Source of the DNA: Mycobacteriales bacterium
GTDB taxonomy: Bacteria > Actinomycetota > Actinomycetes > Mycobacteriales > Mycobacteriaceae
Reading direction: 5' to 3'
Length of the DNA stretch: 64,000 nucleotides
Assembly: GCA_012842085.1 (NCBI GenBank)
Contig: DUTM01000009.1
Span: forward strand, 62,001-126,000
Shown here one piece after another: positions 1-64,000 of this stretch (within the stretch, counting starts at the first letter, position 1; each line of letters opens with the position of its first letter). A program made the position numbers and the translations under genes. Under the pieces are notes generated by a model. It made no database searches. It saw nothing but the letters and a program-made list of their open reading frames with translations, and had not been told where the DNA came from.

Positions 1-1
1 A

Positions 2-1057
2 AATAACACGGCGCAGAAACGGAAAAAGCATTGGTCCACAGCAGCATTAGCACTGGTCACAACCGGCGCTCTCGTTTTTAGTGGATGTGCTGGGCCAAAC
101 CACAATGGTGCGGGTAATGACCTTCCGCTCGCACAAGGACCCCGGAGCGCGGTGCTTCCCAATAACGATCCCGATGTGATTATTGACAAACCGGTCCAAA
201 ACCTTCCCGTCACTGTGGAAGGCGCAGACGGGGAAGAAGTAACCGTGAAGGATACTTCGCGAATTATTGGTATCGATCGCCCAGGTACTATCACCCGCAT
301 TGTTTATGCCCTCGGACTAGGGGACAACCTGGTGGGTCGCGACAAAACAGCGGACTTCCCGGCTGCCCAAAATATTCCCCTCGTCACCACCAAAGCCCAC
401 GTGCTCAATGCGGAAAAGATCATTGCCGCGCGTCCCAGTGTCGTCATTGTGGACTACTCGGTGGGGCCTGGCGCCGTCATCCACCAGCTCCGAGACATCG
501 GCATCCCGGTGGTCTATATTGACGCCGAACGCTCCATCAGCCTCATCCCCACACTCATTAACCAAGTCGGGAAAGCTCTGGGTGTAAAACAAGAACAAAT
601 CGACAAGGTCGTCAAGAGCACCCAAGAGGAAGTGGAACAAGCCACCAAACGGGCGCAAGCCATGTCCGATAATCGGCGCATTGCCGTGCTCGTTATTCGG
701 GGCTCCAACGTGGCCTTTATTGGTGGCCCGGGTTCTGGCGCAGATGAACTGGTGACCGCACTGGGTGGTGTGGACGTTTCTAAAGAAGTAGGTCTCACCC
801 AGGATTTCACCCCCATGACTCCGGAAGCCATGGTGAAAGCAGCCCCCGATACGGTCATTGTTATGGCGGACGGTATGAAATCTGCGGGTGGTGTTGACGG
901 TATTGTTTCCGCACCGGGTATGGCACAGACACCCGCCGGCAAAAACCGTTCAGTGGTGGATGTTCTGGACTCGGCGCTATTCTCCTTCGGCCCGGGAGTC
1001 GGCGCACTTATCGACGCTCTGGCTGATGCGCTTTACGGAAAGCCCCAAGAAAAGTGA
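2..1057 (+). CDS. hmuT: Haem/iron ABC transporter substrate-binding lipoprotein, HmuT-like (5' end missing)
   Basis: Substrate-binding lipoprotein that delivers haem (or a similar iron ligand) to the HmuUV permease on the outer face of the membrane. The frame is open to the window's left edge, so the start codon is outside; 351 residues are visible. An internal GTG at 152 also opens a long ORF but is not the start, because the upstream in-frame codons encode a lipoprotein signal: basic KRKKHW, a hydrophobic stretch, then lipobox FSGC near window residue 29. The rest is a periplasmic-binding fold of the FecB/BtuF type, with GGPGSGADELVTALGG and a C-terminal FGPGVGALIDALADAL helix. The equivalent of the haem-ligand His is present (KAHVLNAE, codon at 398), but the Tyr of the family's YxR motif reads VIRG. 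The TGA overlaps the hmuU GTG. Family assignment is firm; haem specificity is inferred. Confidence 0.88.
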   Translation, partial: NNTAQKRKKHWSTAALALVTTGALVFSGCAGPNHNGAGNDLPLAQGPRSAVLPNNDPDVIIDKPVQNLPVTVEGADGEEVTVKDTSRIIGIDRPGTITRIVYALGLGDNLVGRDKTADFPAAQNIPLVTTKAHVLNAEKIIAARPSVVIVDYSVGPGAVIHQLRDIGIPVVYIDAERSISLIPTLINQVGKALGVKQEQIDKVVKSTQEEVEQATKRAQAMSDNRRIAVLVIRGSNVAFIGGPGSGADELVTALGGVDVSKEVGLTQDFTPMTPEAMVKAAPDTVIVMADGMKSAGGVDGIVSAPGMAQTPAGKNRSVVDVLDSALFSFGPGVGALIDALADALYGKPQEK

Positions 1058-2121
1058 CCGCAACCCGTACCCGTAGATCTGCTATCACCCTTATCGTCCT
1101 CATCATTTTGATGGTGGCAATGGGGGTGGCGGCGTGCCTCATTGGCCAGGTTGACACCTCAATTCAAGATATTTGGAACACTCTCGCCTCTGCCTGGGGG
1201 ATTCGTCCAGACACCGGCGACACTACCGTGGTGGTGGCAAGTACCCTCTGGGAGGTTCGTTTTCCCCGTATTGTGCTCGCCCTCGTAGTTGGGGCCGGCT
1301 TGGGTTGTGCAGGTGGGCTACTGCAAGGTGTTTTTGCTAACCCACTGGCAGAGCCAGGCATTATTGGTGTCAGCTCGGGTGGTGCCGTTTTCGCAGCCGG
1401 ACTGTTGGCCATTGCCAACCTGGCGGGCATTGACACCAGTTACATGTTTCTCAAGTGGGGGACGGCGGTAGCCGCATTTGTGGGTGCGCTGCTGACCACA
1501 TTGCTGGTCTACGCGCTATCACGAGTGCAGGGCAAAACCATTATCGTGAACTTTATCCTGGTGGGTGTCGCGGTTAATGCGTTCGCCGCCGGGCTTATCA
1601 CCCTGTTCAGTTTTTTGGGTGGCAGTGCGGCACAAAGCCAGGTGGTGTTCTGGCAGTTCGGCTCGTTCGCTGGAGCAGGCTGGGACAAAGCCGTCATTGC
1701 ACTTATCGTGACCGTACTGGGGATCATCGTGGCCGCCACCCAATCCCGCAAAATGGATTTGCTGGCACTTGGCGAAAATCAGGCCCAGCATTTGGGTGTG
1801 AACGTGGAGCGCTTCCGGCTGCTCATCATCTCAATTGTGGCCGCATTGGTTGGCGTAGGCGTTGCCTTCGCAGGCGTCATTGCTTTTGTTGGTTTGGTTG
1901 TTCCGCACGCCATCCGCCTCATTATTGGTCCGCAGCATAAATGGCTGCTGGTGAGTTCTGCTGTTGGTGGAGCGCTCGTGGTGCTCATTTGCGACACCCT
2001 CGCCCGTACCCTCATCAGCACCGCGGAACTACCCATCGGCATGTTGACGTCACTCATCGGCGGTCCGGTGTTCCTCCTGTTGCTGCGCCGCTACAAATCA
2101 GTTGGAACGGGGTGGCAGTAA
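1054..2121 (+). CDS. hmuU: Haem/iron ABC transporter permease, FecCD family
   Basis: Integral membrane permease (355 aa) of the FecCD/BtuC family that forms the translocation channel of the HmuTUV importer. It has about ten hydrophobic segments. Family signatures are the FANPLAEPGIIGVSSGG segment near residue 95, the ALGENQAQHLGV cytoplasmic coupling loop near residue 236 and the GxxAFVGLVVPH segment near 280. It starts with GTG inside the hmuT stop (GTGA overlap) and its TAA overlaps the hmuV ATG (TAATG), so all three genes should be translationally coupled in one operon. No oddities were seen. Confidence 0.93.
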   Translation: MTATRTRRSAITLIVLIILMVAMGVAACLIGQVDTSIQDIWNTLASAWGIRPDTGDTTVVVASTLWEVRFPRIVLALVVGAGLGCAGGLLQGVFANPLAEPGIIGVSSGGAVFAAGLLAIANLAGIDTSYMFLKWGTAVAAFVGALLTTLLVYALSRVQGKTIIVNFILVGVAVNAFAAGLITLFSFLGGSAAQSQVVFWQFGSFAGAGWDKAVIALIVTVLGIIVAATQSRKMDLLALGENQAQHLGVNVERFRLLIISIVAALVGVGVAFAGVIAFVGLVVPHAIRLIIGPQHKWLLVSSAVGGALVVLICDTLARTLISTAELPIGMLTSLIGGPVFLLLLRRYKSVGTGWQ

Positions 2122-2948
2122 TGACGACGCTAGAACCTCTCACGATCACTGAAAAACTTAATGTTGCCCCCGGGGATGTTCTTATGAGCTGCACGGGTGT
2201 GCACTGTGAGCGCGGCAAGAAAACAGTCCTTGAGGACGTTTCCCTAGATATTCGTGCCGGCGAAATTATTGCCCTCGTGGGGCCTAATGGCGCCGGAAAA
2301 TCGACTCTGCTGAGCGTGCTCGCTGGAGACCTCCCCACAACCCAGGGACAGGTAAAGGTTTTTGGTAAAGACCTCCCCAAACTGTCGACACGGGATCTGG
2401 CACACCGCCGGGCAGTGCTCACCCAATCCAACCATGTTGGCTTCGAATTCTTTGTGGAGGAAGTCATCGAAATGGGGCGCGCCCCCTGGGTACGCACCGA
2501 CTATGCTGCGGAAGACGAAGAATCTATTGCGGAAGCCATCCAACTGATGGGTGTTGAAAAGTTTTTGAAGAAACTGTTCAACCAACTTTCAGGCGGGGAA
2601 AAAGCACGCGTATCTATGACCCGAGTGCTGGCCCAACGCACGCCAATCTTGATGTTGGATGAGCCCACGGCAGCCCTCGATATTCAATACCAGGAACGTC
2701 TTATGCAGGTGGTGCGGCAGCGGGTGCGCCAACATGTGGGGGCTGTAGTGGTACTGCACGATCTTGGTTTGGCAGCGGCCTACGCCGATCGAGTGGTGGT
2801 ACTTGCGGACGGCAAACTTGTCGCACAAGGTAACCCCCGCGAAGTACTCACCGCCGATCTTTTGAGTTCCGTCTACAACACTCCGGTACACATTGTGGAG
2901 GACGGTTTCGGGTCGTTCCAGGTGGTGCCGGTACGTTCGGCTCACTAG
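2121..2948 (+). CDS. hmuV: Haem/iron ABC transporter ATP-binding protein
   Basis: Cytoplasmic ATPase (275 aa) energising the HmuTU importer. Visible motifs are Walker A GPNGAGKST (about residue 57), a Q-loop glutamine in TQSNHVGF, signature LSGGEKARV (about 156) and Walker B ILMLDEPTAALD (about 177), followed by an H-loop histidine in VVLHDLG. The start is the ATG overlapping the hmuU stop. A longer in-frame reading back to 1941 would run inside hmuU and is rejected. Its 3' end overlaps the opposing esterase gene by 4 bp. The same family also serves siderophores and cobalamin, so the cargo rests on HmuT. Confidence 0.93.
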   Translation: MTTLEPLTITEKLNVAPGDVLMSCTGVHCERGKKTVLEDVSLDIRAGEIIALVGPNGAGKSTLLSVLAGDLPTTQGQVKVFGKDLPKLSTRDLAHRRAVLTQSNHVGFEFFVEEVIEMGRAPWVRTDYAAEDEESIAEAIQLMGVEKFLKKLFNQLSGGEKARVSMTRVLAQRTPILMLDEPTAALDIQYQERLMQVVRQRVRQHVGAVVVLHDLGLAAAYADRVVVLADGKLVAQGNPREVLTADLLSSVYNTPVHIVEDGFGSFQVVPVRSAH

Positions 2949-4021
2949 CCCATAACGCCGAGCATGTGCCGCAACACGCCGACAGCTTCATCCATGGCGC
3001 GTTTGGCGTCCTCCCACACCCAGAAACTGTTCACGAAGGGGTGTATCAACGTAGTGTGTCGCCGCAGCGAGGTGGGTACACCCACGGCAGCTAGTCGGCG
3101 TGCATAGGCTTCACCTTCGTCGCGAAGCGGGTCATGCCCAGCAACTGCCACATAGGCTGGAGCCACCTTCTCTAGCAGGCTATCTTCGGCGAGAAGGGGA
3201 GAGGCCAGCGGATTTTCTCGATCCGCAACTTCCGGTACATACGCATCCCGAAACCACGGTATTTGTTTTGCCGTAAGGTAGTGCCTTTCCGCAAACTCAC
3301 GGTGGCTCGGGGTATCGAAATCACGCACATTTGTTGCCGGTACGAAAAGCATTTGTAAGCGCGGTTGACGGTGCCCCACGATAGCTAACTGTATGCACGC
3401 CGCAGCAGCTAAATTAGCTCCCGCAGAGTCACCTGCAATTGCTATCCGTTCAGTGTCCACACCGGGCACGTCTCCACCCATGACAGCTTCAAGGACGTCA
3501 CTCACCGCATTGATGGGGGCCGGGAATGGATGTTCAGGAGCCAACGGGTAGTCGACGGACAAAACCGCCACGTTGGCATTTGCGCAAAAGTATCGTGCGG
3601 GATTGTCGTGGCTATCCAGTGATCCAACCACCCATCCACCACCATGCAGATAGACCAAAGTGGGGATTTTTCGGCTCGTGGTGTTGTCCGGACGGTAGTA
3701 GCGCACACGGTGTCCTGCTACCTGAATCTCCGTTACCTGGCCGACCTTAATTTGCGGTCCGGCTGCCATAAGCGAGCTTGTTTCGGTTGCTTTCCGGGCT
3801 TCCTCGACTGGCATATCGGAAATATCTTCCCCTATAAGGTCGAGGCTGCGTAGTGATGCATAAACATCTGGAGCAATCTTGTCGCCGTCGGAGTTCGTGC
3901 GCGATCCGAGCAACCGCAGTACCGGGGATGGGGTGGCACGTAGAACTGCCGCCGCAGAAAGGTTGATCCGATCTGCTAAAGACAGCGGGCGGAAGTAATT
4001 GCTACTGGACAGGAATTTCAA
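2945..4021 (-). CDS. Alpha/beta hydrolase, hormone-sensitive-lipase (type IV esterase) family
   Basis: Probable carboxylesterase/lipase of the HSL family (358 aa), hydrolysing short acyl esters. The oxyanion-hole motif HGGGWVVGS lies near residue 128, the nucleophile elbow GDSAG near 201, the acid residue in AGHDPLRDE near 299 and the catalytic His in LIHPF near 329, so the catalytic set looks complete. No signal peptide is visible. Two TTG codons could start it (4036 and 4021); 4021 is chosen because GAAGGA sits 7 nt upstream of it. It lies between hmuV (convergent, 4-bp overlap) and glnA, and looks like a gene specific to this lineage rather than part of the conserved glnA block. Substrate unknown. 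Confidence 0.82.
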   Translation of the reverse strand: MKFLSSSNYFRPLSLADRINLSAAAVLRATPSPVLRLLGSRTNSDGDKIAPDVYASLRSLDLIGEDISDMPVEEARKATETSSLMAAGPQIKVGQVTEIQVAGHRVRYYRPDNTTSRKIPTLVYLHGGGWVVGSLDSHDNPARYFCANANVAVLSVDYPLAPEHPFPAPINAVSDVLEAVMGGDVPGVDTERIAIAGDSAGANLAAAACIQLAIVGHRQPRLQMLFVPATNVRDFDTPSHREFAERHYLTAKQIPWFRDAYVPEVADRENPLASPLLAEDSLLEKVAPAYVAVAGHDPLRDEGEAYARRLAAVGVPTSLRRHTTLIHPFVNSFWVWEDAKRAMDEAVGVLRHMLGVMG

Positions 4022-4098
4022 GGGAGTGTCCTTCAATAAAACTAGAATGGTAGGTCATAAATAAACAAAGTTCTGCCAATTCTCTCATGTAAATAAGA

Positions 4099-4129
4099 GT
4101 GGTGCCCCCAGCAACACTGAGGGCACCAC
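4099..4129 (-). terminator. Intrinsic terminator after glnA
   Basis: Perfect inverted repeat GTGGTGCCC / GGGCACCAC (4099-4107 and 4121-4129) with a 13-nt loop, 30 bp past the glnA stop. On the minus strand the stem is followed by a T-rich tract (TCTTATTT). Confidence 0.8.
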
Positions 4130-4159
4130 CAAAAGGTTTATTGAATTTGTATAAAAGAA

Positions 4160-5596
4160 TTAGCAGTCGTAGTAAAGCTCAAACTCGACCGGAGCGGGAC
4201 GCAGCCGCGCCGCCTCCAGTTCCACATTCCGCTTGTAGTTGATCCACGACTCGATCAGGTCATCAGTGAAGACACCACCCTCGGTGAGGAAGTCGTGGTC
4301 TTCTTCCAATGCCTGCAGAGCTTCTTCCAAACTGCCCGGAGTTTGCGGAATATTCTTAGCCTCCTCCGGGGGAAGTTCGTAGAGATCCTTATCGATGGGA
4401 GCAAGCGGTTCAATACGGTTGCGGATACCGTCCAGGCCGGCCATCAGCATCGCCGCAAACGCCAGGTAGGGGTTTGAGGAGGGGTCCGGGCAACGGAACT
4501 CAACACGCTTTGCCTTGGCGTTGTTACCGGTCAACGGGATACGAACACAGGCGGAGCGGTTGCCCTGCGAATAAGCAAGGTTGACGGGGGCTTCATAGCC
4601 TTTCACCAGCCGCTTATAGGAGTTGATGGTGGGGTTGGTGAAGGCGAGCACCGCCGGAGCATGCTCCAGGATTCCCCCAATAAAGTAACGTGCCAGGTCA
4701 GACAATCCACCGTAGCCGTTTTCGTCGTAGAAGAGGGGCTCCCCGTCCTTCCACAAGGACATATGGGCGTGCATACCGGAGCCATTATCGCCAAACAGGG
4801 GCTTCGGCATGAACGTTGCTGAAAGGCCATTCTGCCAGGCCGTATTCTTAATCACGTACTTGAAAAGTTGGACGTCATCGGCAGCATGCAGAAGCGTATC
4901 GAAACGGTAGTTGATTTCCATCTGTCCACCGTTGCCCACTTCATGGTGGGCGCGCTCCAGGGTGAAACCAACGTCCCGCAGATTGCGGCACATTTCGTCG
5001 CGCAGATCCTGGTAGTGGTCGTAGGGGGCCACCGGGAAGTAGGCGCCCTTCACTCGCGACTTGTAGCCCTTGTTGGGGGTGCCATCGATTTCTGTGTCTG
5101 CACCGCGGTTCCACCAACCTTCGTCTGAATCCAATTCGAAGAACGACTTGTGCATTTCGGTGGCGTAGCGAACTTTGTTGAAAACGTAGAATTCTGCTTC
5201 TGCGCCGAAGTAGCAGGTGTCAGCAATACCAGTGGAGGTCAGGTACTCTTCCGCTTTGCGGGCAATATTGCGGGGGTCACGGGAGTAGGGCTCCCGGGTG
5301 CGCGGGTTGTGCACAAAGAACTGTACGTTCAAGGTTTTGGCTTTGCGGAAAGGATCAATTCGGGCGCTCGCCAAATCCGGCAGCAGCACCATGTCCGACT
5401 GGTCGACGGTAGCAAAGCCACGAATTGAGGAAGCATCGAACGCGAGGCCGTTCTCCATTGCATCGACAGTAAAGTCTTCTGCGTCGATGGTGAAGTGCTG
5501 TTCGATACCTGGAAGATCGGTGAAGCGGATATCGACGAGTTCGATCTCCTCCGCAGCGATGTAATCCACTAGTTCTTGAGGACTGGTAAATCCCAC
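4160..5596 (-). CDS. glnA: Type I glutamine synthetase
   Basis: Condenses glutamate and ammonia to glutamine at the expense of ATP; dodecameric cytosolic enzyme (GSI-beta). Clear signatures are [11 protein letters not shown] near the N-terminus, FDASSIRGF near residue 53, the glutamate flap region with [12 protein letters not shown], the ATP-binding [18 protein letters not shown] near 260, and NPYLAF near 393, which carries the Tyr adenylylated by GlnE in relatives. The GTG at 5596 is preferred over an upstream TTG at 5641: AAGGAG lies 7 nt before it and the resulting 478 residues equal the length of M. tuberculosis GlnA1. It is transcribed alone, flanked by terminators on both sides. Confidence 0.97.
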
Positions 5597-5735
5597 AGTT
5601 GTTCTCCTTGACGTCAGACCGGATTTTTCCGGCGTCACCAACTAGCTTACGGCTTATCCGTCCCACATACGTATATTGATTGTTTCGTACACGTTACGTG
5701 AGCGGAATTTCCTTAGATTTTTCTCGGGAAAAGCG
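5597..5735 (-). promoter_or_regulatory. glnA upstream region
   Basis: The 139 bp between the glnA start and the terminator of the preceding gene must hold the glnA promoter. It contains the ribosome-binding site (AAGGAG, 5604-5609 on the complement) and an AT-rich patch around 5660-5690. No confident nitrogen-regulator site was recognised. Confidence 0.4.
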
Positions 5736-5770
5736 ATGAAGGCCCACGTATTTAAACTGTGGGCCTTCAT
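5736..5770 (-). terminator. Intrinsic terminator of the lipoate operon
   Basis: A 12-bp perfect stem, ATGAAGGCCCAC / GTGGGCCTTCAT, closes an 11-nt loop just past the DUF4191 gene. On the minus strand the stem is followed by a short T stretch (CGCTTTTC). It separates the E2-lipB-lipA-DUF4191 unit from glnA. Confidence 0.72.
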
Positions 5771-5789
5771 AGAATTTTCATGCCGATTC

Positions 5790-6566
5790 TTATCTTCCGC
5801 TGCGGCGACGGGCAGAGCGCTGCATCCCGCGCAACTTCGCGTTGCTAGGAATAGGCCCTTTAGGCATCCCCATAGCAGTCTTTTTGGCGGCTAGCGACTC
5901 TAGGCGAGCATTGATCGACTCCACATCTTCGCGGCTAATATTTTTGGGCAGCCGCTTGATGGTGCTGCGCAGTTTCTTAATTTCTACTTGGTTGTCGCCG
6001 TGCCCAACATAAATCTCGTAAATGGGGGTGTCGCCGATTACTCGTGCGAGGCTACGTTTCTGAGAATTCATCAAGCCCCGCAGACGGTTGTAGTTACCTT
6101 CACCCACCAGGATCACACCAGGCCGTCCCACAACGCGGTGCACAACATCAAGGCTCGCGTTGCCAGCAACCGTCTGCTGCACCCGCCAAGAGCCTTTCAG
6201 CTGCGTTAAATCCCAACCAGCCATGCCCGGCTGCCCATCAGCCTTCTCATACATGGTGTTAGTCATGCGGCGCGTAAAGATGAACATGTCGATCGTGATA
6301 CCGATCATGATGGCCGCCAGCATCATAAAGATCCACGTCACCCAGTTGCCCTGGATCGCGAGGCCAGTAATCAGACCAGTCACCACAATAACCGCCACCA
6401 TGACGCCAATCATGATGGGAAGTAGCGCCTTATCTTCCTTGCGCTGAATATTGAAAGCCTGCCAAATTTGCTTCCACGTGTTGCGCCGGGCGGCACGCTT
6501 TTCCTTGCGGCGTTCCTTACGTTCTTCCTTCGTCATCTCGCCGAAGGCTTTTTCTTTAGTAGCCAT
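5790..6566 (-). CDS. DUF4191 membrane protein (Rv2219-like)
   Basis: Conserved actinobacterial membrane protein (258 aa) of unknown function, always found next to lipA/lipB. The first 35 residues are strongly charged (KEERKERRKEKRAARR). Two hydrophobic segments follow at about residues 50-70 and 77-97, then a basic cytosolic domain ending in RSARRRSGR. It is the last gene of the E2-lipB-lipA unit, 49 bp after lipA, and is followed by a terminator. The neighbourhood suggests a link to lipoylation or membrane-associated dehydrogenase assembly, but nothing in the sequence shows a reaction. Confidence 0.85.
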   Translation of the reverse strand: MATKEKAFGEMTKEERKERRKEKRAARRNTWKQIWQAFNIQRKEDKALLPIMIGVMVAVIVVTGLITGLAIQGNWVTWIFMMLAAIMIGITIDMFIFTRRMTNTMYEKADGQPGMAGWDLTQLKGSWRVQQTVAGNASLDVVHRVVGRPGVILVGEGNYNRLRGLMNSQKRSLARVIGDTPIYEIYVGHGDNQVEIKKLRSTIKRLPKNISREDVESINARLESLAAKKTAMGMPKGPIPSNAKLRGMQRSARRRSGR

Positions 6567-6615
6567 GAAAATTCCTCGTCGTTAAAACTTCATTCAGTAA
6601 CAACACTAGTGGTTT

Positions 6616-7611
6616 CTAGTTTAAGCGATCTACCAAGGTATGTATTTCCTGGGCCGCATGACGCTGTGGATCCAGGTGCCGTAGATGCTCTGGTAATTCT
6701 CGTCCCATGTGCTCTAACGCTTCCGCGTACAACATTCCAGCACGATAACTCGAGCGTACCAACGGTCCCGCCATCACACCCGCAAAACCTATTTCCCGAG
6801 CCAGATCAGCAAGTTCCAGAAACTCTTCCGGAGTCACCCACCGATCAATGGGGCGCTGCAAACGGGAAGGGCGCAGATACTGCGTAATAGTCACAATGTC
6901 GCAACCTGCGGAATGCAAATCCCGTAAAGCTTCCTCAACTTCCGTATTGGTTTCGCCCATCCCCAAAATAAGGTTGGACTTCGTCACCAGCCCATATTCT
7001 TTAGCTAGTGACAGCACCTTTAAGGACTTCTCGTATGTGAAAGCCGGCCGGATTTGTTTCATTAGACGCGGCACAGTTTCCAGATTATGTGCCAAGACTT
7101 CCGGTTGGGAGTCGAAAACTTGCTCCAAAAGATCCGGATCGGCGTGGAAGTCGGGGATGAGGTTTTCCACCCCGGTGTTGGGGTTCAGTTTGTGGATTTG
7201 GCGCACTGTTTCTGCATAAAGCCAGGCACCTTCATCCGGGAGGTCATCGCGCGTCACACCCGTAATAGTCGAGTATTTGAGTTGCAAGTGATGCACCGAC
7301 TCAGCAATACGGCGGGGTTCGTCCCGGTCGAGTGGTTCCGGTTTGCCCGAGTCGATTTGGCAAAAATCACAGCGCCGGGAACAGCGGCTTCCCCCAATAA
7401 GGAAAGTAGCTTCCCGGTCTTCCCAACACTCGTACACATTGGGGCAGCCCGCTTCTTGGCAAACAGTGTGCAGATCCGTACCCGCTACCAGATTTTTTAT
7501 GTGCGAAAAATTCGGTCCTGTTTTGGCTGTGGTACGGATCCAGCGGGGCTTTTCCTCAATGGGGTGGGCGGCGTTGCGCTGCTCAATGCGGAGGAGACGA
7601 CGTTCACTCAT
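6616..7611 (-). CDS. lipA: Lipoyl synthase (radical SAM)
   Basis: Inserts two sulfur atoms into octanoyl groups on lipoyl domains, completing lipoate synthesis. The 331-aa protein carries the LipA-specific cluster [12 protein letters not shown] near residue 46 and the radical-SAM cluster CSRRCDFC near 73, so both [4Fe-4S] sites are intact. The frame stays open upstream to 7758, but the ATG at 7611 is the start: it overlaps the lipB stop (ATGA), is preceded by GGGAGAG, and gives the usual N-terminus. It acts directly after LipB, and the E2 encoded upstream is an expected substrate. Confidence 0.97.
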
Positions 7612-8387
7612 CGTGGAATCTCTCCCTCCGTAATTGCTAGTTTGCCATCCAATGCTAGTTGGAAATAGTGCTTGACGGCGGGGAGAACATCTTGTGGGTG
7701 AACCAGCTGTCCGGTTTCTGCACTGATAGTTGTTATCCCCGCGTCGGTGATACCGCACGGGACAATACGGTCATAGGCAGTAACGTCGTTGGAGCAGTTC
7801 AACGCAAAACCGTGCTGGGAGACACCCTTCGTCAAGTGGTATCCCAATGCACAAATTTTCCGTTCCGGGCGGCCACCGTCTTTGCCTAGCGCCCGGTCGG
7901 AGGGAACCCACACTCCTGAGCGTCCATCCACGCGGCCAGCCGGGATCCCAAAGTCTTTCACCACCCGCAAGAGGGCTTCCTCGGTGCGGCGCACAAAAGC
8001 CATTACTTCGAGTGGTTCTGCAAGCTTAATGATGGGATATCCGATTAGTTGTCCGGGGCCGTGCCAGGTAATCCGCCCGCCTCGGTTCACCCGCACCACC
8101 GGAGAGCCATCGTCGGGAAGGTCGCTTTCCTCCGTCATCCGCCCTGCCGTATACACAGCGGGGTGCGTTAAAAGAAAAACCGTGTCGGTGGTGGAGGCAC
8201 GCAGTTCTGGATCTGCTACCGACGCTTTTCGCTGGGCGGTGGCTTCTTCCTGAATTTTCCAGGCATCCTCGTAGGGCACTTCTCCCAACCAACGAAAATC
8301 CAGCGGCAGGGAGGAATCACGTGAAGAAACCACTTGCCGTTTCGTGCTCCCAGAAGTGTTTGCCGAACTAGGAGAGGGCATCTGCAT
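7608..8387 (-). CDS. lipB: Octanoyltransferase
   Basis: Transfers octanoate from acyl carrier protein to lipoyl-domain lysines. In 259 residues it shows the [18 protein letters not shown] motif near residue 101, the catalytic Lys in ERKICALG near 176 and the catalytic Cys in VPCGI near 210. The first 30 residues are a Ser/Thr-rich extension. The start is uncertain between ATG 8387 and ATG 8381; both lie inside the end of the E2 gene (about 20-bp overlap), so translation is likely coupled. It ends inside the lipA start. Confidence 0.95.
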
Positions 8388-10332
8388 CGTCGGGATCTTC
8401 TAGGAACTGTGCGTCCTCGAGGATTTCTTTCAACTCGGCCATAAAACGGCTGGCGACAGGTCCATTGATGAGGCAACTGTCGTAGCTTAACGTCAGGTAG
8501 CTCATGGCGCGGATGGCGATAGAGCTGCCAGTAACATCATCCAACACCACGGGGCGTTGCACCGGGTTACCAATAGAGAGGGCGGCTGACTGGGGAGGCA
8601 TCACCAGCGGAGTCTCCCAAAGCATTCCTTGGGTGCTCACACTTTCTAGAGTGAACGTGCCACCGGATAGGTCTGCCGGCTCCAACTTGTCGTTAGCTAC
8701 TTTTTCTTTCAGCTGCGCAAATGCTTCCGTCAACTGGGAAGTGCTCATAGTCTCCGCGTTGTGGATGACCGGCGAGATGAAACCATCCGGGGTGTCCACA
8801 CCGACAGAAAGGTGCACCTGGTCATGGGTGGTTATCTCATTGGCTTGCGCGTCGTAGGAGGCATTTAAGAGGGGGTAGCGCAGCAGCAACTTCACCGCCG
8901 CGTACGCCACGCTTGCCCGCAGGGACTTGTTCAGCGAGGAGCCTTCCTTGCCGTGGATCACCAACTGGCGCAGTGCTTTAGTTAAGTCAACCTCAAATGC
9001 TTGTGACACGACTGCCGTGTTGCGGGTGGCATAGAGGGCAGACTTTGCGTGAGATTGCCTGATAGCGGAGGCTTTCTCCACTGTTCCAGGCACAATCTCT
9101 GGGGCTGGTAGCGCGGTTTCGCCAGCTTCAGCGGAAGCTGTTTTTGCCTCCTGGGCGGCAGCTTCGGCACGCCGTTTCTTTTCTGCAGCGGCAGCAATAA
9201 TGTCCTGCTTGCGAATGCGGCCACCTAGTCCACTACCGGTGACGTCATCCAGGTCGATGTCGTAATCAGCGGCCATCTTGCGGACCAGTGGGGAGATGTA
9301 ACTATGGTCGGAGCTGCCACGCAATGGGCTACCGATGCGCGGGACAGTCGGATCGTCTGCGGTTTCGATGCTTTCCGCTGCTTCGCTGCTCTCTGCAGTC
9401 TCGGTGCTGGCGTCGTCTCCGGGCTCTTCGGGAGACTCTTCATCCTCATCGAAATCTGCGGCCAAGGTGGTGGTACCGGGGACGTCTTCAAAGGATGGTT
9501 TCTGCTGGGGCCCAGGCACAATTGGCATGGGTTTAGTTGCCTTCAGCTCGGTTCGCGCTACCTTTTGTTCCTCGGGCTCGGTATCAGCCGGCTCAGCAGT
9601 AGCCTCTTCCGCGGTGTCTTTCACAGCACTGGTAGTGTCGGGGGAGCTGTCGTACGTACTGGAGGCTACGTCTGCGGGCGCAATGAGTGCCAACTCGCTG
9701 CCAATGCGAACCACATCATCTTCCTGGGCGCACAGTTTCACAATGTAGCCATCAACCGGGCTGGGGATTTCGGTGTCTACCTTGTCGGTAGCAATTTCCA
9801 CCAGAGGTTCGTCGGCACGAATAGTGTCACCCACCTGTTTGCACCAGTGGGTAATAACACCTTCCGTTACCGATTCGCCCAGGTCAGGAAGAGTAACTGC
9901 GACAGCGTTGGTGGGAATATCCGGCTTTTCGTCAGTTGCAGCGTTTTCTGCAGAAGTGTCCTCTGCAGGGGCATTTTCGGGCTTTGTTTCGGTGTCGGCA
10001 GTCTCTTCTTCAGGTTCTTCTTCGCGTGCGTTGTTGGTTTCGCTAACAAGGTCAAATGCTGCGGTGTCTGCAATAGACCGTCCGGAGGCCTCCGAACTAT
10101 CGCCTATTCGAGCCAGCAGTCCCCCCACGGGGATTGTGTCATCTTCCCAGGCGCAAACTTCCAGCAAAATACCTTGCACAGGGGAGGGGATTTCGGTGTC
10201 TACTTTGTCGGTAGCTACTTCGACGAGGGGTTCGTCCACAGCTACCGTGTCGCCAATGTTTTTGAGCCAGCGGGTGACGGTGCCTTCCGTCACTGATTCG
10301 CCAAGTTCGGGCATGTAGACGGCAATTGACAT
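8368..10332 (-). CDS. aceF: Dihydrolipoamide acyltransferase (E2) with altered active site
   Basis: E2 component of 2-oxoacid dehydrogenases (654 aa). Order of parts: lipoyl domain 1 (residues 1-78, TDKVD lysine 43), acidic Ala/Pro/Glu linker, lipoyl domain 2 (about 142-220, lysine 184), a second long acidic linker, subunit-binding domain (about 344-382, ISPLVRKMAADYDIDL) and a catalytic-type domain (about 418-654). In the catalytic domain the universal DHRxxDG motif reads DSCLING (618-624): the His is Ser, the Arg is Cys and the Asp is Asn. The family's RxxIAxRM segment is also degraded (IRQSHAKSA). The lipoyl domains look functional, so the protein may be only a lipoyl carrier. ATG 10332 is chosen over TTG 10338 because AGGAG lies 8 nt before it. 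First gene of the lipB-lipA-DUF4191 unit. Confidence 0.93.
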   Translation of the reverse strand: MSIAVYMPELGESVTEGTVTRWLKNIGDTVAVDEPLVEVATDKVDTEIPSPVQGILLEVCAWEDDTIPVGGLLARIGDSSEASGRSIADTAAFDLVSETNNAREEEPEEETADTETKPENAPAEDTSAENAATDEKPDIPTNAVAVTLPDLGESVTEGVITHWCKQVGDTIRADEPLVEIATDKVDTEIPSPVDGYIVKLCAQEDDVVRIGSELALIAPADVASSTYDSSPDTTSAVKDTAEEATAEPADTEPEEQKVARTELKATKPMPIVPGPQQKPSFEDVPGTTTLAADFDEDEESPEEPGDDASTETAESSEAAESIETADDPTVPRIGSPLRGSSDHSYISPLVRKMAADYDIDLDDVTGSGLGGRIRKQDIIAAAAEKKRRAEAAAQEAKTASAEAGETALPAPEIVPGTVEKASAIRQSHAKSALYATRNTAVVSQAFEVDLTKALRQLVIHGKEGSSLNKSLRASVAYAAVKLLLRYPLLNASYDAQANEITTHDQVHLSVGVDTPDGFISPVIHNAETMSTSQLTEAFAQLKEKVANDKLEPADLSGGTFTLESVSTQGMLWETPLVMPPQSAALSIGNPVQRPVVLDDVTGSSIAIRAMSYLTLSYDSCLINGPVASRFMAELKEILEDAQFLEDPDDADALS

Positions 10333-10461
10333 GAGCAAAACTCCTAGAAGCCTAAAGTACTGTTTATAGCCTACCCTTTAGAGCCACTTTCGATGGTGAG
10401 ATAGCGGGATGGCAGCAAGATTGAATTGATGATCTCTGAAACTGGCGGTGAGTGGAGTACC

Positions 10462-11577
10462 ATGTTCACCATGGCTCAACACAGTACTTTTGATATTCAA
10501 CCTTCTAAAAACCCCGTTTCTGACGAAGAACGGAAGAAAATCCTGGATGCTCCCGGGTTCGGCCAATATTTCACCGACCACATGGTCGTTATCGACTATG
10601 AGCAGGGCAAAGGCTGGCATAACCACCGCGTTGTTCCCTACAGTGAATTTTCCGTCAACCCCGCCAATATGGTGCTCCACTATGGCCAGGCAATCTTTGA
10701 AGGCCTGAAAGCTTATCGACACAGCGACGGCAGCATTGTCACGTTCCGGCCGGAGGCTAACGCCGAACGGTTCCAGAATTCTGCTGCCCGTATGGCCATG
10801 CCGAAACTGAGCAAGGAAGACTTTGTCGACTCGATTCGGGAACTAGTGAAGATCGACGCCGCATGGGTGCCCAAGGCTGGTGGCGAAGAATGCCTCTACC
10901 TGCGTCCCTTCATGTTCGCGACAGAGAATGGTTTGGGGGTGCACCCGGCCCACAAGTTCACTTATGTGCTCATCGCTTCTCCCGCCGGAGCCTACTTCTC
11001 GGGCGGCATTGAACCCGTCACCGTCTGGGTTTCACACGAATACGTGCGTGCCTGCCCTGGTGGCACCGGTGCCGCCAAGTTTGCCGGCAACTATGCTGCC
11101 TCGTTGGCTGCGCAGGAAGCCGCCGACAAGGAGGGCTGCGACCAGGTACTGTGGCTGGATGCCATTGAGCGAGAAAACATTGAAGAAATGGGCGGTATGA
11201 ATGTGATGTTCGTCGAGCGTGATGGCGACGATGTCACCATCATTACGCCGGCACTCTCCGGCTCCTTGCTTCCCGGTATTACCCGCGACTCCCTCAAAAC
11301 TGTTGCGAAGGATCTCGGATATAGCGTCGATGAACGCGTTATCACGATGAAGGAACTTGAAGAACGGGTTGGCACAGGAGAGATTACGGAAGCTTTCGCG
11401 TGCGGTACCGCCGCTGTCATTAACCCGATCGGAACCTTCAAATCCCGAGACGGCGAGTTCACAGTTAACAACTGCGAATCCGGAGAAATAACCATGAAGA
11501 TGCGGTCCACGCTCACCGGTATTCAGCATGGTGAACTTCCCGACACCCACGACTGGCTTGCCACCCTGGTTGACTAG
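10462..11577 (+). CDS. ilvE: Branched-chain amino-acid aminotransferase
   Basis: PLP enzyme of fold type IV that interconverts Leu/Ile/Val and their 2-oxoacids (371 aa). Typical segments are [23 protein letters not shown] near residue 31, [19 protein letters not shown] near 74, the PLP-lysine region [14 protein letters not shown] near 195 and [12 protein letters not shown] near 313. ATG 10462 is preferred because GGAG lies 4 nt upstream; ATG 10471, three codons later, is also possible and would give exactly the length of M. tuberculosis IlvE. It diverges from the E2 operon across about 130 bp and is followed by its own strong terminator. Confidence 0.95.
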
Positions 11578-11642
11578 TTCGCAAATACAGGAGCAAAACC
11601 GCAACAGCGTGGTGCTCACCGAGCCATAACAAGAATTTTTAC

Positions 11643-11690
11643 AATACTGTGGTTCTCTTTCCTTCAAGGAGGAGAGCCACAGTATTTTTA
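11643..11690 (+). terminator. Intrinsic terminator of ilvE
   Basis: A 15-bp stem (AATACTGTGGTTCTC pairing with GAGAGCCACAGTATT, one G-T pair) with a loop of about 14 nt runs directly into TTTTTA. Confidence 0.9.
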
Positions 11691-11745
11691 TGCAGCGCAG
11701 TGGCGCAGTGACGCTAGATACGAGACGCCAGCTACTCCGGGTGCA

Positions 11746-12549
11746 CTAGAGGCCAGCGAATGCCAGACTGATGACACCCACCACCACTGTCGTCATCTCC
11801 CACAGTGCTACCTGCGCGGACAAAGCTTCCTCCGGGACGAAACCGAATATGCGAATCGTCCGGTCGCGCAGGTAAAGCGTGAGTTTGCTGGCAAGTGCCA
11901 CATAAAGCACCATCAATACGACTGCTACCTCGGGCATCACACTGGATAACGCGGCAGTAGCGGCGGCACCCGCTGCCAACATAAAAGCACTCGCCACCAC
12001 AAGGGTCCAAGCAAAAGCCGGACGCTGTGTGCCAAGTAGATAACTGGCTAATCCTTGGCGGGGGATGGGGGAGCCTTTCACCATGCACAGCAACGGTGTC
12101 GCCCACCGCGAAACCGCCACTATAACGCCCACAAAAATAGCGCCCTTGTGGGAGATCAACGCTCCCATAGCAGCAATTTCAGCCAATAGTGCCAGAGCCA
12201 TAGCGAGCATGCCCCAGTAACCAACCGTGGAGCTGCGCATAGCCCGTAGGGCCGCTTCCGGACTGTCAGACGTTGTCAACCCATCCAGCAGACGCCCCAA
12301 GTTTCGGAGGTGAGTGCCCCGGGTAAGGAAAGTCAACAAACCTACCAGCAAGACACCACTCAAAAAACTGGGGAGAGCCAAAAGCTGCAGTACCCACGCA
12401 GTCAGGCCAGCAATGACACCAAGCAGCAGCCCCACTAAGGGGAATGTTTGCACGACGCGCGCACCCAAGGCGCGATCATATTGAGCTGGTCGCCGAACTG
12501 GAAAGATTGTCGACAGCGACAGAGCTGCCCGGAAACCAGCTAACATCAT
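11746..12549 (-). CDS. CobS-like (cobalamin 5'-phosphate synthase family) membrane protein lacking metal-binding Asp residues
   Basis: Homologue of CobS (267 aa, six or seven hydrophobic segments), which joins adenosylcobinamide-GDP to alpha-ribazole late in B12 synthesis. Homology is clear from TFPLVGLLLGVIAG near residue 35, TRGTHLRNLGRLLDGL near 77, MRSSTVGYWGMLAM near 104 and LLGTQRPAF near 170. Key acidic residues are gone: HLDGLADxxDG reads HLRNLGRLLDG (Arg at 82 and 86), MRD reads MRS, and the C-terminal TGDxxGA motif reads VPEEALS. The reading frame is intact and its ATG overlaps the DUF3043 stop (TAATG). cobT and cobU, usual partners at this locus, are absent. Probably not a working B12 enzyme; it may be a repurposed membrane protein. 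Confidence 0.75.
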   Translation of the reverse strand: MMLAGFRAALSLSTIFPVRRPAQYDRALGARVVQTFPLVGLLLGVIAGLTAWVLQLLALPSFLSGVLLVGLLTFLTRGTHLRNLGRLLDGLTTSDSPEAALRAMRSSTVGYWGMLAMALALLAEIAAMGALISHKGAIFVGVIVAVSRWATPLLCMVKGSPIPRQGLASYLLGTQRPAFAWTLVVASAFMLAAGAAATAALSSVMPEVAVVLMVLYVALASKLTLYLRDRTIRIFGFVPEEALSAQVALWEMTTVVVGVISLAFAGL

Positions 12550-13304
12550 TAGTCCTTCTTCTTATCCTGCTGAGACTTCTGATCCGAGTCTTTCTTCTGG
12601 GACCAGGGGAAGGTGGGTGACGTTTGGGGGACTGGGTTTCGCCAGCGACGCGGCTGGGTCGCCCGCATAAAGGCGTACCAACCCAACCGGAAACCAGTGT
12701 CTTTATGTTCAGGGAATTTTTGTTTCGCCGCCCGCGGCACCATAACAGCAATTCTCACTGTTTCCACCAGCAGCAAGACAAAGAAGAAGTACATGAAGTA
12801 CTGAATCACTATTTGCACAGTGCGGTTCGGGATCATCGTGCCGATCAGCAGAATAAGCACTATCGGGAAAAGCCAAGAGATAGGTGTCCAGCGGGCATCC
12901 ACCCAGTTGCGGGCGAAACGCCTGGTGGGTCCTTTATCGCGGGGAAGAACAAAATCGTCATCACCCATGGCCATACGTTCCCGGCGGTATTGCTGAATAC
13001 GCTTCTGCTCTTCAGCCTCTTTAGCCTTGGCGGCTTTCTTCTCTTCCTTCGACATACCGGCATAGCGCTGATCTTCACGCTTGCGTGCTTCACGGCGAGT
13101 CATCGGGGCAGGAGCCACCGGCTCCTTAATGATTCCTTTAGCGCGCTCTACATCCTTACGACGCGGAGTAGGCTTCCCCTTCTTCGGGGTATATGCAGGA
13201 TCGTGCTTAACTTGTGCCTTCTTTGCATCGGTAGATTCCTCTTTAGGAGTCTCTTCTACCTCAGGGGACACTTCTTTTTTAGTAAAACGGCTAAAGAACT
13301 TCAC
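12549..13304 (-). CDS. DUF3043 membrane protein (Rv2206-like)
   Basis: Conserved actinobacterial protein (251 aa) of unknown function. A long charged cytosolic N-terminus (residues 1-130, rich in Lys/Glu, with PTPRRKDVERA typical of the family) is followed by two close hydrophobic segments (about 147-165 and 169-190) and a short charged tail ending in polylysine/aspartate. It is transcribed away from HesB and is immediately followed by the CobS-like gene with a TAATG junction. No catalytic motif is visible. Confidence 0.85.
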   Translation of the reverse strand: MKFFSRFTKKEVSPEVEETPKEESTDAKKAQVKHDPAYTPKKGKPTPRRKDVERAKGIIKEPVAPAPMTRREARKREDQRYAGMSKEEKKAAKAKEAEEQKRIQQYRRERMAMGDDDFVLPRDKGPTRRFARNWVDARWTPISWLFPIVLILLIGTMIPNRTVQIVIQYFMYFFFVLLLVETVRIAVMVPRAAKQKFPEHKDTGFRLGWYAFMRATQPRRWRNPVPQTSPTFPWSQKKDSDQKSQQDKKKD

Positions 13305-13420
13305 ACCACTAGGCTAAAACAAAAAAATGGACTGGTCTAACTTATGTAGCAGCACTTCCCATAGTTGGAATCCCCCATTTCGAGTTTACGAGTTTTTAAA
13401 CACGCATCTGGGGAATAGTG

Positions 13421-13451
13421 TTGATACGGATATCGTTTAAACTCATATAAG
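13421..13451 (+). promoter_or_regulatory. Candidate promoter of the HesB-adoK operon
   Basis: TTGATA (13421-13426) and TATAAG (13446-13451) resemble -35 and -10 hexamers with a slightly long 19-bp spacer. The predicted transcript start falls in the palindrome at 13456. Confidence 0.45.
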
Positions 13452-13455
13452 CGAT

Positions 13456-13473
13456 GTGATGCAGCAGCATCAC
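13456..13473 (+). promoter_or_regulatory. Perfect palindrome at the HesB transcript start
   Basis: GTGATGCAGCAGCATCAC is a 7-bp perfect inverted repeat around AGCA. It begins 5 bp after the candidate -10 and ends about 12 bp before the ribosome-binding site, so it could be a repressor operator or a 5'-UTR hairpin. Confidence 0.5.
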
Positions 13474-13494
13474 AAAAATCCCATAGGAGACTAC

Positions 13495-13842
13495 ATGGCT
13501 GACCAGAACAACACCTTCGAAGCTGTAACTATGACCGATGCCGCCGCCGCCAAAGCAAAAGCACTTATTGACGCGGAAGGCCGGGATGATCTCGTTTTGC
13601 GGATTGCAGTTTCACCCGGTGGTTGCGCCGGGCTTCGCTACCAACTGTTTTTCGACGATCAGGAACTCGACGGTGACCTGAAGAACGAATACGGGGGAGT
13701 AGTGCTGGCCGTGGACCGTCTATCCCTTCCGTACTTGGCTGGCGCTACCATTGACTATGCCGACAGCATCGAAAAGCAGGGCTTCACTATTGATAACCCA
13801 AACGCTCAGGGTGCTTGCGCATGTGGAGACTCGTTTAACTAA
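13495..13842 (+). CDS. erpA: A-type iron-sulfur cluster assembly/insertion protein (HesB/ErpA family, Rv2204c-like)
   Basis: Carrier that receives Fe-S clusters and passes them to apo-enzymes (115 aa). The three conserved cysteines are present: C44 in SPGGCAGLRY and C108/C110 in GACACGDSF. ATG 13495 is the start because AGGAG lies 5 nt upstream; an in-frame ATG at 13456 lies inside the palindrome and lacks a binding site. The stop overlaps the kinase ATG (TAATG). Nearby clients plausibly include LipA, which needs two [4Fe-4S] clusters. Confidence 0.93.
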   Translation: MADQNNTFEAVTMTDAAAAKAKALIDAEGRDDLVLRIAVSPGGCAGLRYQLFFDDQELDGDLKNEYGGVVLAVDRLSLPYLAGATIDYADSIEKQGFTIDNPNAQGACACGDSFN

Positions 13843-14801
13843 TGACAATAGCCGTATCTGCTTCCGTTGCTACCGACAATTTGATGACCTTTCCGGGAAA
13901 ATTCTCGGAACAACTTCTTGCTGACCACCTTGACCACATTTCCCTCAGCTTCCTGGTGGATGGCCTTGACATCCGTAAGGGAGGGGTGGCCGGAAATATT
14001 TGCTACGCCTTGGGTCTTCTCGGCGAGAATCCGGTGCTTTTAGCTGCCGTTGGCAAGGACTTCACCGAGTATCGCACCTGGCTGGAAGAGCACGGTGTGG
14101 ACTGCTCCTACGTGCATGTCAGTGAAGAAGCCGCCACCGCACGCTTCACCTGTACTACTGACACCGATTTGGCGCAGATCGCGAGTTTTTATCCGGGGGC
14201 TCTCAGTGAGTCGGCGGAAGTGTCTCTGCATGACGTCAATCCGCGGCCAGAACTTGTTTTGGTGGGGCCCAGTTCTCCGGACGCCATGCTCCGGCACACC
14301 ACTGAAGCCAAGGAACTAGGGATTCCTTTCGCGGCGGATCCGTCTCAGCAACTTACCTCCCTGGACGGGGACGCCATTGTGGAGCTTATTGACGGCGCAT
14401 ACTACTTGTTCAGTAACGAATACGAGTTTGGTCTTATTCAGCAAAAGACAGGAATGTCTGCGGCGGAGATCGATAGCCGCGTGGAGGTGCGCGTAACTAC
14501 CCTTGGTGAGCGTGGTGCAGAGATCGTGTCACCAGATGGGTACGAGTTCGTTCCTGCTGTGAAAGCTGTCGAAGAGAAAGATCCAACTGGTGTGGGAGAT
14601 GCTTTCCGTGCCGGATTTTTGTCAGCCAAATTGAAGGGTCTTTCTTGGAAGCATGCAGCACAGGTGGGTGCTCTGGTCGCTGTTTATGTTGTGGAGACTG
14701 TGGGCACTCAGGAATGGGAGTGGGATAGGAAGAAAGCCCATAACCGTTTCGTCGAAACCTATGGGGAAGAAGACGCAGCCGTGGTTTTCGCGAAATTCTA
14801 A
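13842..14801 (+). CDS. adoK: Adenosine kinase, PfkB family
   Basis: Phosphorylates adenosine to AMP in purine salvage (319 aa). It matches the mycobacterial AdoK type: N-terminal SASVATDNLMTFPGKFSEQLL, GGVAGNICYALGLLG near residue 47, ARFTCTTDTDLAQIASFYPGA near 100, and the anion-hole/catalytic-base motif DPTGVGDAFRAGF near 247. Translation is probably coupled to HesB through the TAATG overlap. In other actinobacteria the same position is held by the experimentally studied adenosine kinase, so the assignment is firmer than a generic sugar kinase call. Confidence 0.9.
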   Translation: MTIAVSASVATDNLMTFPGKFSEQLLADHLDHISLSFLVDGLDIRKGGVAGNICYALGLLGENPVLLAAVGKDFTEYRTWLEEHGVDCSYVHVSEEAATARFTCTTDTDLAQIASFYPGALSESAEVSLHDVNPRPELVLVGPSSPDAMLRHTTEAKELGIPFAADPSQQLTSLDGDAIVELIDGAYYLFSNEYEFGLIQQKTGMSAAEIDSRVEVRVTTLGERGAEIVSPDGYEFVPAVKAVEEKDPTGVGDAFRAGFLSAKLKGLSWKHAAQVGALVAVYVVETVGTQEWEWDRKKAHNRFVETYGEEDAAVVFAKF

Positions 14802-14817
14802 CTACCTTTAAGAGAAC

Positions 14818-14850
14818 TGAGGGGCCACCCACTTCTGTGGGCGGCCCCTC
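14818..14850. terminator. Bidirectional terminator between adoK and asnB
   Basis: Stem GAGGGGCC-CCCAC / GTGGG-GGCCCCTC with a single mismatch and TTCT loop, sited between two convergent genes. It is followed by AATCTTTATGTTTT on the plus strand. Confidence 0.82.
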
Positions 14851-14862
14851 AATCTTTATGTT

Positions 14863-16788
14863 TTAAAGTTCTACCGGGTAGTCCGGGTTGGGGATTGTGG
14901 GGGTGATGGTTGTGTCCACAAAAATACCGTGCCACAACATGAAACAGAGCACCGTCCAGAGGCGTCGAGAATGGTCCATAACGCCCGCTTTGTGCTCGTC
15001 CAGCATGTTCAGCACAGCTGTTTTGTCGACATATTCGTCCGTCTGGGATTGTGTAATGGTGTCGCGTGCCCAGTCGTACATTTCGGGACCTGCCAGCCAG
15101 TGTCTAATGGGTACTGGGAATCCCAGTTTGCGGCGATTGAGAACATGCTCGGGAACAACCTCTTTGAGAGCTTCGCGCAGTGCCCACTTGGATGTGCCGT
15201 GGGCAATCTTCATGGTTGACGGTAGTTCCTGAGCCACTTCCCACACGACTTTATCGAGGAAGGGGACACGAAGCTCTAGTGAGTTGGCCATCGTCATCCG
15301 ATCGGCTTTCACCAGAATGTCGCCCCGCATCCAGGTCATGAGGTCAATATGCTGCATGCGTGCAATGGGATCCCAGCCGACGGAATGTTCGTAATAGGGG
15401 GCAGTAACGTCTTGGTGGTTCCATTCCGGCTTAGCCCAGGGGATCACCGACTGCATTTGTTCAAAGTTAAATGAGCGAGCATTTCCGTAGTAGCGATCCT
15501 CCAAGGAAAGAGATCCGCGTTTCAGAAGACTTTTGCCTCGCATACCTTGTGGCAGGCGCTCGGAAAGTTTACCCAGTCCTCTGCGGAGGGAATTCGGAAG
15601 CTTCTCAAAGGGAGCAAGAGATAGTGGCTCTTTGTAGATCGTGTAGCCACCGAAAAGTTCGTCAGCACCCTCTCCCGAAAGAACTACTTTCACGTGTTTC
15701 CGTGCTTCGCGGGCAACAAAGTAGAGGGGTACGAGTGCTGGGTCTGCAACGGGGTCATCCAAATACCACATGATGAGTGGCAGATGTTCAATGAACTCTT
15801 CAGGGGTTACTTTCCGCACAACGTGTTCGACCCCGATTGCTGCAGCAGATTCAGCAGCTACATCAATTTCGGAGTATCCCTCACGTTCAAAACCGGTGGT
15901 GAAGGTGAGGAGATTGTCGTTGTGGCGTTTTGCCAGAGCAGCTATCGCTGTGGAATCAATACCACCTGACAGGAAGGAACCGACGGTAACGTCAGCTCGC
16001 ATATGTTTCTCTACCGAGTCTTCGAGAGCTTGCCGGATCTTTGTAATGAGGAGAGCTTCCGAGTCGTAGGCGCTTTCGGTCGGTGGTAGGTCCGGCTCGA
16101 AGTAGCGGGTGGTGGCAATCTGTCCACCAGGCTGAAGAGTGCCCCAACTGCCGGAATTGAAACGCCGGATTTGTGCATGCATGCTCTCTGGCTCCGGAAC
16201 ATACTGGAACGCAATGTAGTGTTCCAGTGCCCGTTTATCCAGATCGAGTTTGAGGTTGAGTTCTTTGGCTACGCCCAGCAAAGATTTTTTCTCGGAACTA
16301 AAGAAAACACCTTCGTCTGTATGCAGGTAGTAAAGAGGTTTGATGCCGAATGGGTCGCGGCCTATTAGTAGGGTTCTTTCTTTGGTGTCCCACAGGATGA
16401 AAGCAAACATGCCGCGCAGCTTGGGGAGGAGCTCCTTACCCCATGTGTGGTAACCAGCTAAAAGAACTTCAGCATCGCCGTCTGTTGTGAAGGAGAGGCC
16501 GAATTCATTTTCCAGTTCTTCGCGCAGCTCCAAATAGTTATATATTTCCCCGTTGTAGGCGAGAACGTAGCGTTCGGGCTCTGCTGGTGTTCCCCAAGCC
16601 ATTGGTTGGTGGGAGCCTTCAATGTCAATAATTGCTAAGCGAGTGAAAGCGAAAGCAATGTCATCATTCGACCAGATATTGCTTTCATCAGGGCCCCGGT
16701 GACGCATCTTTTGCAAAGCTGGTTTCAGAAGCGCGACGTGCTTCTGCGCTTGCCCGTTTGATGCTAGGAAACCGATAAAACCACACAC
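14863..16788 (-). CDS. asnB: Asparagine synthetase B (glutamine-hydrolysing)
   Basis: Amidates aspartate using glutamine and ATP (641 aa). The N-terminal class II amidotransferase domain starts with the nucleophilic Cys2 (MCGFIGF) and has LAYNGEIYNY near residue 77. The synthetase domain carries the PP-loop SGGIDSTAIAAL near 270 and GEGADELFGGY near 372. GTG 16788 places Cys at position 2 and has GAGGA 7 nt upstream. In Corynebacterium this position is held by the amidotransferase LtsA, which affects lysozyme sensitivity and cell-wall amidation, so a role in amidating peptidoglycan precursors is an alternative that sequence alone cannot exclude. Confidence 0.93.
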   Translation of the reverse strand: MCGFIGFLASNGQAQKHVALLKPALQKMRHRGPDESNIWSNDDIAFAFTRLAIIDIEGSHQPMAWGTPAEPERYVLAYNGEIYNYLELREELENEFGLSFTTDGDAEVLLAGYHTWGKELLPKLRGMFAFILWDTKERTLLIGRDPFGIKPLYYLHTDEGVFFSSEKKSLLGVAKELNLKLDLDKRALEHYIAFQYVPEPESMHAQIRRFNSGSWGTLQPGGQIATTRYFEPDLPPTESAYDSEALLITKIRQALEDSVEKHMRADVTVGSFLSGGIDSTAIAALAKRHNDNLLTFTTGFEREGYSEIDVAAESAAAIGVEHVVRKVTPEEFIEHLPLIMWYLDDPVADPALVPLYFVAREARKHVKVVLSGEGADELFGGYTIYKEPLSLAPFEKLPNSLRRGLGKLSERLPQGMRGKSLLKRGSLSLEDRYYGNARSFNFEQMQSVIPWAKPEWNHQDVTAPYYEHSVGWDPIARMQHIDLMTWMRGDILVKADRMTMANSLELRVPFLDKVVWEVAQELPSTMKIAHGTSKWALREALKEVVPEHVLNRRKLGFPVPIRHWLAGPEMYDWARDTITQSQTDEYVDKTAVLNMLDEHKAGVMDHSRRLWTVLCFMLWHGIFVDTTITPTIPNPDYPVEL

Positions 16789-16901
16789 AAGAAGGTCCTC
16801 ACTATCTCGCTGGTTGTTTAGCGGGAATACTCAAAATGTTGTTCCCTCAGTATGCCACTTCAGTAGTCTTTCTTCCGCAATCAACTGAGCCGCAGACTAA
16901 A

Positions 16902-18719
16902 TTATTTTTTTGCTTGGCGAGCTTGCTCAGCCCATTCTAAATACTTACCTGCAGCTTCGTTTCCTTCGGCCCAAGGGTCGCTCACTTCGACCAGTCTGAG
17001 GTGCCCGGAGGTGAGATAACGGTAGACAAGGTGTCTTTCCTCTTCGGATCCGATTCCGGAAGCGGGATCGCCATTATCCACTGTTTGGCCGCTTGCCTTT
17101 AGTTCCTGGAGGCGCTTTTTGTAGGACTCACCGGAGGCACAATGCATAACTCCTGCGAATATGCCGTGACGGATAATAGTGAAATACCAACCTTTGCGGC
17201 CATCCTTTTCCGCGGCTATTAGCTCGGACACGGTTTTTAAGTTTTCGTGCTGATGGTACCGAGCAAGAGAGTGAATCGCTGTGGCCCCCTCATCTCTGAG
17301 CAGCGCAGCTTGTTCATATCGATGTTGTTCAGCGAGTTCATTAATGCGTTGCAAAGTAGCAGGAATGAAGTTGGTACTGTTTCCTCTCGCCAGCTGAGAA
17401 AGCAGTTTAAGGGCTGCCTGCTGTTGTGCGTTATCTATAGGGTCTGTGGGTGCTAAACCGTGACGCACGTGGTTGTGTAGTACCTGCGCCAAGGTGGCTG
17501 CGGTGCGGCGCTGTGGGAAAGGACCGAGAGCAACCTGTGTGGATGCTGGTTTGCGCCGTTTACATTGATAGAGAGAGTTGCTAGTGGGGGAGGCCGGCAC
17601 CAGCCACCATTGAGCTTTTTGGTTTTTAGATCGACGATTGTAGGGCGGCCGCAGGGCACGAATAAGACGCAACTCTTGAATGGACGCTTCAAAACTAGTG
17701 AGGCATTCGACATAGTCGATACGTTGTGCCAGGAGCACCATTTCTGTCATTCGAGAACGCGTTTCAGAACCATTGAAGTAGCTCCCTACGCGTGAGCGAA
17801 GATCGGTGGCAGTACCTATATATAAGGGATGGTCTTGCCGGTCGTAGAAAATATATACTCCCGGTCGGTGGGGAAGCTTATCCGCCAAGTGGCGTTTGCG
17901 GTAGACCTGGTTGTTGAGGTCGCTTTTATAGGACTGTAAGTCTCGCAGGGTCGTAACATCGAGCCCACCGACTCGTTCTATAAGTCCGTGCAGTACTTCT
18001 ACAGTGGTGCGGGCATCGTCAAGAGCCCGGTGGGTGGGCTGTTGGGAGGTCTTGAATATTTGGGCTAACGCAGAAAGTTTTACGGAAGGGGCTTCTTGGC
18101 GGTCAAGGATTCGCCGGGACAATTTTACGGTGCACAGTGTGGGGTTATCTGGCCACTCATAATCGAGATTTCGAGCAGCGTTTTGCAAAAAAGAAATGTC
18201 GAAGGCGGCATTGTGGGCAACTAAAGTGCTGCCTTTAATGAATTCCAGAAAGCTTGGGAAAACACTTGCTAGGGAGGGGGCATTTGCTACGTCCCTGTTA
18301 CTAATACCAGTAAGGCGTTCAATGCTAGGTGGAATTGGTTTAGTGGGGCGGACGAACGTTGCGAATTCTCCTAGTAGCTCACCCCGCTTAACTTTCACTG
18401 CACCTATTTCAGTAATGGCATCATTTATAGGGGACATGCCGGTTGTCTCTAGGTCGAGAACAACGAAGGTTGTGTCAAAGAGGGAAGTTTCTGAGGGGGC
18501 CGTATCTGTGCTGGCGGGTTCCTGGGGGCTAGGTTCTAATCCAGGTAGGGCTAACTGCGCTTCATGTTGTTTAGATACGGGTTCTTTCACATCCGTTACT
18601 TTATCGAGAGCTTGTAACAGATGCGTCGATCGGTGGCCTTCACCGTTAAAAGCCCCCATTTGGGGGCGATTTTTTGTTATGTTTTCGAGACTTTCCGAAA
18701 ATAAATTAACTTTCAGCAA
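16902..18719 (-). CDS. DEDDh 3'-5' exonuclease fused to a GIY-YIG (UvrC N-terminal-like) domain
   Basis: Rv2191-like DNA-processing nuclease (605 aa). The exonuclease domain has VVLDLETTG near residue 86, HNAAFDISFL near 166 and HRALDDAR near 230, giving the full D-E-D-H-D set. The GIY-YIG domain begins at GVYIFYD (about 288) with YIGTATDLRSRV and a catalytic Glu in EASIQELRLIR. A UVR-like helix (INELAEQHRYEQAALLRDEG) follows near 470. Only the first half resembles UvrC, so this is not the canonical excinuclease. The start is uncertain: TTG 18719 is the upstream limit, lacks a ribosome-binding site, and a terminator-like hairpin (18652-18667) lies within the first 70 bases. ATG 18659 sits in the hairpin loop. 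Confidence 0.85.
   Translation of the reverse strand: MLKVNLFSESLENITKNRPQMGAFNGEGHRSTHLLQALDKVTDVKEPVSKQHEAQLALPGLEPSPQEPASTDTAPSETSLFDTTFVVLDLETTGMSPINDAITEIGAVKVKRGELLGEFATFVRPTKPIPPSIERLTGISNRDVANAPSLASVFPSFLEFIKGSTLVAHNAAFDISFLQNAARNLDYEWPDNPTLCTVKLSRRILDRQEAPSVKLSALAQIFKTSQQPTHRALDDARTTVEVLHGLIERVGGLDVTTLRDLQSYKSDLNNQVYRKRHLADKLPHRPGVYIFYDRQDHPLYIGTATDLRSRVGSYFNGSETRSRMTEMVLLAQRIDYVECLTSFEASIQELRLIRALRPPYNRRSKNQKAQWWLVPASPTSNSLYQCKRRKPASTQVALGPFPQRRTAATLAQVLHNHVRHGLAPTDPIDNAQQQAALKLLSQLARGNSTNFIPATLQRINELAEQHRYEQAALLRDEGATAIHSLARYHQHENLKTVSELIAAEKDGRKGWYFTIIRHGIFAGVMHCASGESYKKRLQELKASGQTVDNGDPASGIGSEEERHLVYRYLTSGHLRLVEVSDPWAEGNEAAGKYLEWAEQARQAKK
18652..18667. terminator. Terminator-like hairpin at the start of the exonuclease gene
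   Basis: GCCCCC-ATTT-GGGGGC with GATTTTTT following on the plus strand and CTTTTAA following on the minus strand. It has all the parts of an intrinsic terminator in both directions, yet lies inside the longest reading frame of the minus-strand gene. Confidence 0.5.
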
Positions 18720-18829
18720 ATGTGCTGCTTAGAGCGATATTTGCGGGTAAAACCTGTGAAAAATGGCACATTATTTCCGAAATAAACACAATTTTGGGCG
18801 TGGAAACTAGACAAGCAAGTTATAAGTTC

Positions 18830-18866
18830 GTAATCTTCTTGTGACAAAGCGATTACTTCGTACTCT
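18830..18866 (+). promoter_or_regulatory. Candidate promoter and operator of the first NlpC/P60 gene
   Basis: TTGTGA (18839-18844) and TACTCT (18861-18866), 16 bp apart, form a plausible promoter. An inverted repeat GTAATC / GATTAC (18830-18835 and 18851-18856) brackets the -35. The transcript would have a leader of about 140 nt containing GGAGGC/GCCTCC and GAAACA/TGTTTC hairpins before the GTG at 19012. Confidence 0.4.
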
Positions 18867-19011
18867 CTAGTGCGATGGAATCTTGCCTTCTTTTCGAAAT
18901 GAAAAGCTGGACTGTCGGAGGCTTTCGGCCTCCTCGTTGGATACGAACTGAAACACGTTAGTGGAGATGTTTCGTCCAGGTGGCAGTTGTTGGATGATTG
19001 GAGAAAGAACC

Positions 19012-19875
19012 GTGGCTAAGCATCGAGCAGCCGAGAAAGGCGTTAAGAGCACACATGCTCTCGCTGTCGGCGTGATGTCAGCTGGGCTTATGGGGGCTAC
19101 TGCAGCGCCCGCCTTTGCTGTTGAGCTAAATGCCCCCGCTGTTCCTGAAATTTCTATTGATATTCCGGAACTCCCACAACTTAATACCGCGCTTAAAGAT
19201 GCCGAAATTCCTGCACAGGTTCAGGACACAGCTAAAGACGCTTCAAAAGAAGTTTCTAAAAAGACTCTTCCCGCCGCTAAAAAAGTCAACAAGACTGTAA
19301 AGCCAAAGGTTGACAAGGCTCGTGAAGAGAATAAGCCCGCTACCGACAAGATCCGTAAAGGGTTGAAGCCGGTAACTAATGAGTTGAAGCCAGTTAAAAA
19401 GGCTTTGCAACCGACCATTGATCGTCTCATGCAGGATCAAACGGTTGCTACCTTGGTAGGAACGATTGTTCCAGTTGAGGAAGTCAGTCCTGCTGCCAAG
19501 GCTAAAAGCAAAGCTGAAATTCAACGTGCGCGCGGCGCCAAGATTTTGAAGGCCGCCCGTAGCCGTATTGGTGACCCTTATGTATGGGGTGCCAGTGGAC
19601 CGAACGCTTTTGACTGTTCTGGTCTGGTGATGTGGGCGCACAATCAGCTCGGCATTAAGATTCCGCGTACCTCTCAAGACCAAATCAATGGCGGTCGCCA
19701 TGTTGCACGTAAGAATCTGCAGCCCGGCGATATTATTGCTTTCTACGGCAATGCGAGCCATGTGGGTGTTTATGCTGGCAATAACCGCGTCGTGCACGCA
19801 CCTTATGCCGGGCAGTCTGTTTCTGAGGTTTCCTTGGACAGCATGCCCTACTATGGTGCCACTCGTTACTACTAG
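19012..19875 (+). CDS. Secreted NlpC/P60 peptidoglycan endopeptidase (first of tandem pair)
   Basis: Exported cell-wall hydrolase (287 aa), expected to cut the D-Glu/meso-DAP bond of stem peptides during daughter-cell separation. A signal peptide ends at about AFA-VEL (residue 37). The middle is a Lys/Pro/Ala-rich low-complexity region. The C-terminal NlpC/P60 domain (about 180-287) has DCSGL, SHVGVY and VVHAP, the Cys-His-His set. GTG 19012 is the start: GGAG lies 8 nt upstream and it gives a proper signal peptide; an in-frame ATG at 18961 only adds a charged, Cys-containing extension. It has its own terminator. Similar to Rv2190c and to the tandem NlpC/P60 genes at this site in corynebacteria. 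Confidence 0.9.
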   Translation: MAKHRAAEKGVKSTHALAVGVMSAGLMGATAAPAFAVELNAPAVPEISIDIPELPQLNTALKDAEIPAQVQDTAKDASKEVSKKTLPAAKKVNKTVKPKVDKAREENKPATDKIRKGLKPVTNELKPVKKALQPTIDRLMQDQTVATLVGTIVPVEEVSPAAKAKSKAEIQRARGAKILKAARSRIGDPYVWGASGPNAFDCSGLVMWAHNQLGIKIPRTSQDQINGGRHVARKNLQPGDIIAFYGNASHVGVYAGNNRVVHAPYAGQSVSEVSLDSMPYYGATRYY

Positions 19876-19899
19876 TAGCACCTAAACTCGTCGCTGAAT

Positions 19900-19937
19900 C
19901 TCGCTCCTTACGCTTCATTGCGTAAAGGGCGAGTTTT
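19900..19937 (+). terminator. Intrinsic terminator after the first NlpC/P60 gene
   Basis: A 14-bp stem (CTCGCTCCTTACGC with GCGTAAAGGGCGAG, one mismatch) and 6-nt loop, followed by TTTTC. Confidence 0.85.
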
Positions 19938-20057
19938 CACATTTGGTTACCTCTGAGATTGTTGTTTCTAGTGTTAAAGATGAGATTGAAATAATTTCGC
20001 TTGGTAAAAGAACATCACATTTCAGATGGACAACATTAGAATTAAGTCGTAAATTGA

Positions 20058-20079
20058 GGAATGGTAACGAAATCATTCC
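20058..20079 (+). promoter_or_regulatory. Inverted repeat upstream of the second NlpC/P60 gene
   Basis: GGAATG / CATTCC surround a 10-bp centre containing GTAACG. It lies about 47 bp before the GTG in a 190-bp intergenic segment, a plausible operator. It is not obviously the same element as that upstream of the first paralogue. Confidence 0.3.
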
Positions 20080-20125
20080 AAAGAGGTTAAAACCAGCACC
20101 GTAGTTGTCTGGGGAAGGACGATTC

Positions 20126-21151
20126 GTGCATAAATCTCCGATGGGACGTACCGCCAAAGCTGCGGTTGCTTCCATACTTTCGGGTGCCCTTCTTTTGGGT
20201 ATGCAGGTACCAGCAGCAGCTGAGTCCGCTCCGCTTAAAGAGCTGCGTAGTTTAGCGCGTCAAGCTGAACAAACCGCAGAGCGTATGCACAACGCATCGG
20301 ACAACTTGCGGGCAGCACGCAAAGCGGAAAAGAAAGCGCGAGCTGCTATCGCAAAGGCGATCAAGGCACGTAAAGCCGCCGAACGTCGTCGCATTGGTAT
20401 GCAAGAACCCGTTAACAACCTTGCTGCCATTAACTTGCGTAACGGCAACCAGATCGGCGTCATGACCGTTCTTATGTCCACCACTCCGCAGGAGATCTTG
20501 GATCAGTCCCGTAGCGAAGCTGCTATTACACAGACGACTGCAAATCTTATTTACCAGTATTCTTCCGCCCAGAAGGATGCAATCAAGGCGCGTAAAATCG
20601 CTGAAAAGAACCGTCAAGAAGCTATTCGGCAAGCTGCGAAGGCTCGTAAAGCTCAAGATGCTCTTGAAAAAGAGCGAATAGCTCTGCGCAAAAAGATTGC
20701 GAACGTCAAACGCAAATTCGCGTCGCTTCCTCCGCATCTTGCGGACGAGTGGAAGACTGTCAAACTTCCCAAAGGTTTCGATCCACAGATTGCTTTCGGA
20801 CGGAACCTTCTTGGTAACAAAGCGTTGCAGATTGCTATGACCCGTATTGGGTCCCCCTACGCCTGGGGAGCAACTGGCCCCAATGCCTTCGACTGTTCTG
20901 GTCTGGTCTACTGGGCTTATAGGCAACTTGGTGTGACATTGCCACGATCCAGCCAGGCAATGGCAGCAGGTGGTCTTGCTGTGCCGCTTAACGACATCCA
21001 GCCAGGTGACCTCGTTATCTACTACGGGGACAACAGCCACGTCGGTCTGTATGCAGGCAACGGCAATATTCTCCACGCGCCCACTTTTGGACAGACAGTC
21101 ACCTTGACACCGATGCACTATGCCCCGGTAACCACTGTGCGACGCTACTAA
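20126..21151 (+). CDS. Secreted NlpC/P60 peptidoglycan endopeptidase with coiled-coil (second of tandem pair)
   Basis: Exported hydrolase (341 aa). A signal peptide ends at about AAA-ES (residue 33). Residues 35-205 form two long Ala/Lys/Arg/Glu-rich coiled-coil segments separated by a short linker, as in RipA-type proteins, where the coil controls access to the active site. The NlpC/P60 domain (about 228-341) has DCSGL, SHVGLY and ILHAP, so the Cys-His-His set is intact. GTG 20126 is chosen because AAGGA lies 6 nt upstream. The catalytic domain closely resembles the first paralogue (WGA-x-GPNAFDCSGLV in both), while the N-terminal parts are unrelated, so the two probably act under different control. 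Confidence 0.9.
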   Translation: MHKSPMGRTAKAAVASILSGALLLGMQVPAAAESAPLKELRSLARQAEQTAERMHNASDNLRAARKAEKKARAAIAKAIKARKAAERRRIGMQEPVNNLAAINLRNGNQIGVMTVLMSTTPQEILDQSRSEAAITQTTANLIYQYSSAQKDAIKARKIAEKNRQEAIRQAAKARKAQDALEKERIALRKKIANVKRKFASLPPHLADEWKTVKLPKGFDPQIAFGRNLLGNKALQIAMTRIGSPYAWGATGPNAFDCSGLVYWAYRQLGVTLPRSSQAMAAGGLAVPLNDIQPGDLVIYYGDNSHVGLYAGNGNILHAPTFGQTVTLTPMHYAPVTTVRRY

Positions 21152-21210
21152 ATCTGCAATACCGAGACACTTTCTAAGAGTCTTTTGTTTTCTCCGCTAA
21201 GCTTGTCCTT

Positions 21211-22365
21211 ATGCGAAAAACGCTCTTAGTGACCAACGATTTTCCGCCACGTCCAGGTGGTATTCAGTCCTACTTGCAGCGCTTTTTAGCAGAACTTCCT
21301 GCTGAATCAATCGGTGTCTACTGTTCCACTTGGCACCCTGAAAGGTGCCAAAAGTATGATGCTGAGCAGGCGTTTCCCATTTGCCGTAACCCCACTTCAG
21401 TGCTACTTCCGACTCCTAATGTTTGTAAAGAAGTCGCTCAGTTGGTGCGCGAGCACCACTACGAAACCGTGTGGTTTGGAGCTGCAGCCCCACTCGCTTT
21501 GATGTCGCACTACTTACGTAAACACACGGAAGTGAAAAACATTGTGGCGAGCACCCACGGACATGAGGTGGGGTGGGCAATGCTACCTTTCGCTCACGCG
21601 AGCCTGCGCATCATTGGCAACGGTTGTGACACCATCACGTATGTGTCTGAATACACCAAGCGGCGCATCGAAAAAGCTATCGGTGAGCACCCCCAATTTG
21701 TACACCTTCCCTCTGGTGTCGATACGAAACGTTTTCACCCCGCTGCAGACACCACAGGAATGATTCGCAAGAGGCATAGTATTGCCTCCGAAGATCCCCT
21801 TATTGTTTGCATCTCACGGTTAGTACCACGCAAGGGGCAAGACACTCTTATTTCAGTTATGCCAGAGGTACTCCATACCCACCCTGAAACCAAGCTGCTT
21901 ATCGTTGGGGGAGGACCATATGCCCGGCACCTTCAGAAAAAAGCACAGAATCTGGGACTACACAAGAGTGTCATCTTTACCGGGCTAGTACCTGATGAAG
22001 ATTTGCCGAGCTATTACGCGGCTGCAGATATTTTCGCGATGCCTTGTCGCACCCGGGGCAGGGGACTTGACGTAGAAGGCTTGGGTATCGTTTTCCTAGA
22101 GGCAAGTGCGGCTGGAGTGCCCGTGATAGTGGGAGATTCGGGAGGGGCTCCAGAAACAGTACAGGATGAGGTGACGGGACTGGCAGTAGACGGACACCGT
22201 CCCGATACTGTGAAAAAGGCACTGCTCCGACTTTTAGATCACCCCGAGTGGGCTCGCACCTTAGGGGAGCAGGGACGTGCTTGGGTGCAAACCGAATGGA
22301 ATTGGGGGAAGTTGGGGAAACGACTCCGTGACGTCCTCAACCAGCACAGAAAAATGGAAAGCTAG
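21211..22365 (+). CDS. pimB: GDP-mannose-dependent phosphatidylinositol monomannoside alpha-mannosyltransferase (PimB')
   Basis: GT4-family glycosyltransferase (384 aa) that adds the second mannose to PIM1, giving PIM2, the anchor for lipomannan and lipoarabinomannan. The N-terminal VTNDFPPRPGGIQSYL motif binds the acceptor and GDP. The C-terminal domain has RLVPRKGQDTLI near residue 206 and RGRGLDVEGLGIVFLEASAAGVPV near 288, the GT4 E-x7-E motif. The gene lies 59 bp after the second NlpC/P60 gene and just before the SRPBCC and glk genes, as in other Mycobacteriales. It works on the same pathway as mptA in this window. Confidence 0.93.
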   Translation: MRKTLLVTNDFPPRPGGIQSYLQRFLAELPAESIGVYCSTWHPERCQKYDAEQAFPICRNPTSVLLPTPNVCKEVAQLVREHHYETVWFGAAAPLALMSHYLRKHTEVKNIVASTHGHEVGWAMLPFAHASLRIIGNGCDTITYVSEYTKRRIEKAIGEHPQFVHLPSGVDTKRFHPAADTTGMIRKRHSIASEDPLIVCISRLVPRKGQDTLISVMPEVLHTHPETKLLIVGGGPYARHLQKKAQNLGLHKSVIFTGLVPDEDLPSYYAAADIFAMPCRTRGRGLDVEGLGIVFLEASAAGVPVIVGDSGGAPETVQDEVTGLAVDGHRPDTVKKALLRLLDHPEWARTLGEQGRAWVQTEWNWGKLGKRLRDVLNQHRKMES

Positions 22366-22370
22366 AGAGT

Positions 22371-22787
22371 GTGAATAGCAACTATCATCCCATCCAGATA
22401 GCGGATCTCGGCTACTTGGCGGTACCAGCCCCCGCGATAGCTGACGTCATTGGAGACCGTTCCCGATGGTCAGCTTGGTTTCCCGGACTTACCTTGCAGC
22501 TGACCGAAGATCGGGGACCTCTCGGGGTGCGATGGATAGCAGATGGCAAAGTTAAAGGAACGTCCGAAATATGGTTGGAGGAAGCAGCCGAAGGAACCTT
22601 CCTACACTACTTCCTACATGGAGAACCGACCGGTAAGCATTCAGCGGCCAAACTGACAATGCAATATCGGTTAAACTTTAAAAATCTTATGAACGAGCTG
22701 CGGAGCAGTCTCGATGGTGAGCGTCCAGTAGGGGAGGACCCTCATCAGTGGTTACAAGCTTCCCCTCGGCCAAACAATAGTTTGTAG
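22371..22787 (+). CDS. SRPBCC-fold protein (Rv2185c-like)
   Basis: Small protein (138 aa) of the START/polyketide-cyclase-like superfamily, with a hydrophobic ligand pocket in known members. Recognisable features are the N-terminal beta strand and the SRWSAWFPGL segment near residue 33, and the long C-terminal amphipathic helix. GTG start, 5 bp after pimB and 11 bp before glk, so co-transcribed. No catalytic residues can be assigned and the ligand is unknown; a lipid role is suggested only by the pimB neighbourhood. Confidence 0.75.
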   Translation: MNSNYHPIQIADLGYLAVPAPAIADVIGDRSRWSAWFPGLTLQLTEDRGPLGVRWIADGKVKGTSEIWLEEAAEGTFLHYFLHGEPTGKHSAAKLTMQYRLNFKNLMNELRSSLDGERPVGEDPHQWLQASPRPNNSL

Positions 22788-22798
22788 AAAGACGACTC

Positions 22799-23752
22799 AT
22801 GGCCAACACCGTAGGAATCGATGTCGGTGGAACTAGTCTGCGAGCAGCTGTAGTTGACCCAGCAGGCCGAATAATAGACCGAGAAAGAGTACCCACTCCA
22901 AATTCTGCAGAAGCACTAGAAGACGCACTTGCCCATGTGGTGCGACGGCTAGAACACCGAAATCCGGTGAGTGCCGTAGGGCTTGCTGTTGCGGGATTCC
23001 TGGACACAGATCGCTCCACCGTACGTTTCGCACCCCATTTGCCATGGAGATCAGTCAATGTCCAAAAGCGCATGCAGGACAGGCTTAATATACCCGTACT
23101 GCTAGAACACGACTGCAATTCGGCAGCATGGGGGGAGTACGTTTTTGGGGCAGCTGTGGGAGCCACAAATGTTGCAATGATTGCTATTGGGACCGGAATT
23201 GGCGGCGCATTGATCTTCAACGATGAGCTTTACCGAGGCTTCTATGGAACCGCACCCGAGTTTGGCCATCTCCAAGTAGTCCCGAATGGTCGTCCGTGTG
23301 CGTGCGGGAAGCTGGGATGTTTTGAAAGATATTGCTCTGGAACCGCACTCGTTGACACCGCCTTAGAATTGATGGTTTCCAACCCCGATCTGCCCACGGA
23401 ACTTAACCGTGACGTCACCCCAGAATCTGAACTAACTGGCCGGCGGGTGGTGCAGGCAGCTCGTGCGGGAGACATCCTGGCACTGCGCGCCGTGGACGAT
23501 TTCGCACACTGGCTGGGTACAGGAATCGCTCTCGTTGCAGATGTTTTCGACCCGGAACTCATTGTTATTGCGGGTGGAGTGAGCTCCTCTGGTGATCTCT
23601 TCATCGAAAAAGCGCGGCAGGTGTATCGCCAACATCTCACCGGAAGCGGTTATCGTCCTTTCGCCAAGATCAAGCAGGCCGAACTCGGTGATGATGCAGG
23701 GCAAGTCGGTGTGGCACGACTTGCGCGAAAACTCATTACCGAAGAAGCTTAA
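22799..23752 (+). CDS. glk: ROK-family glucokinase
   Basis: Phosphorylates glucose with ATP (317 aa). The N-terminal phosphate-binding motif GIDVGGTSLRAAV, the GTGIGGALIFN motif near residue 141 and the ROK zinc-binding cluster CACGKLGCFERYCSG near 171 are all present, with the sugar-binding EFGH just before it. ATG start, 11 bp after the SRPBCC gene. Corynebacteria carry their main ATP-dependent glucokinase at this location, which supports glucose over other ROK substrates; no DNA-binding domain is present, so it is not a ROK repressor. Confidence 0.9.
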   Translation: MANTVGIDVGGTSLRAAVVDPAGRIIDRERVPTPNSAEALEDALAHVVRRLEHRNPVSAVGLAVAGFLDTDRSTVRFAPHLPWRSVNVQKRMQDRLNIPVLLEHDCNSAAWGEYVFGAAVGATNVAMIAIGTGIGGALIFNDELYRGFYGTAPEFGHLQVVPNGRPCACGKLGCFERYCSGTALVDTALELMVSNPDLPTELNRDVTPESELTGRRVVQAARAGDILALRAVDDFAHWLGTGIALVADVFDPELIVIAGGVSSSGDLFIEKARQVYRQHLTGSGYRPFAKIKQAELGDDAGQVGVARLARKLITEEA

Positions 23753-23779
23753 AAAGAATTCCCAAAATAGAGGCGCAAG

Positions 23780-24274
23780 ATGAAATTCTTTTACGACTGC
23801 GAGTTCATTGAAGATGGCGAAACCATCGACCTACTCTCCATCGGAATGGTGGCGGAGAATGGTGATGAACTTTATCTCGTGTCTACCGAGTGCGATACCT
23901 CGCGAGCTAATCCATGGGTGCAAAGAAATGTGCTCCCCAAACTCCCCAGCCCCAATGATAAAGCTTGGTGCACTCGAGATGAAATGCGCGAACGCATTGT
24001 GAAGTTTTGGGACGACCATAACGACGACGAACCCATGGAGTTATGGGCCTGGGTAGCAGCATATGACCATGTAGCACTTTGCCAGTTGTGGGGAGATATG
24101 GCCTCTTTGCCTCCCCGGATACCCCGTTTTACTTTCGAACTAAAACAGTATTGGCTCCATAACGGCAAACCTTCTATTCCAGGAAAACCCAGTGACGCAC
24201 ACGATGCGTTGGCAGATGCCCGCCACAATCTCGCACGTTATCGAGCCATCACTTCAGCTCGTAGAGAGCTTTAA
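23780..24274 (+). CDS. 3'-5' exoribonuclease, Rv2179c family (DEDDh)
   Basis: Compact RNase (164 aa) of the RNase T/DEDDh superfamily that trims 3' overhangs on RNA. The catalytic set is visible: D6 and E8 in YDCEF, the Asp in AAYDHVAL near residue 95 and H136/D141 in DAHDALADARHN. The length and context (just upstream of class II aroG) match Rv2179c of M. tuberculosis, whose structure and activity are known. It is preceded by GAGG and lies 27 bp after glk. Confidence 0.88.
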   Translation: MKFFYDCEFIEDGETIDLLSIGMVAENGDELYLVSTECDTSRANPWVQRNVLPKLPSPNDKAWCTRDEMRERIVKFWDDHNDDEPMELWAWVAAYDHVALCQLWGDMASLPPRIPRFTFELKQYWLHNGKPSIPGKPSDAHDALADARHNLARYRAITSARREL

Positions 24275-24375
24275 AAATATCGATTTAGTGCTAATAAGCC
24301 ACTGATCATTAGGTTTATTGGGGAATCAAGGTTTTCTGTTTCCGCTAGTTTTCACACAATTAACCCAAACCGTAG

Positions 24376-27106
<2,731 letters not shown>

Positions 27107-27186
27107 GCGACTCCTTCCTGCTGATATCGTACCGAAATGCGGCTTAGGGTTCGCCTGTGACGCCAGAGAAGCGATAACCTCGTAGT

Positions 27187-27552
27187 ATGAGCACACTTCC
27201 TAGTTACCCCGATAAATACACGTCCGAGGATGAAATTTACTCCATCGCCCAAGTGGCGGAACTTTTAGATGCTCCCGAGACACGTGTTGAGCATTTGCTA
27301 AAACAACGCCAGATCCTGGCGGTACGGCGAGACAAAAACATTGGTGTGCCAGCATTATTCTTCACAGAGCAACGCATAAATAAGCATGTTCCCGGAATCA
27401 TCGCGGTTCTTGAAGACGGGGGATATCGCCCCACCGAGATTCTTAAATATCTTTTTTCAGAAGATGAATCCCTACCGGGGCGTCCAATTGATGTGCTGCA
27501 GGGGCCGCGCGCACGAGAAGTTATGCGACGGGCGCAGGCAATGGCCTTCTAG
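27187..27552 (+). CDS. Winged-helix DNA-binding protein, Rv2175c-like (PknL substrate homologue)
   Basis: Small DNA-binding protein (121 aa). Clear family segments are IAQVAELLDAPETRVEHLL near residue 20 (helix-turn-helix), GVPALFFTEQRINKHVPGIIAVLEDGGY near 53 and the conserved C-terminus AREVMRRAQAMAF. M. tuberculosis Rv2175c is phosphorylated by PknL on an N-terminal Thr, which stops DNA binding. Here the N-terminus is shorter but retains several Ser/Thr (STLPSYPDKYTSEDE). Divergent from pknL across 80 bp; its 3' end overlaps mptA by 32 bp. Target DNA unknown. Confidence 0.87.
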   Translation: MSTLPSYPDKYTSEDEIYSIAQVAELLDAPETRVEHLLKQRQILAVRRDKNIGVPALFFTEQRINKHVPGIIAVLEDGGYRPTEILKYLFSEDESLPGRPIDVLQGPRAREVMRRAQAMAF

Positions 27553-29077
27553 GAAGCGCAAAAACCTTCCGTGACATGTACCAGTAGGTGGCGAAGAATA
27601 CGACAGCAGCGACACCCATCCACCCCCAGTTATAAAGCGTGATGATGCCGTTGGGGCCAACGGTGATTGCGCCCCAGGCACTGGCAGCCACCACTAGAGC
27701 CCACGCACGCTGGCTCAACTTTAGAGAACCGACCAGTACAAAAATCCACGAGTAGTACCACGGAAACGCGAGCGAGTTACAGAAACAGATCGCCAAAAAC
27801 GCTAGAGCCAGACCACGCAGCGCCGCAGTCGGTGTTTTTCTCCAGCGAGCCCAGATCGCTACCAACAACACCACCATCACAATAAAGAAGATGGAGCGGG
27901 CAGCGACCAGGCTGGTAGAAAAGTCCGGTCCACTAGTTTTATCGGTTACCCAGGCAGAGAAATGCGCAAAAGCGGTGGGCAACGTCAGCCAGTTAATGAC
28001 CTTCCCGGAGCCTTTAAGTGCGGTTAAGAACCCTAAACCTGTTCCTGTGAGGTAGGAAAGCACACCAAAAGTTGCGAGGCTAAACACGGCACCCCCACCG
28101 GCTGTTGCAAAGAAGTATCCAACTTTCCGCCGGGTAGAGGCTTCCACTCCCGACTGTTCTTTATATTTCTTTGCCAACTGGTAAACCCAGATCCACACCA
28201 GGAAAGGCAGGGCCACGAAGGCTGTTGCTTTGACGGCAGCACCCAGCGTAATAAGGAATATCCCGAGCAGGTTTTTCCCCTTCACTGCGGCAGCCAAACC
28301 GATTCCCATCAGCGCCACCATGAAAGCCTCATTGTGCATACCGCCCACAAGATGCAATAAAACCACGGGGTTGAGGGCGCCGATCCACACCGCAATCGCT
28401 TGTGACTGGTGAAGATCAGAGGCGATCGCTCCCGCAGCCCAGGCAATGCCAACCAAGGAAAGCATGCAGAGAATCTTGATGAGAAAAATACCAAGATGGA
28501 TATTCCCATTAGTGAGTGCGACAATTCCTGCCATCAAGCCCAGGTGTAGGGGACCGTATGGAGTGGTTGTGTTCCGCCAGTCGCCACTAACCTCCAAATA
28601 GAGTGGGTTAAGGGTATCCCCGGTATTCATAACATTAGGGCCAACCTCGTAAGCGGAGTAGCCCATGTATTGAATTGTGCCTTGTGCAAGATACGAGTAT
28701 GAGTCACGACTCAAAATAGGGCCCGCGATAATAAGCGGAGCCATCCACACAACCGTCACCAACAGCATTGCTTTCGTGCTGAGGACATCGTGCGGCAGTT
28801 TAAAAAGCACATTGCCGAGCTGCAACCACGTCACTAATAAGAGCGCTAGTCCCGCCCAAAAAAATACTTGGCTAAGTAACTGGCCATGGCCAAACCGCAA
28901 CCACTCCAAATGTAAATGCGGAAGCCAAGAACCTTGAGTCAGTTTTGCTCCCGCACCCCAAGAACCGAAAGTGACTAAAAGCGTAGCTAGAAAACCCCAC
29001 CATACGTAACGGGTCACTCCCACGGAAGAGAGCTCTGCGGTGACACCCGTCGGACGTGTTCTAGCCTTTGCTGACAT
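27521..29077 (-). CDS. mptA: Alpha-(1->6)-mannopyranosyltransferase (GT-C), MptA
   Basis: Polyprenyl-phosphomannose-dependent mannosyltransferase (518 aa) with about twelve membrane segments, extending the alpha-1,6 mannan core of lipomannan/lipoarabinomannan on the outer membrane face. The GT-C catalytic motif appears in the first outer loop as SRDSYSYLAQG near residue 122, followed by YEVGPNVMNTGDTLNP and the WRNTTTPYGPLHL segment near 168. Context (next to Rv2175c-like and prenyl synthase genes) is that of mptA. Its product continues the pathway begun by PimB'. Confidence 0.92.
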   Translation of the reverse strand: MSAKARTRPTGVTAELSSVGVTRYVWWGFLATLLVTFGSWGAGAKLTQGSWLPHLHLEWLRFGHGQLLSQVFFWAGLALLLVTWLQLGNVLFKLPHDVLSTKAMLLVTVVWMAPLIIAGPILSRDSYSYLAQGTIQYMGYSAYEVGPNVMNTGDTLNPLYLEVSGDWRNTTTPYGPLHLGLMAGIVALTNGNIHLGIFLIKILCMLSLVGIAWAAGAIASDLHQSQAIAVWIGALNPVVLLHLVGGMHNEAFMVALMGIGLAAAVKGKNLLGIFLITLGAAVKATAFVALPFLVWIWVYQLAKKYKEQSGVEASTRRKVGYFFATAGGGAVFSLATFGVLSYLTGTGLGFLTALKGSGKVINWLTLPTAFAHFSAWVTDKTSGPDFSTSLVAARSIFFIVMVVLLVAIWARWRKTPTAALRGLALAFLAICFCNSLAFPWYYSWIFVLVGSLKLSQRAWALVVAASAWGAITVGPNGIITLYNWGWMGVAAVVFFATYWYMSRKVFALPRRPLPAPVA

Positions 29078-29135
29078 AGTGGACTTTCTGCAGGTTGGAG
29101 TATGTGCCTATAGATTATCGTGTTTGGAGATCAAC

Positions 29136-30260
29136 TTAGAAGGTACGTCTGATAACTTTCTCGATCATAGCCTCAAAAGCGTCCCCAAGTTGGGGTGAAA
29201 CTCCTTCAACATTACGGAGCGCCGCAACCGCGGATGCGGCCTTTTGAGAAAGTTCCGCAATCTCGCGCTCGGATTCCTGGATAGCCCCGCTTTCCACAAT
29301 GAGCTCGCGCGCCAGTGCAAGCTCTTCCTCATCGAGGTTTTTACCTACCAGGTTCCAGAGCTTAGTGGCACGGTTGGGTTTAAGAGCTTTCAGAGCATGA
29401 GAAAGCAAAACAGTACGTTTGCCTTCACTGATATCTCCACCAGACGGTTTGCCTGTCACGGAACTATCGCCAAGCACCCCCAGAATGTCATCGCGCAGCT
29501 GATAGGCGACACCCAAATTAACGCCGTAATCGCTCAGTATTTCTTTCATCTGGGACGACATTCCCGCACAAGCGCCACCGATATGGAGCGGGCGCTCAAT
29601 AGTATAGGCAGCGGTCTTGAACCTGTTTACACGCCTCGCGTTGTCGGCATCTACTGTAGGGAGGGTTTCCCCATGGATATCCAGGTATTGGCCGGTCAGC
29701 ATTTCGGTACGCATTGCGGACCAGTAGGGGAGAGCTCGTTGCAGGGCGGGTGCAGTAAGGCCCGCCGTGAGGAACATGTCATCAGCCCAGCACAATGCAA
29801 TATCCCCGAGCAAAATAGCGGACGCTTCTCCATAATCAGCACTGTCCCCAAGAACTTTTCCGGCATCTTTTTGAGTGGCATGGGCGGCCTCAAAAATCCT
29901 GTGTACCGCGGGTTTGCCGCGTCGCGTGTCGGAGGCGTCAATAATATCGTCGTGGATAAGAGCGCCCGCTTGCACAAACTCTAAAGAGGCAGCCACGCGG
30001 GTCATCGCGTCAGACAGTTCGGGATACCTCTCTCCACCACCCGCTAGCCACCCAAGCCACACAAAAGTGGGGCGCACACGCTTGCCCCCACCAACGATAA
30101 AATCGGCCAATTGGGACAGCCAATTTTCGGCGCTTGTTCCCAATGCAGCATAGTGTGACTGCTGCTGCGAGAAGTATTCGAGCAGATTAGTTTTGACCAT
30201 TTCCGCCCAGTTTTCAGGTAAGACTGACGGGAACTCGAAGGATGCGGTATTGCCGGACAA
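29136..30260 (-). CDS. idsA: Trans-isoprenyl diphosphate synthase (geranylgeranyl diphosphate type)
   Basis: Condenses isopentenyl diphosphate with allylic diphosphates (374 aa); product probably C20 or shorter. Conserved parts: GGGKRVRP near residue 57, first Asp-rich motif DDIIDASDTRRGK near 99, GQYLDIHGE near 190 and second Asp-rich motif QLRDDILGVLGD near 257. The precursors feed polyprenyl carriers used by MptA, MurG and arabinogalactan enzymes. The start is uncertain: TTG 30260 has GAGG 4 nt before it, but ATG 30200 would leave more room for the divergent metF promoter. Exact chain length cannot be read with confidence. Confidence 0.88.
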   Translation of the reverse strand: MSGNTASFEFPSVLPENWAEMVKTNLLEYFSQQQSHYAALGTSAENWLSQLADFIVGGGKRVRPTFVWLGWLAGGGERYPELSDAMTRVAASLEFVQAGALIHDDIIDASDTRRGKPAVHRIFEAAHATQKDAGKVLGDSADYGEASAILLGDIALCWADDMFLTAGLTAPALQRALPYWSAMRTEMLTGQYLDIHGETLPTVDADNARRVNRFKTAAYTIERPLHIGGACAGMSSQMKEILSDYGVNLGVAYQLRDDILGVLGDSSVTGKPSGGDISEGKRTVLLSHALKALKPNRATKLWNLVGKNLDEEELALARELIVESGAIQESEREIAELSQKAASAVAALRNVEGVSPQLGDAFEAMIEKVIRRTF

Positions 30261-30275
30261 GAGGCCTCATTTCGA

Positions 30276-30281
30276 TAGAAT
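30276..30281 (+). promoter_or_regulatory. -10 element for a leaderless metF transcript
   Basis: TAGAAT lies 7 bp before ATG 30289, the spacing of a leaderless actinobacterial promoter. No Shine-Dalgarno-like sequence precedes this ATG. No good -35 is visible. Confidence 0.45.
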
Positions 30282-30288
30282 GGCGATC

Positions 30289-31230
30289 ATGGCACCAAAT
30301 AGCGCTGAATCTATCCTTGATCGTATCGAGGAATCCACCGCAGGGCGTATTCCTTTCTCCGTTGAATTTTTCCCTGCCCGCACACCCGAGGCACAAGAAC
30401 GTCAATGGAGGTCAGTTAAAACTTACGAAAAGTGGGGTGCATGCTTTGCTTCTGTGACGTATGGAGCTGGGGGGTCCAACCGTGATCGAATGCTCGACAT
30501 CACGAAAAGGATCTACGACGAAACAACGCTATTGCCGTTAGCCCACTTGACTGCCGTCAACCACTCCCGAAATGAGCTGGACCGAATTTTGGACAGCTTT
30601 GCGCAAGCGGGAATACACAACGTGTTGGCGCTCCGGGGAGACCCTCCTGGCGACCCGTTAGGTATCTGGCGCAAACACCCCAAAGGCGTGGAATTCGCAT
30701 CCGAATTGGTCAGCATTATTGCCGACAGGGGAGACTTCCATATTGGGGTAGCAGCATTTCCCAACGGTCACTTCCGGGCCCCCACAATAGAGGCAGACAC
30801 CCATTACACCCTGCAGAAATATAAAGCTGGAGCAAGTTTTGCGATAACCCAGATTTTCTTTGAGCCGGAAGCTTATTTGCGGCTCCGCGATCGCCTCGTA
30901 GCGGCAGGCAGAGAACTCGGGAACCGGCCTTTAATTCCCTCCATCATGCCCATTACTTCTTTGCGTTCTGCACAGCGAATGGTGGAACTATCGGGAGCGC
31001 GATTGCCGCGTTGGCTAGAACAAAGACTGGATGCAGCAGCGGGCAATAGCAGCGAAGAAGACGTTGCAGCCGTTACTGAATTAGGTATTGAGCTTGCTAT
31101 TGATATGTGTGAAACCCTGATTAAAGAAGGGGTACCGTCACTACACTTCGACACCCTGAACAAAACACAACCGGTGGGACGGGTGCTGGAAGGACTGGGG
31201 CTTATCGAAAGCTCGTCGGAAGATCTTTGA
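30289..31230 (+). CDS. metF: 5,10-methylenetetrahydrofolate reductase
   Basis: Reduces methylene-THF to methyl-THF for methionine synthesis (313 aa). TIM-barrel signatures: PFSVEFFPARTPEAQ with the catalytic Glu near residue 24, YGAGGSNRDRMLDI near 60, and LALRGDPPGDP near 113. A -10-like TAGAAT lies 7 bp before ATG 30289, which suggests a leaderless transcript; ATG 30280 is an alternative. The context (next to prenyl synthase and GNAT gene) is that of cg2383 metF and Rv2172c. Its last 29 bp overlap the opposing GNAT gene. Confidence 0.9.
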   Translation: MAPNSAESILDRIEESTAGRIPFSVEFFPARTPEAQERQWRSVKTYEKWGACFASVTYGAGGSNRDRMLDITKRIYDETTLLPLAHLTAVNHSRNELDRILDSFAQAGIHNVLALRGDPPGDPLGIWRKHPKGVEFASELVSIIADRGDFHIGVAAFPNGHFRAPTIEADTHYTLQKYKAGASFAITQIFFEPEAYLRLRDRLVAAGRELGNRPLIPSIMPITSLRSAQRMVELSGARLPRWLEQRLDAAAGNSSEEDVAAVTELGIELAIDMCETLIKEGVPSLHFDTLNKTQPVGRVLEGLGLIESSSEDL

Positions 31231-31804
31231 TGAGCACTCCAAAAGCTCTGGTGTCACCAGGAAAGTAGAAGTTGCGCAGTAAGTCCCGGTAACCAGATTT
31301 TCGGTAGAGCCGACATGCGGCGTTGTCCTCTTGAGAGTGCTCGGGAGTAGGCAAAATAATTGTGTCTTCCCGGCAGCTGGCCTCAATCTGATGCAGCATG
31401 CGGCTACCCCAACCCTTGCCTTGATGCTCTGGAACAATATGGATTTCGGAAAGTTCGAAATAGCGTTCTAGCGTTTCTTCGGTGTGGCGGGGAGAAAAGT
31501 TCTGGCTCTGCATGCCCCGTCTGATTTGGCCGCTCCACCACGACCTCCCGTTTCCTCGGTAGCCGTAGCTAATGCCTACCAGTGGGGCGGAGCGGGGATT
31601 GTTGTTGGGATCGGCCGGATTGTCGGAGTATTCGAAGAGACCGTATGCGATCCAGCCGTCAAAATAAGTGGCCTGGTACCACGCTCGGCGACGATTATGT
31701 TTCCAACTGAAGTCATAGTCCATGGCAGCAAGATAGACATCCATGGCATCACTGAGTCGGAGACGCATCACTTCGGGTGTCAGAGGAAGAAGTACCAGAC
31801 TCAT
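31202..31804 (-). CDS. GNAT-family N-acetyltransferase (Rv2170-like)
   Basis: Acetyl-CoA-dependent acyltransferase (200 aa). The acetyl-CoA loop is visible as HIVPEHQGKGWGSRML (Q-x-x-G-x-G) near residue 122, followed by the typical beta-alpha end DNAACRLYRKSGYRD near 163. The N-terminal half, rich in Trp/Tyr/Arg, matches the mycobacterial Rv2170 group at the same chromosomal position; that protein has been reported to acetylate isocitrate lyase. The substrate here is unknown. Convergent with metF (29-bp overlap), divergent from the HEPN gene. Confidence 0.83.
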   Translation of the reverse strand: MSLVLLPLTPEVMRLRLSDAMDVYLAAMDYDFSWKHNRRRAWYQATYFDGWIAYGLFEYSDNPADPNNNPRSAPLVGISYGYRGNGRSWWSGQIRRGMQSQNFSPRHTEETLERYFELSEIHIVPEHQGKGWGSRMLHQIEASCREDTIILPTPEHSQEDNAACRLYRKSGYRDLLRNFYFPGDTRAFGVLIKDLPTSFR

Positions 31805-31935
31805 GGTTCCATTTCACCACGTTGGACATCCGCCTGCGGCCAGTCTGGATAATTTGTTACACCCGGGAGATACCTTCAAAGTGTCAGAGATGCAGGTCTT
31901 GTATCTGCAGGAACGTACGTAAAGGAGGGTGAACG

Positions 31936-32340
31936 TTGGATAAAGTTGCTGGCAAGTTGTCGCGAGCTCAACAACAAGAAGCAGAGAAAGCGTGGGCTTC
32001 TGCGGAGCACTTTTACTCCCTGGCGACCTGTGATGATATTCGTGACAGCATTCAAGCGAGCTACCTCGCTGCCTTAAAGGCTGCGGGAGCACTCGTCGCA
32101 AGCACCCCGAAAATCACACGTACCCGTCCTTTGACACGTGATGTGTGGGTACTTTTAGCGCGTATCAGCGACGACTGGGATGAAGATATCGCCTATTTTC
32201 GGCACTGGGATGGCATTCGCAGAGATGCGGAAATGGGGCTAACGGTTGCAATAACCAAAGAACAAGCGACGAGTTTTTTCCATAAAGTCGGAGAGTTTAT
32301 GGACCGAGTAGCGCAGATTGCTCCTAACGTTGCTGCTTAG
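31936..32340 (+). CDS. SAV_6107-type HEPN-domain protein
   Basis: Small helical protein (134 aa) of the actinobacterial SAV_6107/HEPN group found between metF and mraZ. It is mainly alpha-helical by composition, with SYLAALKAAGALVA near residue 41 and an acidic DDWDEDIAYFRHWDG segment near 78. TTG 31936 is chosen because AAGGAGG lies 7 nt upstream. Some HEPN proteins are toxins or RNases, but the RxxxxH nuclease motif is not evident here and no antitoxin partner adjoins it, so function is unknown. Confidence 0.75.
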   Translation: MDKVAGKLSRAQQQEAEKAWASAEHFYSLATCDDIRDSIQASYLAALKAAGALVASTPKITRTRPLTRDVWVLLARISDDWDEDIAYFRHWDGIRRDAEMGLTVAITKEQATSFFHKVGEFMDRVAQIAPNVAA

Positions 32341-32436
32341 CTGACAGCTTATTTTTCTTTTCACAGGGTTTGTGGTGAGGAGCCATTAATCCACGTAGAC
32401 TAAAAGTAGTCGGTATCGAGTGGAAATGAGGAATGA

Positions 32437-32823
32437 ATGGCACTCTCTGAGCGTGAGCAACGTCTACTCGCGGAAATTGAGAGTGCGCTGACAGAAGATC
32501 AAGAGTTCACCGATTCTGTCGCCAAAGCGCAACGCGACAACAAAGATCGGACCGTACTGCGTGGTTGGACTTTGATAGCTGTTGGAGCACTACTCCTGGT
32601 GGGAGGATTCTTCGTAAAGATCGCCTCTTTCCCCCTTATCTCTCTACTGGGATTCCTAGTTATGTTCGGTGGGGGACTAATGCTGATTAAACACTCAGAC
32701 AACCCCACAAATACAAAGACTGCAAAAAAGAAGACCAAAGCTAAAAAAGCAGTTGCGGATGACAACTCTAATGACGATCCAAACGGCTTAGCAGGAAGTT
32801 TCTACAAACGGTTCGAGCGCTAA
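32437..32823 (+). CDS. DUF3040 membrane protein (Rv2169c-like)
   Basis: Conserved actinobacterial membrane protein (128 aa). The N-terminal helix ALSEREQRLLAEIESAL is the DUF3040 signature. Two hydrophobic segments (about 44-62 and 66-86) follow, then a polylysine-rich tail (KTAKKKTKAKK). ATG 32437 has GAGGA just upstream. It always sits ahead of mraZ in this order, suggesting a cell-envelope role, but nothing more can be said. Confidence 0.85.
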   Translation: MALSEREQRLLAEIESALTEDQEFTDSVAKAQRDNKDRTVLRGWTLIAVGALLLVGGFFVKIASFPLISLLGFLVMFGGGLMLIKHSDNPTNTKTAKKKTKAKKAVADDNSNDDPNGLAGSFYKRFER

Positions 32824-32842
32824 CTCCACCTCTATAACGTCC

Positions 32843-32868
32843 ACATGCCCCGGGAAACCGGGGCATGT
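32843..32868 (+). terminator. Intrinsic terminator after the DUF3040 gene
   Basis: A perfect 11-bp stem ACATGCCCCGG / CCGGGGCATGT closed by a GAAA tetraloop, followed by TTCGTAT. The T-run is weak but the stem is very strong. It isolates the division cluster from upstream transcription. Confidence 0.75.
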
Positions 32869-33374
32869 TTCGTATGCGGAGATTAATTAACCCGCCGACA
32901 GCCCATTTATGGCAACTAAACAGTCCCAAAAACAAAATTTTAAAACCGCTTTATCCCACCAATCCGTCTCCAAAACACTCAAAAAGTAGATTCCCCACTT
33001 TCCCCCACATATTTTCCTAAAATAATTTTCTAGCTCGTACATTCACTAGGAATTTCTTTAAAATACCAGTTCAAGTGGTATCGATGGGGTTATTGAGCTT
33101 GATTTGGGGGAAATAGTTGATGTTACGCATGTTATTTATGTGAAAATTGAGGTTTCTTTTTGGAAAATTAAAGGCATTTTCATCTTTTCACAGGGTGATA
33201 TCCCCACTATTCTTAAGGCCAGTTCACAAGCTATTTTTTATGGCAATAACTTGTTTTTTTGCAGTGTTTTGATTGTTGGGTGGGGGATTGTGGGGTAATG
33301 TGGTGCATGACAGAGAGAAATGGGTAATTAGCAGGTAAATCTGATCTAAGTCATGAGGAAGGCGGTGGTCGAGA
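32869..33374 (+). promoter_or_regulatory. Long AT-rich regulatory region upstream of mraZ
   Basis: About 500 bp without a credible gene, clearly more AT-rich than its surroundings. It contains an inverted repeat ATACCA / TGGTAT (33063-33081), a copy of a CATTCAC-NN-GGAATT element (33040-33055) also found before rsmH, several T-tracts, and the mraZ promoter with MraZ boxes near its end. A 64-codon TTG-started frame (33104-33298) is AT-rich, low in codon bias and runs over the promoter, so it is not called. Confidence 0.6.
33273..33305 (+). promoter_or_regulatory. mraZ promoter overlapped by three MraZ boxes
   Basis: TTGTTG (33273-33278) and TAATGT (33296-33301), 17 bp apart, form a promoter. 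Across it lie TGGGG (33281), TGGGG (33291) and TGGTG (33301), each separated by exactly 5 bp. This is the direct-repeat layout bound by the MraZ ring in other bacteria, so autorepression of the cluster is expected. Confidence 0.7.
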
Positions 33375-33806
33375 ATGTTTCTCGGAACCTACACGCCAAA
33401 ACTTGATGACAAAGGCCGCCTCACCCTCCCCGCCAAGTTTCGAGAGGAGCTAGCTGGGGGAGTGATGGTCACTAAAGGCCAAGATCACTGCCTTGCTGTT
33501 TACCCGCGGGAAGAGTTCAGCCAATTGGCTCGCCGCGCTGCACAAGCGCCACGAACCAAGCCTGAAGCTCGCGCGTTCTTACGTAGCTTGGCGGCGGGTA
33601 CCGATGAGCAATTCCCCGATGCGCAAGGACGCGTCACTCTTTCTGCTGACCATCGTCGCTACGCACAACTTGAAAAAGAATGCGTAGTTATTGGCGCTGT
33701 TGATTATCTCGAGATTTGGAATGCAGATGCCTGGGCCGAATACGAGGCTGCCAATGAGCAAGCATTCTCAGATGCGCAAGATGAATCACTGCAAAACATC
33801 TTTTAG
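33375..33806 (+). CDS. mraZ: Transcriptional regulator MraZ
   Basis: DNA-binding regulator at the head of the division and cell-wall cluster (143 aa). Two SpoVT/AbrB-like swapped-hairpin repeats are seen: [25 protein letters not shown] at the N-terminus and the second [21 protein letters not shown] near residue 84. In other bacteria MraZ forms rings that bind TGGG-type direct repeats before its own gene; three such repeats lie 70 bp upstream. ATG 33375. The acidic C-terminus is typical. Confidence 0.96.
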
Positions 33807-33830
33807 TGACAAGTAAATAGTGTTTTTGCG

Positions 33831-33915
33831 GAGATGCCACCAGGACTTTGGCTGGCTGCCCCTGACGTACTTCCCCAACGCCAGGTTCCGTCGGCCAGAG
33901 TCCTGGTGGCATCTC
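33831..33915 (+). ncRNA. Long 5'-UTR hairpin before rsmH, candidate mraW RNA motif
   Basis: An 85-nt element with a perfect 17-bp outer stem (33831-33847 with 33899-33915), extended by an inner stem TGGCTG / CGGCCA and a loop of about 37 nt containing GCTGCCCC and CGCCAGG. It begins 25 bp after mraZ and ends 73 bp before rsmH. There is no T-run directly after the stem, so a simple terminator is unlikely. A structured mraW RNA motif has been described upstream of mraW (rsmH) in actinobacteria; location and form agree, but I cannot check its conserved bases. Confidence 0.55.
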
Positions 33916-33988
33916 ACATTTGTGTAAAAACCATTTTTAACTTGCACATTCACCGGGAATTCAGGCCATAAACAGGAAGGAGCGCGAC

Positions 33989-34975
33989 ATGGATCAGATC
34001 CACATTCCAGTCATGTTGGATCGCATTGTTGACCTTCTACGTCCTGGTTGTGCTCCCGAGTTTTCCTCCCATCCAATCGTTGTTGACGGAACCTTAGGAC
34101 TTGGAGGCCATAGCGAAGCCATTTTGGACAACATCCCCAACGTGTCAGTCATCGGACTGGATCGCGACTCGCAAGCAATTGCAAAAGCGCAAAAACGTCT
34201 CGAAAAGTTTGGGGACCGGTTTGTAGCGCTGCACACCGAGTACCACAAGGTGCAAGGGGCTCTCGCAGAAGCCGACAACGCACTGTGCGAACGGGCGCTC
34301 GCCGAAGGCATCAATGGGGCGCTCTACGACCTGGGAGTCTCCTCAATGCAGCTGGATGAGGACGAACGAGGTTTTTCCTACAGCCGCAACGCCCCACTTG
34401 ACATGCGTATGGATACCACCCAGGGACAAACTGCAGCTGACGTTCTTAACACCTATAGCGTGCAGGAATTAGCCTCAGTGCTACGTACTTACGGCGACGA
34501 GAAGTTCGCTAACAAAATTGCGCGAGCGGTAGTAAGCGAAAGAGAAAACCAGCCATTCTCAGAATCCCAAGAGCTCGTTGATCTGCTTTACCGCGTCATT
34601 CCAGCAGCTGCGCGGAGAACTGGGGGACACCCCGCAAAGCGCACATTCCAAGCCCTCCGGGTTGAAGTCAATCAGGAACTAGAAAGCCTTAAAGCTGCTC
34701 TGCCGGCCGTAATTGAACTGTTGGCAGTGGGAGGACGCGCAGTGTTCATGTCCTATCAGTCGCAAGAAGACAAGATAGTGAAACGCGTTTTCGCCGATTA
34801 TTGCGCCTCTCACACGCCCCTGGATCTTCCCGTCGAACTGCCAGACGACAAACCAGAATTCCGACTGGTACGACGGGGTGCCGAAAAAGCTACAGCAGAA
34901 GAACGAGCACAGAATCCGCGTTCCGCTTCGGTAAGGGTACGCGCCATTGAACGGTTAGAGAGGACTGCAGCATGA
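33989..34975 (+). CDS. rsmH: 16S rRNA (cytosine(1402)-N4)-methyltransferase
   Basis: SAM-dependent enzyme methylating C1402 in the ribosomal P site (328 aa). Motifs: HIPVMLDRIVDLL at the start, SAM-binding VDGTLGLGGHSEAIL near residue 31, NGALYDLGVSSMQLDEDERGFSY near 107 and HPAKRTFQALRVEVN near 213. AGGAAGGAG lies about 8 nt before ATG 33989. The stop overlaps the ftsL ATG (ATGA). Confidence 0.97.
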   Translation: MDQIHIPVMLDRIVDLLRPGCAPEFSSHPIVVDGTLGLGGHSEAILDNIPNVSVIGLDRDSQAIAKAQKRLEKFGDRFVALHTEYHKVQGALAEADNALCERALAEGINGALYDLGVSSMQLDEDERGFSYSRNAPLDMRMDTTQGQTAADVLNTYSVQELASVLRTYGDEKFANKIARAVVSERENQPFSESQELVDLLYRVIPAAARRTGGHPAKRTFQALRVEVNQELESLKAALPAVIELLAVGGRAVFMSYQSQEDKIVKRVFADYCASHTPLDLPVELPDDKPEFRLVRRGAEKATAEERAQNPRSASVRVRAIERLERTAA

Positions 34976-35742
34976 CGACCACTGCCCGGCCGCACAGCCG
35001 CACCCGCCGCGTCGATAGTCGAAGCAGCTATCGTTCTCGTAGCGCACAACGTGCCTTACAACGTCGCAATCGCCGTCTGCAACGCAGTTTTCAAGTCTCC
35101 ACGGGAGCAGCTGTTCGCAACGGTGGTGCTAGCCGTGCCGAAGGATCCCTGATCCGCGGACGTAGTCGGCAATCAATTGCTGCTCAACTCGACAGCCAGA
35201 GTAAGGTTCGCAAAAAGCGTGCCAGCAAAATATCTTTTGTCGCCGCAATACTGATCGTATGTTTTGTAGGCCTCGGAATTTCGCTGGTTCTTTCCAGCTA
35301 TGTTGCTAGCCAATCCGAGACGGTAGTGGCACTTGAACACACCAATAAAGAGCTCAAAGAGCGGGATGCTCAACTTACTAAAGAGTTGCAGGAAAACATG
35401 TCTGCAGCCCAGCTCGCAGAAAAAGCAGCCGCCATGGGTATGGTTCCCGCACGGGATGTCGCAACCCTTAACAAGCAGGGCTCGAAAGTGGTAATGGTTG
35501 GTACGCCGAAAGCTGCCCAAGGAGCTACCCTCTACAACATCAATCCCACCATTCCCGAGCGGATACCGCTGAAAGTTGCGGAAGATACGGATCCTGCTCC
35601 CGAAAAAGTGGAATTCGTGAAACGCGAAGACACAGGCTCCAAAAAGCGCGAGACCGCTGTTGCCCAGAAAGACAACGACAAAAAAGAATTGGAAATTCGC
35701 GCACTTCCGGATGAACCCCGCCAGCCTGCTGCAGCTCAGTAA
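34972..35742 (+). CDS. ftsL: FtsL-like septum membrane protein (Rv2164c-type)
   Basis: Bitopic division protein (256 aa) in the ftsL position between rsmH and ftsI. A very basic Arg/Ser-rich cytosolic N-terminus of about 80 residues precedes one membrane span (about 86-108), then a coiled-coil (SETVVALEHTNKELKERDAQLTKEL begins near 114 but is longer than the FtsL core) and a Lys/Glu-rich tail. By analogy it forms a complex with FtsQ and FtsB to activate FtsW-FtsI. The sequence is poorly conserved, so identity rests on topology and position. Overlaps rsmH by 4 bp. Confidence 0.82.
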   Translation: MTTTARPHSRTRRVDSRSSYRSRSAQRALQRRNRRLQRSFQVSTGAAVRNGGASRAEGSLIRGRSRQSIAAQLDSQSKVRKKRASKISFVAAILIVCFVGLGISLVLSSYVASQSETVVALEHTNKELKERDAQLTKELQENMSAAQLAEKAAAMGMVPARDVATLNKQGSKVVMVGTPKAAQGATLYNINPTIPERIPLKVAEDTDPAPEKVEFVKREDTGSKKRETAVAQKDNDKKELEIRALPDEPRQPAAAQ

Positions 35743-35802
35743 TTTTGGTCGGTACACTGAAACAGCTAGTAGCGACATTTGTTCACTGTGTAAGGAGTTG
35801 TG

Positions 35803-37743
35803 ATGACCGGAGGTAGGCCCAGTCCCCGACGATCCTCCGGACCTCATTATGAGCAACCACGGCCGGTAGGACGCACCCATCATCAGCAACCGCGCAACGG
35901 AACGTCCGGAAACTTTGGTTCCAGTTTCGGTGTGATGGGGGAGAAGCTCTATTCCGTTTCCTACAATAAGCGGCTTCGCTCCGGCGGAATTATTCTCGTT
36001 CTTCTCCTCGTGTTGCTTTTCCTACAGCTCTCCAGAGTACAGATTGTGCAACGGTCATCCCTCCAAGAACAGGGGCGCAGCCAACGCACAGTCACCCAAG
36101 TTCTACATGCCGACAGGGGCGCAATAGTCGATATCAACGGAACCCGACTGGCGTACTCCCGAGATGCGCGAAACCTAACCTTCCAGCCGATGGCGGTACG
36201 AAAGCAAGTTGGGGCAGCGCATGAAGCTGACGATAGCGCACCTACTTTCCAGAAACTCATCAAAGATATTGCGCAATCAATGGAGCGCCAAATAGAAGGA
36301 ATTGATGCCGAAGATATGGTTCTTCGGATGTCCTCCAACGAGCAATTCACCTATCTGGCCAAAAACGTTGATCCAGTAGTGGCAACGCGCATAATTGATA
36401 AATATCCGCAGGTCGGACAGGAGTACCAACAGATTCGGGAATATCCTGGTGGAGCCCTCGGGGCAAACATTATTGGTGCAGTGGGCGTCGACAACACGGG
36501 AATCTTGGGGCTGGAGTCCTCTGCTGACACCACCCTTGCAGGCCGCGATGGTACTCGTACCTATGACCAAAGCACCGACGGAGCCCTCATCCCAGGTTCG
36601 GAACGCAACGACACCGCACCAGTGGCCGGCAGTACCATCAAACTCACCTTGGATGCAGACGTCCAGTATTTTGTGCAATCACAAGTGGAGGCCGCGAAAG
36701 CAAACTCCGGAGCCCGCAACGTTCAAGCAGTAGTTTTGGATGCGAAAACCGGCCATGTGGTCGCCATCGCCAACGACAGCACCTTCAACCCCAGCAACAA
36801 TCTGCTTCGCCAATCCGACTTTGATATGGGCAACCCCGCCATCACCGATCCCTTCGAACCAGGCTCTGTCCAAAAAGTTGTGGTTGCTGCTTCCGTTATT
36901 GAATATGGGTTAGCAAAACCCACAGACGTCCTCCAAGTACCTGGGCAAATTCGCATGGATAACGTAACAGTTAATGACGCCTGGGAACACGGAGTAATAC
37001 CATTCACCGTCACCGGCATATTCGGAAAATCCTCAAACGTTGGCACCCTAATGCTCGCGCAACGAGTAGGCCGCGAACGTTTCGCAAAAATGTTGACGAA
37101 ATTCGGCTTGGGACACACCACCGGAATTGAGTTAGCTGGAGAAAGTGCTGGTATTGTCCCCGCACTTCGGCAGTGGCAAGGCGGATCATTCGCCAACCTA
37201 CCAATAGGCCAGGGTCTTTCCATCACCCTGCTGCAGATGGCGTCCATGTACCAAACCATCGCCAATGATGGAGTGCGTATCCCGCCCCGCATCATTGCTG
37301 AAATCAAGAAACCCAATAACCAGGTGGTGAGAGAACCATCACCCGCAGGGATTCGTGTTGTTTCCGAAGAAACCGCTAAGACTGTGCGCGACATGCTGCG
37401 CGCTGTTGTTCAAAGTGACACCGGATACCAACAAGGTACAGGACCCCAGGCGGCAGTCGAAGGCTACCAAATTAGTGGCAAAACGGGCACCGCACAGCAA
37501 GTGGACCCCAATACTGGCCGCTACTCCAACAGCATGTACTGGGTTACTTTCGCCGGTATTGCCCCGGCAGACAACCCCCGATATGTCATCGCCCTCATGC
37601 TTGATAGGCCGGTGCGCGGTGTACACGGTCAAGGGGGACAAAGCGCCGCCCCACTCTTCCACGACATTGCCGAGTGGCTACTGACTCGAGACAACGTTCC
37701 ACTATCCCCTCCAGCGCCGCGCCTAACTCTCCAAGCAGGCTAA
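35803..37743 (+). CDS. ftsI: Septal class B penicillin-binding protein (transpeptidase)
   Basis: Cross-links septal peptidoglycan together with FtsW (646 aa). A cytosolic Pro/Arg-rich N-terminus of about 50 residues and one membrane span (about 62-82) are followed by the class B dimerisation domain (ADRGAIVDINGTRLAYS near 103). The transpeptidase domain shows S-V-Q-K at about residue 354 (SxxK), SSN near 409 and KTGT near 560, so the active site is complete. ATG 35803 is used since AAGGAG (35792-35797) lies 5 nt before it; a GTG three bases earlier is too close. No PASTA domain. Confidence 0.95.
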   Translation: MTGGRPSPRRSSGPHYEQPRPVGRTHHQQPRNGTSGNFGSSFGVMGEKLYSVSYNKRLRSGGIILVLLLVLLFLQLSRVQIVQRSSLQEQGRSQRTVTQVLHADRGAIVDINGTRLAYSRDARNLTFQPMAVRKQVGAAHEADDSAPTFQKLIKDIAQSMERQIEGIDAEDMVLRMSSNEQFTYLAKNVDPVVATRIIDKYPQVGQEYQQIREYPGGALGANIIGAVGVDNTGILGLESSADTTLAGRDGTRTYDQSTDGALIPGSERNDTAPVAGSTIKLTLDADVQYFVQSQVEAAKANSGARNVQAVVLDAKTGHVVAIANDSTFNPSNNLLRQSDFDMGNPAITDPFEPGSVQKVVVAASVIEYGLAKPTDVLQVPGQIRMDNVTVNDAWEHGVIPFTVTGIFGKSSNVGTLMLAQRVGRERFAKMLTKFGLGHTTGIELAGESAGIVPALRQWQGGSFANLPIGQGLSITLLQMASMYQTIANDGVRIPPRIIAEIKKPNNQVVREPSPAGIRVVSEETAKTVRDMLRAVVQSDTGYQQGTGPQAAVEGYQISGKTGTAQQVDPNTGRYSNSMYWVTFAGIAPADNPRYVIALMLDRPVRGVHGQGGQSAAPLFHDIAEWLLTRDNVPLSPPAPRLTLQAG

Positions 37744-37801
37744 AAGGCGGTACGCTGATAACACAATAAGCACTGAAATTTTCAGCGTGAAAGAGACGTA
37801 A

Positions 37802-39319
37802 ATGCAGACACTGAAAGAGCTCGCAGACCTCTGCGAAACTACCATTTCTGCAGATAGCAGCGATATTCAGATTTCAGATATCACGTTGCGATCTGGGGAT
37901 GTGGATGACGGCTACCTGTTTGCTGCTCTCCCCGGCCAACGGGTGCACGGTGCTAGCTTCGCCTCCGAGGCCGTCTCCAAAGGAGCGCTAGCTGTGCTCA
38001 CCGACGAGACCGGCTCACAGCTCCTCGCTGAACAGTCCCTGGACATCCCCACGCTAGTTGTCCCCGATGTTCGAGCCATCTTGGGAGCCGTCAGTGCCGC
38101 CATTTACGGTTGCCCGACAGACACCCTGCTGGTCATGGGCATCACCGGGACATCCGGCAAAACCACCACATCCTATTTCATTGAATCCGCTTTCCGGGCA
38201 GCTGGACATTCGGTGGGAATGATCGGCACAACTGGCACCCGCATAAACGGTCGTCCAGTGCCGACCTCACTCACCACACCGGAAGCCCCTGATCTGCAGC
38301 GACTTTTCGCAAAAATGCGGGACAAAGACATCCATCGAGCAGTAATGGAAGTGTCCAGTCATGCCCTCTGCCTCGGTCGCGTCTCCGGAACCCACTTCCG
38401 TATCGGTGGTTTTCTTAACCTCTCCCAAGATCACCTGGACTTCCACGAAACCATGGACGATTACTTTGCTGCCAAAGCAAAGCTCTTCACTTGTGATTCG
38501 GGAACGTGCTGCGACCGCGCCGTCATCTGTGTCGATGACGAGTGGGGCCAGAAAATGTTAGAAATCGCCACCGCATCCGGGCTCGATCCAGTAACCGTCT
38601 CCACAGTGACTACCGCTGACTACAGCGCAGGACCCTCCCAGCTCAAACCTGACGGCACCCAAACTTGCGTCGTCACCACCCCCAGCGGCGAAGAAACAGA
38701 ATTATTCCTTCCCATGCCTGGGCGTTTCAATGTTGCGAACGCGCTCATGGCCATAGCGATGGTGGAATTAGCCGGTTTGCCTATTTCTGAGGCCCTGGCA
38801 GGTATTGCCAACGTGGTTGTGCCCGGACGCCTCGAGCGAGTAGATAAAGGACAAGACTTTATAGCGGTCGTCGATTATGCCCACAAACCAGCTGCGGTGG
38901 CGGCAGTAATCGAAGAGCTACGCGGCGAAATTGACGGCCGGTTGGCGGTAGTTTTAGGGGCCGGGGGAGATCGCGACGCCAGCAAACGCGCAATTATGGG
39001 CAAAGAAGCAGCACAAGGCGCAGACCTTTTCATCATCACGGACGACAATCCGCGAAGCGAGGATCCCGCCACGATTCGGGCCGCAGTGGAGGCTGGCACC
39101 GAGCAAGTACCGGCGGAAGAAAGAGCAGAAATCCGCAATATTGGCGACCGGGCGCAAGCCATCCGGGAAGCTATCGCCTGGGCCCAGCCAGGAGATGCGG
39201 TACTCGTCGCTGGTAAAGGCCATGAAACTGGCCAAAAAATTGGTGGCACAATCCACCATTTTGATGACTGTGAAGTTGTGGAGGATGCTCTACTAAGATA
39301 CTTAAGCGGCGACCTGTGA
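37802..39319 (+). CDS. murE: UDP-MurNAc-L-Ala-D-Glu:meso-diaminopimelate ligase
   Basis: Adds meso-diaminopimelate to the growing stem peptide (505 aa). The ATP-binding motif GITGTSGKTTTSYF lies near residue 115, EVSSHALCLGRV near 184 and the DNPRSEDP motif, which recognises meso-DAP rather than lysine, near 416. ATG start 58 bp after ftsI. First of the murE-murF-mraY-murD run. Confidence 0.96.
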   Translation: MQTLKELADLCETTISADSSDIQISDITLRSGDVDDGYLFAALPGQRVHGASFASEAVSKGALAVLTDETGSQLLAEQSLDIPTLVVPDVRAILGAVSAAIYGCPTDTLLVMGITGTSGKTTTSYFIESAFRAAGHSVGMIGTTGTRINGRPVPTSLTTPEAPDLQRLFAKMRDKDIHRAVMEVSSHALCLGRVSGTHFRIGGFLNLSQDHLDFHETMDDYFAAKAKLFTCDSGTCCDRAVICVDDEWGQKMLEIATASGLDPVTVSTVTTADYSAGPSQLKPDGTQTCVVTTPSGEETELFLPMPGRFNVANALMAIAMVELAGLPISEALAGIANVVVPGRLERVDKGQDFIAVVDYAHKPAAVAAVIEELRGEIDGRLAVVLGAGGDRDASKRAIMGKEAAQGADLFIITDDNPRSEDPATIRAAVEAGTEQVPAEERAEIRNIGDRAQAIREAIAWAQPGDAVLVAGKGHETGQKIGGTIHHFDDCEVVEDALLRYLSGDL

Positions 39320-39342
39320 CGCCAAAGTAGGGGTTGTTAATT

Positions 39343-40830
39343 ATGATTGCGCTCTCATTAAGTAAGATTGCTGCCATCGTTGGTGGGACACTCAACGAAT
39401 GTGCTGATCCGGACACTATAGTGACCGGCACAGTGGAATTTGATAGTCGCCAGATTACCGACGGCAGCCTGTTCTTGTGCATTCCGGGAGCGCGCGTTGA
39501 TGGACACCGCTACGCCGCACAAGCGGTAGCTGACGGTGCTGTCGGTGTTATTGCGACACGACCGGTTGATGTGCCTGCCATCATGGTGGAGCCGCTAGGG
39601 GAGGTAGAGAGCACGTCATCTGCCCTGGAACACGACACTGATGGTTCGGTGGCGGCCGTCCTAGATGCGACTGCCAAACTAGCACGACATGTTGTGAAAA
39701 CACTCGTCGCAAAACACCACCTCACCGTTATTGGTATTACCGGATCATCCGGGAAAACCACAACAAAAGACCTCGTCACAGCGGTTTTGAAGAGTAAAGG
39801 TGAGGTGGTTTCCCCACCCGGCTCGTTCAACAATGAGCTCGGATTTCCGTGGACCGCGCTGCGTGCCACCGAAGACACCGATTTTCTGGTGCTGGAAATG
39901 TCTGCCCGCGGTATTGGCCACATCAAGCAGCTTTGCGAAATAATCGCTCCCAGTATCGGGGTGGAACTCAACGTTGGCAGCGCCCATCTAGGTGAATTCG
40001 GTTCCCAAAAGGCGATTGCACAAGCAAAAGGCGAACTGGTGGAAGCACTGCCTGCTGGCTGCTATGGGGGAGTAGCGCTACTAAACGACGATGATCCGCT
40101 AGTTGCCGCGATGGACAGCCGCACCTCGGCTCGAGTACTGCGCTTTGGGTCCCGCCCCCAAGCTGATTACCAATGCTCCGACATTCGACTAGATGACTAC
40201 TCCCGTTCCTCCTACACTCTCCACACCGGCGGTCGCGAGTACCAGGTGTCATTAGCTGTTGCAGGTCGACACAATGTCCACAATTCGCTGGCTGCCCTGG
40301 CGGTAGGGCAGGTGTGTGGAGTTCCCCTTGAGAAAGCGATTGCGGAACTCGCAACTGCTGAAATTGTTTCGGGTAGGCGTATGGAGATGATGCAATTATC
40401 TACTGGCGTCACCATCATTAATGACTCATATAACGCCAACCCAGACTCCATGGCTGCAGCGTTTAAAGCTTTATCCACGGTTGCCCATCCGAAAGATAAA
40501 CCGGTGCGCAGGAGTTGGGCAGTTTTGGGCATTATGGCCGAGCTGGGGGAAGAGTCGACGCACGCCCATCAGGCGCTCGCGGAAGTGCTCGCCAAGGAAA
40601 ACATCGACCACTTGGTTGCTGTCGGGGATCAGAAAGAAATGCAATCTCTCTATAAAGCAGCCAATGCACTCGGAATTGATGCGCGGAGCGTCCATACTAA
40701 AGAAGAAGCTATCGCCTTGCTAGAAGAAGAGTTAGCAGACGATGATGTAGTGCTAGTGAAGGCTTCACAGTCTGTCGGTATGTGGGACATTGCGGAAGCT
40801 TTGCAAACGCGTGATCCGCAGGCAGAGTAG
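39343..40830 (+). CDS. murF: UDP-MurNAc-tripeptide:D-Ala-D-Ala ligase
   Basis: Adds D-Ala-D-Ala to complete the UDP-MurNAc-pentapeptide (495 aa). It has the P-loop GITGSSGKTTTKDLV near residue 132, the NNELGFP segment near 163 and NDSYNANPDSM near 361. ATG 39343 is preferred over TTG 39334 because AGGGG is 9 nt before the ATG but abuts the TTG. It lies 23 bp after murE and 16 bp before mraY. Confidence 0.95.
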   Translation: MIALSLSKIAAIVGGTLNECADPDTIVTGTVEFDSRQITDGSLFLCIPGARVDGHRYAAQAVADGAVGVIATRPVDVPAIMVEPLGEVESTSSALEHDTDGSVAAVLDATAKLARHVVKTLVAKHHLTVIGITGSSGKTTTKDLVTAVLKSKGEVVSPPGSFNNELGFPWTALRATEDTDFLVLEMSARGIGHIKQLCEIIAPSIGVELNVGSAHLGEFGSQKAIAQAKGELVEALPAGCYGGVALLNDDDPLVAAMDSRTSARVLRFGSRPQADYQCSDIRLDDYSRSSYTLHTGGREYQVSLAVAGRHNVHNSLAALAVGQVCGVPLEKAIAELATAEIVSGRRMEMMQLSTGVTIINDSYNANPDSMAAAFKALSTVAHPKDKPVRRSWAVLGIMAELGEESTHAHQALAEVLAKENIDHLVAVGDQKEMQSLYKAANALGIDARSVHTKEEAIALLEEELADDDVVLVKASQSVGMWDIAEALQTRDPQAE

Positions 40831-40846
40831 AAAAGGAAAATAACAA

Positions 40847-41938
40847 GTGGCTCAAATTATCGTCGCACTATGCGTGTCTACCTTAGTGTCTATTCTGCTG
40901 ACACCGGCACTCATTAAACAGTTCCGTAAAATCGGCGTGCGACAGGAAATTCGTGAGGATGGTCCCCAGACTCACTTACACAAAGCAGGAACTCCCACAA
41001 TGGGAGGAATTGCTATCATCGCCGGAATTTGGGCTGGCTATTTTGCGGGTGTCATTGTCGGTGCCGTGACGGGGCGAGGAGGGCCCGGACTTTCTGGATT
41101 GCTGGTGCTCATGCTCACCACCTGTTTGGGGCTGGTGGGTTTTGCGGATGACGGCATTAAGGTTTTTAAGAACCGCAACCTCGGGTTGACCCCCAAAGCA
41201 AAATTCGCGGGACAGTTCGTTTCAGCGATCCTCTTCTCGTCCCTCGTTATCTTTTTCCCCAACGAAAATGGGTTGACCCCGGCCTCCAAATTCGTGTCCG
41301 TCACCCGCGACCTACCCGTCTTGAGCCTCGCTGCTGGCGGCGGAATTCTCTTCATTATTTTCTCGTACTTTGTGATTACCGCCTGGTCGAATGCTGTGAA
41401 TATCACGGACGGCTTGGACGGGCTTGCCGCAGGCTCTATGGCAATCGTCATGGGAGCCTACACGCTCATAACCTTCTGGCAGTTCCGCAACTCTTGTGCC
41501 ACAACAGGCAACTCCATGGGGTGCTACCAGGTGCGCGACCCACTAGACGTAGCTCTATTGTGTGCAGCGGCTTTGGGAGCCTGCATCGGCTTTTTGTGGT
41601 GGAGCGCCAACCCCGCCAAGATCTTCATGGGGGACACCGGATCACTCGCATTGGGTGGCCTGGTGGCGGGAGTGTCGATCGTAAGCCGCACCGAAATCCT
41701 GATGGTTGTTATCGGCGCACTCTTCGTTATTGAGATCTTCTCGGTGGTGCTGCAGGTTGGGTTCTTTAAAGTTACCGGCCGGCGTATCCTCCGAATGGCG
41801 CCCTTCCACCACCACTTCGAACTGGGTGGCTGGAAAGAGACCACGGTAATAGTACGGTTCTGGCTGATCGCAGGACTTTCCGCAGGTCTGGGATTAGCTG
41901 TGTTCTATGCGGATTGGTTGACAAAGGTGGCTGGCTAA
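40847..41938 (+). CDS. mraY: Phospho-MurNAc-pentapeptide translocase
   Basis: Transfers phospho-MurNAc-pentapeptide to undecaprenyl phosphate, making lipid I in the inner membrane (363 aa, about ten spans). Signatures: [13 protein letters not shown] near residue 42, [15 protein letters not shown] near 184, [12 protein letters not shown] near 262 and the catalytic HHH-containing [11 protein letters not shown] near 323. GTG start with AAGGA upstream; the TAA overlaps the murD ATG. Confidence 0.97.
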
Positions 41939-43425
41939 TGGTGGCATTACCTATTCCCCTCAAAGGCGAATCCGTCATGGTTCTGGGAGCTGGTGTCTCC
42001 GGTATGGCGGCAGCACGACTGTTGCTGCATATTGGCGCACAGGTCAGTGTTGTTGAGGATAATCCGGAGGTTGCACAAGCTGCGCAACATCTAGATGTCC
42101 CGGTATACACCATGCAGGAAGCAATCTCCCACGTCCCGGAAACCTCATTGGTTGTCACCAGCCCGGGGCTCCCTCCACACCATTCGTTTTTCAAGGAAAC
42201 CGCGAAAGCGGACATACCAGTGTGGGGCGATGTTGAACTCTGCTGGCATGTCGATAAAGCCGGATTATGCGGACCTTCGCGAGTGTGGATAGCCGTCACC
42301 GGCACCAACGGTAAAACCACCACAACTGCCATGACCACTGACATTTGTCGCGCCGCCGGAATGAACGCGGTAGCTTGCGGAAATATTGGCTACCCCATTG
42401 AAGACGCACTGCTCGATCCGGCACATCCCGATGTACTAGTGTGCGAGCTTTCCAGCTTCCAACTGCACTGGGCGCCCAGCATTAAACCATTGGCGGGAGC
42501 GGTTCTTAACGTTGACGAAGACCACATTGATTGGCATGGTTCAGTCGATGCCTACGCTCAAGCAAAAGCACAGGTATTGAATGGGCTCTATGCGGTAGTT
42601 GGGCGCGACGATAAACGCGCCCGGGAACTTGGCGAAGAATGCGCAGCCCACAATGTGATTGGTTTCCGGATGGGAGAACCCCTGCAGGGCGAAATAGGGG
42701 TGCATGAAGAGGGGCTTTTCGACAATGCTTTTGGCCCCAACGAAACTGTCCGTTTCTTAATCGAGTGCGCGGACATCACCCCCTCTGGGCCCGCTGGAAT
42801 TCTGGATGCGGGAGCGGCGGCCGCCCTCTCCATGGCGGCAGGTGCCATGCCAGAACATGTCAACAAAGGCCTCCAGAATTTTGAAGTGGCGCCCCATCGC
42901 AACAACGTTATTTTGGAGCAAGAAGGCATCGCCTACGTGGACGACTCCAAAGCCACCAATCCGCATGCTGCCCGCAGCTCCATGCTGGGATACGAAAACA
43001 TTGTGTGGATTGCCGGAGGTCAACTGAAAGATGCCGACATCGCGCCGCTCATCAAAGAAGTTAAAGAACGGCTGCGCGGAGCTGTCATCCTGGGGAAAGA
43101 CGGCGACATTATTGTGCGCGAACTGAAAATACATTGCCCAGACATCCCGGTTGTTCGCATCACCACAGGCGATGACGGCACCGATGTACCTCCGCCCCTG
43201 CCCGTTACTGAACAAGCCATGCGCGAAGCGGTTACCGCAGCACACGAAATTGCGCAGCCGGGCGACACCGTAGTACTTGCACCCGCAGCTGCCAGTTACG
43301 ACATGTTCCGGGGGTATGGCCACCGCGGTGACCTTTTTGCCGAATACGTGTGCGATCTTTACGACTTGCCATCCAGTGAACACTGTTACCACCGCTCACC
43401 AGACGACAAGGGGCGCAGTAGCTAA
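41938..43425 (+). CDS. murD: UDP-MurNAc-L-alanine:D-glutamate ligase
   Basis: Adds D-glutamate to UDP-MurNAc-L-Ala (495 aa). Rossmann-type N-terminus VMVLGAGVSGMAAARLL, P-loop AVTGTNGKTTTTAM near residue 119, and the YVDDSKATNPHAARSS motif near 335 are present. The ATG overlaps the mraY stop (TAATG); a longer reading from 41914 lies inside mraY. Its own TAA overlaps the ftsW ATG. Confidence 0.96.
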   Translation: MVALPIPLKGESVMVLGAGVSGMAAARLLLHIGAQVSVVEDNPEVAQAAQHLDVPVYTMQEAISHVPETSLVVTSPGLPPHHSFFKETAKADIPVWGDVELCWHVDKAGLCGPSRVWIAVTGTNGKTTTTAMTTDICRAAGMNAVACGNIGYPIEDALLDPAHPDVLVCELSSFQLHWAPSIKPLAGAVLNVDEDHIDWHGSVDAYAQAKAQVLNGLYAVVGRDDKRARELGEECAAHNVIGFRMGEPLQGEIGVHEEGLFDNAFGPNETVRFLIECADITPSGPAGILDAGAAAALSMAAGAMPEHVNKGLQNFEVAPHRNNVILEQEGIAYVDDSKATNPHAARSSMLGYENIVWIAGGQLKDADIAPLIKEVKERLRGAVILGKDGDIIVRELKIHCPDIPVVRITTGDDGTDVPPPLPVTEQAMREAVTAAHEIAQPGDTVVLAPAAASYDMFRGYGHRGDLFAEYVCDLYDLPSSEHCYHRSPDDKGRSS

Positions 43426-45062
43426 TGGCTTTATCACCACGTGCGTTAGGAGAACGCGTCAAGGGTTACTTTAACCTCGGAGAGAAAAGCTCCAAGGCAC
43501 CCCAGGCACGTCCTTCACGCCGTTCTGATGATGCCTCAGACGGGACCCTATCGGGTGGTATTCGGCGTGCATATGATGCGTTGAAACACCACTACACGGG
43601 GCCGCTAGCAGATGCGCACCTCATCGTAACGTTGTGCGTCATCCTGTCGGTCATTGGCCTCATCATGGTGCTTGATGCCTCTGGACCAGCCTCGCTGCGC
43701 GACTACGGAAACTACTACATGGTTTTCATCCGGCAGGTAGTTTTCGTCACGCTGGGATGGATAGCGTTCTACGTGGCAGTACGGTTACCGGTGTCAGCCC
43801 TCCGAAAACTGGCGTTCCCATTCTATTTGGTCTCCATTGTGCTGCTGGTACTGGTGCTCATCCCCGGTATCGGTAGTGAAATCAATGGTGCCCGCTCCTG
43901 GTTCGTGTTCCCACACTTCAGTTTCCAACCATCGGAGCTCGCCAAAATTTCCCTCATCGTTATTCTCGCGATGGTTTTGGGGCAGTTAAATCCCATGTCA
44001 ACCATCGGCGACATGCTGAAACCCATGGCTGGATTCTTCATCCCCATGGTTGTTTTGGTGGTGCTGCAGCGCGACCTCGGCATGGCTGTGACCTACGGCG
44101 TGGTGTTTTTCGCGTTCCTTTTCTTCGGCCGGATGCCCATGAAGGTTATCGGCTGGTTGGCGTTCCTGGCTGGCACACTTTTTGCGATCTTGACGGTGAC
44201 GGTAGGTTTCCGTGCGGACCGACTAGTGACCTACTGGCACCAACTGCAGGGAAAGGCCTACGACGCACAGAATGTTGGCTACCAAGCGAGACAGTCTTTA
44301 CTCGCACTTGCAGACGGGGGAATAACGGGTGTTGGATTAGGACAATCCCGCGCCAAATACTTTTATCTTCCGGAAGCGTCGAACGACTTTATTTTCGCGA
44401 TTCTTGGCGAAGAACTCGGGCTTTTGGGGGCACTGGTCGTTATTGGCCTCTACGGCGCATTGGGCTTCGTGGGGCTCCGCATCGCAAGTCGCGTCATTGA
44501 TCCTGCTTTGCGGTTGATGGCTGCGGTGGGCACCACCTCCATCGTGGTGCAGGCGTTCATCAATATGGGATATGTGTCCGGATTGTTGCCCGTCACTGGT
44601 CTCCAACTGCCGCTCATCTCTGCCGGCGGTTCCGCTACGGTAACGACACTGTTTTTGCTGGGGCTGATCACAAACGCGGCCCGACATGAACGGGAAGCTA
44701 TTGCTGCGATCAATACTGGCGGCGGGCGCTTGGGCAAATTCTTCCGGCTGCCTGAACCAGTCGTCACACACTTTGACGACACCCCCGACTTTGGAGTCAT
44801 GACTAGTTTCTTCGCCAGGCTAGTGAACAATCCCACCAGTTCCTCCTACCATTGGGGACCGAAGCGAAACGGTAGGGAAAACGGCACAAGATCCCATTCT
44901 CCGCAGCGCGGGCAAGGAGCCTCCACCCGTACTGCTCAACGTCCCCCACAGCGTCGTTCCACCGAACGCACCTTGCCGCCCCTCGACAAGCCCACCGGTC
45001 AGCGTTTCCGTACGCCACCACGGGGTAGTTCGCGGGGCCGCCCGAACCGACCCAATAGGTAG
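43425..45062 (+). CDS. ftsW: Septal peptidoglycan glycosyltransferase (SEDS)
   Basis: Polymerises lipid II at the septum with FtsI (545 aa). A charged N-terminal tail of about 60 residues leads into ten membrane segments (about 65-425), with the SEDS pattern GSEINGARSWF near residue 147, FQPSELAKISLI near 166 and the catalytic-Asp-containing loop around EASNDFIFAILGEELG near 312. The C-terminal 100 residues form a basic, Arg/Pro/Ser-rich cytosolic tail, longer than in most bacteria, as in other actinobacteria where it binds FtsZ. TAATG overlap with murD. Confidence 0.94.
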   Translation: MALSPRALGERVKGYFNLGEKSSKAPQARPSRRSDDASDGTLSGGIRRAYDALKHHYTGPLADAHLIVTLCVILSVIGLIMVLDASGPASLRDYGNYYMVFIRQVVFVTLGWIAFYVAVRLPVSALRKLAFPFYLVSIVLLVLVLIPGIGSEINGARSWFVFPHFSFQPSELAKISLIVILAMVLGQLNPMSTIGDMLKPMAGFFIPMVVLVVLQRDLGMAVTYGVVFFAFLFFGRMPMKVIGWLAFLAGTLFAILTVTVGFRADRLVTYWHQLQGKAYDAQNVGYQARQSLLALADGGITGVGLGQSRAKYFYLPEASNDFIFAILGEELGLLGALVVIGLYGALGFVGLRIASRVIDPALRLMAAVGTTSIVVQAFINMGYVSGLLPVTGLQLPLISAGGSATVTTLFLLGLITNAARHEREAIAAINTGGGRLGKFFRLPEPVVTHFDDTPDFGVMTSFFARLVNNPTSSSYHWGPKRNGRENGTRSHSPQRGQGASTRTAQRPPQRRSTERTLPPLDKPTGQRFRTPPRGSSRGRPNRPNR

Positions 45063-45097
45063 TATTTTCACTACGGTATGAAAGTTAGGTTAGTTAG

Positions 45098-46300
45098 ATG
45101 AGTGATCGCCCACTATCAGTTGTTCTTGCTGGTGGCGGAACCGCAGGCCATATTGAACCTGCGATGGCAGTGGCAGATGCCTTGCGTGAACTTGACCCTG
45201 CTATAAAAATCACTGCGCTCGGTACTGTGCGGGGATTGGAAACTACGCTGGTTCCCGAACGCGGCTATCCTCTAGAACTTATTCAAGCGGTACCACTCCC
45301 GCGTCGCATTACGAAAGACCTATTCTTGGTTCCGCACCGCTTGTGGAAGTCAGTGAAGCAAGCACGGGCCGTCATGGACGACGTGGAAGCAGATGTACTA
45401 ATCGGGTTCGGCGGATATGTCTCCATGTCCGCGTACCTCGCGGCACGGATGCCGTTCCGGAAAAAGATCCCATATGTGGTGCATGAAGCAAATGCCCGAG
45501 CCGGTATCGCCAATAAAATCGGCGCCGGTAAGGCTGCCCGGGTGCTGGGGGCGGTACCAGATTGTGGATTTCCGATCGAGCAAGTTGGTATCCCGGTACG
45601 TCCCTCCATCTCCAGTCTCGACCGGGCAGCGCTACGGGAAGAAGCACGCGAATTCTTCGGACTTGATTCGGAAAAACCGGTGGTGCTGCAATTCGGAGGG
45701 TCCCAGGGCGCACAATCGTTAAACCGGATCATGCACGAGTCCGTCCAGCCACTAGCTGACCTGGGAGTAGGGGTTTTGCATGCGGTGGGACCCAAGAATT
45801 TTGATGCCGACGATCCCACCATAGGGGGAGAGCCAGCCGGCGACGTCGACTACTTCACAGTGGGCGGAAAACCGGCGCGCAACATTGCCCCAGCGGGTGC
45901 ACCACCACAAGTGCAGGTGCCCTACATCAACTATATGAACTACGCTTACGCTGCTGCAGATCTGGTGATATGTCGCAGTGGGGCGATGACGGTCGCAGAA
46001 ATCTCGGCAGTCGGTCTGCCGGCGCTATATGTGCCATTACCCATCGGAAACGGCGAACAAGCTTTAAACGCGGAACCTGTGGTGGCCGCGGGCGGCGGGT
46101 CGCTGATTCACGACCACGATCTCACCGCCGAAAAACTGACCCACTGGGTTTCAGAGCTACTGTCCGATCGGGACAAATATAAAGCAGCTGTCGAAAGCGC
46201 AATAACTGCTGGTTCTCGCGATGCTGCCGAAAAAGTTGCTCACATCGCTATTGACGTTGCACACGGCCAATCCGCTTCTCCTGAAGGAGATCAAAAATGA
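45098..46300 (+). CDS. murG: Lipid II-forming UDP-GlcNAc transferase
   Basis: Adds GlcNAc to lipid I, giving lipid II, on the inner membrane face (400 aa). Motifs: [17 protein letters not shown] near residue 10, [12 protein letters not shown] near 129, [13 protein letters not shown] near 198 and the nucleotide-binding [21 protein letters not shown] near 292. An extra segment of about 35 residues, roughly 235-270, rich in Gly/Pro/Ala, makes it longer than the usual 350-370 residues. The stop overlaps the murC ATG (ATGA). Confidence 0.95.
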
Positions 46301-47751
46301 GTAATAGCCTTCCTTCCGACTTGCAACACGTCCACATGATTGGAGTGGGCGGTGCTGGTATGTCAGGTGTTGCCCGGATCTTGCTCGCCCGCGGTGGTGC
46401 AGTAAGTGGCTCCGATGTGAGGGATTCTCGCACCCTCGTGGCATTGGAGGCACGCGGGGTGAAAGTGGCAATAGGCCACGACATCGCCAACCTCGAACTG
46501 CTGGAGCGAGAACCCGACTGCGTCATCGTTTCCTATGCAGCCATTCCCGAATCCAACCCAGAACTGCGGGAGGCTCGTCAGCGGGGAACCCCCATCAAAA
46601 CCCGTTCCCAAGTGTTGGCTCAGCTCATGGAGGGCTATCGCACCCTTCTGATCGCCGGCACGCATGGTAAAACGTCCACAACCTCGATGGCTATTGTGGC
46701 TTTCCAAGGATTTGGATCCGACCCATCGTTTGCGGTGGGAGGGGCGCTCCATGAGACGGGCACCAATGCTCATCACGGTTCTGGCGATTTGTTTATTGCG
46801 GAAGCAGACGAATCTGATGCGTCCCTTTTGCAGTACCGGGCATCAATGGCCATCGTCACCAACGTCGAACCAGACCACCTGAACTTTTTCGGGACTGCAG
46901 AAGCCTACTGCCAAGTGTTCGCCGATTTTCTTGACTGCATAGAGCCAGGCGGTGCGCTCATCGTCTGTGTCGACGATCCGGGATCCCGCACCCTTGCGGC
47001 ATACGCGGTACAGCAAGGGCTGCGCGTTATTGGCTACGGCACAGAAACCGCTGCTGCACAGGCGATCCGGGATGGTATCCCGGTGGGTGGAGTGCTGCGC
47101 TTTTGGGAACCCACCGTGGATGGCCTGCGCGCCAGCATCCAACTAAGCGAAGAGGTTAGCCCACGCGAACTCATCCTTCCGGTCCCAGGCGAACACATGG
47201 CGCTCAATGCACTCTCCACCTTGCTGGCGGTACGTGAATATGGGGGAGACGTGGCGCAAAGCCTCGAATCCCTGAAACATTTCGGCGGAGTTAACCGGCG
47301 TTTCCAATACCACGGAAAAGCGCAAGGGATCCGTGTGTACGATGACTACGCCCACCATCCCACCGAGGCGCGCGCGGTGTTGACCGCCGCCCGGGAAGTG
47401 GCAGACGCTGACCCCCAAGATACTGGCCGACCAGGCCGTGTCATTGTGTGCTTCCAGCCGCACCTCTACAGCCGAACCCAAGAGTTTGCGGAAGAATTCG
47501 CAAAAGCACTCGACCTCGCCGATTATGCTATCGTGCTGGATATTTACGGAGCTAGAGAACAGGCTATACCGGGGGTGACGGCAGAGCTTATCACCAGCAA
47601 ACTGACTATTCCCCACCGCTACCAACCCGATTTCTCTAAAGTTCCCTACGACGTGGTGGCAATTGCCGAACCCGGCGACATTGTGCTCACTATGGGAGCC
47701 GGTAACGTGACGATGGAAGCAGATGCCATCTTGTCGTTACTAAAGGGGTAG
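46297..47751 (+). CDS. murC: UDP-MurNAc:L-alanine ligase
   Basis: First of the Mur ligases, adding L-Ala to UDP-MurNAc (484 aa). It shows [18 protein letters not shown] near residue 12, the P-loop [13 protein letters not shown] near 118, [10 protein letters not shown] near 169 and [14 protein letters not shown] near 349. The P-loop has Ser where the second Thr is usual (GKTST), a conservative change. Overlaps murG by 4 bp and is followed 3 bp later by ftsQ. Confidence 0.95.
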
Positions 47752-47753
47752 TA

Positions 47754-48449
47754 GTGGAACTGTCCGCAAAGTTCACCCTGCCACGCACCGCCCGCATCAT
47801 CATCCAAACAGTTTTGGGTCTCACCATGGTGGTGTCGGTGGCGCTAGCTGTGGTGCTCTTTATGACCCCGCTTTTCGTCGTCAAAAATATTCAAGTTGAC
47901 GGCGTCCAAGTGCTCAAAGAAGAACACGTCATTAAAGTCTCCGAAATAAAACCCGGAACCCGACTTGCTCAACTCGATACGCATGCTGCTGCCCTCCGTG
48001 TGGCACAACTTCCGAGGGTCAAGAAGGTGCGGGTTTCGGTCGCCTACCCAAGTCGTGCAATTATCAAAGTTGATGAGCGCGTGGGAGTGGCGTTTTTCCG
48101 CGCTGAAGGCATCTTTTTTGAAATAGCAGCTGACGAAGTTGTTATGAAGTCTCGGGTTAAGCCGCGCAATATCCCAGAAATTGTGGTTCCCAATCCCGAC
48201 AAAGCCAGTCTGCAACGAGAAGCCGCCGTCAAAGTAGCCCAACGTCTGCCTGCCGACATCAAAGAAAAAGTAAAAGTCATTCGGGTGGATTCAGCAGCCA
48301 TGGTGGTTTTGGTACTGCGAGATGGGCGTCGCATAGAGATGGGTTCGCCCACCCGGATAGCAGACAAGGTCGTCACCCTCCGCATTGTGCTTTCGCAAGA
48401 GGGCCGGGTCTGGAATATCGCCAATCCAGAACTTCCTACGCGACGTTAA
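47754..48449 (+). CDS. ftsQ: Cell division protein FtsQ
   Basis: Bitopic divisome scaffold (231 aa): short cytosolic N-terminus, one membrane span (about residues 15-37), a POTRA domain starting at VVKNIQVDGVQVLKEEHVI, and a beta domain with LPRVKKVRVSVAYPSRAIIKVDERV near 82. GTG 47754 follows the murC stop closely and is preceded by AAAGGGG. The cytosolic N-terminus is shorter than in mycobacteria. Ends the tightly packed part of the cluster; a 151-bp gap follows. Confidence 0.93.
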   Translation: MELSAKFTLPRTARIIIQTVLGLTMVVSVALAVVLFMTPLFVVKNIQVDGVQVLKEEHVIKVSEIKPGTRLAQLDTHAAALRVAQLPRVKKVRVSVAYPSRAIIKVDERVGVAFFRAEGIFFEIAADEVVMKSRVKPRNIPEIVVPNPDKASLQREAAVKVAQRLPADIKEKVKVIRVDSAAMVVLVLRDGRRIEMGSPTRIADKVVTLRIVLSQEGRVWNIANPELPTRR

Positions 48450-48600
48450 AAGTCAAGGCTGAAAGCTTATTCCACCAATTTTTCTAAATGGTGGCTGCCC
48501 GGTGTGTCACCTTGGGTTCAAGGGGTCGAGTTCTTATCCTGTACGCGCACTGAAGGGTGTATTAAACCTTCAACCATAGCTTTAGACGGGAGAGCACTAT
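48450..48600 (+). promoter_or_regulatory. ftsQ-ftsZ intergenic region with small hairpins
   Basis: This gap probably carries the separate ftsZ promoter known in relatives. Visible structure: CCACCA / TGGTGG (48472-48494) around an 11-nt AT-rich loop, and AAGGGTG-TATT-AAACCTT-like repeats near 48550. None is followed by a T-run, so read-through from ftsQ is expected. GGGAGAG precedes the ftsZ ATG. Confidence 0.4.
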
Positions 48601-49704
48601 ATGACCACGCCACAGCACAATTTGGCCGTGATTAAAGTCGTCGGCATCGGCGGCGGTGGTACTAACGCCATCAAAAGAATGATGGGCGAAGGTATGACCG
48701 GCGTCGACTTCATCGCCCTGAATACCGACGAACAAGATCTACTGGACTGCGAAGCCCCCACCAAACTGGACATCGGCCAAACCACCACCCGCGGCTTGGG
48801 GGCAGGAGCAGACCCTGCTGTGGGAGAGCGCGCAGCTAAAGACAATTCGCAAGATATTGAAGATGTCCTCACTGGCGCTGACATGGTGTTTGTCACTGCT
48901 GGCGAAGGCGGCGGAACGGGTACTGGTGGTGCTCCCATCGTTGCGAATATTGCACGTGACCTAGGCGCATTGACGGTTGCGGTAGTAACGAAACCCTTCT
49001 CCTTCGAAGGTAAACGACGTGCGGAAAACGCTGCGGCGGGTATCGAGAAGCTGAAAGGTGCATGTGACACCCTCATCACCATTCCCAACGATCGACTCCT
49101 GCAGCAGGAAGATCGTTCAATTTCCATTAATGACGCTTTCTCGAAAGCTGATGAAGTTCTCTTCAATGGTGTCCAAGGAATTACCGAACTTATCTCCACC
49201 CCCGGTCTCATTAACGTCGACTTCGCGGACGTGAAGTCGGTTTTGGCAGAGTCCGGATCCGCGCTGATGGGTATCGGTCGGGCCTCTGGGAATGATCGTG
49301 CCGCCAAGGCCACTGATGCTGCCATTAATTCACCACTGCTGGAATACAGCATGGAGGGTGCTAAAGGCGTGCTGCTGTCTATTGCCGGCGGCTCCGACCT
49401 CGGCCTCTTTGAAGCCAATGAGGCTGCCAGCATTGTCCGCGATAAAGCCCATCCGGATGCCAACATTATTTTCGGTACCGTTATCGACGATTCTCTGGGA
49501 GACGAAGTTCGCGTCACCGTAGTCGCAGCTGGTTTCGAGGGAGGCGAGCCCCCGAAGCGCATGTTCGACGCCACTGGTATGCCGGTCGACGAACTGGATG
49601 TTATTGACGAAGAAGAACCCGCAGAAGCCGGAGTGACTATTCGTCAACGTGCCAAGAGGGTGTCGGAGGAAGACGATATCGACATCCCGCCCTTTATGCG
49701 GTAA
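48601..49704 (+). CDS. ftsZ: Cell division GTPase FtsZ
   Basis: Tubulin homologue that forms the Z-ring (367 aa). The GTP-binding GGGTNAIKRM near the N-terminus, tubulin signature GGGTGTGGAP near residue 101 and the T7-loop NVDFADVKSVL near 205 are intact. A short linker ends in the conserved tail DIPPFMR, used to bind SepF and FtsW in actinobacteria. There is no ftsA in the cluster, so SepF (encoded three genes later) is the expected membrane anchor. Confidence 0.98.
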   Translation: MTTPQHNLAVIKVVGIGGGGTNAIKRMMGEGMTGVDFIALNTDEQDLLDCEAPTKLDIGQTTTRGLGAGADPAVGERAAKDNSQDIEDVLTGADMVFVTAGEGGGTGTGGAPIVANIARDLGALTVAVVTKPFSFEGKRRAENAAAGIEKLKGACDTLITIPNDRLLQQEDRSISINDAFSKADEVLFNGVQGITELISTPGLINVDFADVKSVLAESGSALMGIGRASGNDRAAKATDAAINSPLLEYSMEGAKGVLLSIAGGSDLGLFEANEAASIVRDKAHPDANIIFGTVIDDSLGDEVRVTVVAAGFEGGEPPKRMFDATGMPVDELDVIDEEEPAEAGVTIRQRAKRVSEEDDIDIPPFMR

Positions 49705-49730
49705 CTGGCTCCAACGTAGGAATAACTGCA

Positions 49731-50519
49731 ATGACACGCCCGCAGGATCAACGCAGCGCATTCTCCTCTGAGGATGCGCCACCCGCGGTGCGCGTAAGGC
49801 GTGTGATCACAACACGAGCGGGTGGACAATCCACTGGCCGCTACCACGGACTTAATCTCTCCCTGGATGTGGGTGACAATCCCGTCACCGTCACCCGCAA
49901 CAGGGAGAGGTTAGCCGAACAGCTAGGCCTCGATCTGAACCGCTTTGTGTGGATGGAACAAATCGCCGGACCACACGTCCACGTTGTGGAAGAACCCCTC
50001 GAAGATGTTGAAACTGGAGTGAGCCGTCCCGCCCTCGAAAATGTCGACGCGGTAGTAACGACCTGCGTTGACCTCCCACTAGTGGTACTTGCTGCAGATG
50101 CTGTACCGATTTTGGTAGGGGATGACGAAGCCGGAGTTATAGCCGCAATAAATGGCAGCAAATGGGGAGTACGTGCCGGGATTCTGGCCAACACTCTCGA
50201 AGAGATGGTGCGGCTGGGTGCCCGCCATGACCATATGCATGCCCTGCTGGGGCCTTCGGCTACTGGGCGTAATTATTTTGTTTCCGCTGCGGAAGCCCGA
50301 GATATTGAGGCACATCTTCCGCACTCTACAACTCAACACAAAAACGGGAAATGGGTGCTGGATCTTCGCAGTGGCATCACCCATTACCTACTGGAAGCAG
50401 GTTTAGCGGGAGTCAATGTTGACCCCCGTTGCACGATCGAAGACGAAGCTTTCTACAGCACCTTCAGAGAGGGGAAAACAGGTCGCCAAGCTGGGATAAT
50501 TTGGAGGTCGACTACATGA
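49731..50519 (+). CDS. pgeF: PgeF/YfiH-family (laccase-domain) protein lacking its metal ligands
   Basis: Member of the YfiH family (262 aa) in the place always occupied by it, between ftsZ and yggS. Active members are zinc-dependent purine nucleoside phosphorylases/deaminases or peptidoglycan-editing factors with ligands His, Cys and His. Here QVHG reads QIAG (A79), ADCxP reads ADAVP (A124) and HAGWRG reads NGSKWG (N141), so all three ligands are missing. The rest of the fold is well kept: TTRAGGQSTGRYHGLNLSLDVGD near residue 27, GPSATGRNYFV near 174 and the C-terminal CTIEDEAFYSTFREGKTGRQAG. Likely a non-catalytic scaffold or regulator. Its stop overlaps the yggS ATG. Confidence 0.88.
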   Translation: MTRPQDQRSAFSSEDAPPAVRVRRVITTRAGGQSTGRYHGLNLSLDVGDNPVTVTRNRERLAEQLGLDLNRFVWMEQIAGPHVHVVEEPLEDVETGVSRPALENVDAVVTTCVDLPLVVLAADAVPILVGDDEAGVIAAINGSKWGVRAGILANTLEEMVRLGARHDHMHALLGPSATGRNYFVSAAEARDIEAHLPHSTTQHKNGKWVLDLRSGITHYLLEAGLAGVNVDPRCTIEDEAFYSTFREGKTGRQAGIIWRSTT

Positions 50520-51253
50520 CAAAAACTATTGCACAAGGCTATCAGGACACTCAGGAACGTATTCGCGCTGCATGTGAGGAAGCAGGTCGCGATCCGCAAG
50601 ACGTCAGCTTGATGGTTGTCACTAAATTTCATCCGGTAGAGACGGTTGCGGAACTAGTGCGCCTTGGGGTGCGCAACTTTGGTGAAAACCGTGAACAGGA
50701 AGCGCGGCAGAAAGCCCAACAGCTCCTGGAATTGGATGCGGAAGAAGGAGTGCTGCAAGGGAAAGCTGCAGAGTGGTCCATGATTGGGCAGTTACAGAGC
50801 AACAAGTGCAATGCAGTCTCTCGGTGGGCACACAGCGTGCACTCGGTTGACTCCCAAAAACTGGTGAGACGCTTGGGCAATGGGGTACGCCGCGCACTGG
50901 ATGAAGGCAGCCGAACCGACTCCAAACTAGGTATCTTTTTGCAGGTAAGCATCGACGACGATATTGCGCGCGGCGGAACCAGTGAAGATGAGGTTTTTCG
51001 CCTAGCTGACCAGACAAGCGACGATCCCAATTTACAGCTGCGTGGCTTAATGTCAGTGCCGCCCTTAGATTCTGATCCGGACAAATGCTTCGGCTACCTA
51101 CAACAACTTTCACAACAACTTCAGGAAAATCACCCTGAAGCAAACGAAATTTCAGCTGGCATGACCAGTGATTTAGAGGCAGCGATTCGGCACGGATCAA
51201 CCTGTGTTCGAGTCGGTACGGCCATTCTTGGTCCACGTCCACAGCAGCACTAA
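50516..51253 (+). CDS. yggS: PLP homeostasis protein, YggS/PROSC family
   Basis: Pyridoxal-phosphate carrier with an alanine-racemase-like barrel (245 aa), controlling free PLP and amino-acid balance. The PLP lysine is in VVTKFHPVE near residue 38; NFGENREQEARQK near 63 and WSMIGQLQSNKCN near 94 are typical. ATG 50516 overlaps the pgeF stop (ATGA) and has GGAGG 8 nt upstream; a longer reading from 50429 lies inside pgeF and is rejected. Confidence 0.94.
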   Translation: MTKTIAQGYQDTQERIRAACEEAGRDPQDVSLMVVTKFHPVETVAELVRLGVRNFGENREQEARQKAQQLLELDAEEGVLQGKAAEWSMIGQLQSNKCNAVSRWAHSVHSVDSQKLVRRLGNGVRRALDEGSRTDSKLGIFLQVSIDDDIARGGTSEDEVFRLADQTSDDPNLQLRGLMSVPPLDSDPDKCFGYLQQLSQQLQENHPEANEISAGMTSDLEAAIRHGSTCVRVGTAILGPRPQQH

Positions 51254-51263
51254 TGGAGGAACC

Positions 51264-51788
51264 ATGAAATTTGTTGACAACCTTAAAAAATATTTCGGAA
51301 TGGCCCCGCCAGACGAGAACGACTATTTAGACGACTATGTCGAAGACCCCGGCTATGCGGAAGAATATGGCGACCGGTACGGTGACAAATACTCCGATTA
51401 TGGCTACCAAGAGGGAGAATACGACGACTATGGAAATCCCCCTGGAGCCACACCGCTGCCACCCCTGCATTCTCGGGATCGTTACGGTGACGAATCGAGT
51501 CGCTACGCTCCGCGGGAAGCCAAACAAATAACAACTGTGAGCCCCAAATCATACGCAGAAGCCGAACTTATCGGTAAACGATTCCGGGAAGGCAATCCAG
51601 TAGTCGTGGATCTGTCCCGCCTCGACACCGCGCTTGGACAGCGTCTCATCGACTTTTCGTCCGGATTGGTGTTCGCCATGGACGGTTCGCTGGAGCGTAT
51701 TGCGCGGAAGGTTTTCCTGCTTTCACCTGCGGAAACAGTTGTTAACGACGAAGATCGTCGGCGGCTCGAAAACAACTACGGTCACTAA
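51264..51788 (+). CDS. sepF: Cell division protein SepF
   Basis: Membrane anchor and bundler of FtsZ in bacteria without FtsA (174 aa). The N-terminal amphipathic membrane helix (MKFVDNLKKYFGM) is followed by an acidic Tyr/Asp/Gly-rich linker and the SepF core (about 85-174) with SPKSYAEAELIGKRFREGNPVV and QRLIDFSSGLVFAMDGSLERI-type segments. ATG 51264 has GGAGG 4 nt before it and gives the correct helix. It lies 10 bp after yggS. Confidence 0.95.
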   Translation: MKFVDNLKKYFGMAPPDENDYLDDYVEDPGYAEEYGDRYGDKYSDYGYQEGEYDDYGNPPGATPLPPLHSRDRYGDESSRYAPREAKQITTVSPKSYAEAELIGKRFREGNPVVVDLSRLDTALGQRLIDFSSGLVFAMDGSLERIARKVFLLSPAETVVNDEDRRRLENNYGH

Positions 51789-51859
51789 GCCGCAAAAGCT
51801 ACGCAGGCGTATTCAACTACGCATGTGCGGGATCGCTAGTTCGACAGTAAGGTAAGAGT

Positions 51860-52177
51860 GTGACTATTTTTGCCACTATTTTGTACTACTTGCTGCGCAT
51901 TCTTTGGCTTTTGTTGTTAGTTCGCATCGTAGTAGAAATGATTTTCTCCTTTGGGCGCTCATGGCGACCCGGCCCCAAACTTAGCTCCGTTCTCGAAGTT
52001 GTTTTTAGAGCTACAGATTGGAGTCTGAAACCCATCCGGAAGGTGCTGCGCCCGGTAGGGGTAGGAGGAATCGGGATAGACTTCTCTCCGCTGATCGTAT
52101 TTTTTATAATCAGCATTCTGATTCGGCTAACCATTGTGTTGGGAGCCCGGCCACTCACTTTCGGAATGCTGTTTTAA
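51860..52177 (+). CDS. YggT-family membrane protein
   Basis: Small inner-membrane protein (105 aa) of the YggT/YlmG family with hydrophobic segments near residues 3-25 and 78-100, separated by the conserved basic loop (VFRATDWSLKPIRKVLRPVG) that marks the family. Chloroplast and cyanobacterial relatives act in nucleoid or division organisation. GTG 51860; it occupies the usual sepF-to-wag31 position. Confidence 0.9.
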   Translation: MTIFATILYYLLRILWLLLLVRIVVEMIFSFGRSWRPGPKLSSVLEVVFRATDWSLKPIRKVLRPVGVGGIGIDFSPLIVFFIISILIRLTIVLGARPLTFGMLF

Positions 52178-52416
52178 TCAACACGAGGATAATAAACGAG
52201 GAAACAGAGCTGAATTAATCCATAAAATTGGTGCTTTTAGCGAAATATTTTAGTTTTAATGCTTCTTTTTGTCGCTACCCGTAAGGTATTTGCCACTCAA
52301 TCGTTATAGTATGGCAATATTAAGGTGTAAACTCATGTGACTCGTGAGAATACGTGAATAGAGTAACTAGATAAGCTTGCGTGCTTATAACTGGAAACAC
52401 TAGAGGGAGAGTTCCC
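52178..52416 (+). promoter_or_regulatory. wag31 upstream region
   Basis: A 239-bp gap, AT-rich in its middle, separating the division cluster from wag31; wag31 probably has its own promoter here. Plausible -10-like hexamers occur around 52308-52313 (TATAGT) and 52362. GGGAG lies 7 nt before the ATG at 52417. No clear operator was found. Confidence 0.4.
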
Positions 52417-53091
52417 ATGGTAACGCTAACCCCAGCAGACGTACACAATGTTGCGTTCAGCCGGCCTCCAATCGGCAAACGCGGCTACAACGAAGAAGAG
52501 GTCGACCAGTTCCTCGACCTCGTTGAAGCTGAGCTCAGTCGCGTTCTCGAGGAAAAGGACGACTTGGAACAGCGTGTCGCTGAGCTGAACAATGAGCTTG
52601 AGGACGCTCATGCAGAGGTCGAACGTGCTCGGGCTGCTGTTGATAAGGCTGCTGTCGCTCCCGAAGCTGCGCCAGCACCTGAACAGAAAACCTCTAGCGG
52701 CCCTGTCGACAACGAAGTTAACCTCAAGGCAGCTCACATTCTTGGTCTTGCTCAAGAAATGGCAGACCGCCTTACCAGCGAAGCACGTCAAGAAGCAGAC
52801 GAATTACTCGCCAGCGCCCACAGTGAGGCAGACCGGCTCGTTACTGAAGCCACGGAAACTTCCGAACGGCGTATGGCAGAGACCGAAAGCAACATCAAGG
52901 CGATGGAAGAAGAGGCTGTGCAGAAGCACACTACTCTTATGGAAACCATCAACCAGCAACGTTCTGTTCTGGAAGGTCGAATCGACCAACTGCGTACCTT
53001 CGAACGTCAGTACCGCAGCCGTCTCCAAGAGCTACTCGAAGGCCAGCTAGAAGACCTGCGTGGTTCCAATGTGGGGGAGAGCTTCGGCTAA
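52417..53091 (+). CDS. wag31: Polar growth protein Wag31/DivIVA
   Basis: Coiled-coil protein marking cell poles and directing apical wall growth in actinobacteria (224 aa). The N-terminal DivIVA domain reads LTPADVHNVAFSRPPIGKRGYNEEEVDQFLDLVE. A first coiled-coil (about 30-72), an Ala/Pro-rich linker (about 75-105) and a long second coiled-coil (about 108-215) follow. The linker holds a few Ser/Thr but the mycobacterial PknA/PknB phosphosite cannot be placed with certainty. ATG 52417 with GGGAG 7 nt upstream; ATG-less extension to 52381 is rejected. Followed by a strong terminator. Confidence 0.96.
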   Translation: MVTLTPADVHNVAFSRPPIGKRGYNEEEVDQFLDLVEAELSRVLEEKDDLEQRVAELNNELEDAHAEVERARAAVDKAAVAPEAAPAPEQKTSSGPVDNEVNLKAAHILGLAQEMADRLTSEARQEADELLASAHSEADRLVTEATETSERRMAETESNIKAMEEEAVQKHTTLMETINQQRSVLEGRIDQLRTFERQYRSRLQELLEGQLEDLRGSNVGESFG

Positions 53092-53130
53092 ATACTGCTA
53101 GTTCACGTTTAATCTCGAGTCGTTAATAAG

Positions 53131-53170
53131 CGGCGCCAGGATGGCTTCCGAAGCCATCCCGGCGCCGTTT
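53131..53170 (+). terminator. Intrinsic terminator of wag31
   Basis: Two stacked stems, CGGCGCC / GGCGCCG outside and GGATGGCT / AGCCATCC inside, separated by one unpaired base on each side, then TTTACTTAATTT. Confidence 0.88.
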
Positions 53171-53225
53171 ACTTAATTTGCGATACACTCGAACTAACGC
53201 AAATTCTTCGCCGTTAGGATTGTTT

Positions 53226-53489
53226 ATGCTCATTCTTGCCCTCATATGCACCGTTCTTGGCCTCGCACTACTAATCGCAGCCTTAGCCACGGGAATTCTG
53301 CCACTTGCCTGGGCTTGCATTGGTGTCTGCGTGCTGGGTTTCATTTTCCTGATCGTTGACATTGTTAAACATCGCAAATCCAAGAACGCCTCCGAGGAAG
53401 AGCCAGCAGAGGGTACAGACGATTCCGCCGATGCTGATACTGAGGACGCAGCCGAAGAAGCAGCGGAGGATGCAATCATTGAGGATTAG
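53226..53489 (+). CDS. Small membrane protein with acidic tail
   Basis: Short protein (87 aa) of unknown function between wag31 and ileS, the position of Rv2144c-type proteins. Two hydrophobic segments (about 3-22 and 26-46) are followed by a short basic stretch (VKHRKSKN) and a 35-residue tail made almost entirely of Glu, Asp, Ala and Ser. ATG 53226 has AGGA upstream; a TTG at 53178 would add 16 polar residues before the membrane segments. No catalytic motif. Confidence 0.7.
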   Translation: MLILALICTVLGLALLIAALATGILPLAWACIGVCVLGFIFLIVDIVKHRKSKNASEEEPAEGTDDSADADTEDAAEEAAEDAIIED

Positions 53490-53552
53490 ATAATCCTGCG
53501 TACGACAAAGTGAGTTCGTCTTTTCGAAGAAGAAAAAGTAAACTAAAGACCT

Positions 53553-53741
53553 GACGTTGAACCGGCTATCACCGGGGAGTCTCCGGAAGAACAGCTGCGG
53601 TCGCAGCCCAGTAGAACCGGACGGGTAAGCCCGACATAGCTGTTATAAGAGGGTTGTGCACACAACCAAACGGGGTGGTACCGCGGAGCCACGCCTCGTC
53701 CCCGTACTGCATTAAACTATTGGGTTTTATAGACGAGGAGC
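53553..53741 (+). promoter_or_regulatory. ileS T-box riboswitch (ultrashort stem I, translational)
   Basis: The leader senses uncharged tRNA-Ile. The specifier hairpin CCGG-CTATCA-CCGG (53562-53575) holds the Ile codon ATC at 53568-53570. Further stems are CGGG-TAAG-CCCG and GGTTGT-GCAC-ACAACC. The T-box sequence GGTGGTACCGCGG lies at 53674-53686. CCTCGTC (53694-53700) is complementary to GACGAGG (53732-53738), which contains part of the Shine-Dalgarno, and no T-run follows, so control is by hiding the ribosome-binding site, as in known actinobacterial ileS T-boxes. Confidence 0.93.
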
Positions 53742-53750
53742 AGGCCTTCC

Positions 53751-56700
53751 ATGGGCACAGATCCGCAACATAATAATGATCTGAAGAGCACCACAGTCGG
53801 TGCCGTTTATCCAAAAGTCAGTATGACCGCTGGACGCCCCATTTCCAGCCCTTCATTTCCTGAACTCGAACAGGAAGTTCTTCAATACTGGGAGGAGCAC
53901 GACACTTTCCGCAAGTCCGTTTCCCAACGTGACGAGGCGGAAGAATACGTGTTTTACGATGGGCCTCCCTTCGCCAACGGGCTTCCTCACTATGGTCACC
54001 TTTTGACCGGTTACGTCAAGGACGTTGTGCCCCGTTTCCGCACCATGCTCGGCTACAAAGTGGAGCGGCGTTTCGGGTGGGACACCCACGGGCTACCCGC
54101 CGAACTGGAAGCTGAAAAACAGCTCGGCATTACTAACCGTGGCGAAATCGACGACATGGGTCTTACCGAGTTCAACAGTTTCTGTAGAACTTCCGTCCTT
54201 CGCTACACCAAAGAGTGGGAAGAATACGTCACCCGCCAAGGTCGTTGGGTAGATTTCGAAAACGACTACAAAACACTTGACCTCGACTTCATGGAGTCGG
54301 TCCTCTGGGCGTTCAAAACCCTCTACGATAAAGGTCTCATTTACAAGGGCTTCCGCGTCCTGCCGTACTCATGGGCAGAACACACCCCACTTTCCAACCA
54401 AGAAACCCACCTGGATGACGCCTACCGTATGCGGCAAGACCCCGCCGTCACCATCACCATGCCTCTCCAGGTCCCTGAAAACCACGAACTCGCTGGAGCC
54501 CCCTTCGACGGTGCTACGGCCATCATCTGGACGACTACGCCGTGGACACTTCCGTCCAACCTCTCCATCGCCGTGCATCCGGAAGAGAAGTACGTCGTCG
54601 TGAAGGTCGCGGGCGAGAAAGCACCAGCAGAACTGCAAGGGAAGTCGATAGTGCTTGCGGCTGCCCGCATGCCGGAGTATCAGCGTGAGCTCGGCAAAAA
54701 CCCAGAAATTTTGGCAGAAACCACTGGCGATAAACTCGCTGGAATCAAATACACTCCCGCCTTCGACTTCTTTGTCGATAACCCCAATAGTTTCCAGGTG
54801 CTGACTGCAGATTACGTCACCATGGATTCCGGTACTGGTGTTGTCCACCAGGCTCCCGGCTTCGGTGAAGAGGATATGGATACGTGCAAGAAGTACGACA
54901 TTCCCCTCGTCATTCCGGTTGATATGGACGGCAAATTTACTGCAGAGGTGCCGCCATACGAAGGGCTATTAGTTTTCGACGCCAACCCCGAAATTATTAA
55001 AGACCTTAAAAAGGCTGGTCGGGTACTGCGTCACGAAACCATTGACCACTCCTACCCGCACTCTTGGCGGTCCGGGGAGCCACTCATCTACATGGCTCTA
55101 CCGAGCTGGTTCGTGGAAGTCACCAAGTTCCGAGACCGCATGGTGGAACTCAACCATAAAGAAATAAATTGGATCCCCGACCATATTCGGGACGGCCAAT
55201 TCGGTAAATGGTTGGAAAACGCCCGCGATTGGAACATTTCCCGCAACCGGTACTGGGGAGCTCCCATCCCAGTGTGGGAGTCGGACGATCCCAAATATCC
55301 TCGCATTGATGTTTATGGTTCGTTGGATGAAATGGAACGAGACTTTGGGGTACGTCCAGATAACCTCCATCGCCCAGCTATTGACCAGCTGGTACGTCCC
55401 AACCCGGATGACCCCACCGGCAAATCGATGATGCGCCGCGTCCCCGAAGTGTTGGACTGCTGGTTCGAATCTGGATCCATGCCGTTTGCCCAAGTTCATT
55501 ACCCATTCGAAAACAAAGAATGGTTTGAATCCCACTACCCGGGTGACTTTATTGTCGAGTACATTGGCCAAACTCGCGGTTGGTTCTACACCCTCCACGT
55601 GCTAGCCACTGCGCTTTTCGATAAGCCCTCCTATAAGACAGTGGCAGCACACGGCATTGTGCTCGGTAATGACGGCCTTAAGATGTCCAAATCTAAAGGC
55701 AACTATCCGAACGTGAACGAAGTGTTCGATCGTGACGGCTCCGATGCCATGCGCTGGTTCCTCATGTCGTCACCAATCCTGCGCGGCGGCAACCTCATGG
55801 TTACGGAGCAGGGCATTCGCGATGGAGTACGGCAGGCACTACTACCGTTCTGGAACGCCTACAGCTTCTTCCAAATGTACGCAGCGGAGGAAGCAACCTG
55901 GCGTACCGATAGCACCAACGTGTTGGATCGCTATATTCTCGCGAAACTCGCAGAAACCCGCGACACTTTAACAGAACAGATGCTCAACACCGATATCGCG
56001 GGAGCCTGTGAAACCATTCGACTGTTTGTTGATGCTCTCACCAATTGGTATGTGCGACGTTCACGTCCACGTTTCTGGGCAGGCGAAGAGACCGGTTCGG
56101 ACTCCAAAGACGCTTTTGACACTCTGTACACAGTGCTCGAGGTGACTGCACGTCTAGCCGCCCCCTTGCTGCCTTTCGCCACTGAAGCTATGTGGCGTGG
56201 TCTCACTGGTGAAGAGTCGGTGCATTTGGCGAACTGGCCAGAATCCGATGAACTGCCACACGACGCCGAGCTGGTGGATGCAATGGATCGAGTGCGGGAA
56301 GTGTGCTCGGCTCTGTCCTCCATCCGCAAGAGCCATAAGCTGCGGGTACGTTTACCGCTCACCTCCGCGACTGTCGCGGCACCACAGGTGGAGGCTTTGG
56401 AACCCTTCAGTGGAATTATTGCCGATGAAGTGAACGTGCGAACCGTTCACCTCACCGAAGATGTCGCCCAATACGGTGAGTTCCAGCTGCAGGTCAATGC
56501 CCGGGTCGCAGCACCACGGCTGAAAGCTGATGTCCAGAAGGCCATTAAGGCATCCAAGGCTGGGGACTACGTTGTTCATGACGATGGCACCGCAACAGTT
56601 GGCGGTGTACTACTGAATCCCGATGAGTATTCGCAGCGGCTAGTGGCTAAAGAACCGGAATCGACGACAGAGTTGCCGGGTGGCCGCGGATTAGTAGTGT

Positions 56701-56975
56701 TGGATCTCACCCTCAATGAGGATCTTGAATCGGAAGGTTGGGCAAAAGACCGGATCCGCGAAATTCAGGATGCACGCCGCCAAGCAGGGCTTGCAGTAAG
56801 CGATCGTATCGTCCTTACTTTGGGCGTTCCTGAAGACAAGCAATCGTGGGCGCAGCAGCATCACGATTTGATTGCTGGGGAAGTGCTTGCGGTTGAACTC
56901 AATATTGTTTCTCCGGAAGAAGGCGGAGAACTCGAATTGGGTGACGGAGTGACAGGCAAGCTCCAGAAAGCATAA
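53751..56975 (+). CDS. ileS: Isoleucyl-tRNA synthetase
   Basis: Charges tRNA-Ile (1074 aa). The ATP-binding motif is PHYGH (HIGH equivalent) near residue 80 and KMSKSKGN near 644. The [18 protein letters not shown] region and the long C-terminus resemble the eukaryote-like class of IleRS found in actinobacteria, a group that tends to be less sensitive to mupirocin. The CP1 editing domain lies between residues about 200 and 400 ([11 protein letters not shown] near 260). ATG 53751 is 10 bp after the sequesterable GAGGAG. Expression is controlled by the T-box upstream. Confidence 0.98.
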
Positions 56976-56984
56976 AAGTTCATA

Positions 56985-57023
56985 AAAAAGTGGGCGCGAA
57001 CAAAAAATTCGCGCCCACTTTTT
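56985..57023. terminator. Bidirectional terminator between ileS and the DUF308 gene
   Basis: A 16-bp perfect stem, AAAAAGTGGGCGCGAA with its complement, and a 7-nt loop (CAAAAAA), with T-runs produced on both strands. It serves two convergent genes. Confidence 0.93.
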
Positions 57024-57052
57024 AGTTCTTTATTTGTTAGTCAAGTTGCCGT

Positions 57053-57631
57053 TTAGCTCTTGCTGAGCAGTCCAACTTCTTCGCCAGCTGCGCGAAGCGT
57101 CTTGCGGATCAAGAGGCCGCTAACCAGCATGGTTGCACCCAGAATGATGGCAATGGTACCGACTGCCCAGGTGACCGCTAGCAGAGAAGTGAAGGGGCTA
57201 GCCAGCAGCATGACACCTAAAATAATTTGAACGACGCCGCTGAGCAGTATTGGCCAGCCGACACCTGCCACGGCACTAACTCCGCCGGCACCAACATTCC
57301 CGATACCGGAGAACAGGGCGACTAGGCCGAAGATAACTGCGAGGACGATGCTGAACGTGCCGGGGTTGGCAAGTGCCGAAATACCGATAATTAGTCCGAT
57401 GACGGCAAAGAAGATACCGACCCCCCACACCGGTGACACACCTTTAGTAAGCCAGGAAAGACCTGCGATACCGATAGCTCCCAGGATAATTGCTACCGCA
57501 AAAAGACGGGTGATCACTTCGACGGTTCCGTCCGGCCAAGCTACTGCTGCGATGCCAAAAACAACGGCTATGATGCCGATGATGAGCCAAGCGCGCCACA
57601 GCATGCGGCCAAGTTTTTCAAAAAAATCCAT
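57053..57631 (-). CDS. HdeD/DUF308-family membrane protein
   Basis: Membrane protein (192 aa) with six hydrophobic segments arranged as three helix pairs, a pattern of the HdeD (DUF308) family. WRAWLIIGIIAVVFGIAAVAWP at the N-terminus begins the family motif, and Gly-rich repeats (GxxxGxxxL) recur in each pair. E. coli HdeD aids acid resistance, but most homologues are uncharacterised. Convergent with ileS and separated from it by a terminator; divergent from dinB. Confidence 0.85.
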   Translation of the reverse strand: MDFFEKLGRMLWRAWLIIGIIAVVFGIAAVAWPDGTVEVITRLFAVAIILGAIGIAGLSWLTKGVSPVWGVGIFFAVIGLIIGISALANPGTFSIVLAVIFGLVALFSGIGNVGAGGVSAVAGVGWPILLSGVVQIILGVMLLASPFTSLLAVTWAVGTIAIILGATMLVSGLLIRKTLRAAGEEVGLLSKS

Positions 57632-57812
57632 TTTTCATCAATCCCATCTTTTTGGAATGTGGTCATTTAACCCCGTGCTCGTAATATTCAGCCTAATAAG
57701 TCCACGGCAACGGTTTTCACTATTCTCAACACATAACACCGCAGTTTTCTTCCCGAATGTTTTTTGGTGGTCACTCACATACACTGCATATGTGACAGAA
57801 AAAGGCTTATCC

Positions 57813-59237
57813 ATGGACGAATTCCGGCGTGAACTGGATCCCCAAGAATTCCAGCATCGCTGGGTATTGCATTGCGATATGGATGCCTTTTTCAGTTCGG
57901 TGGAACAACTCACTCGACCAACGTTGCGGGGGAGACCGGTCCTGGTGGGAGGACGCTCCGGTCGCGGAGTGGTGGCTGGTGCTAGTTATGAGGCACGCGA
58001 ATTTGGCTGCCATTCCGCTATGCCTATGCACCAAGCAAAACGATTAATTGAGCCCCGTGGAGTTGTGGTGCCCTCCCGCGGTATTGTTTACCGAGCCGTC
58101 AGCCGCCGCATTTTTCGGATCCTGCGCCGCTTCAACTCGACTGTGGAACAACTATCTGTTGATGAAGCGTTCATGGAGCCAGCCGAACTGATTGACGCCA
58201 CCATCGGAGAGGTGGTTGAGTACTGCGAAAAGATTCGCGAAGCGGTTTTAGAAGAAACGGGGTTGACGGTGTCTTTTGGGGCTGGGGTGGGGAAACAGTA
58301 CGCGAAAATAGCCTCCGATTTAGCGAAACCAGATGGAGTTTTCGTGATTCCGCAGTCCCAAATGTCGCATATCTTAGATCCGCTACCGGTACGAACATTA
58401 TGGGGTGTGGGCCCAGTCGCAGAAGCCAAATTGGCGGAGGAAGACATTCTGACGGTGGCAGATTTGGCGCAATTGTCTGATCGCGACACCGCCCGTATCT
58501 TGGGGAAAACAGTGGGATTCCAGCTGCGAGATTTAGCTCGCGGAATTGATGAACGCCCAGTAGAAGAGCGAGCAATCGCCAAACAGATTAGTTCGGAATC
58601 CACCTATCCAGTTGATATCACGGATAGGAAGACTATTTTGCAGGCGATCGATAACAACGCGGATGATGCCCATCGGCGTCTTCTGCATGATGGTCGAGCC
58701 GCCCGCACAGTGACCGTGAAACTGAAACTGGCGGACATGAGTATTATTTCTCGTTCCGGTACATTGCCTTACGCAACGACAGATCTGCGCACCTTATTAG
58801 CGGTCGCGCACCGTCTTGCCCTCGACCCCGAAGATATTGGGGCATGTCGCCTAGTGGGGGTTGGTTTCTCGAGCCTGACGCACATTCGCCAAGAGTCACT
58901 ATTCCCGGAACTTGATTGGGAAATGCTGGTGGAAGAAGAGCGAGAAACTGGACAAGAATTTCTGGAGACCAGTGGGCAAGGCCTATACGGCAGTGAACGA
59001 ACCCGGTTGCATTTGAAGAAAGATAGCAAGTGGCTTCCGGGGATGGATGTGCACCACCCGGAATACGGCCATGGGTGGGTGCAGGGCGCCGGAAGAGGGA
59101 AGGTGACGGTTCGTTTCGAAACTCGCTCCACGGGACCCGGGCGCTCCCGCACGTTTTCGGAAGATGAAGAAATGCGGCATGCGGATCCTTTGGACAGTCT
59201 TGACTGGCCGGCGGACGAGATCGATGTTAAAGACTAG
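57813..59237 (+). CDS. dinB: DNA polymerase IV (Y family)
   Basis: Error-prone translesion polymerase (474 aa). The catalytic carboxylates lie in VLHCDMDAFFSSVE near residue 18 and LSVDEAFME near 117. The palm/finger RPVLVGG and YEAREFGCHSAMP motifs, thumb HhH region (LWGVGPVAEAKL near 195) and little finger are present. The C-terminal 60 residues (HHPEYGHGWVQGAGRGKVTVRFE) are an actinobacterial extension. No clear C-terminal beta-clamp motif was assigned. ATG 57813 has AAAGG 7 nt upstream; an in-frame GTG at 57792 with a -10-like TACACT before it is an alternative leaderless start. The open frame back to 57348 is antisense to the DUF308 gene and rejected. Confidence 0.92.
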   Translation: MDEFRRELDPQEFQHRWVLHCDMDAFFSSVEQLTRPTLRGRPVLVGGRSGRGVVAGASYEAREFGCHSAMPMHQAKRLIEPRGVVVPSRGIVYRAVSRRIFRILRRFNSTVEQLSVDEAFMEPAELIDATIGEVVEYCEKIREAVLEETGLTVSFGAGVGKQYAKIASDLAKPDGVFVIPQSQMSHILDPLPVRTLWGVGPVAEAKLAEEDILTVADLAQLSDRDTARILGKTVGFQLRDLARGIDERPVEERAIAKQISSESTYPVDITDRKTILQAIDNNADDAHRRLLHDGRAARTVTVKLKLADMSIISRSGTLPYATTDLRTLLAVAHRLALDPEDIGACRLVGVGFSSLTHIRQESLFPELDWEMLVEEERETGQEFLETSGQGLYGSERTRLHLKKDSKWLPGMDVHHPEYGHGWVQGAGRGKVTVRFETRSTGPGRSRTFSEDEEMRHADPLDSLDWPADEIDVKD

Positions 59238-60234
59238 CCGTAGTAAGTAGCGCTTCGATCTTTTCTCGAGGATAACCCGCCGAGATGAGTGCTAATACAA
59301 GTAGACGCAGCTGGGCAACCTTTAAAACGCCACCCAACACAACTCCCTCTTGGGAGAGGTGGGCGCCACCCCCAAAATGGCCATAACTGGTAGCGACTGT
59401 TCCCTCAGGCACCTTCGTTGTGAGGAACCACAGCAGATGCGGAAACTCCTTTTTAAGAGCTAACACTTTTTCTGTAAAACGAGGAGGGAGGTTTCCGCTT
59501 CCCAAGCCGCAAAGAATTACCGCATCTGTCTTGCCGGCTCGTGTCGCAGCAAGCTCCCGAACCGTCGCCTCCAGGCTAAAACCAGGGTCGTCTACATCAA
59601 CCGTGACAATCGGTACTAGGGGAGCCGTATCCATGGTTAAAGAGGGGAGAGGCCGCAGCGGTAAAGACAAAGGAACATAAGGCGCATTCGCCGAAGAGAA
59701 TTTACGGGGAGCGTGGAAAGCCGCCTCTTTTTCGGTAGAGACCTTCGTCAACCCCCATGGATCCCATAAAATTCCGTCGAAAAACACAGACACCCCAGCC
59801 AGATTTTTCTCTCCGCGGGCATGCTCCGCAATCAGGGAAAGCGCTCCCGCAATATTTCTGGGACCGTCAGGTGTTGCTGCATCGGCTGTTTTAATTGCAC
59901 CAGTAATAATGACGGGACAATTTGCTGCCCGGGCGCTGGATGTGAGAGTTAACCACAGTGCAGTCGACTCGAGCGTATCGGTGCCATGCAGCAACACTAT
60001 CCCGGCTGGTTCCTTTTTCAGCTCCTGCTCGACACAATCCTGTATCAATTCCACATCAGCCAAAGTGAGAGCTGAAGAATCTTTCGACAGTAGTGAACGC
60101 ACCTGGATTTTATGAGCGTCGTCAACTGCCGTCATATCGAGAACTTTGTCAGCAGATAGCGTCGGCACCGCACCGTGTTCGCCTTGCGTGCTCGCAATTG
60201 TTCCACCAGTGGAAATAACCGAAATGTGCTTCAT
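59227..60234 (-). CDS. ansA: L-asparaginase
   Basis: Hydrolyses asparagine to aspartate and ammonia (335 aa). Both Thr motifs are visible: STGGTIAST near residue 9 and LLHGTDTLEST near 79, with the catalytic Lys in LTKVSTEK near 158. No signal peptide is present, so it is a cytosolic type. Its 3' end overlaps dinB by 11 bp. Confidence 0.92.
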   Translation of the reverse strand: MKHISVISTGGTIASTQGEHGAVPTLSADKVLDMTAVDDAHKIQVRSLLSKDSSALTLADVELIQDCVEQELKKEPAGIVLLHGTDTLESTALWLTLTSSARAANCPVIITGAIKTADAATPDGPRNIAGALSLIAEHARGEKNLAGVSVFFDGILWDPWGLTKVSTEKEAAFHAPRKFSSANAPYVPLSLPLRPLPSLTMDTAPLVPIVTVDVDDPGFSLEATVRELAATRAGKTDAVILCGLGSGNLPPRFTEKVLALKKEFPHLLWFLTTKVPEGTVATSYGHFGGGAHLSQEGVVLGGVLKVAQLRLLVLALISAGYPREKIEALLTTASL

Positions 60235-60408
60235 AAAAGGGCCTAACGCTCTCTTCTCGACCGGCCAAATAAACTAGGCGTAGTGCCTCCCAGCATACTT
60301 GGACAACTTGCGGGAGAACTGCAAGTAAAGGTATTAATAAAGCCCTCGCGAAAAAACGCGGTAAAGTGGATAGAAGATTAATTGCTAACGCTCAATGTGG
60401 GGAGCCCT

Positions 60409-60906
60409 ATGACTGCCAAACGCCTCGTTGCAGCTATTGTCGCCTTAGCGACTAGTGTCAGCTTGGCTGCGTGCACAACTTCAATTCCGCCCGAGGTATT
60501 GTCCAGCAGCAGTGCCGCTATGAGTTCGCGGATGCGTCCAGCCGTTCCCGAACCTACTCTCGAGCAACTTCAAAAACTATTAGAGAAAGTGCTCGATCCT
60601 AAAATCCCGGCAGAGGACAAACTCGACACTATTGAAGGTGCAGAGGATTCACCCGAGCTTTTCGAAAAAATTGCGGAAGCGTCCAGAGAGGCACAAGCCG
60701 ACATTAAGTTGACTGGACAAATCGTGCCCACAGACCGCAAAACCCGCACCGTCCACGTTGAGCTTGCTATACCTGGGCAGCCAGCTCAAGGCGGAGAAAT
60801 CCAATTTGTTTACGATGACGGCAAGTGGAAAGTGTCCAAAGCATTTGTCTGCTCGACAATTACCCTGCTGATGCCGGATAGTGTGCCCGCTGCATGTCTG
60901 ATGTAA
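60409..60906 (+). CDS. Mtb12-like lipoprotein
   Basis: Predicted exported lipoprotein (165 aa). A signal peptide with lipobox LAAC (Cys22) begins the chain. After a Ser-rich stretch, residues 45-165 match the actinobacterial Mtb12 low-molecular-weight antigen fold: an EQLQKLLEKVLDP helix, VQGAE-like IEGAEDSPELF near 75, and YDDGKWKVSKAFVCS near the end. ATG 60409 has GGGGAG 4 nt upstream; a TTG at 60382 is rejected. Its last 13 bp overlap lspA, the peptidase that should process it. Function unknown. Confidence 0.8.
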   Translation: MTAKRLVAAIVALATSVSLAACTTSIPPEVLSSSSAAMSSRMRPAVPEPTLEQLQKLLEKVLDPKIPAEDKLDTIEGAEDSPELFEKIAEASREAQADIKLTGQIVPTDRKTRTVHVELAIPGQPAQGGEIQFVYDDGKWKVSKAFVCSTITLLMPDSVPAACLM

Positions 60907-61451
60907 ACGGAGCCTCCGAACCAGACTCCGCGGCGGTCACCCAGGAAGCAGTAAAAAACCGCCAGAAAGCGGCGAAAAAGCATTTCCTTCTTTATGGGTT
61001 AGCCGGACTCATTGTGGTTCTGGATTTTCTTTCCAAAGGATGGATTGTCTCTACCCTTGAGCTCGGAGAAACTGCTTGGTCCAAGGGCATTTTTTCGATT
61101 ACGAGAGTCCACAACACCGGTGCCGCTTTCTCCTTAGGATCTAATGCGACAGTCGCTATCACTATTGTGAGCCTCATTATCGCCACTTTCGTGGCATCAG
61201 CTTTGTGGCGTACAGATAGCTGGTGGTGGGGGATCGGTCTCAGCCTCATACTAGGCGGAGCAATCGGGAACTTAATCGACCGGTTTAGCAACCCGCCAGA
61301 GCCATTTAGTGGCTATGTCGTGGATTTTATTTCCGTTGGTTCCTTTCCTGTTTTTAACGTTGCGGACTCGGCTGTCACTATAGGGGTAGTAGTGACCGTG
61401 CTTTGCATTATTTTCGGACCCCCGCTGCGGACTCGGAAAGGGGATAATTGA
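60894..61451 (+). CDS. lspA: Prolipoprotein signal peptidase (signal peptidase II)
   Basis: Aspartyl peptidase that removes lipoprotein signal peptides (185 aa). It has four membrane segments and the catalytic Asp residues in [11 protein letters not shown] near residue 126 and [11 protein letters not shown] near 153, as well as [11 protein letters not shown] near 71. The first 35 residues are a charged cytosolic extension. The ATG lies inside the end of the upstream lipoprotein gene. HmuT and the Mtb12-like protein here are its likely substrates. Confidence 0.95.
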
Positions 61452-61452
61452 C

Positions 61453-62379
61453 GTGGGTGAATACCGGGCCATTCCCATGCCAGAAGGGTTATTAGAGCTA
61501 CGTGCAGATGTGGCTCTTTCTCGTCTTTTGGGAATATCCCGGAGCAGCGCAGCTGCATTATTAACCGATGAAGCAGTAACGCTAAATGGTAAAACTATTG
61601 CCAAATCCACTCGTCTCACCTCCGGCCTACTAGAGGTGACGCTTCCCAGTCCTGAAGAGCCTCTGCAAGTAAAAGAGGAACCCGTTCCCGGTATGAAGGT
61701 TGTCTACGCGGACAGCCATATTGTGGTCGTGGATAAACCTGCAGGTGTTGCTGCACATCCCTCTTTAGGTTGGGACGGACCTACGGTAATCGGGGGTCTA
61801 GCGGCCGCTGGGTACCGGATGACCACCTCGGGGCCGCCCGAACGGAAAGGTATCGTGCACCGACTCGATGCGGGCACTTCCGGGCTCATGTGTGTCGCCA
61901 CCTCCGAGCACGCATATACCGTTCTCAAACAGGCTTTTCGGGATCGCGAAGTAGAAAAAATTTATCACGCAGTGGTGCAAGGCTATCCCGATCCGTTGTC
62001 GGGAACTATTGACGCGCCTATCGGGCGTCACAGTGGTAATGATTGGCGTTTTTGTGTGCGCAGTGACGGCAAATCGGCAATTACGCATTACGACACTTTA
62101 GAGATTTTCCGACGCGCTACACTGCTAAAGATTCGGCTGGAAACTGGCCGCACTCACCAAATTAGAGTGCATTTCTCGGCACTACACCATCCGTGTGTCG
62201 GGGATCCCACCTATGGCAGTGATCCCAAGCTGTCGAAAGAATTAGGGCTCCGCAGGCAGTGGCTACACGCCCAGAAACTGGGGTTTATTCATCCTGCTGA
62301 CGGCCATTGGGTGGAATTCACGAGTGAATATGCGCCGGATTTGTCACACGCCCTGGATATTCTCAAAGCCCAAAGCTAA
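61453..62379 (+). CDS. rluD: Ribosomal large-subunit pseudouridine synthase, RluA/RluD family
   Basis: Converts specific uridines in 23S rRNA to pseudouridine (308 aa). An S4 RNA-binding domain (about 15-75) precedes the catalytic domain with [11 protein letters not shown] near residue 136, containing the catalytic Asp, and [13 protein letters not shown] near 233. GTG 61453 directly follows the lspA stop, so the two are co-transcribed. RluD is the likeliest family member by context, but the exact target uridines cannot be told. Confidence 0.9.
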
Positions 62380-62467
62380 CCCGGATTCACCTCCCAGAAA
62401 TTGTGGTGTCCTCGGTTAGACTGAGAACACGTCTGAAACTTAATCGTTTAGTTCTAAGGAGCACTTC

Positions 62468-64000
62468 TTGGGGAAGAAGACTTTTGTCCATCTCCATAAC
62501 CACACTGAGTTTTCCATGCTCGATGGAATGGCAAAGATCGACAATCTCATGGAGGAATGCAATAAGCGTGGCATGCCGGCGGTAGGCATGACGGACCACG
62601 GCAACATGTACGGCGCCTCTGATTTTTACCATGCTGCTGTTGACGCGGGAATTAAACCGATTATTGGTATCGAAGCCTATTTAGCGCCCGGCTCACGCTT
62701 TGACAAGAAGCGCCAAAGGTGGGGAGATCCCTCCCCAAAAAGAGACGATGTTTCTGGCTCCGGTGCCTACACTCACATGACTTTGTGGGCACAGAATGAA
62801 ACGGGTCTTCGAAACCTTTTCAAACTGTCCTCACTTGCTTCTTATGAAGGCCAATTGGGTAAATGGCCCCGCATGGACGTTGAACTTATTTCCCAACACT
62901 CTGAAGGCCTCATTGGTGCCTCCGGGTGCCCTTCCAGCGAAATTCAGACACGGCTGCGGTTGGGGCAACGAAAAGAAGCTTATGAAGCTGCTGGACGCTG
63001 GCAGGATATTTTTGGAAAAGACAATTTCTATCTCGAGTTAATGGACCATGACATTGATATCGAGAAGCGGATCAAAGCTGATCTTTTGCAACTCGGCAAA
63101 GACTTGGGGATGGAACCTGTCGTCACCAACGACTGCCACTATGTGACACGTGACCAAGCACGTGCCCACGAAGCTATGTTGTGTGTGCAGACCGGCAAAA
63201 CACTCTCTGATCCGACGCGCTTCAAATTCGATGGGGACAGCTACTACCTCATTCCGCCGGAAGAGATCAGAGCCCGGTGGGATAGTGAAGTGCCGGGAGC
63301 ATGCGATAACACGTTGGTTATTACCGAAAAAGTGGAAGACTATTCGAACATCTGGAAATTCAAAGACCGGATGCCTGACTTTGATGTTCCCAAGGGACAC
63401 GATGCGGAATCGTGGCTACGGCATCAAGTCCATAAAGGACTTGAGTGGCGTTTTCCTGATGGAGTGTCCCGAGAATATATTGAGCGGGCCAATTACGAAA
63501 TTGACGTCATCGTTCAAAAGGGATACCCCACTTACTTTTTGGTTGTTGCTGACCTGGTCAACCATGCCCGTGAAGTAGGTATTAAAGTTGGTCCCGGCCG
63601 TGGCTCCGCAGCTGGTGCTCTTATTGCTTATGCGCTTGGCATCACCAATATTGACCCAGTTGAGCACGGGTTACTTTTCGAAAGGTTTTTGAACCCCGAA
63701 CGACCGTCAGCGCCTGACATCGATATGGATTTCGATGATCGTCGCCGCAACGAAATGATTCGATACGCCTCGGATCGTTGGGGAGAAGATAAAGTCGCGC
63801 AGGTCATTGCCTTCGGAACAATTAAGACCAAGGCCGCTATTAAAGACTCGGCACGTGTGCAATTCGGACAACCGGGCTATGCCATTGCTGACCGGATGAC
63901 AAAGGCTTTGCCCCCTGCACAAGGTGCAAAAGATATTCCGTTGCACGGCATTATGGATCCGGAACACCCGCGCTACGGAGAGGCGAGCGAAATTCGCTCT
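62468..64000 (+). CDS. dnaE: DNA polymerase III alpha subunit DnaE1 (3' end missing)
   Basis: Replicative polymerase; 511 codons are present and the frame runs off the right edge, so about half the protein is missing. The N-terminal PHP domain keeps its metal ligands: HLHNH (H10, H12), D19, MTDHG, YTHM, SGCPS and NDCHY, so, as shown in M. tuberculosis, it probably supplies the proofreading exonuclease. GRGSAAGAL near residue 380 and the catalytic [11 protein letters not shown] near 415 follow. TTG 62468 is the start: AAGGAG lies 6 nt upstream and it gives a normal N-terminus. It follows the RluD-like gene as in other Corynebacteriales. Confidence 0.96.

Follow-up and report, generated by a model that had tools for sequence, protein, structure and literature searches.

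A genus-specific PgeF/YfiH protein without its catalytic residues, probably retained for a non-catalytic role

Two jobs have been proposed for PgeF, the removal of wrongly charged peptidoglycan precursors and the cleavage of purine nucleosides, with one active site for both. In E. coli PgeF/YfiH, Cys107, His124 and Asp89 make up, with His71, the UDP-MurNAc-L-Ser amidase site, and the C107A mutation alone leaves no detectable activity (PMC8844914). In YlmD (Geobacillus/Bacillus), Cys125, His80 and His142 coordinate the ribose of inosine (PMC6978800). The C-terminal DUF152 domain of FAMIN/LACC1 belongs to the same family; FAMIN, an active purine enzyme, has retained Cys284, His250 and His301 (PMC6978800), and a sensor role without amidase function has been suggested for it (PMC8844914).

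Our analysis showed that the window, by which we mean the whole stretch of 64,000 nucleotides of Mycobacteriales DNA that was analysed, encodes a full-length member of this family without equivalents of these Cys and His residues. The gene and its neighbours are as follows:

48601 to 49704, + strand: ftsZ, directly upstream of pgeF, a single tubulin-family gene that is strongly derived in the genus
49731 to 50519, + strand: pgeF-like gene, encoding a PgeF/YfiH protein (PF02578) of 262 aa that is predicted to be catalytically dead
50516 to 51253, + strand: yggS (PLP-binding YggS family), sharing a 4-base ATGA overlap with pgeF at 50516-50519
51264 to 51788, + strand: sepF (PF04472, 4.1e-22), downstream of yggS

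The pgeF-like product matches PF02578 over the entire model (positions 1-238 of 238; 7.3e-55, 186.4 bits against the curated 22.9; Pfam), and its 120.9 bits lie below the cut-off of 141.15 for the PgeF equivalog TIGR00726. It is the one PF02578 gene of the window genome (85% complete), and no second, active PgeF copy was found either there or in the genome of a sister species (99% complete). The frame is intact and preceded by a ribosome-binding-like GTAGGA, and the coupling to yggS is kept, both as the preliminary description of this DNA had stated; in the sister species the pgeF/yggS overlap is 8 bases. An AlphaFold model built from three sequences is of modest confidence (pLDDT 64.8, pTM 0.73; the single-sequence model has a pLDDT of 34), and its strong structure matches are to DUF152 (PgeF/YfiH) only (E 1e-17 to 1e-14), which argues that the PgeF fold has been kept.

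The positions of interest within the gene were mapped by aligning the window protein to S. flexneri YfiH (1u05), with E. coli numbering for the reference residues; the pairing of YlmD His47 with YfiH H39 is a putative correspondence. The "others" below are 78 further distinct copies, drawn from the family and its neighbourhood:

49791 to 49916, + strand: codons 21-62, a hyperconserved segment near the N terminus that agrees with the sister species at 41/42 residues
49866 to 49868, + strand: Asp46 where the family has His (YlmD gatekeeper His47; YfiH H39); Asp in both genus members, His in 74/78 others
49959 to 49970, + strand: QIAG, with the specificity residue Gln69 kept as Q77 and His71 replaced by A79 (Gln in the sister species)
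50046 to 50048, + strand: Asp106, equivalent to Asp89 of the triad, kept; Asp in 78/78 others and both genus members
50094 to 50108, + strand: ADAVP, with catalytic Cys107 replaced by A124; Ala in both genus members, Cys in 78/78 others
50151 to 50168, + strand: NGSKWG in place of HAGRxG, with His124 replaced by N141 and the Arg at 144 by Lys (Ala in the sister species); His, Ala, Gly and Arg are invariant in the 78 others
50460 to 50468, + strand: T244-F245-R246, with Tyr227 and Arg228 (MurNAc/uracil contacts) lost and R229 kept; position 245 is Arg in all 78 others and Phe or Tyr in the genus

Three of the four residues of the catalytic set are thus replaced (His71, Cys107 and His124 of E. 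coli YfiH by Ala79, Ala124 and Asn141), and only Asp89 survives, as D106. The preliminary description had read QIAG, ADAVP and NGSKWG as replacing QVHG, ADCxP and HAGWRG, and this reading stands; its account of them as three lost metal ligands holds as far as the residues are gone, but the zinc-ligand label is incomplete, since structures show a catalytic and substrate-binding triad (PMC8844914, PMC6978800). The UDP-MurNAc groove has fared little better: Tyr227, Arg228, Trp127 and Arg128 have become Thr, Phe, Lys and Trp (T244, F245, K144 and W145), while Q77 and R252 are kept, the latter being the equivalent of Arg235 and a Cys in the sister species. At the Trp127 position the family residue is Arg (78/78), so that the window species has changed it to Lys and the sister species to Ala. 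Because the substrate-contact residues have changed along with the catalytic ones, the whole pocket has been dismantled. What the window copy still shares with E. coli YfiH, beyond homology over its full length, is Gln69, Asp89, Asp106 and Arg235 (E. coli numbering), whereas Cys107, His124, His71, Tyr227 and Arg228 are lost and the protein is expected to be inactive. With YlmD it shares the fold and an equivalent of Arg59, but Cys125, His80, His142 and the gatekeeper His47 are all replaced. The Cys-to-Ala change of the E. coli C107A mutant (7f3v, 7w1g) occurs here naturally; YfiH C107A still traps UDP-MurNAc, whereas the window protein has lost the groove residues too. Since the same residues serve the amidase in YfiH and ribose coordination in YlmD, either proposed activity is expected to have been lost, whatever role a metal may play, and neither amidase editing nor purine-nucleoside cleavage would be predicted of this protein. 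Automatic names such as PgeF or laccase mislabel the gene, which is a caution against such naming.

The loss is not peculiar to one assembly. The sister genome, a single closed contig of 1.86 Mb, has one PgeF copy, about 63% identical to the window protein and likewise without all three His/Cys/His residues; it reads EQLQS, SDAVP, NGSALG and SLDVGD. Most of the replacements are common to both species, D46, A124, N141-G142-S143 and T244 among them. The alignment with close genomes that the preliminary description had proposed thus finds the triple loss again in the sister species and the His/Cys/His set present in every one of the 78 other copies. A sequencing or assembly error was rejected on the strength of the identical loss in the sister genome. 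A wide actinobacterial loss was rejected as well: in a phylum-wide sample that deliberately took in the lowest-scoring copies, the residues are intact in 84 aligned copies (a handful of which also belong to the family set), and departures were seen in one other genus only, at a single site. In that genus (family f32; L160 and L162) the motif reads QVAG, with Ala at the His71 position and Cys107 and His124 kept; L163 is a fragment and was left unscored. A search of IMG/VR found no relatives. In the PgeF tree the genus pair has a support of 1.0 and is sister to a Corynebacterium clade (0.964), a placement with which that from six neighbouring genes is consistent; descent was therefore vertical, and horizontal replacement was rejected. 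As the derived residues are common to both species, the loss appears to have preceded their split. It is old and, on the evidence of two genomes of two species, fixed in the genus.

The gene has nevertheless remained under purifying selection since the loss of the active site. Between the two species, pgeF has a dN of 0.335 and a dS of 2.17 (NG86), giving a dN/dS of 0.154, similar to that of ftsW (0.156); identities at first, second and third codon positions are 0.69, 0.77 and 0.39, the third being near saturation, so that the ratio is a rough one. The residue losses common to the two species are accompanied, in other words, by a dN/dS of about 0.15. At the same time, 23-24 of 77 near-invariant family columns have changed in PgeF, against 3/49 in YggS, 12/171 in MurC and 9/133 in MurG; the earlier statement that conservation extends over the remaining protein is borne out in part only, further active-site and substrate positions being among these columns. 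PgeF has also evolved faster than its neighbours both before and after the species split, which amounts to a partial relaxation: its stem and crown lengths, each divided by that of the remaining tree (0.107 and 0.113; FastTree on a fixed topology), exceed those of the neighbours other than ftsZ (0.031-0.079 and 0.036-0.073), namely yggS, murC, murG, ftsQ and ftsW, and the FtsZ stem is longer still. A low dN/dS together with so many altered near-invariant columns and long branches indicates that the old constraint has gone and a different one remains.

This constraint is most visible in residues 21-62. Their identity between the two species is 97.6%, against a mean of 69% in 1724 pairs of relatives matched on the identity of the remaining protein, none of which reaches 97.6% (sequences were reused, so the pairs are not independent). 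Synonymous codons of residues 30-60 are also more conserved than those in the remainder of the gene (permutation p 0.007), a pattern that a nucleic-acid element or a local exchange, as opposed to a protein interface, might produce; the rise includes codons 31-60 (49821-49910), where an element may be embedded.

No PNP_UDP_1 (PF01048) or adenosine deaminase (PF00962) gene was found in the window genome (85% complete) or the sister genome, and these are present in 8/8 and 7/8 relatives, respectively. Their absence suggests that purine-nucleoside salvage has been lost in the genus, in which case the loss of the PgeF catalytic residues coincides with that of purine-nucleoside breakdown enzymes. 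In the papers searched, no account was found of what has become of peptidoglycan position 1 in this genus. The neighbours yggS and sepF are arranged as in the ylm operon, where YlmD lies beside ylmE-sepF. The genus FtsZ (48601-49704, + strand) has a mean identity of about 69-70% to its relatives, which are 88% identical among themselves, and 90% between the two species; its stem branch takes up 2.09 of a tree of 7.2, its C-terminal linker is short and it is the sole tubulin-family gene. MurC (46297-47751, + strand) carries genus-shared changes at near-invariant positions (D196N, D209A, R214C, R236Y and A308T). In Brevibacterium lactofermentum, a Corynebacterium relative, the yfiH gene downstream of ftsZ is non-essential, according to the title of Honrubia 2001 (cited in PMC3296230). 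The loss of PgeF activity is evidently survivable; the surprise is the retention of the protein.

We consider it probable that this is a genus-specific PgeF pseudoenzyme, vertically inherited and retained by selection for a non-catalytic role. The main rival, which we think unlikely though well worth weighing, is that PgeF is no longer needed and that its frame stays open mainly through translational coupling of yggS (and sepF) to the pgeF stop. The ATGA overlap and its 8-base counterpart in the sister species, the faster evolution of pgeF than of most of its neighbours, the absence of PgeF from 28 of 300 good-quality genomes of the phylum, the dispensability announced in the Honrubia title and the parallel loss of purine-salvage families would all fit such relaxed selection. 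However, coupling would preserve a frame and not amino acids, and does not account for about 63% identity in the face of saturated third positions or for 41 identical residues in 42. The pgeF start and ribosome-binding signals have also been kept.

That the remodelled pocket (D46, N141 and S143 with the kept D106, Q77 and R58) acts on or binds another ligand, e.g. a nucleotide or sugar nucleotide, strikes us as very doubtful. D46, A124, N141-G142-S143 and T244 are conserved between the two species, and the hyperconserved segment contains R58, the likely equivalent of the YlmD purine-contact residue Arg59 (kept by sequence, with numbering that is approximate to YlmD), but the species differ at four other former active-site positions (A79/Q, K144/A, F245/Y and R252/C), so the pocket as a whole has not been conserved. 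Survival of the original activity through other residues is extremely improbable: of the PHVH histidines, put forward earlier as a possible rescue, H82 is found in both species, but the sister species has a Ser for H84, no Cys lies nearby to replace Cys107, and C107A alone abolishes the activity of E. coli YfiH (PMC8844914).

Under the pseudoenzyme reading, the catalytic centre (Cys107, His124 and His71) would have been lost in the ancestor that both species share, along with the UDP-MurNAc-holding groove residues Tyr227, Arg228 and the Arg that follows HAG. Purifying selection would since have maintained the protein, co-translated with yggS, for a task other than catalysis. This task probably involves the N-terminal segment and is most likely one of binding, with residues 21-62 as the predicted interface, within the cell-division/peptidoglycan operon. 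The structural role beside FtsZ and SepF that was proposed at the outset may, judging from gene position, be considered as a putative one; the more specific idea of a dedicated division or peptidoglycan partner that acts through this segment and has co-evolved with the derived FtsZ next door is one we regard as doubtful.

A lineage that has dispensed with the active site while retaining the protein amounts to a natural separation-of-function mutant for PgeF. This genus can show whether a widespread protein that is often encoded beside ftsZ, yggS and sepF has a third, non-catalytic role, and the window protein would be a candidate for the inactive ligand-binding or sensor members of the family on which the YfiH structure paper speculated (PMC8844914).
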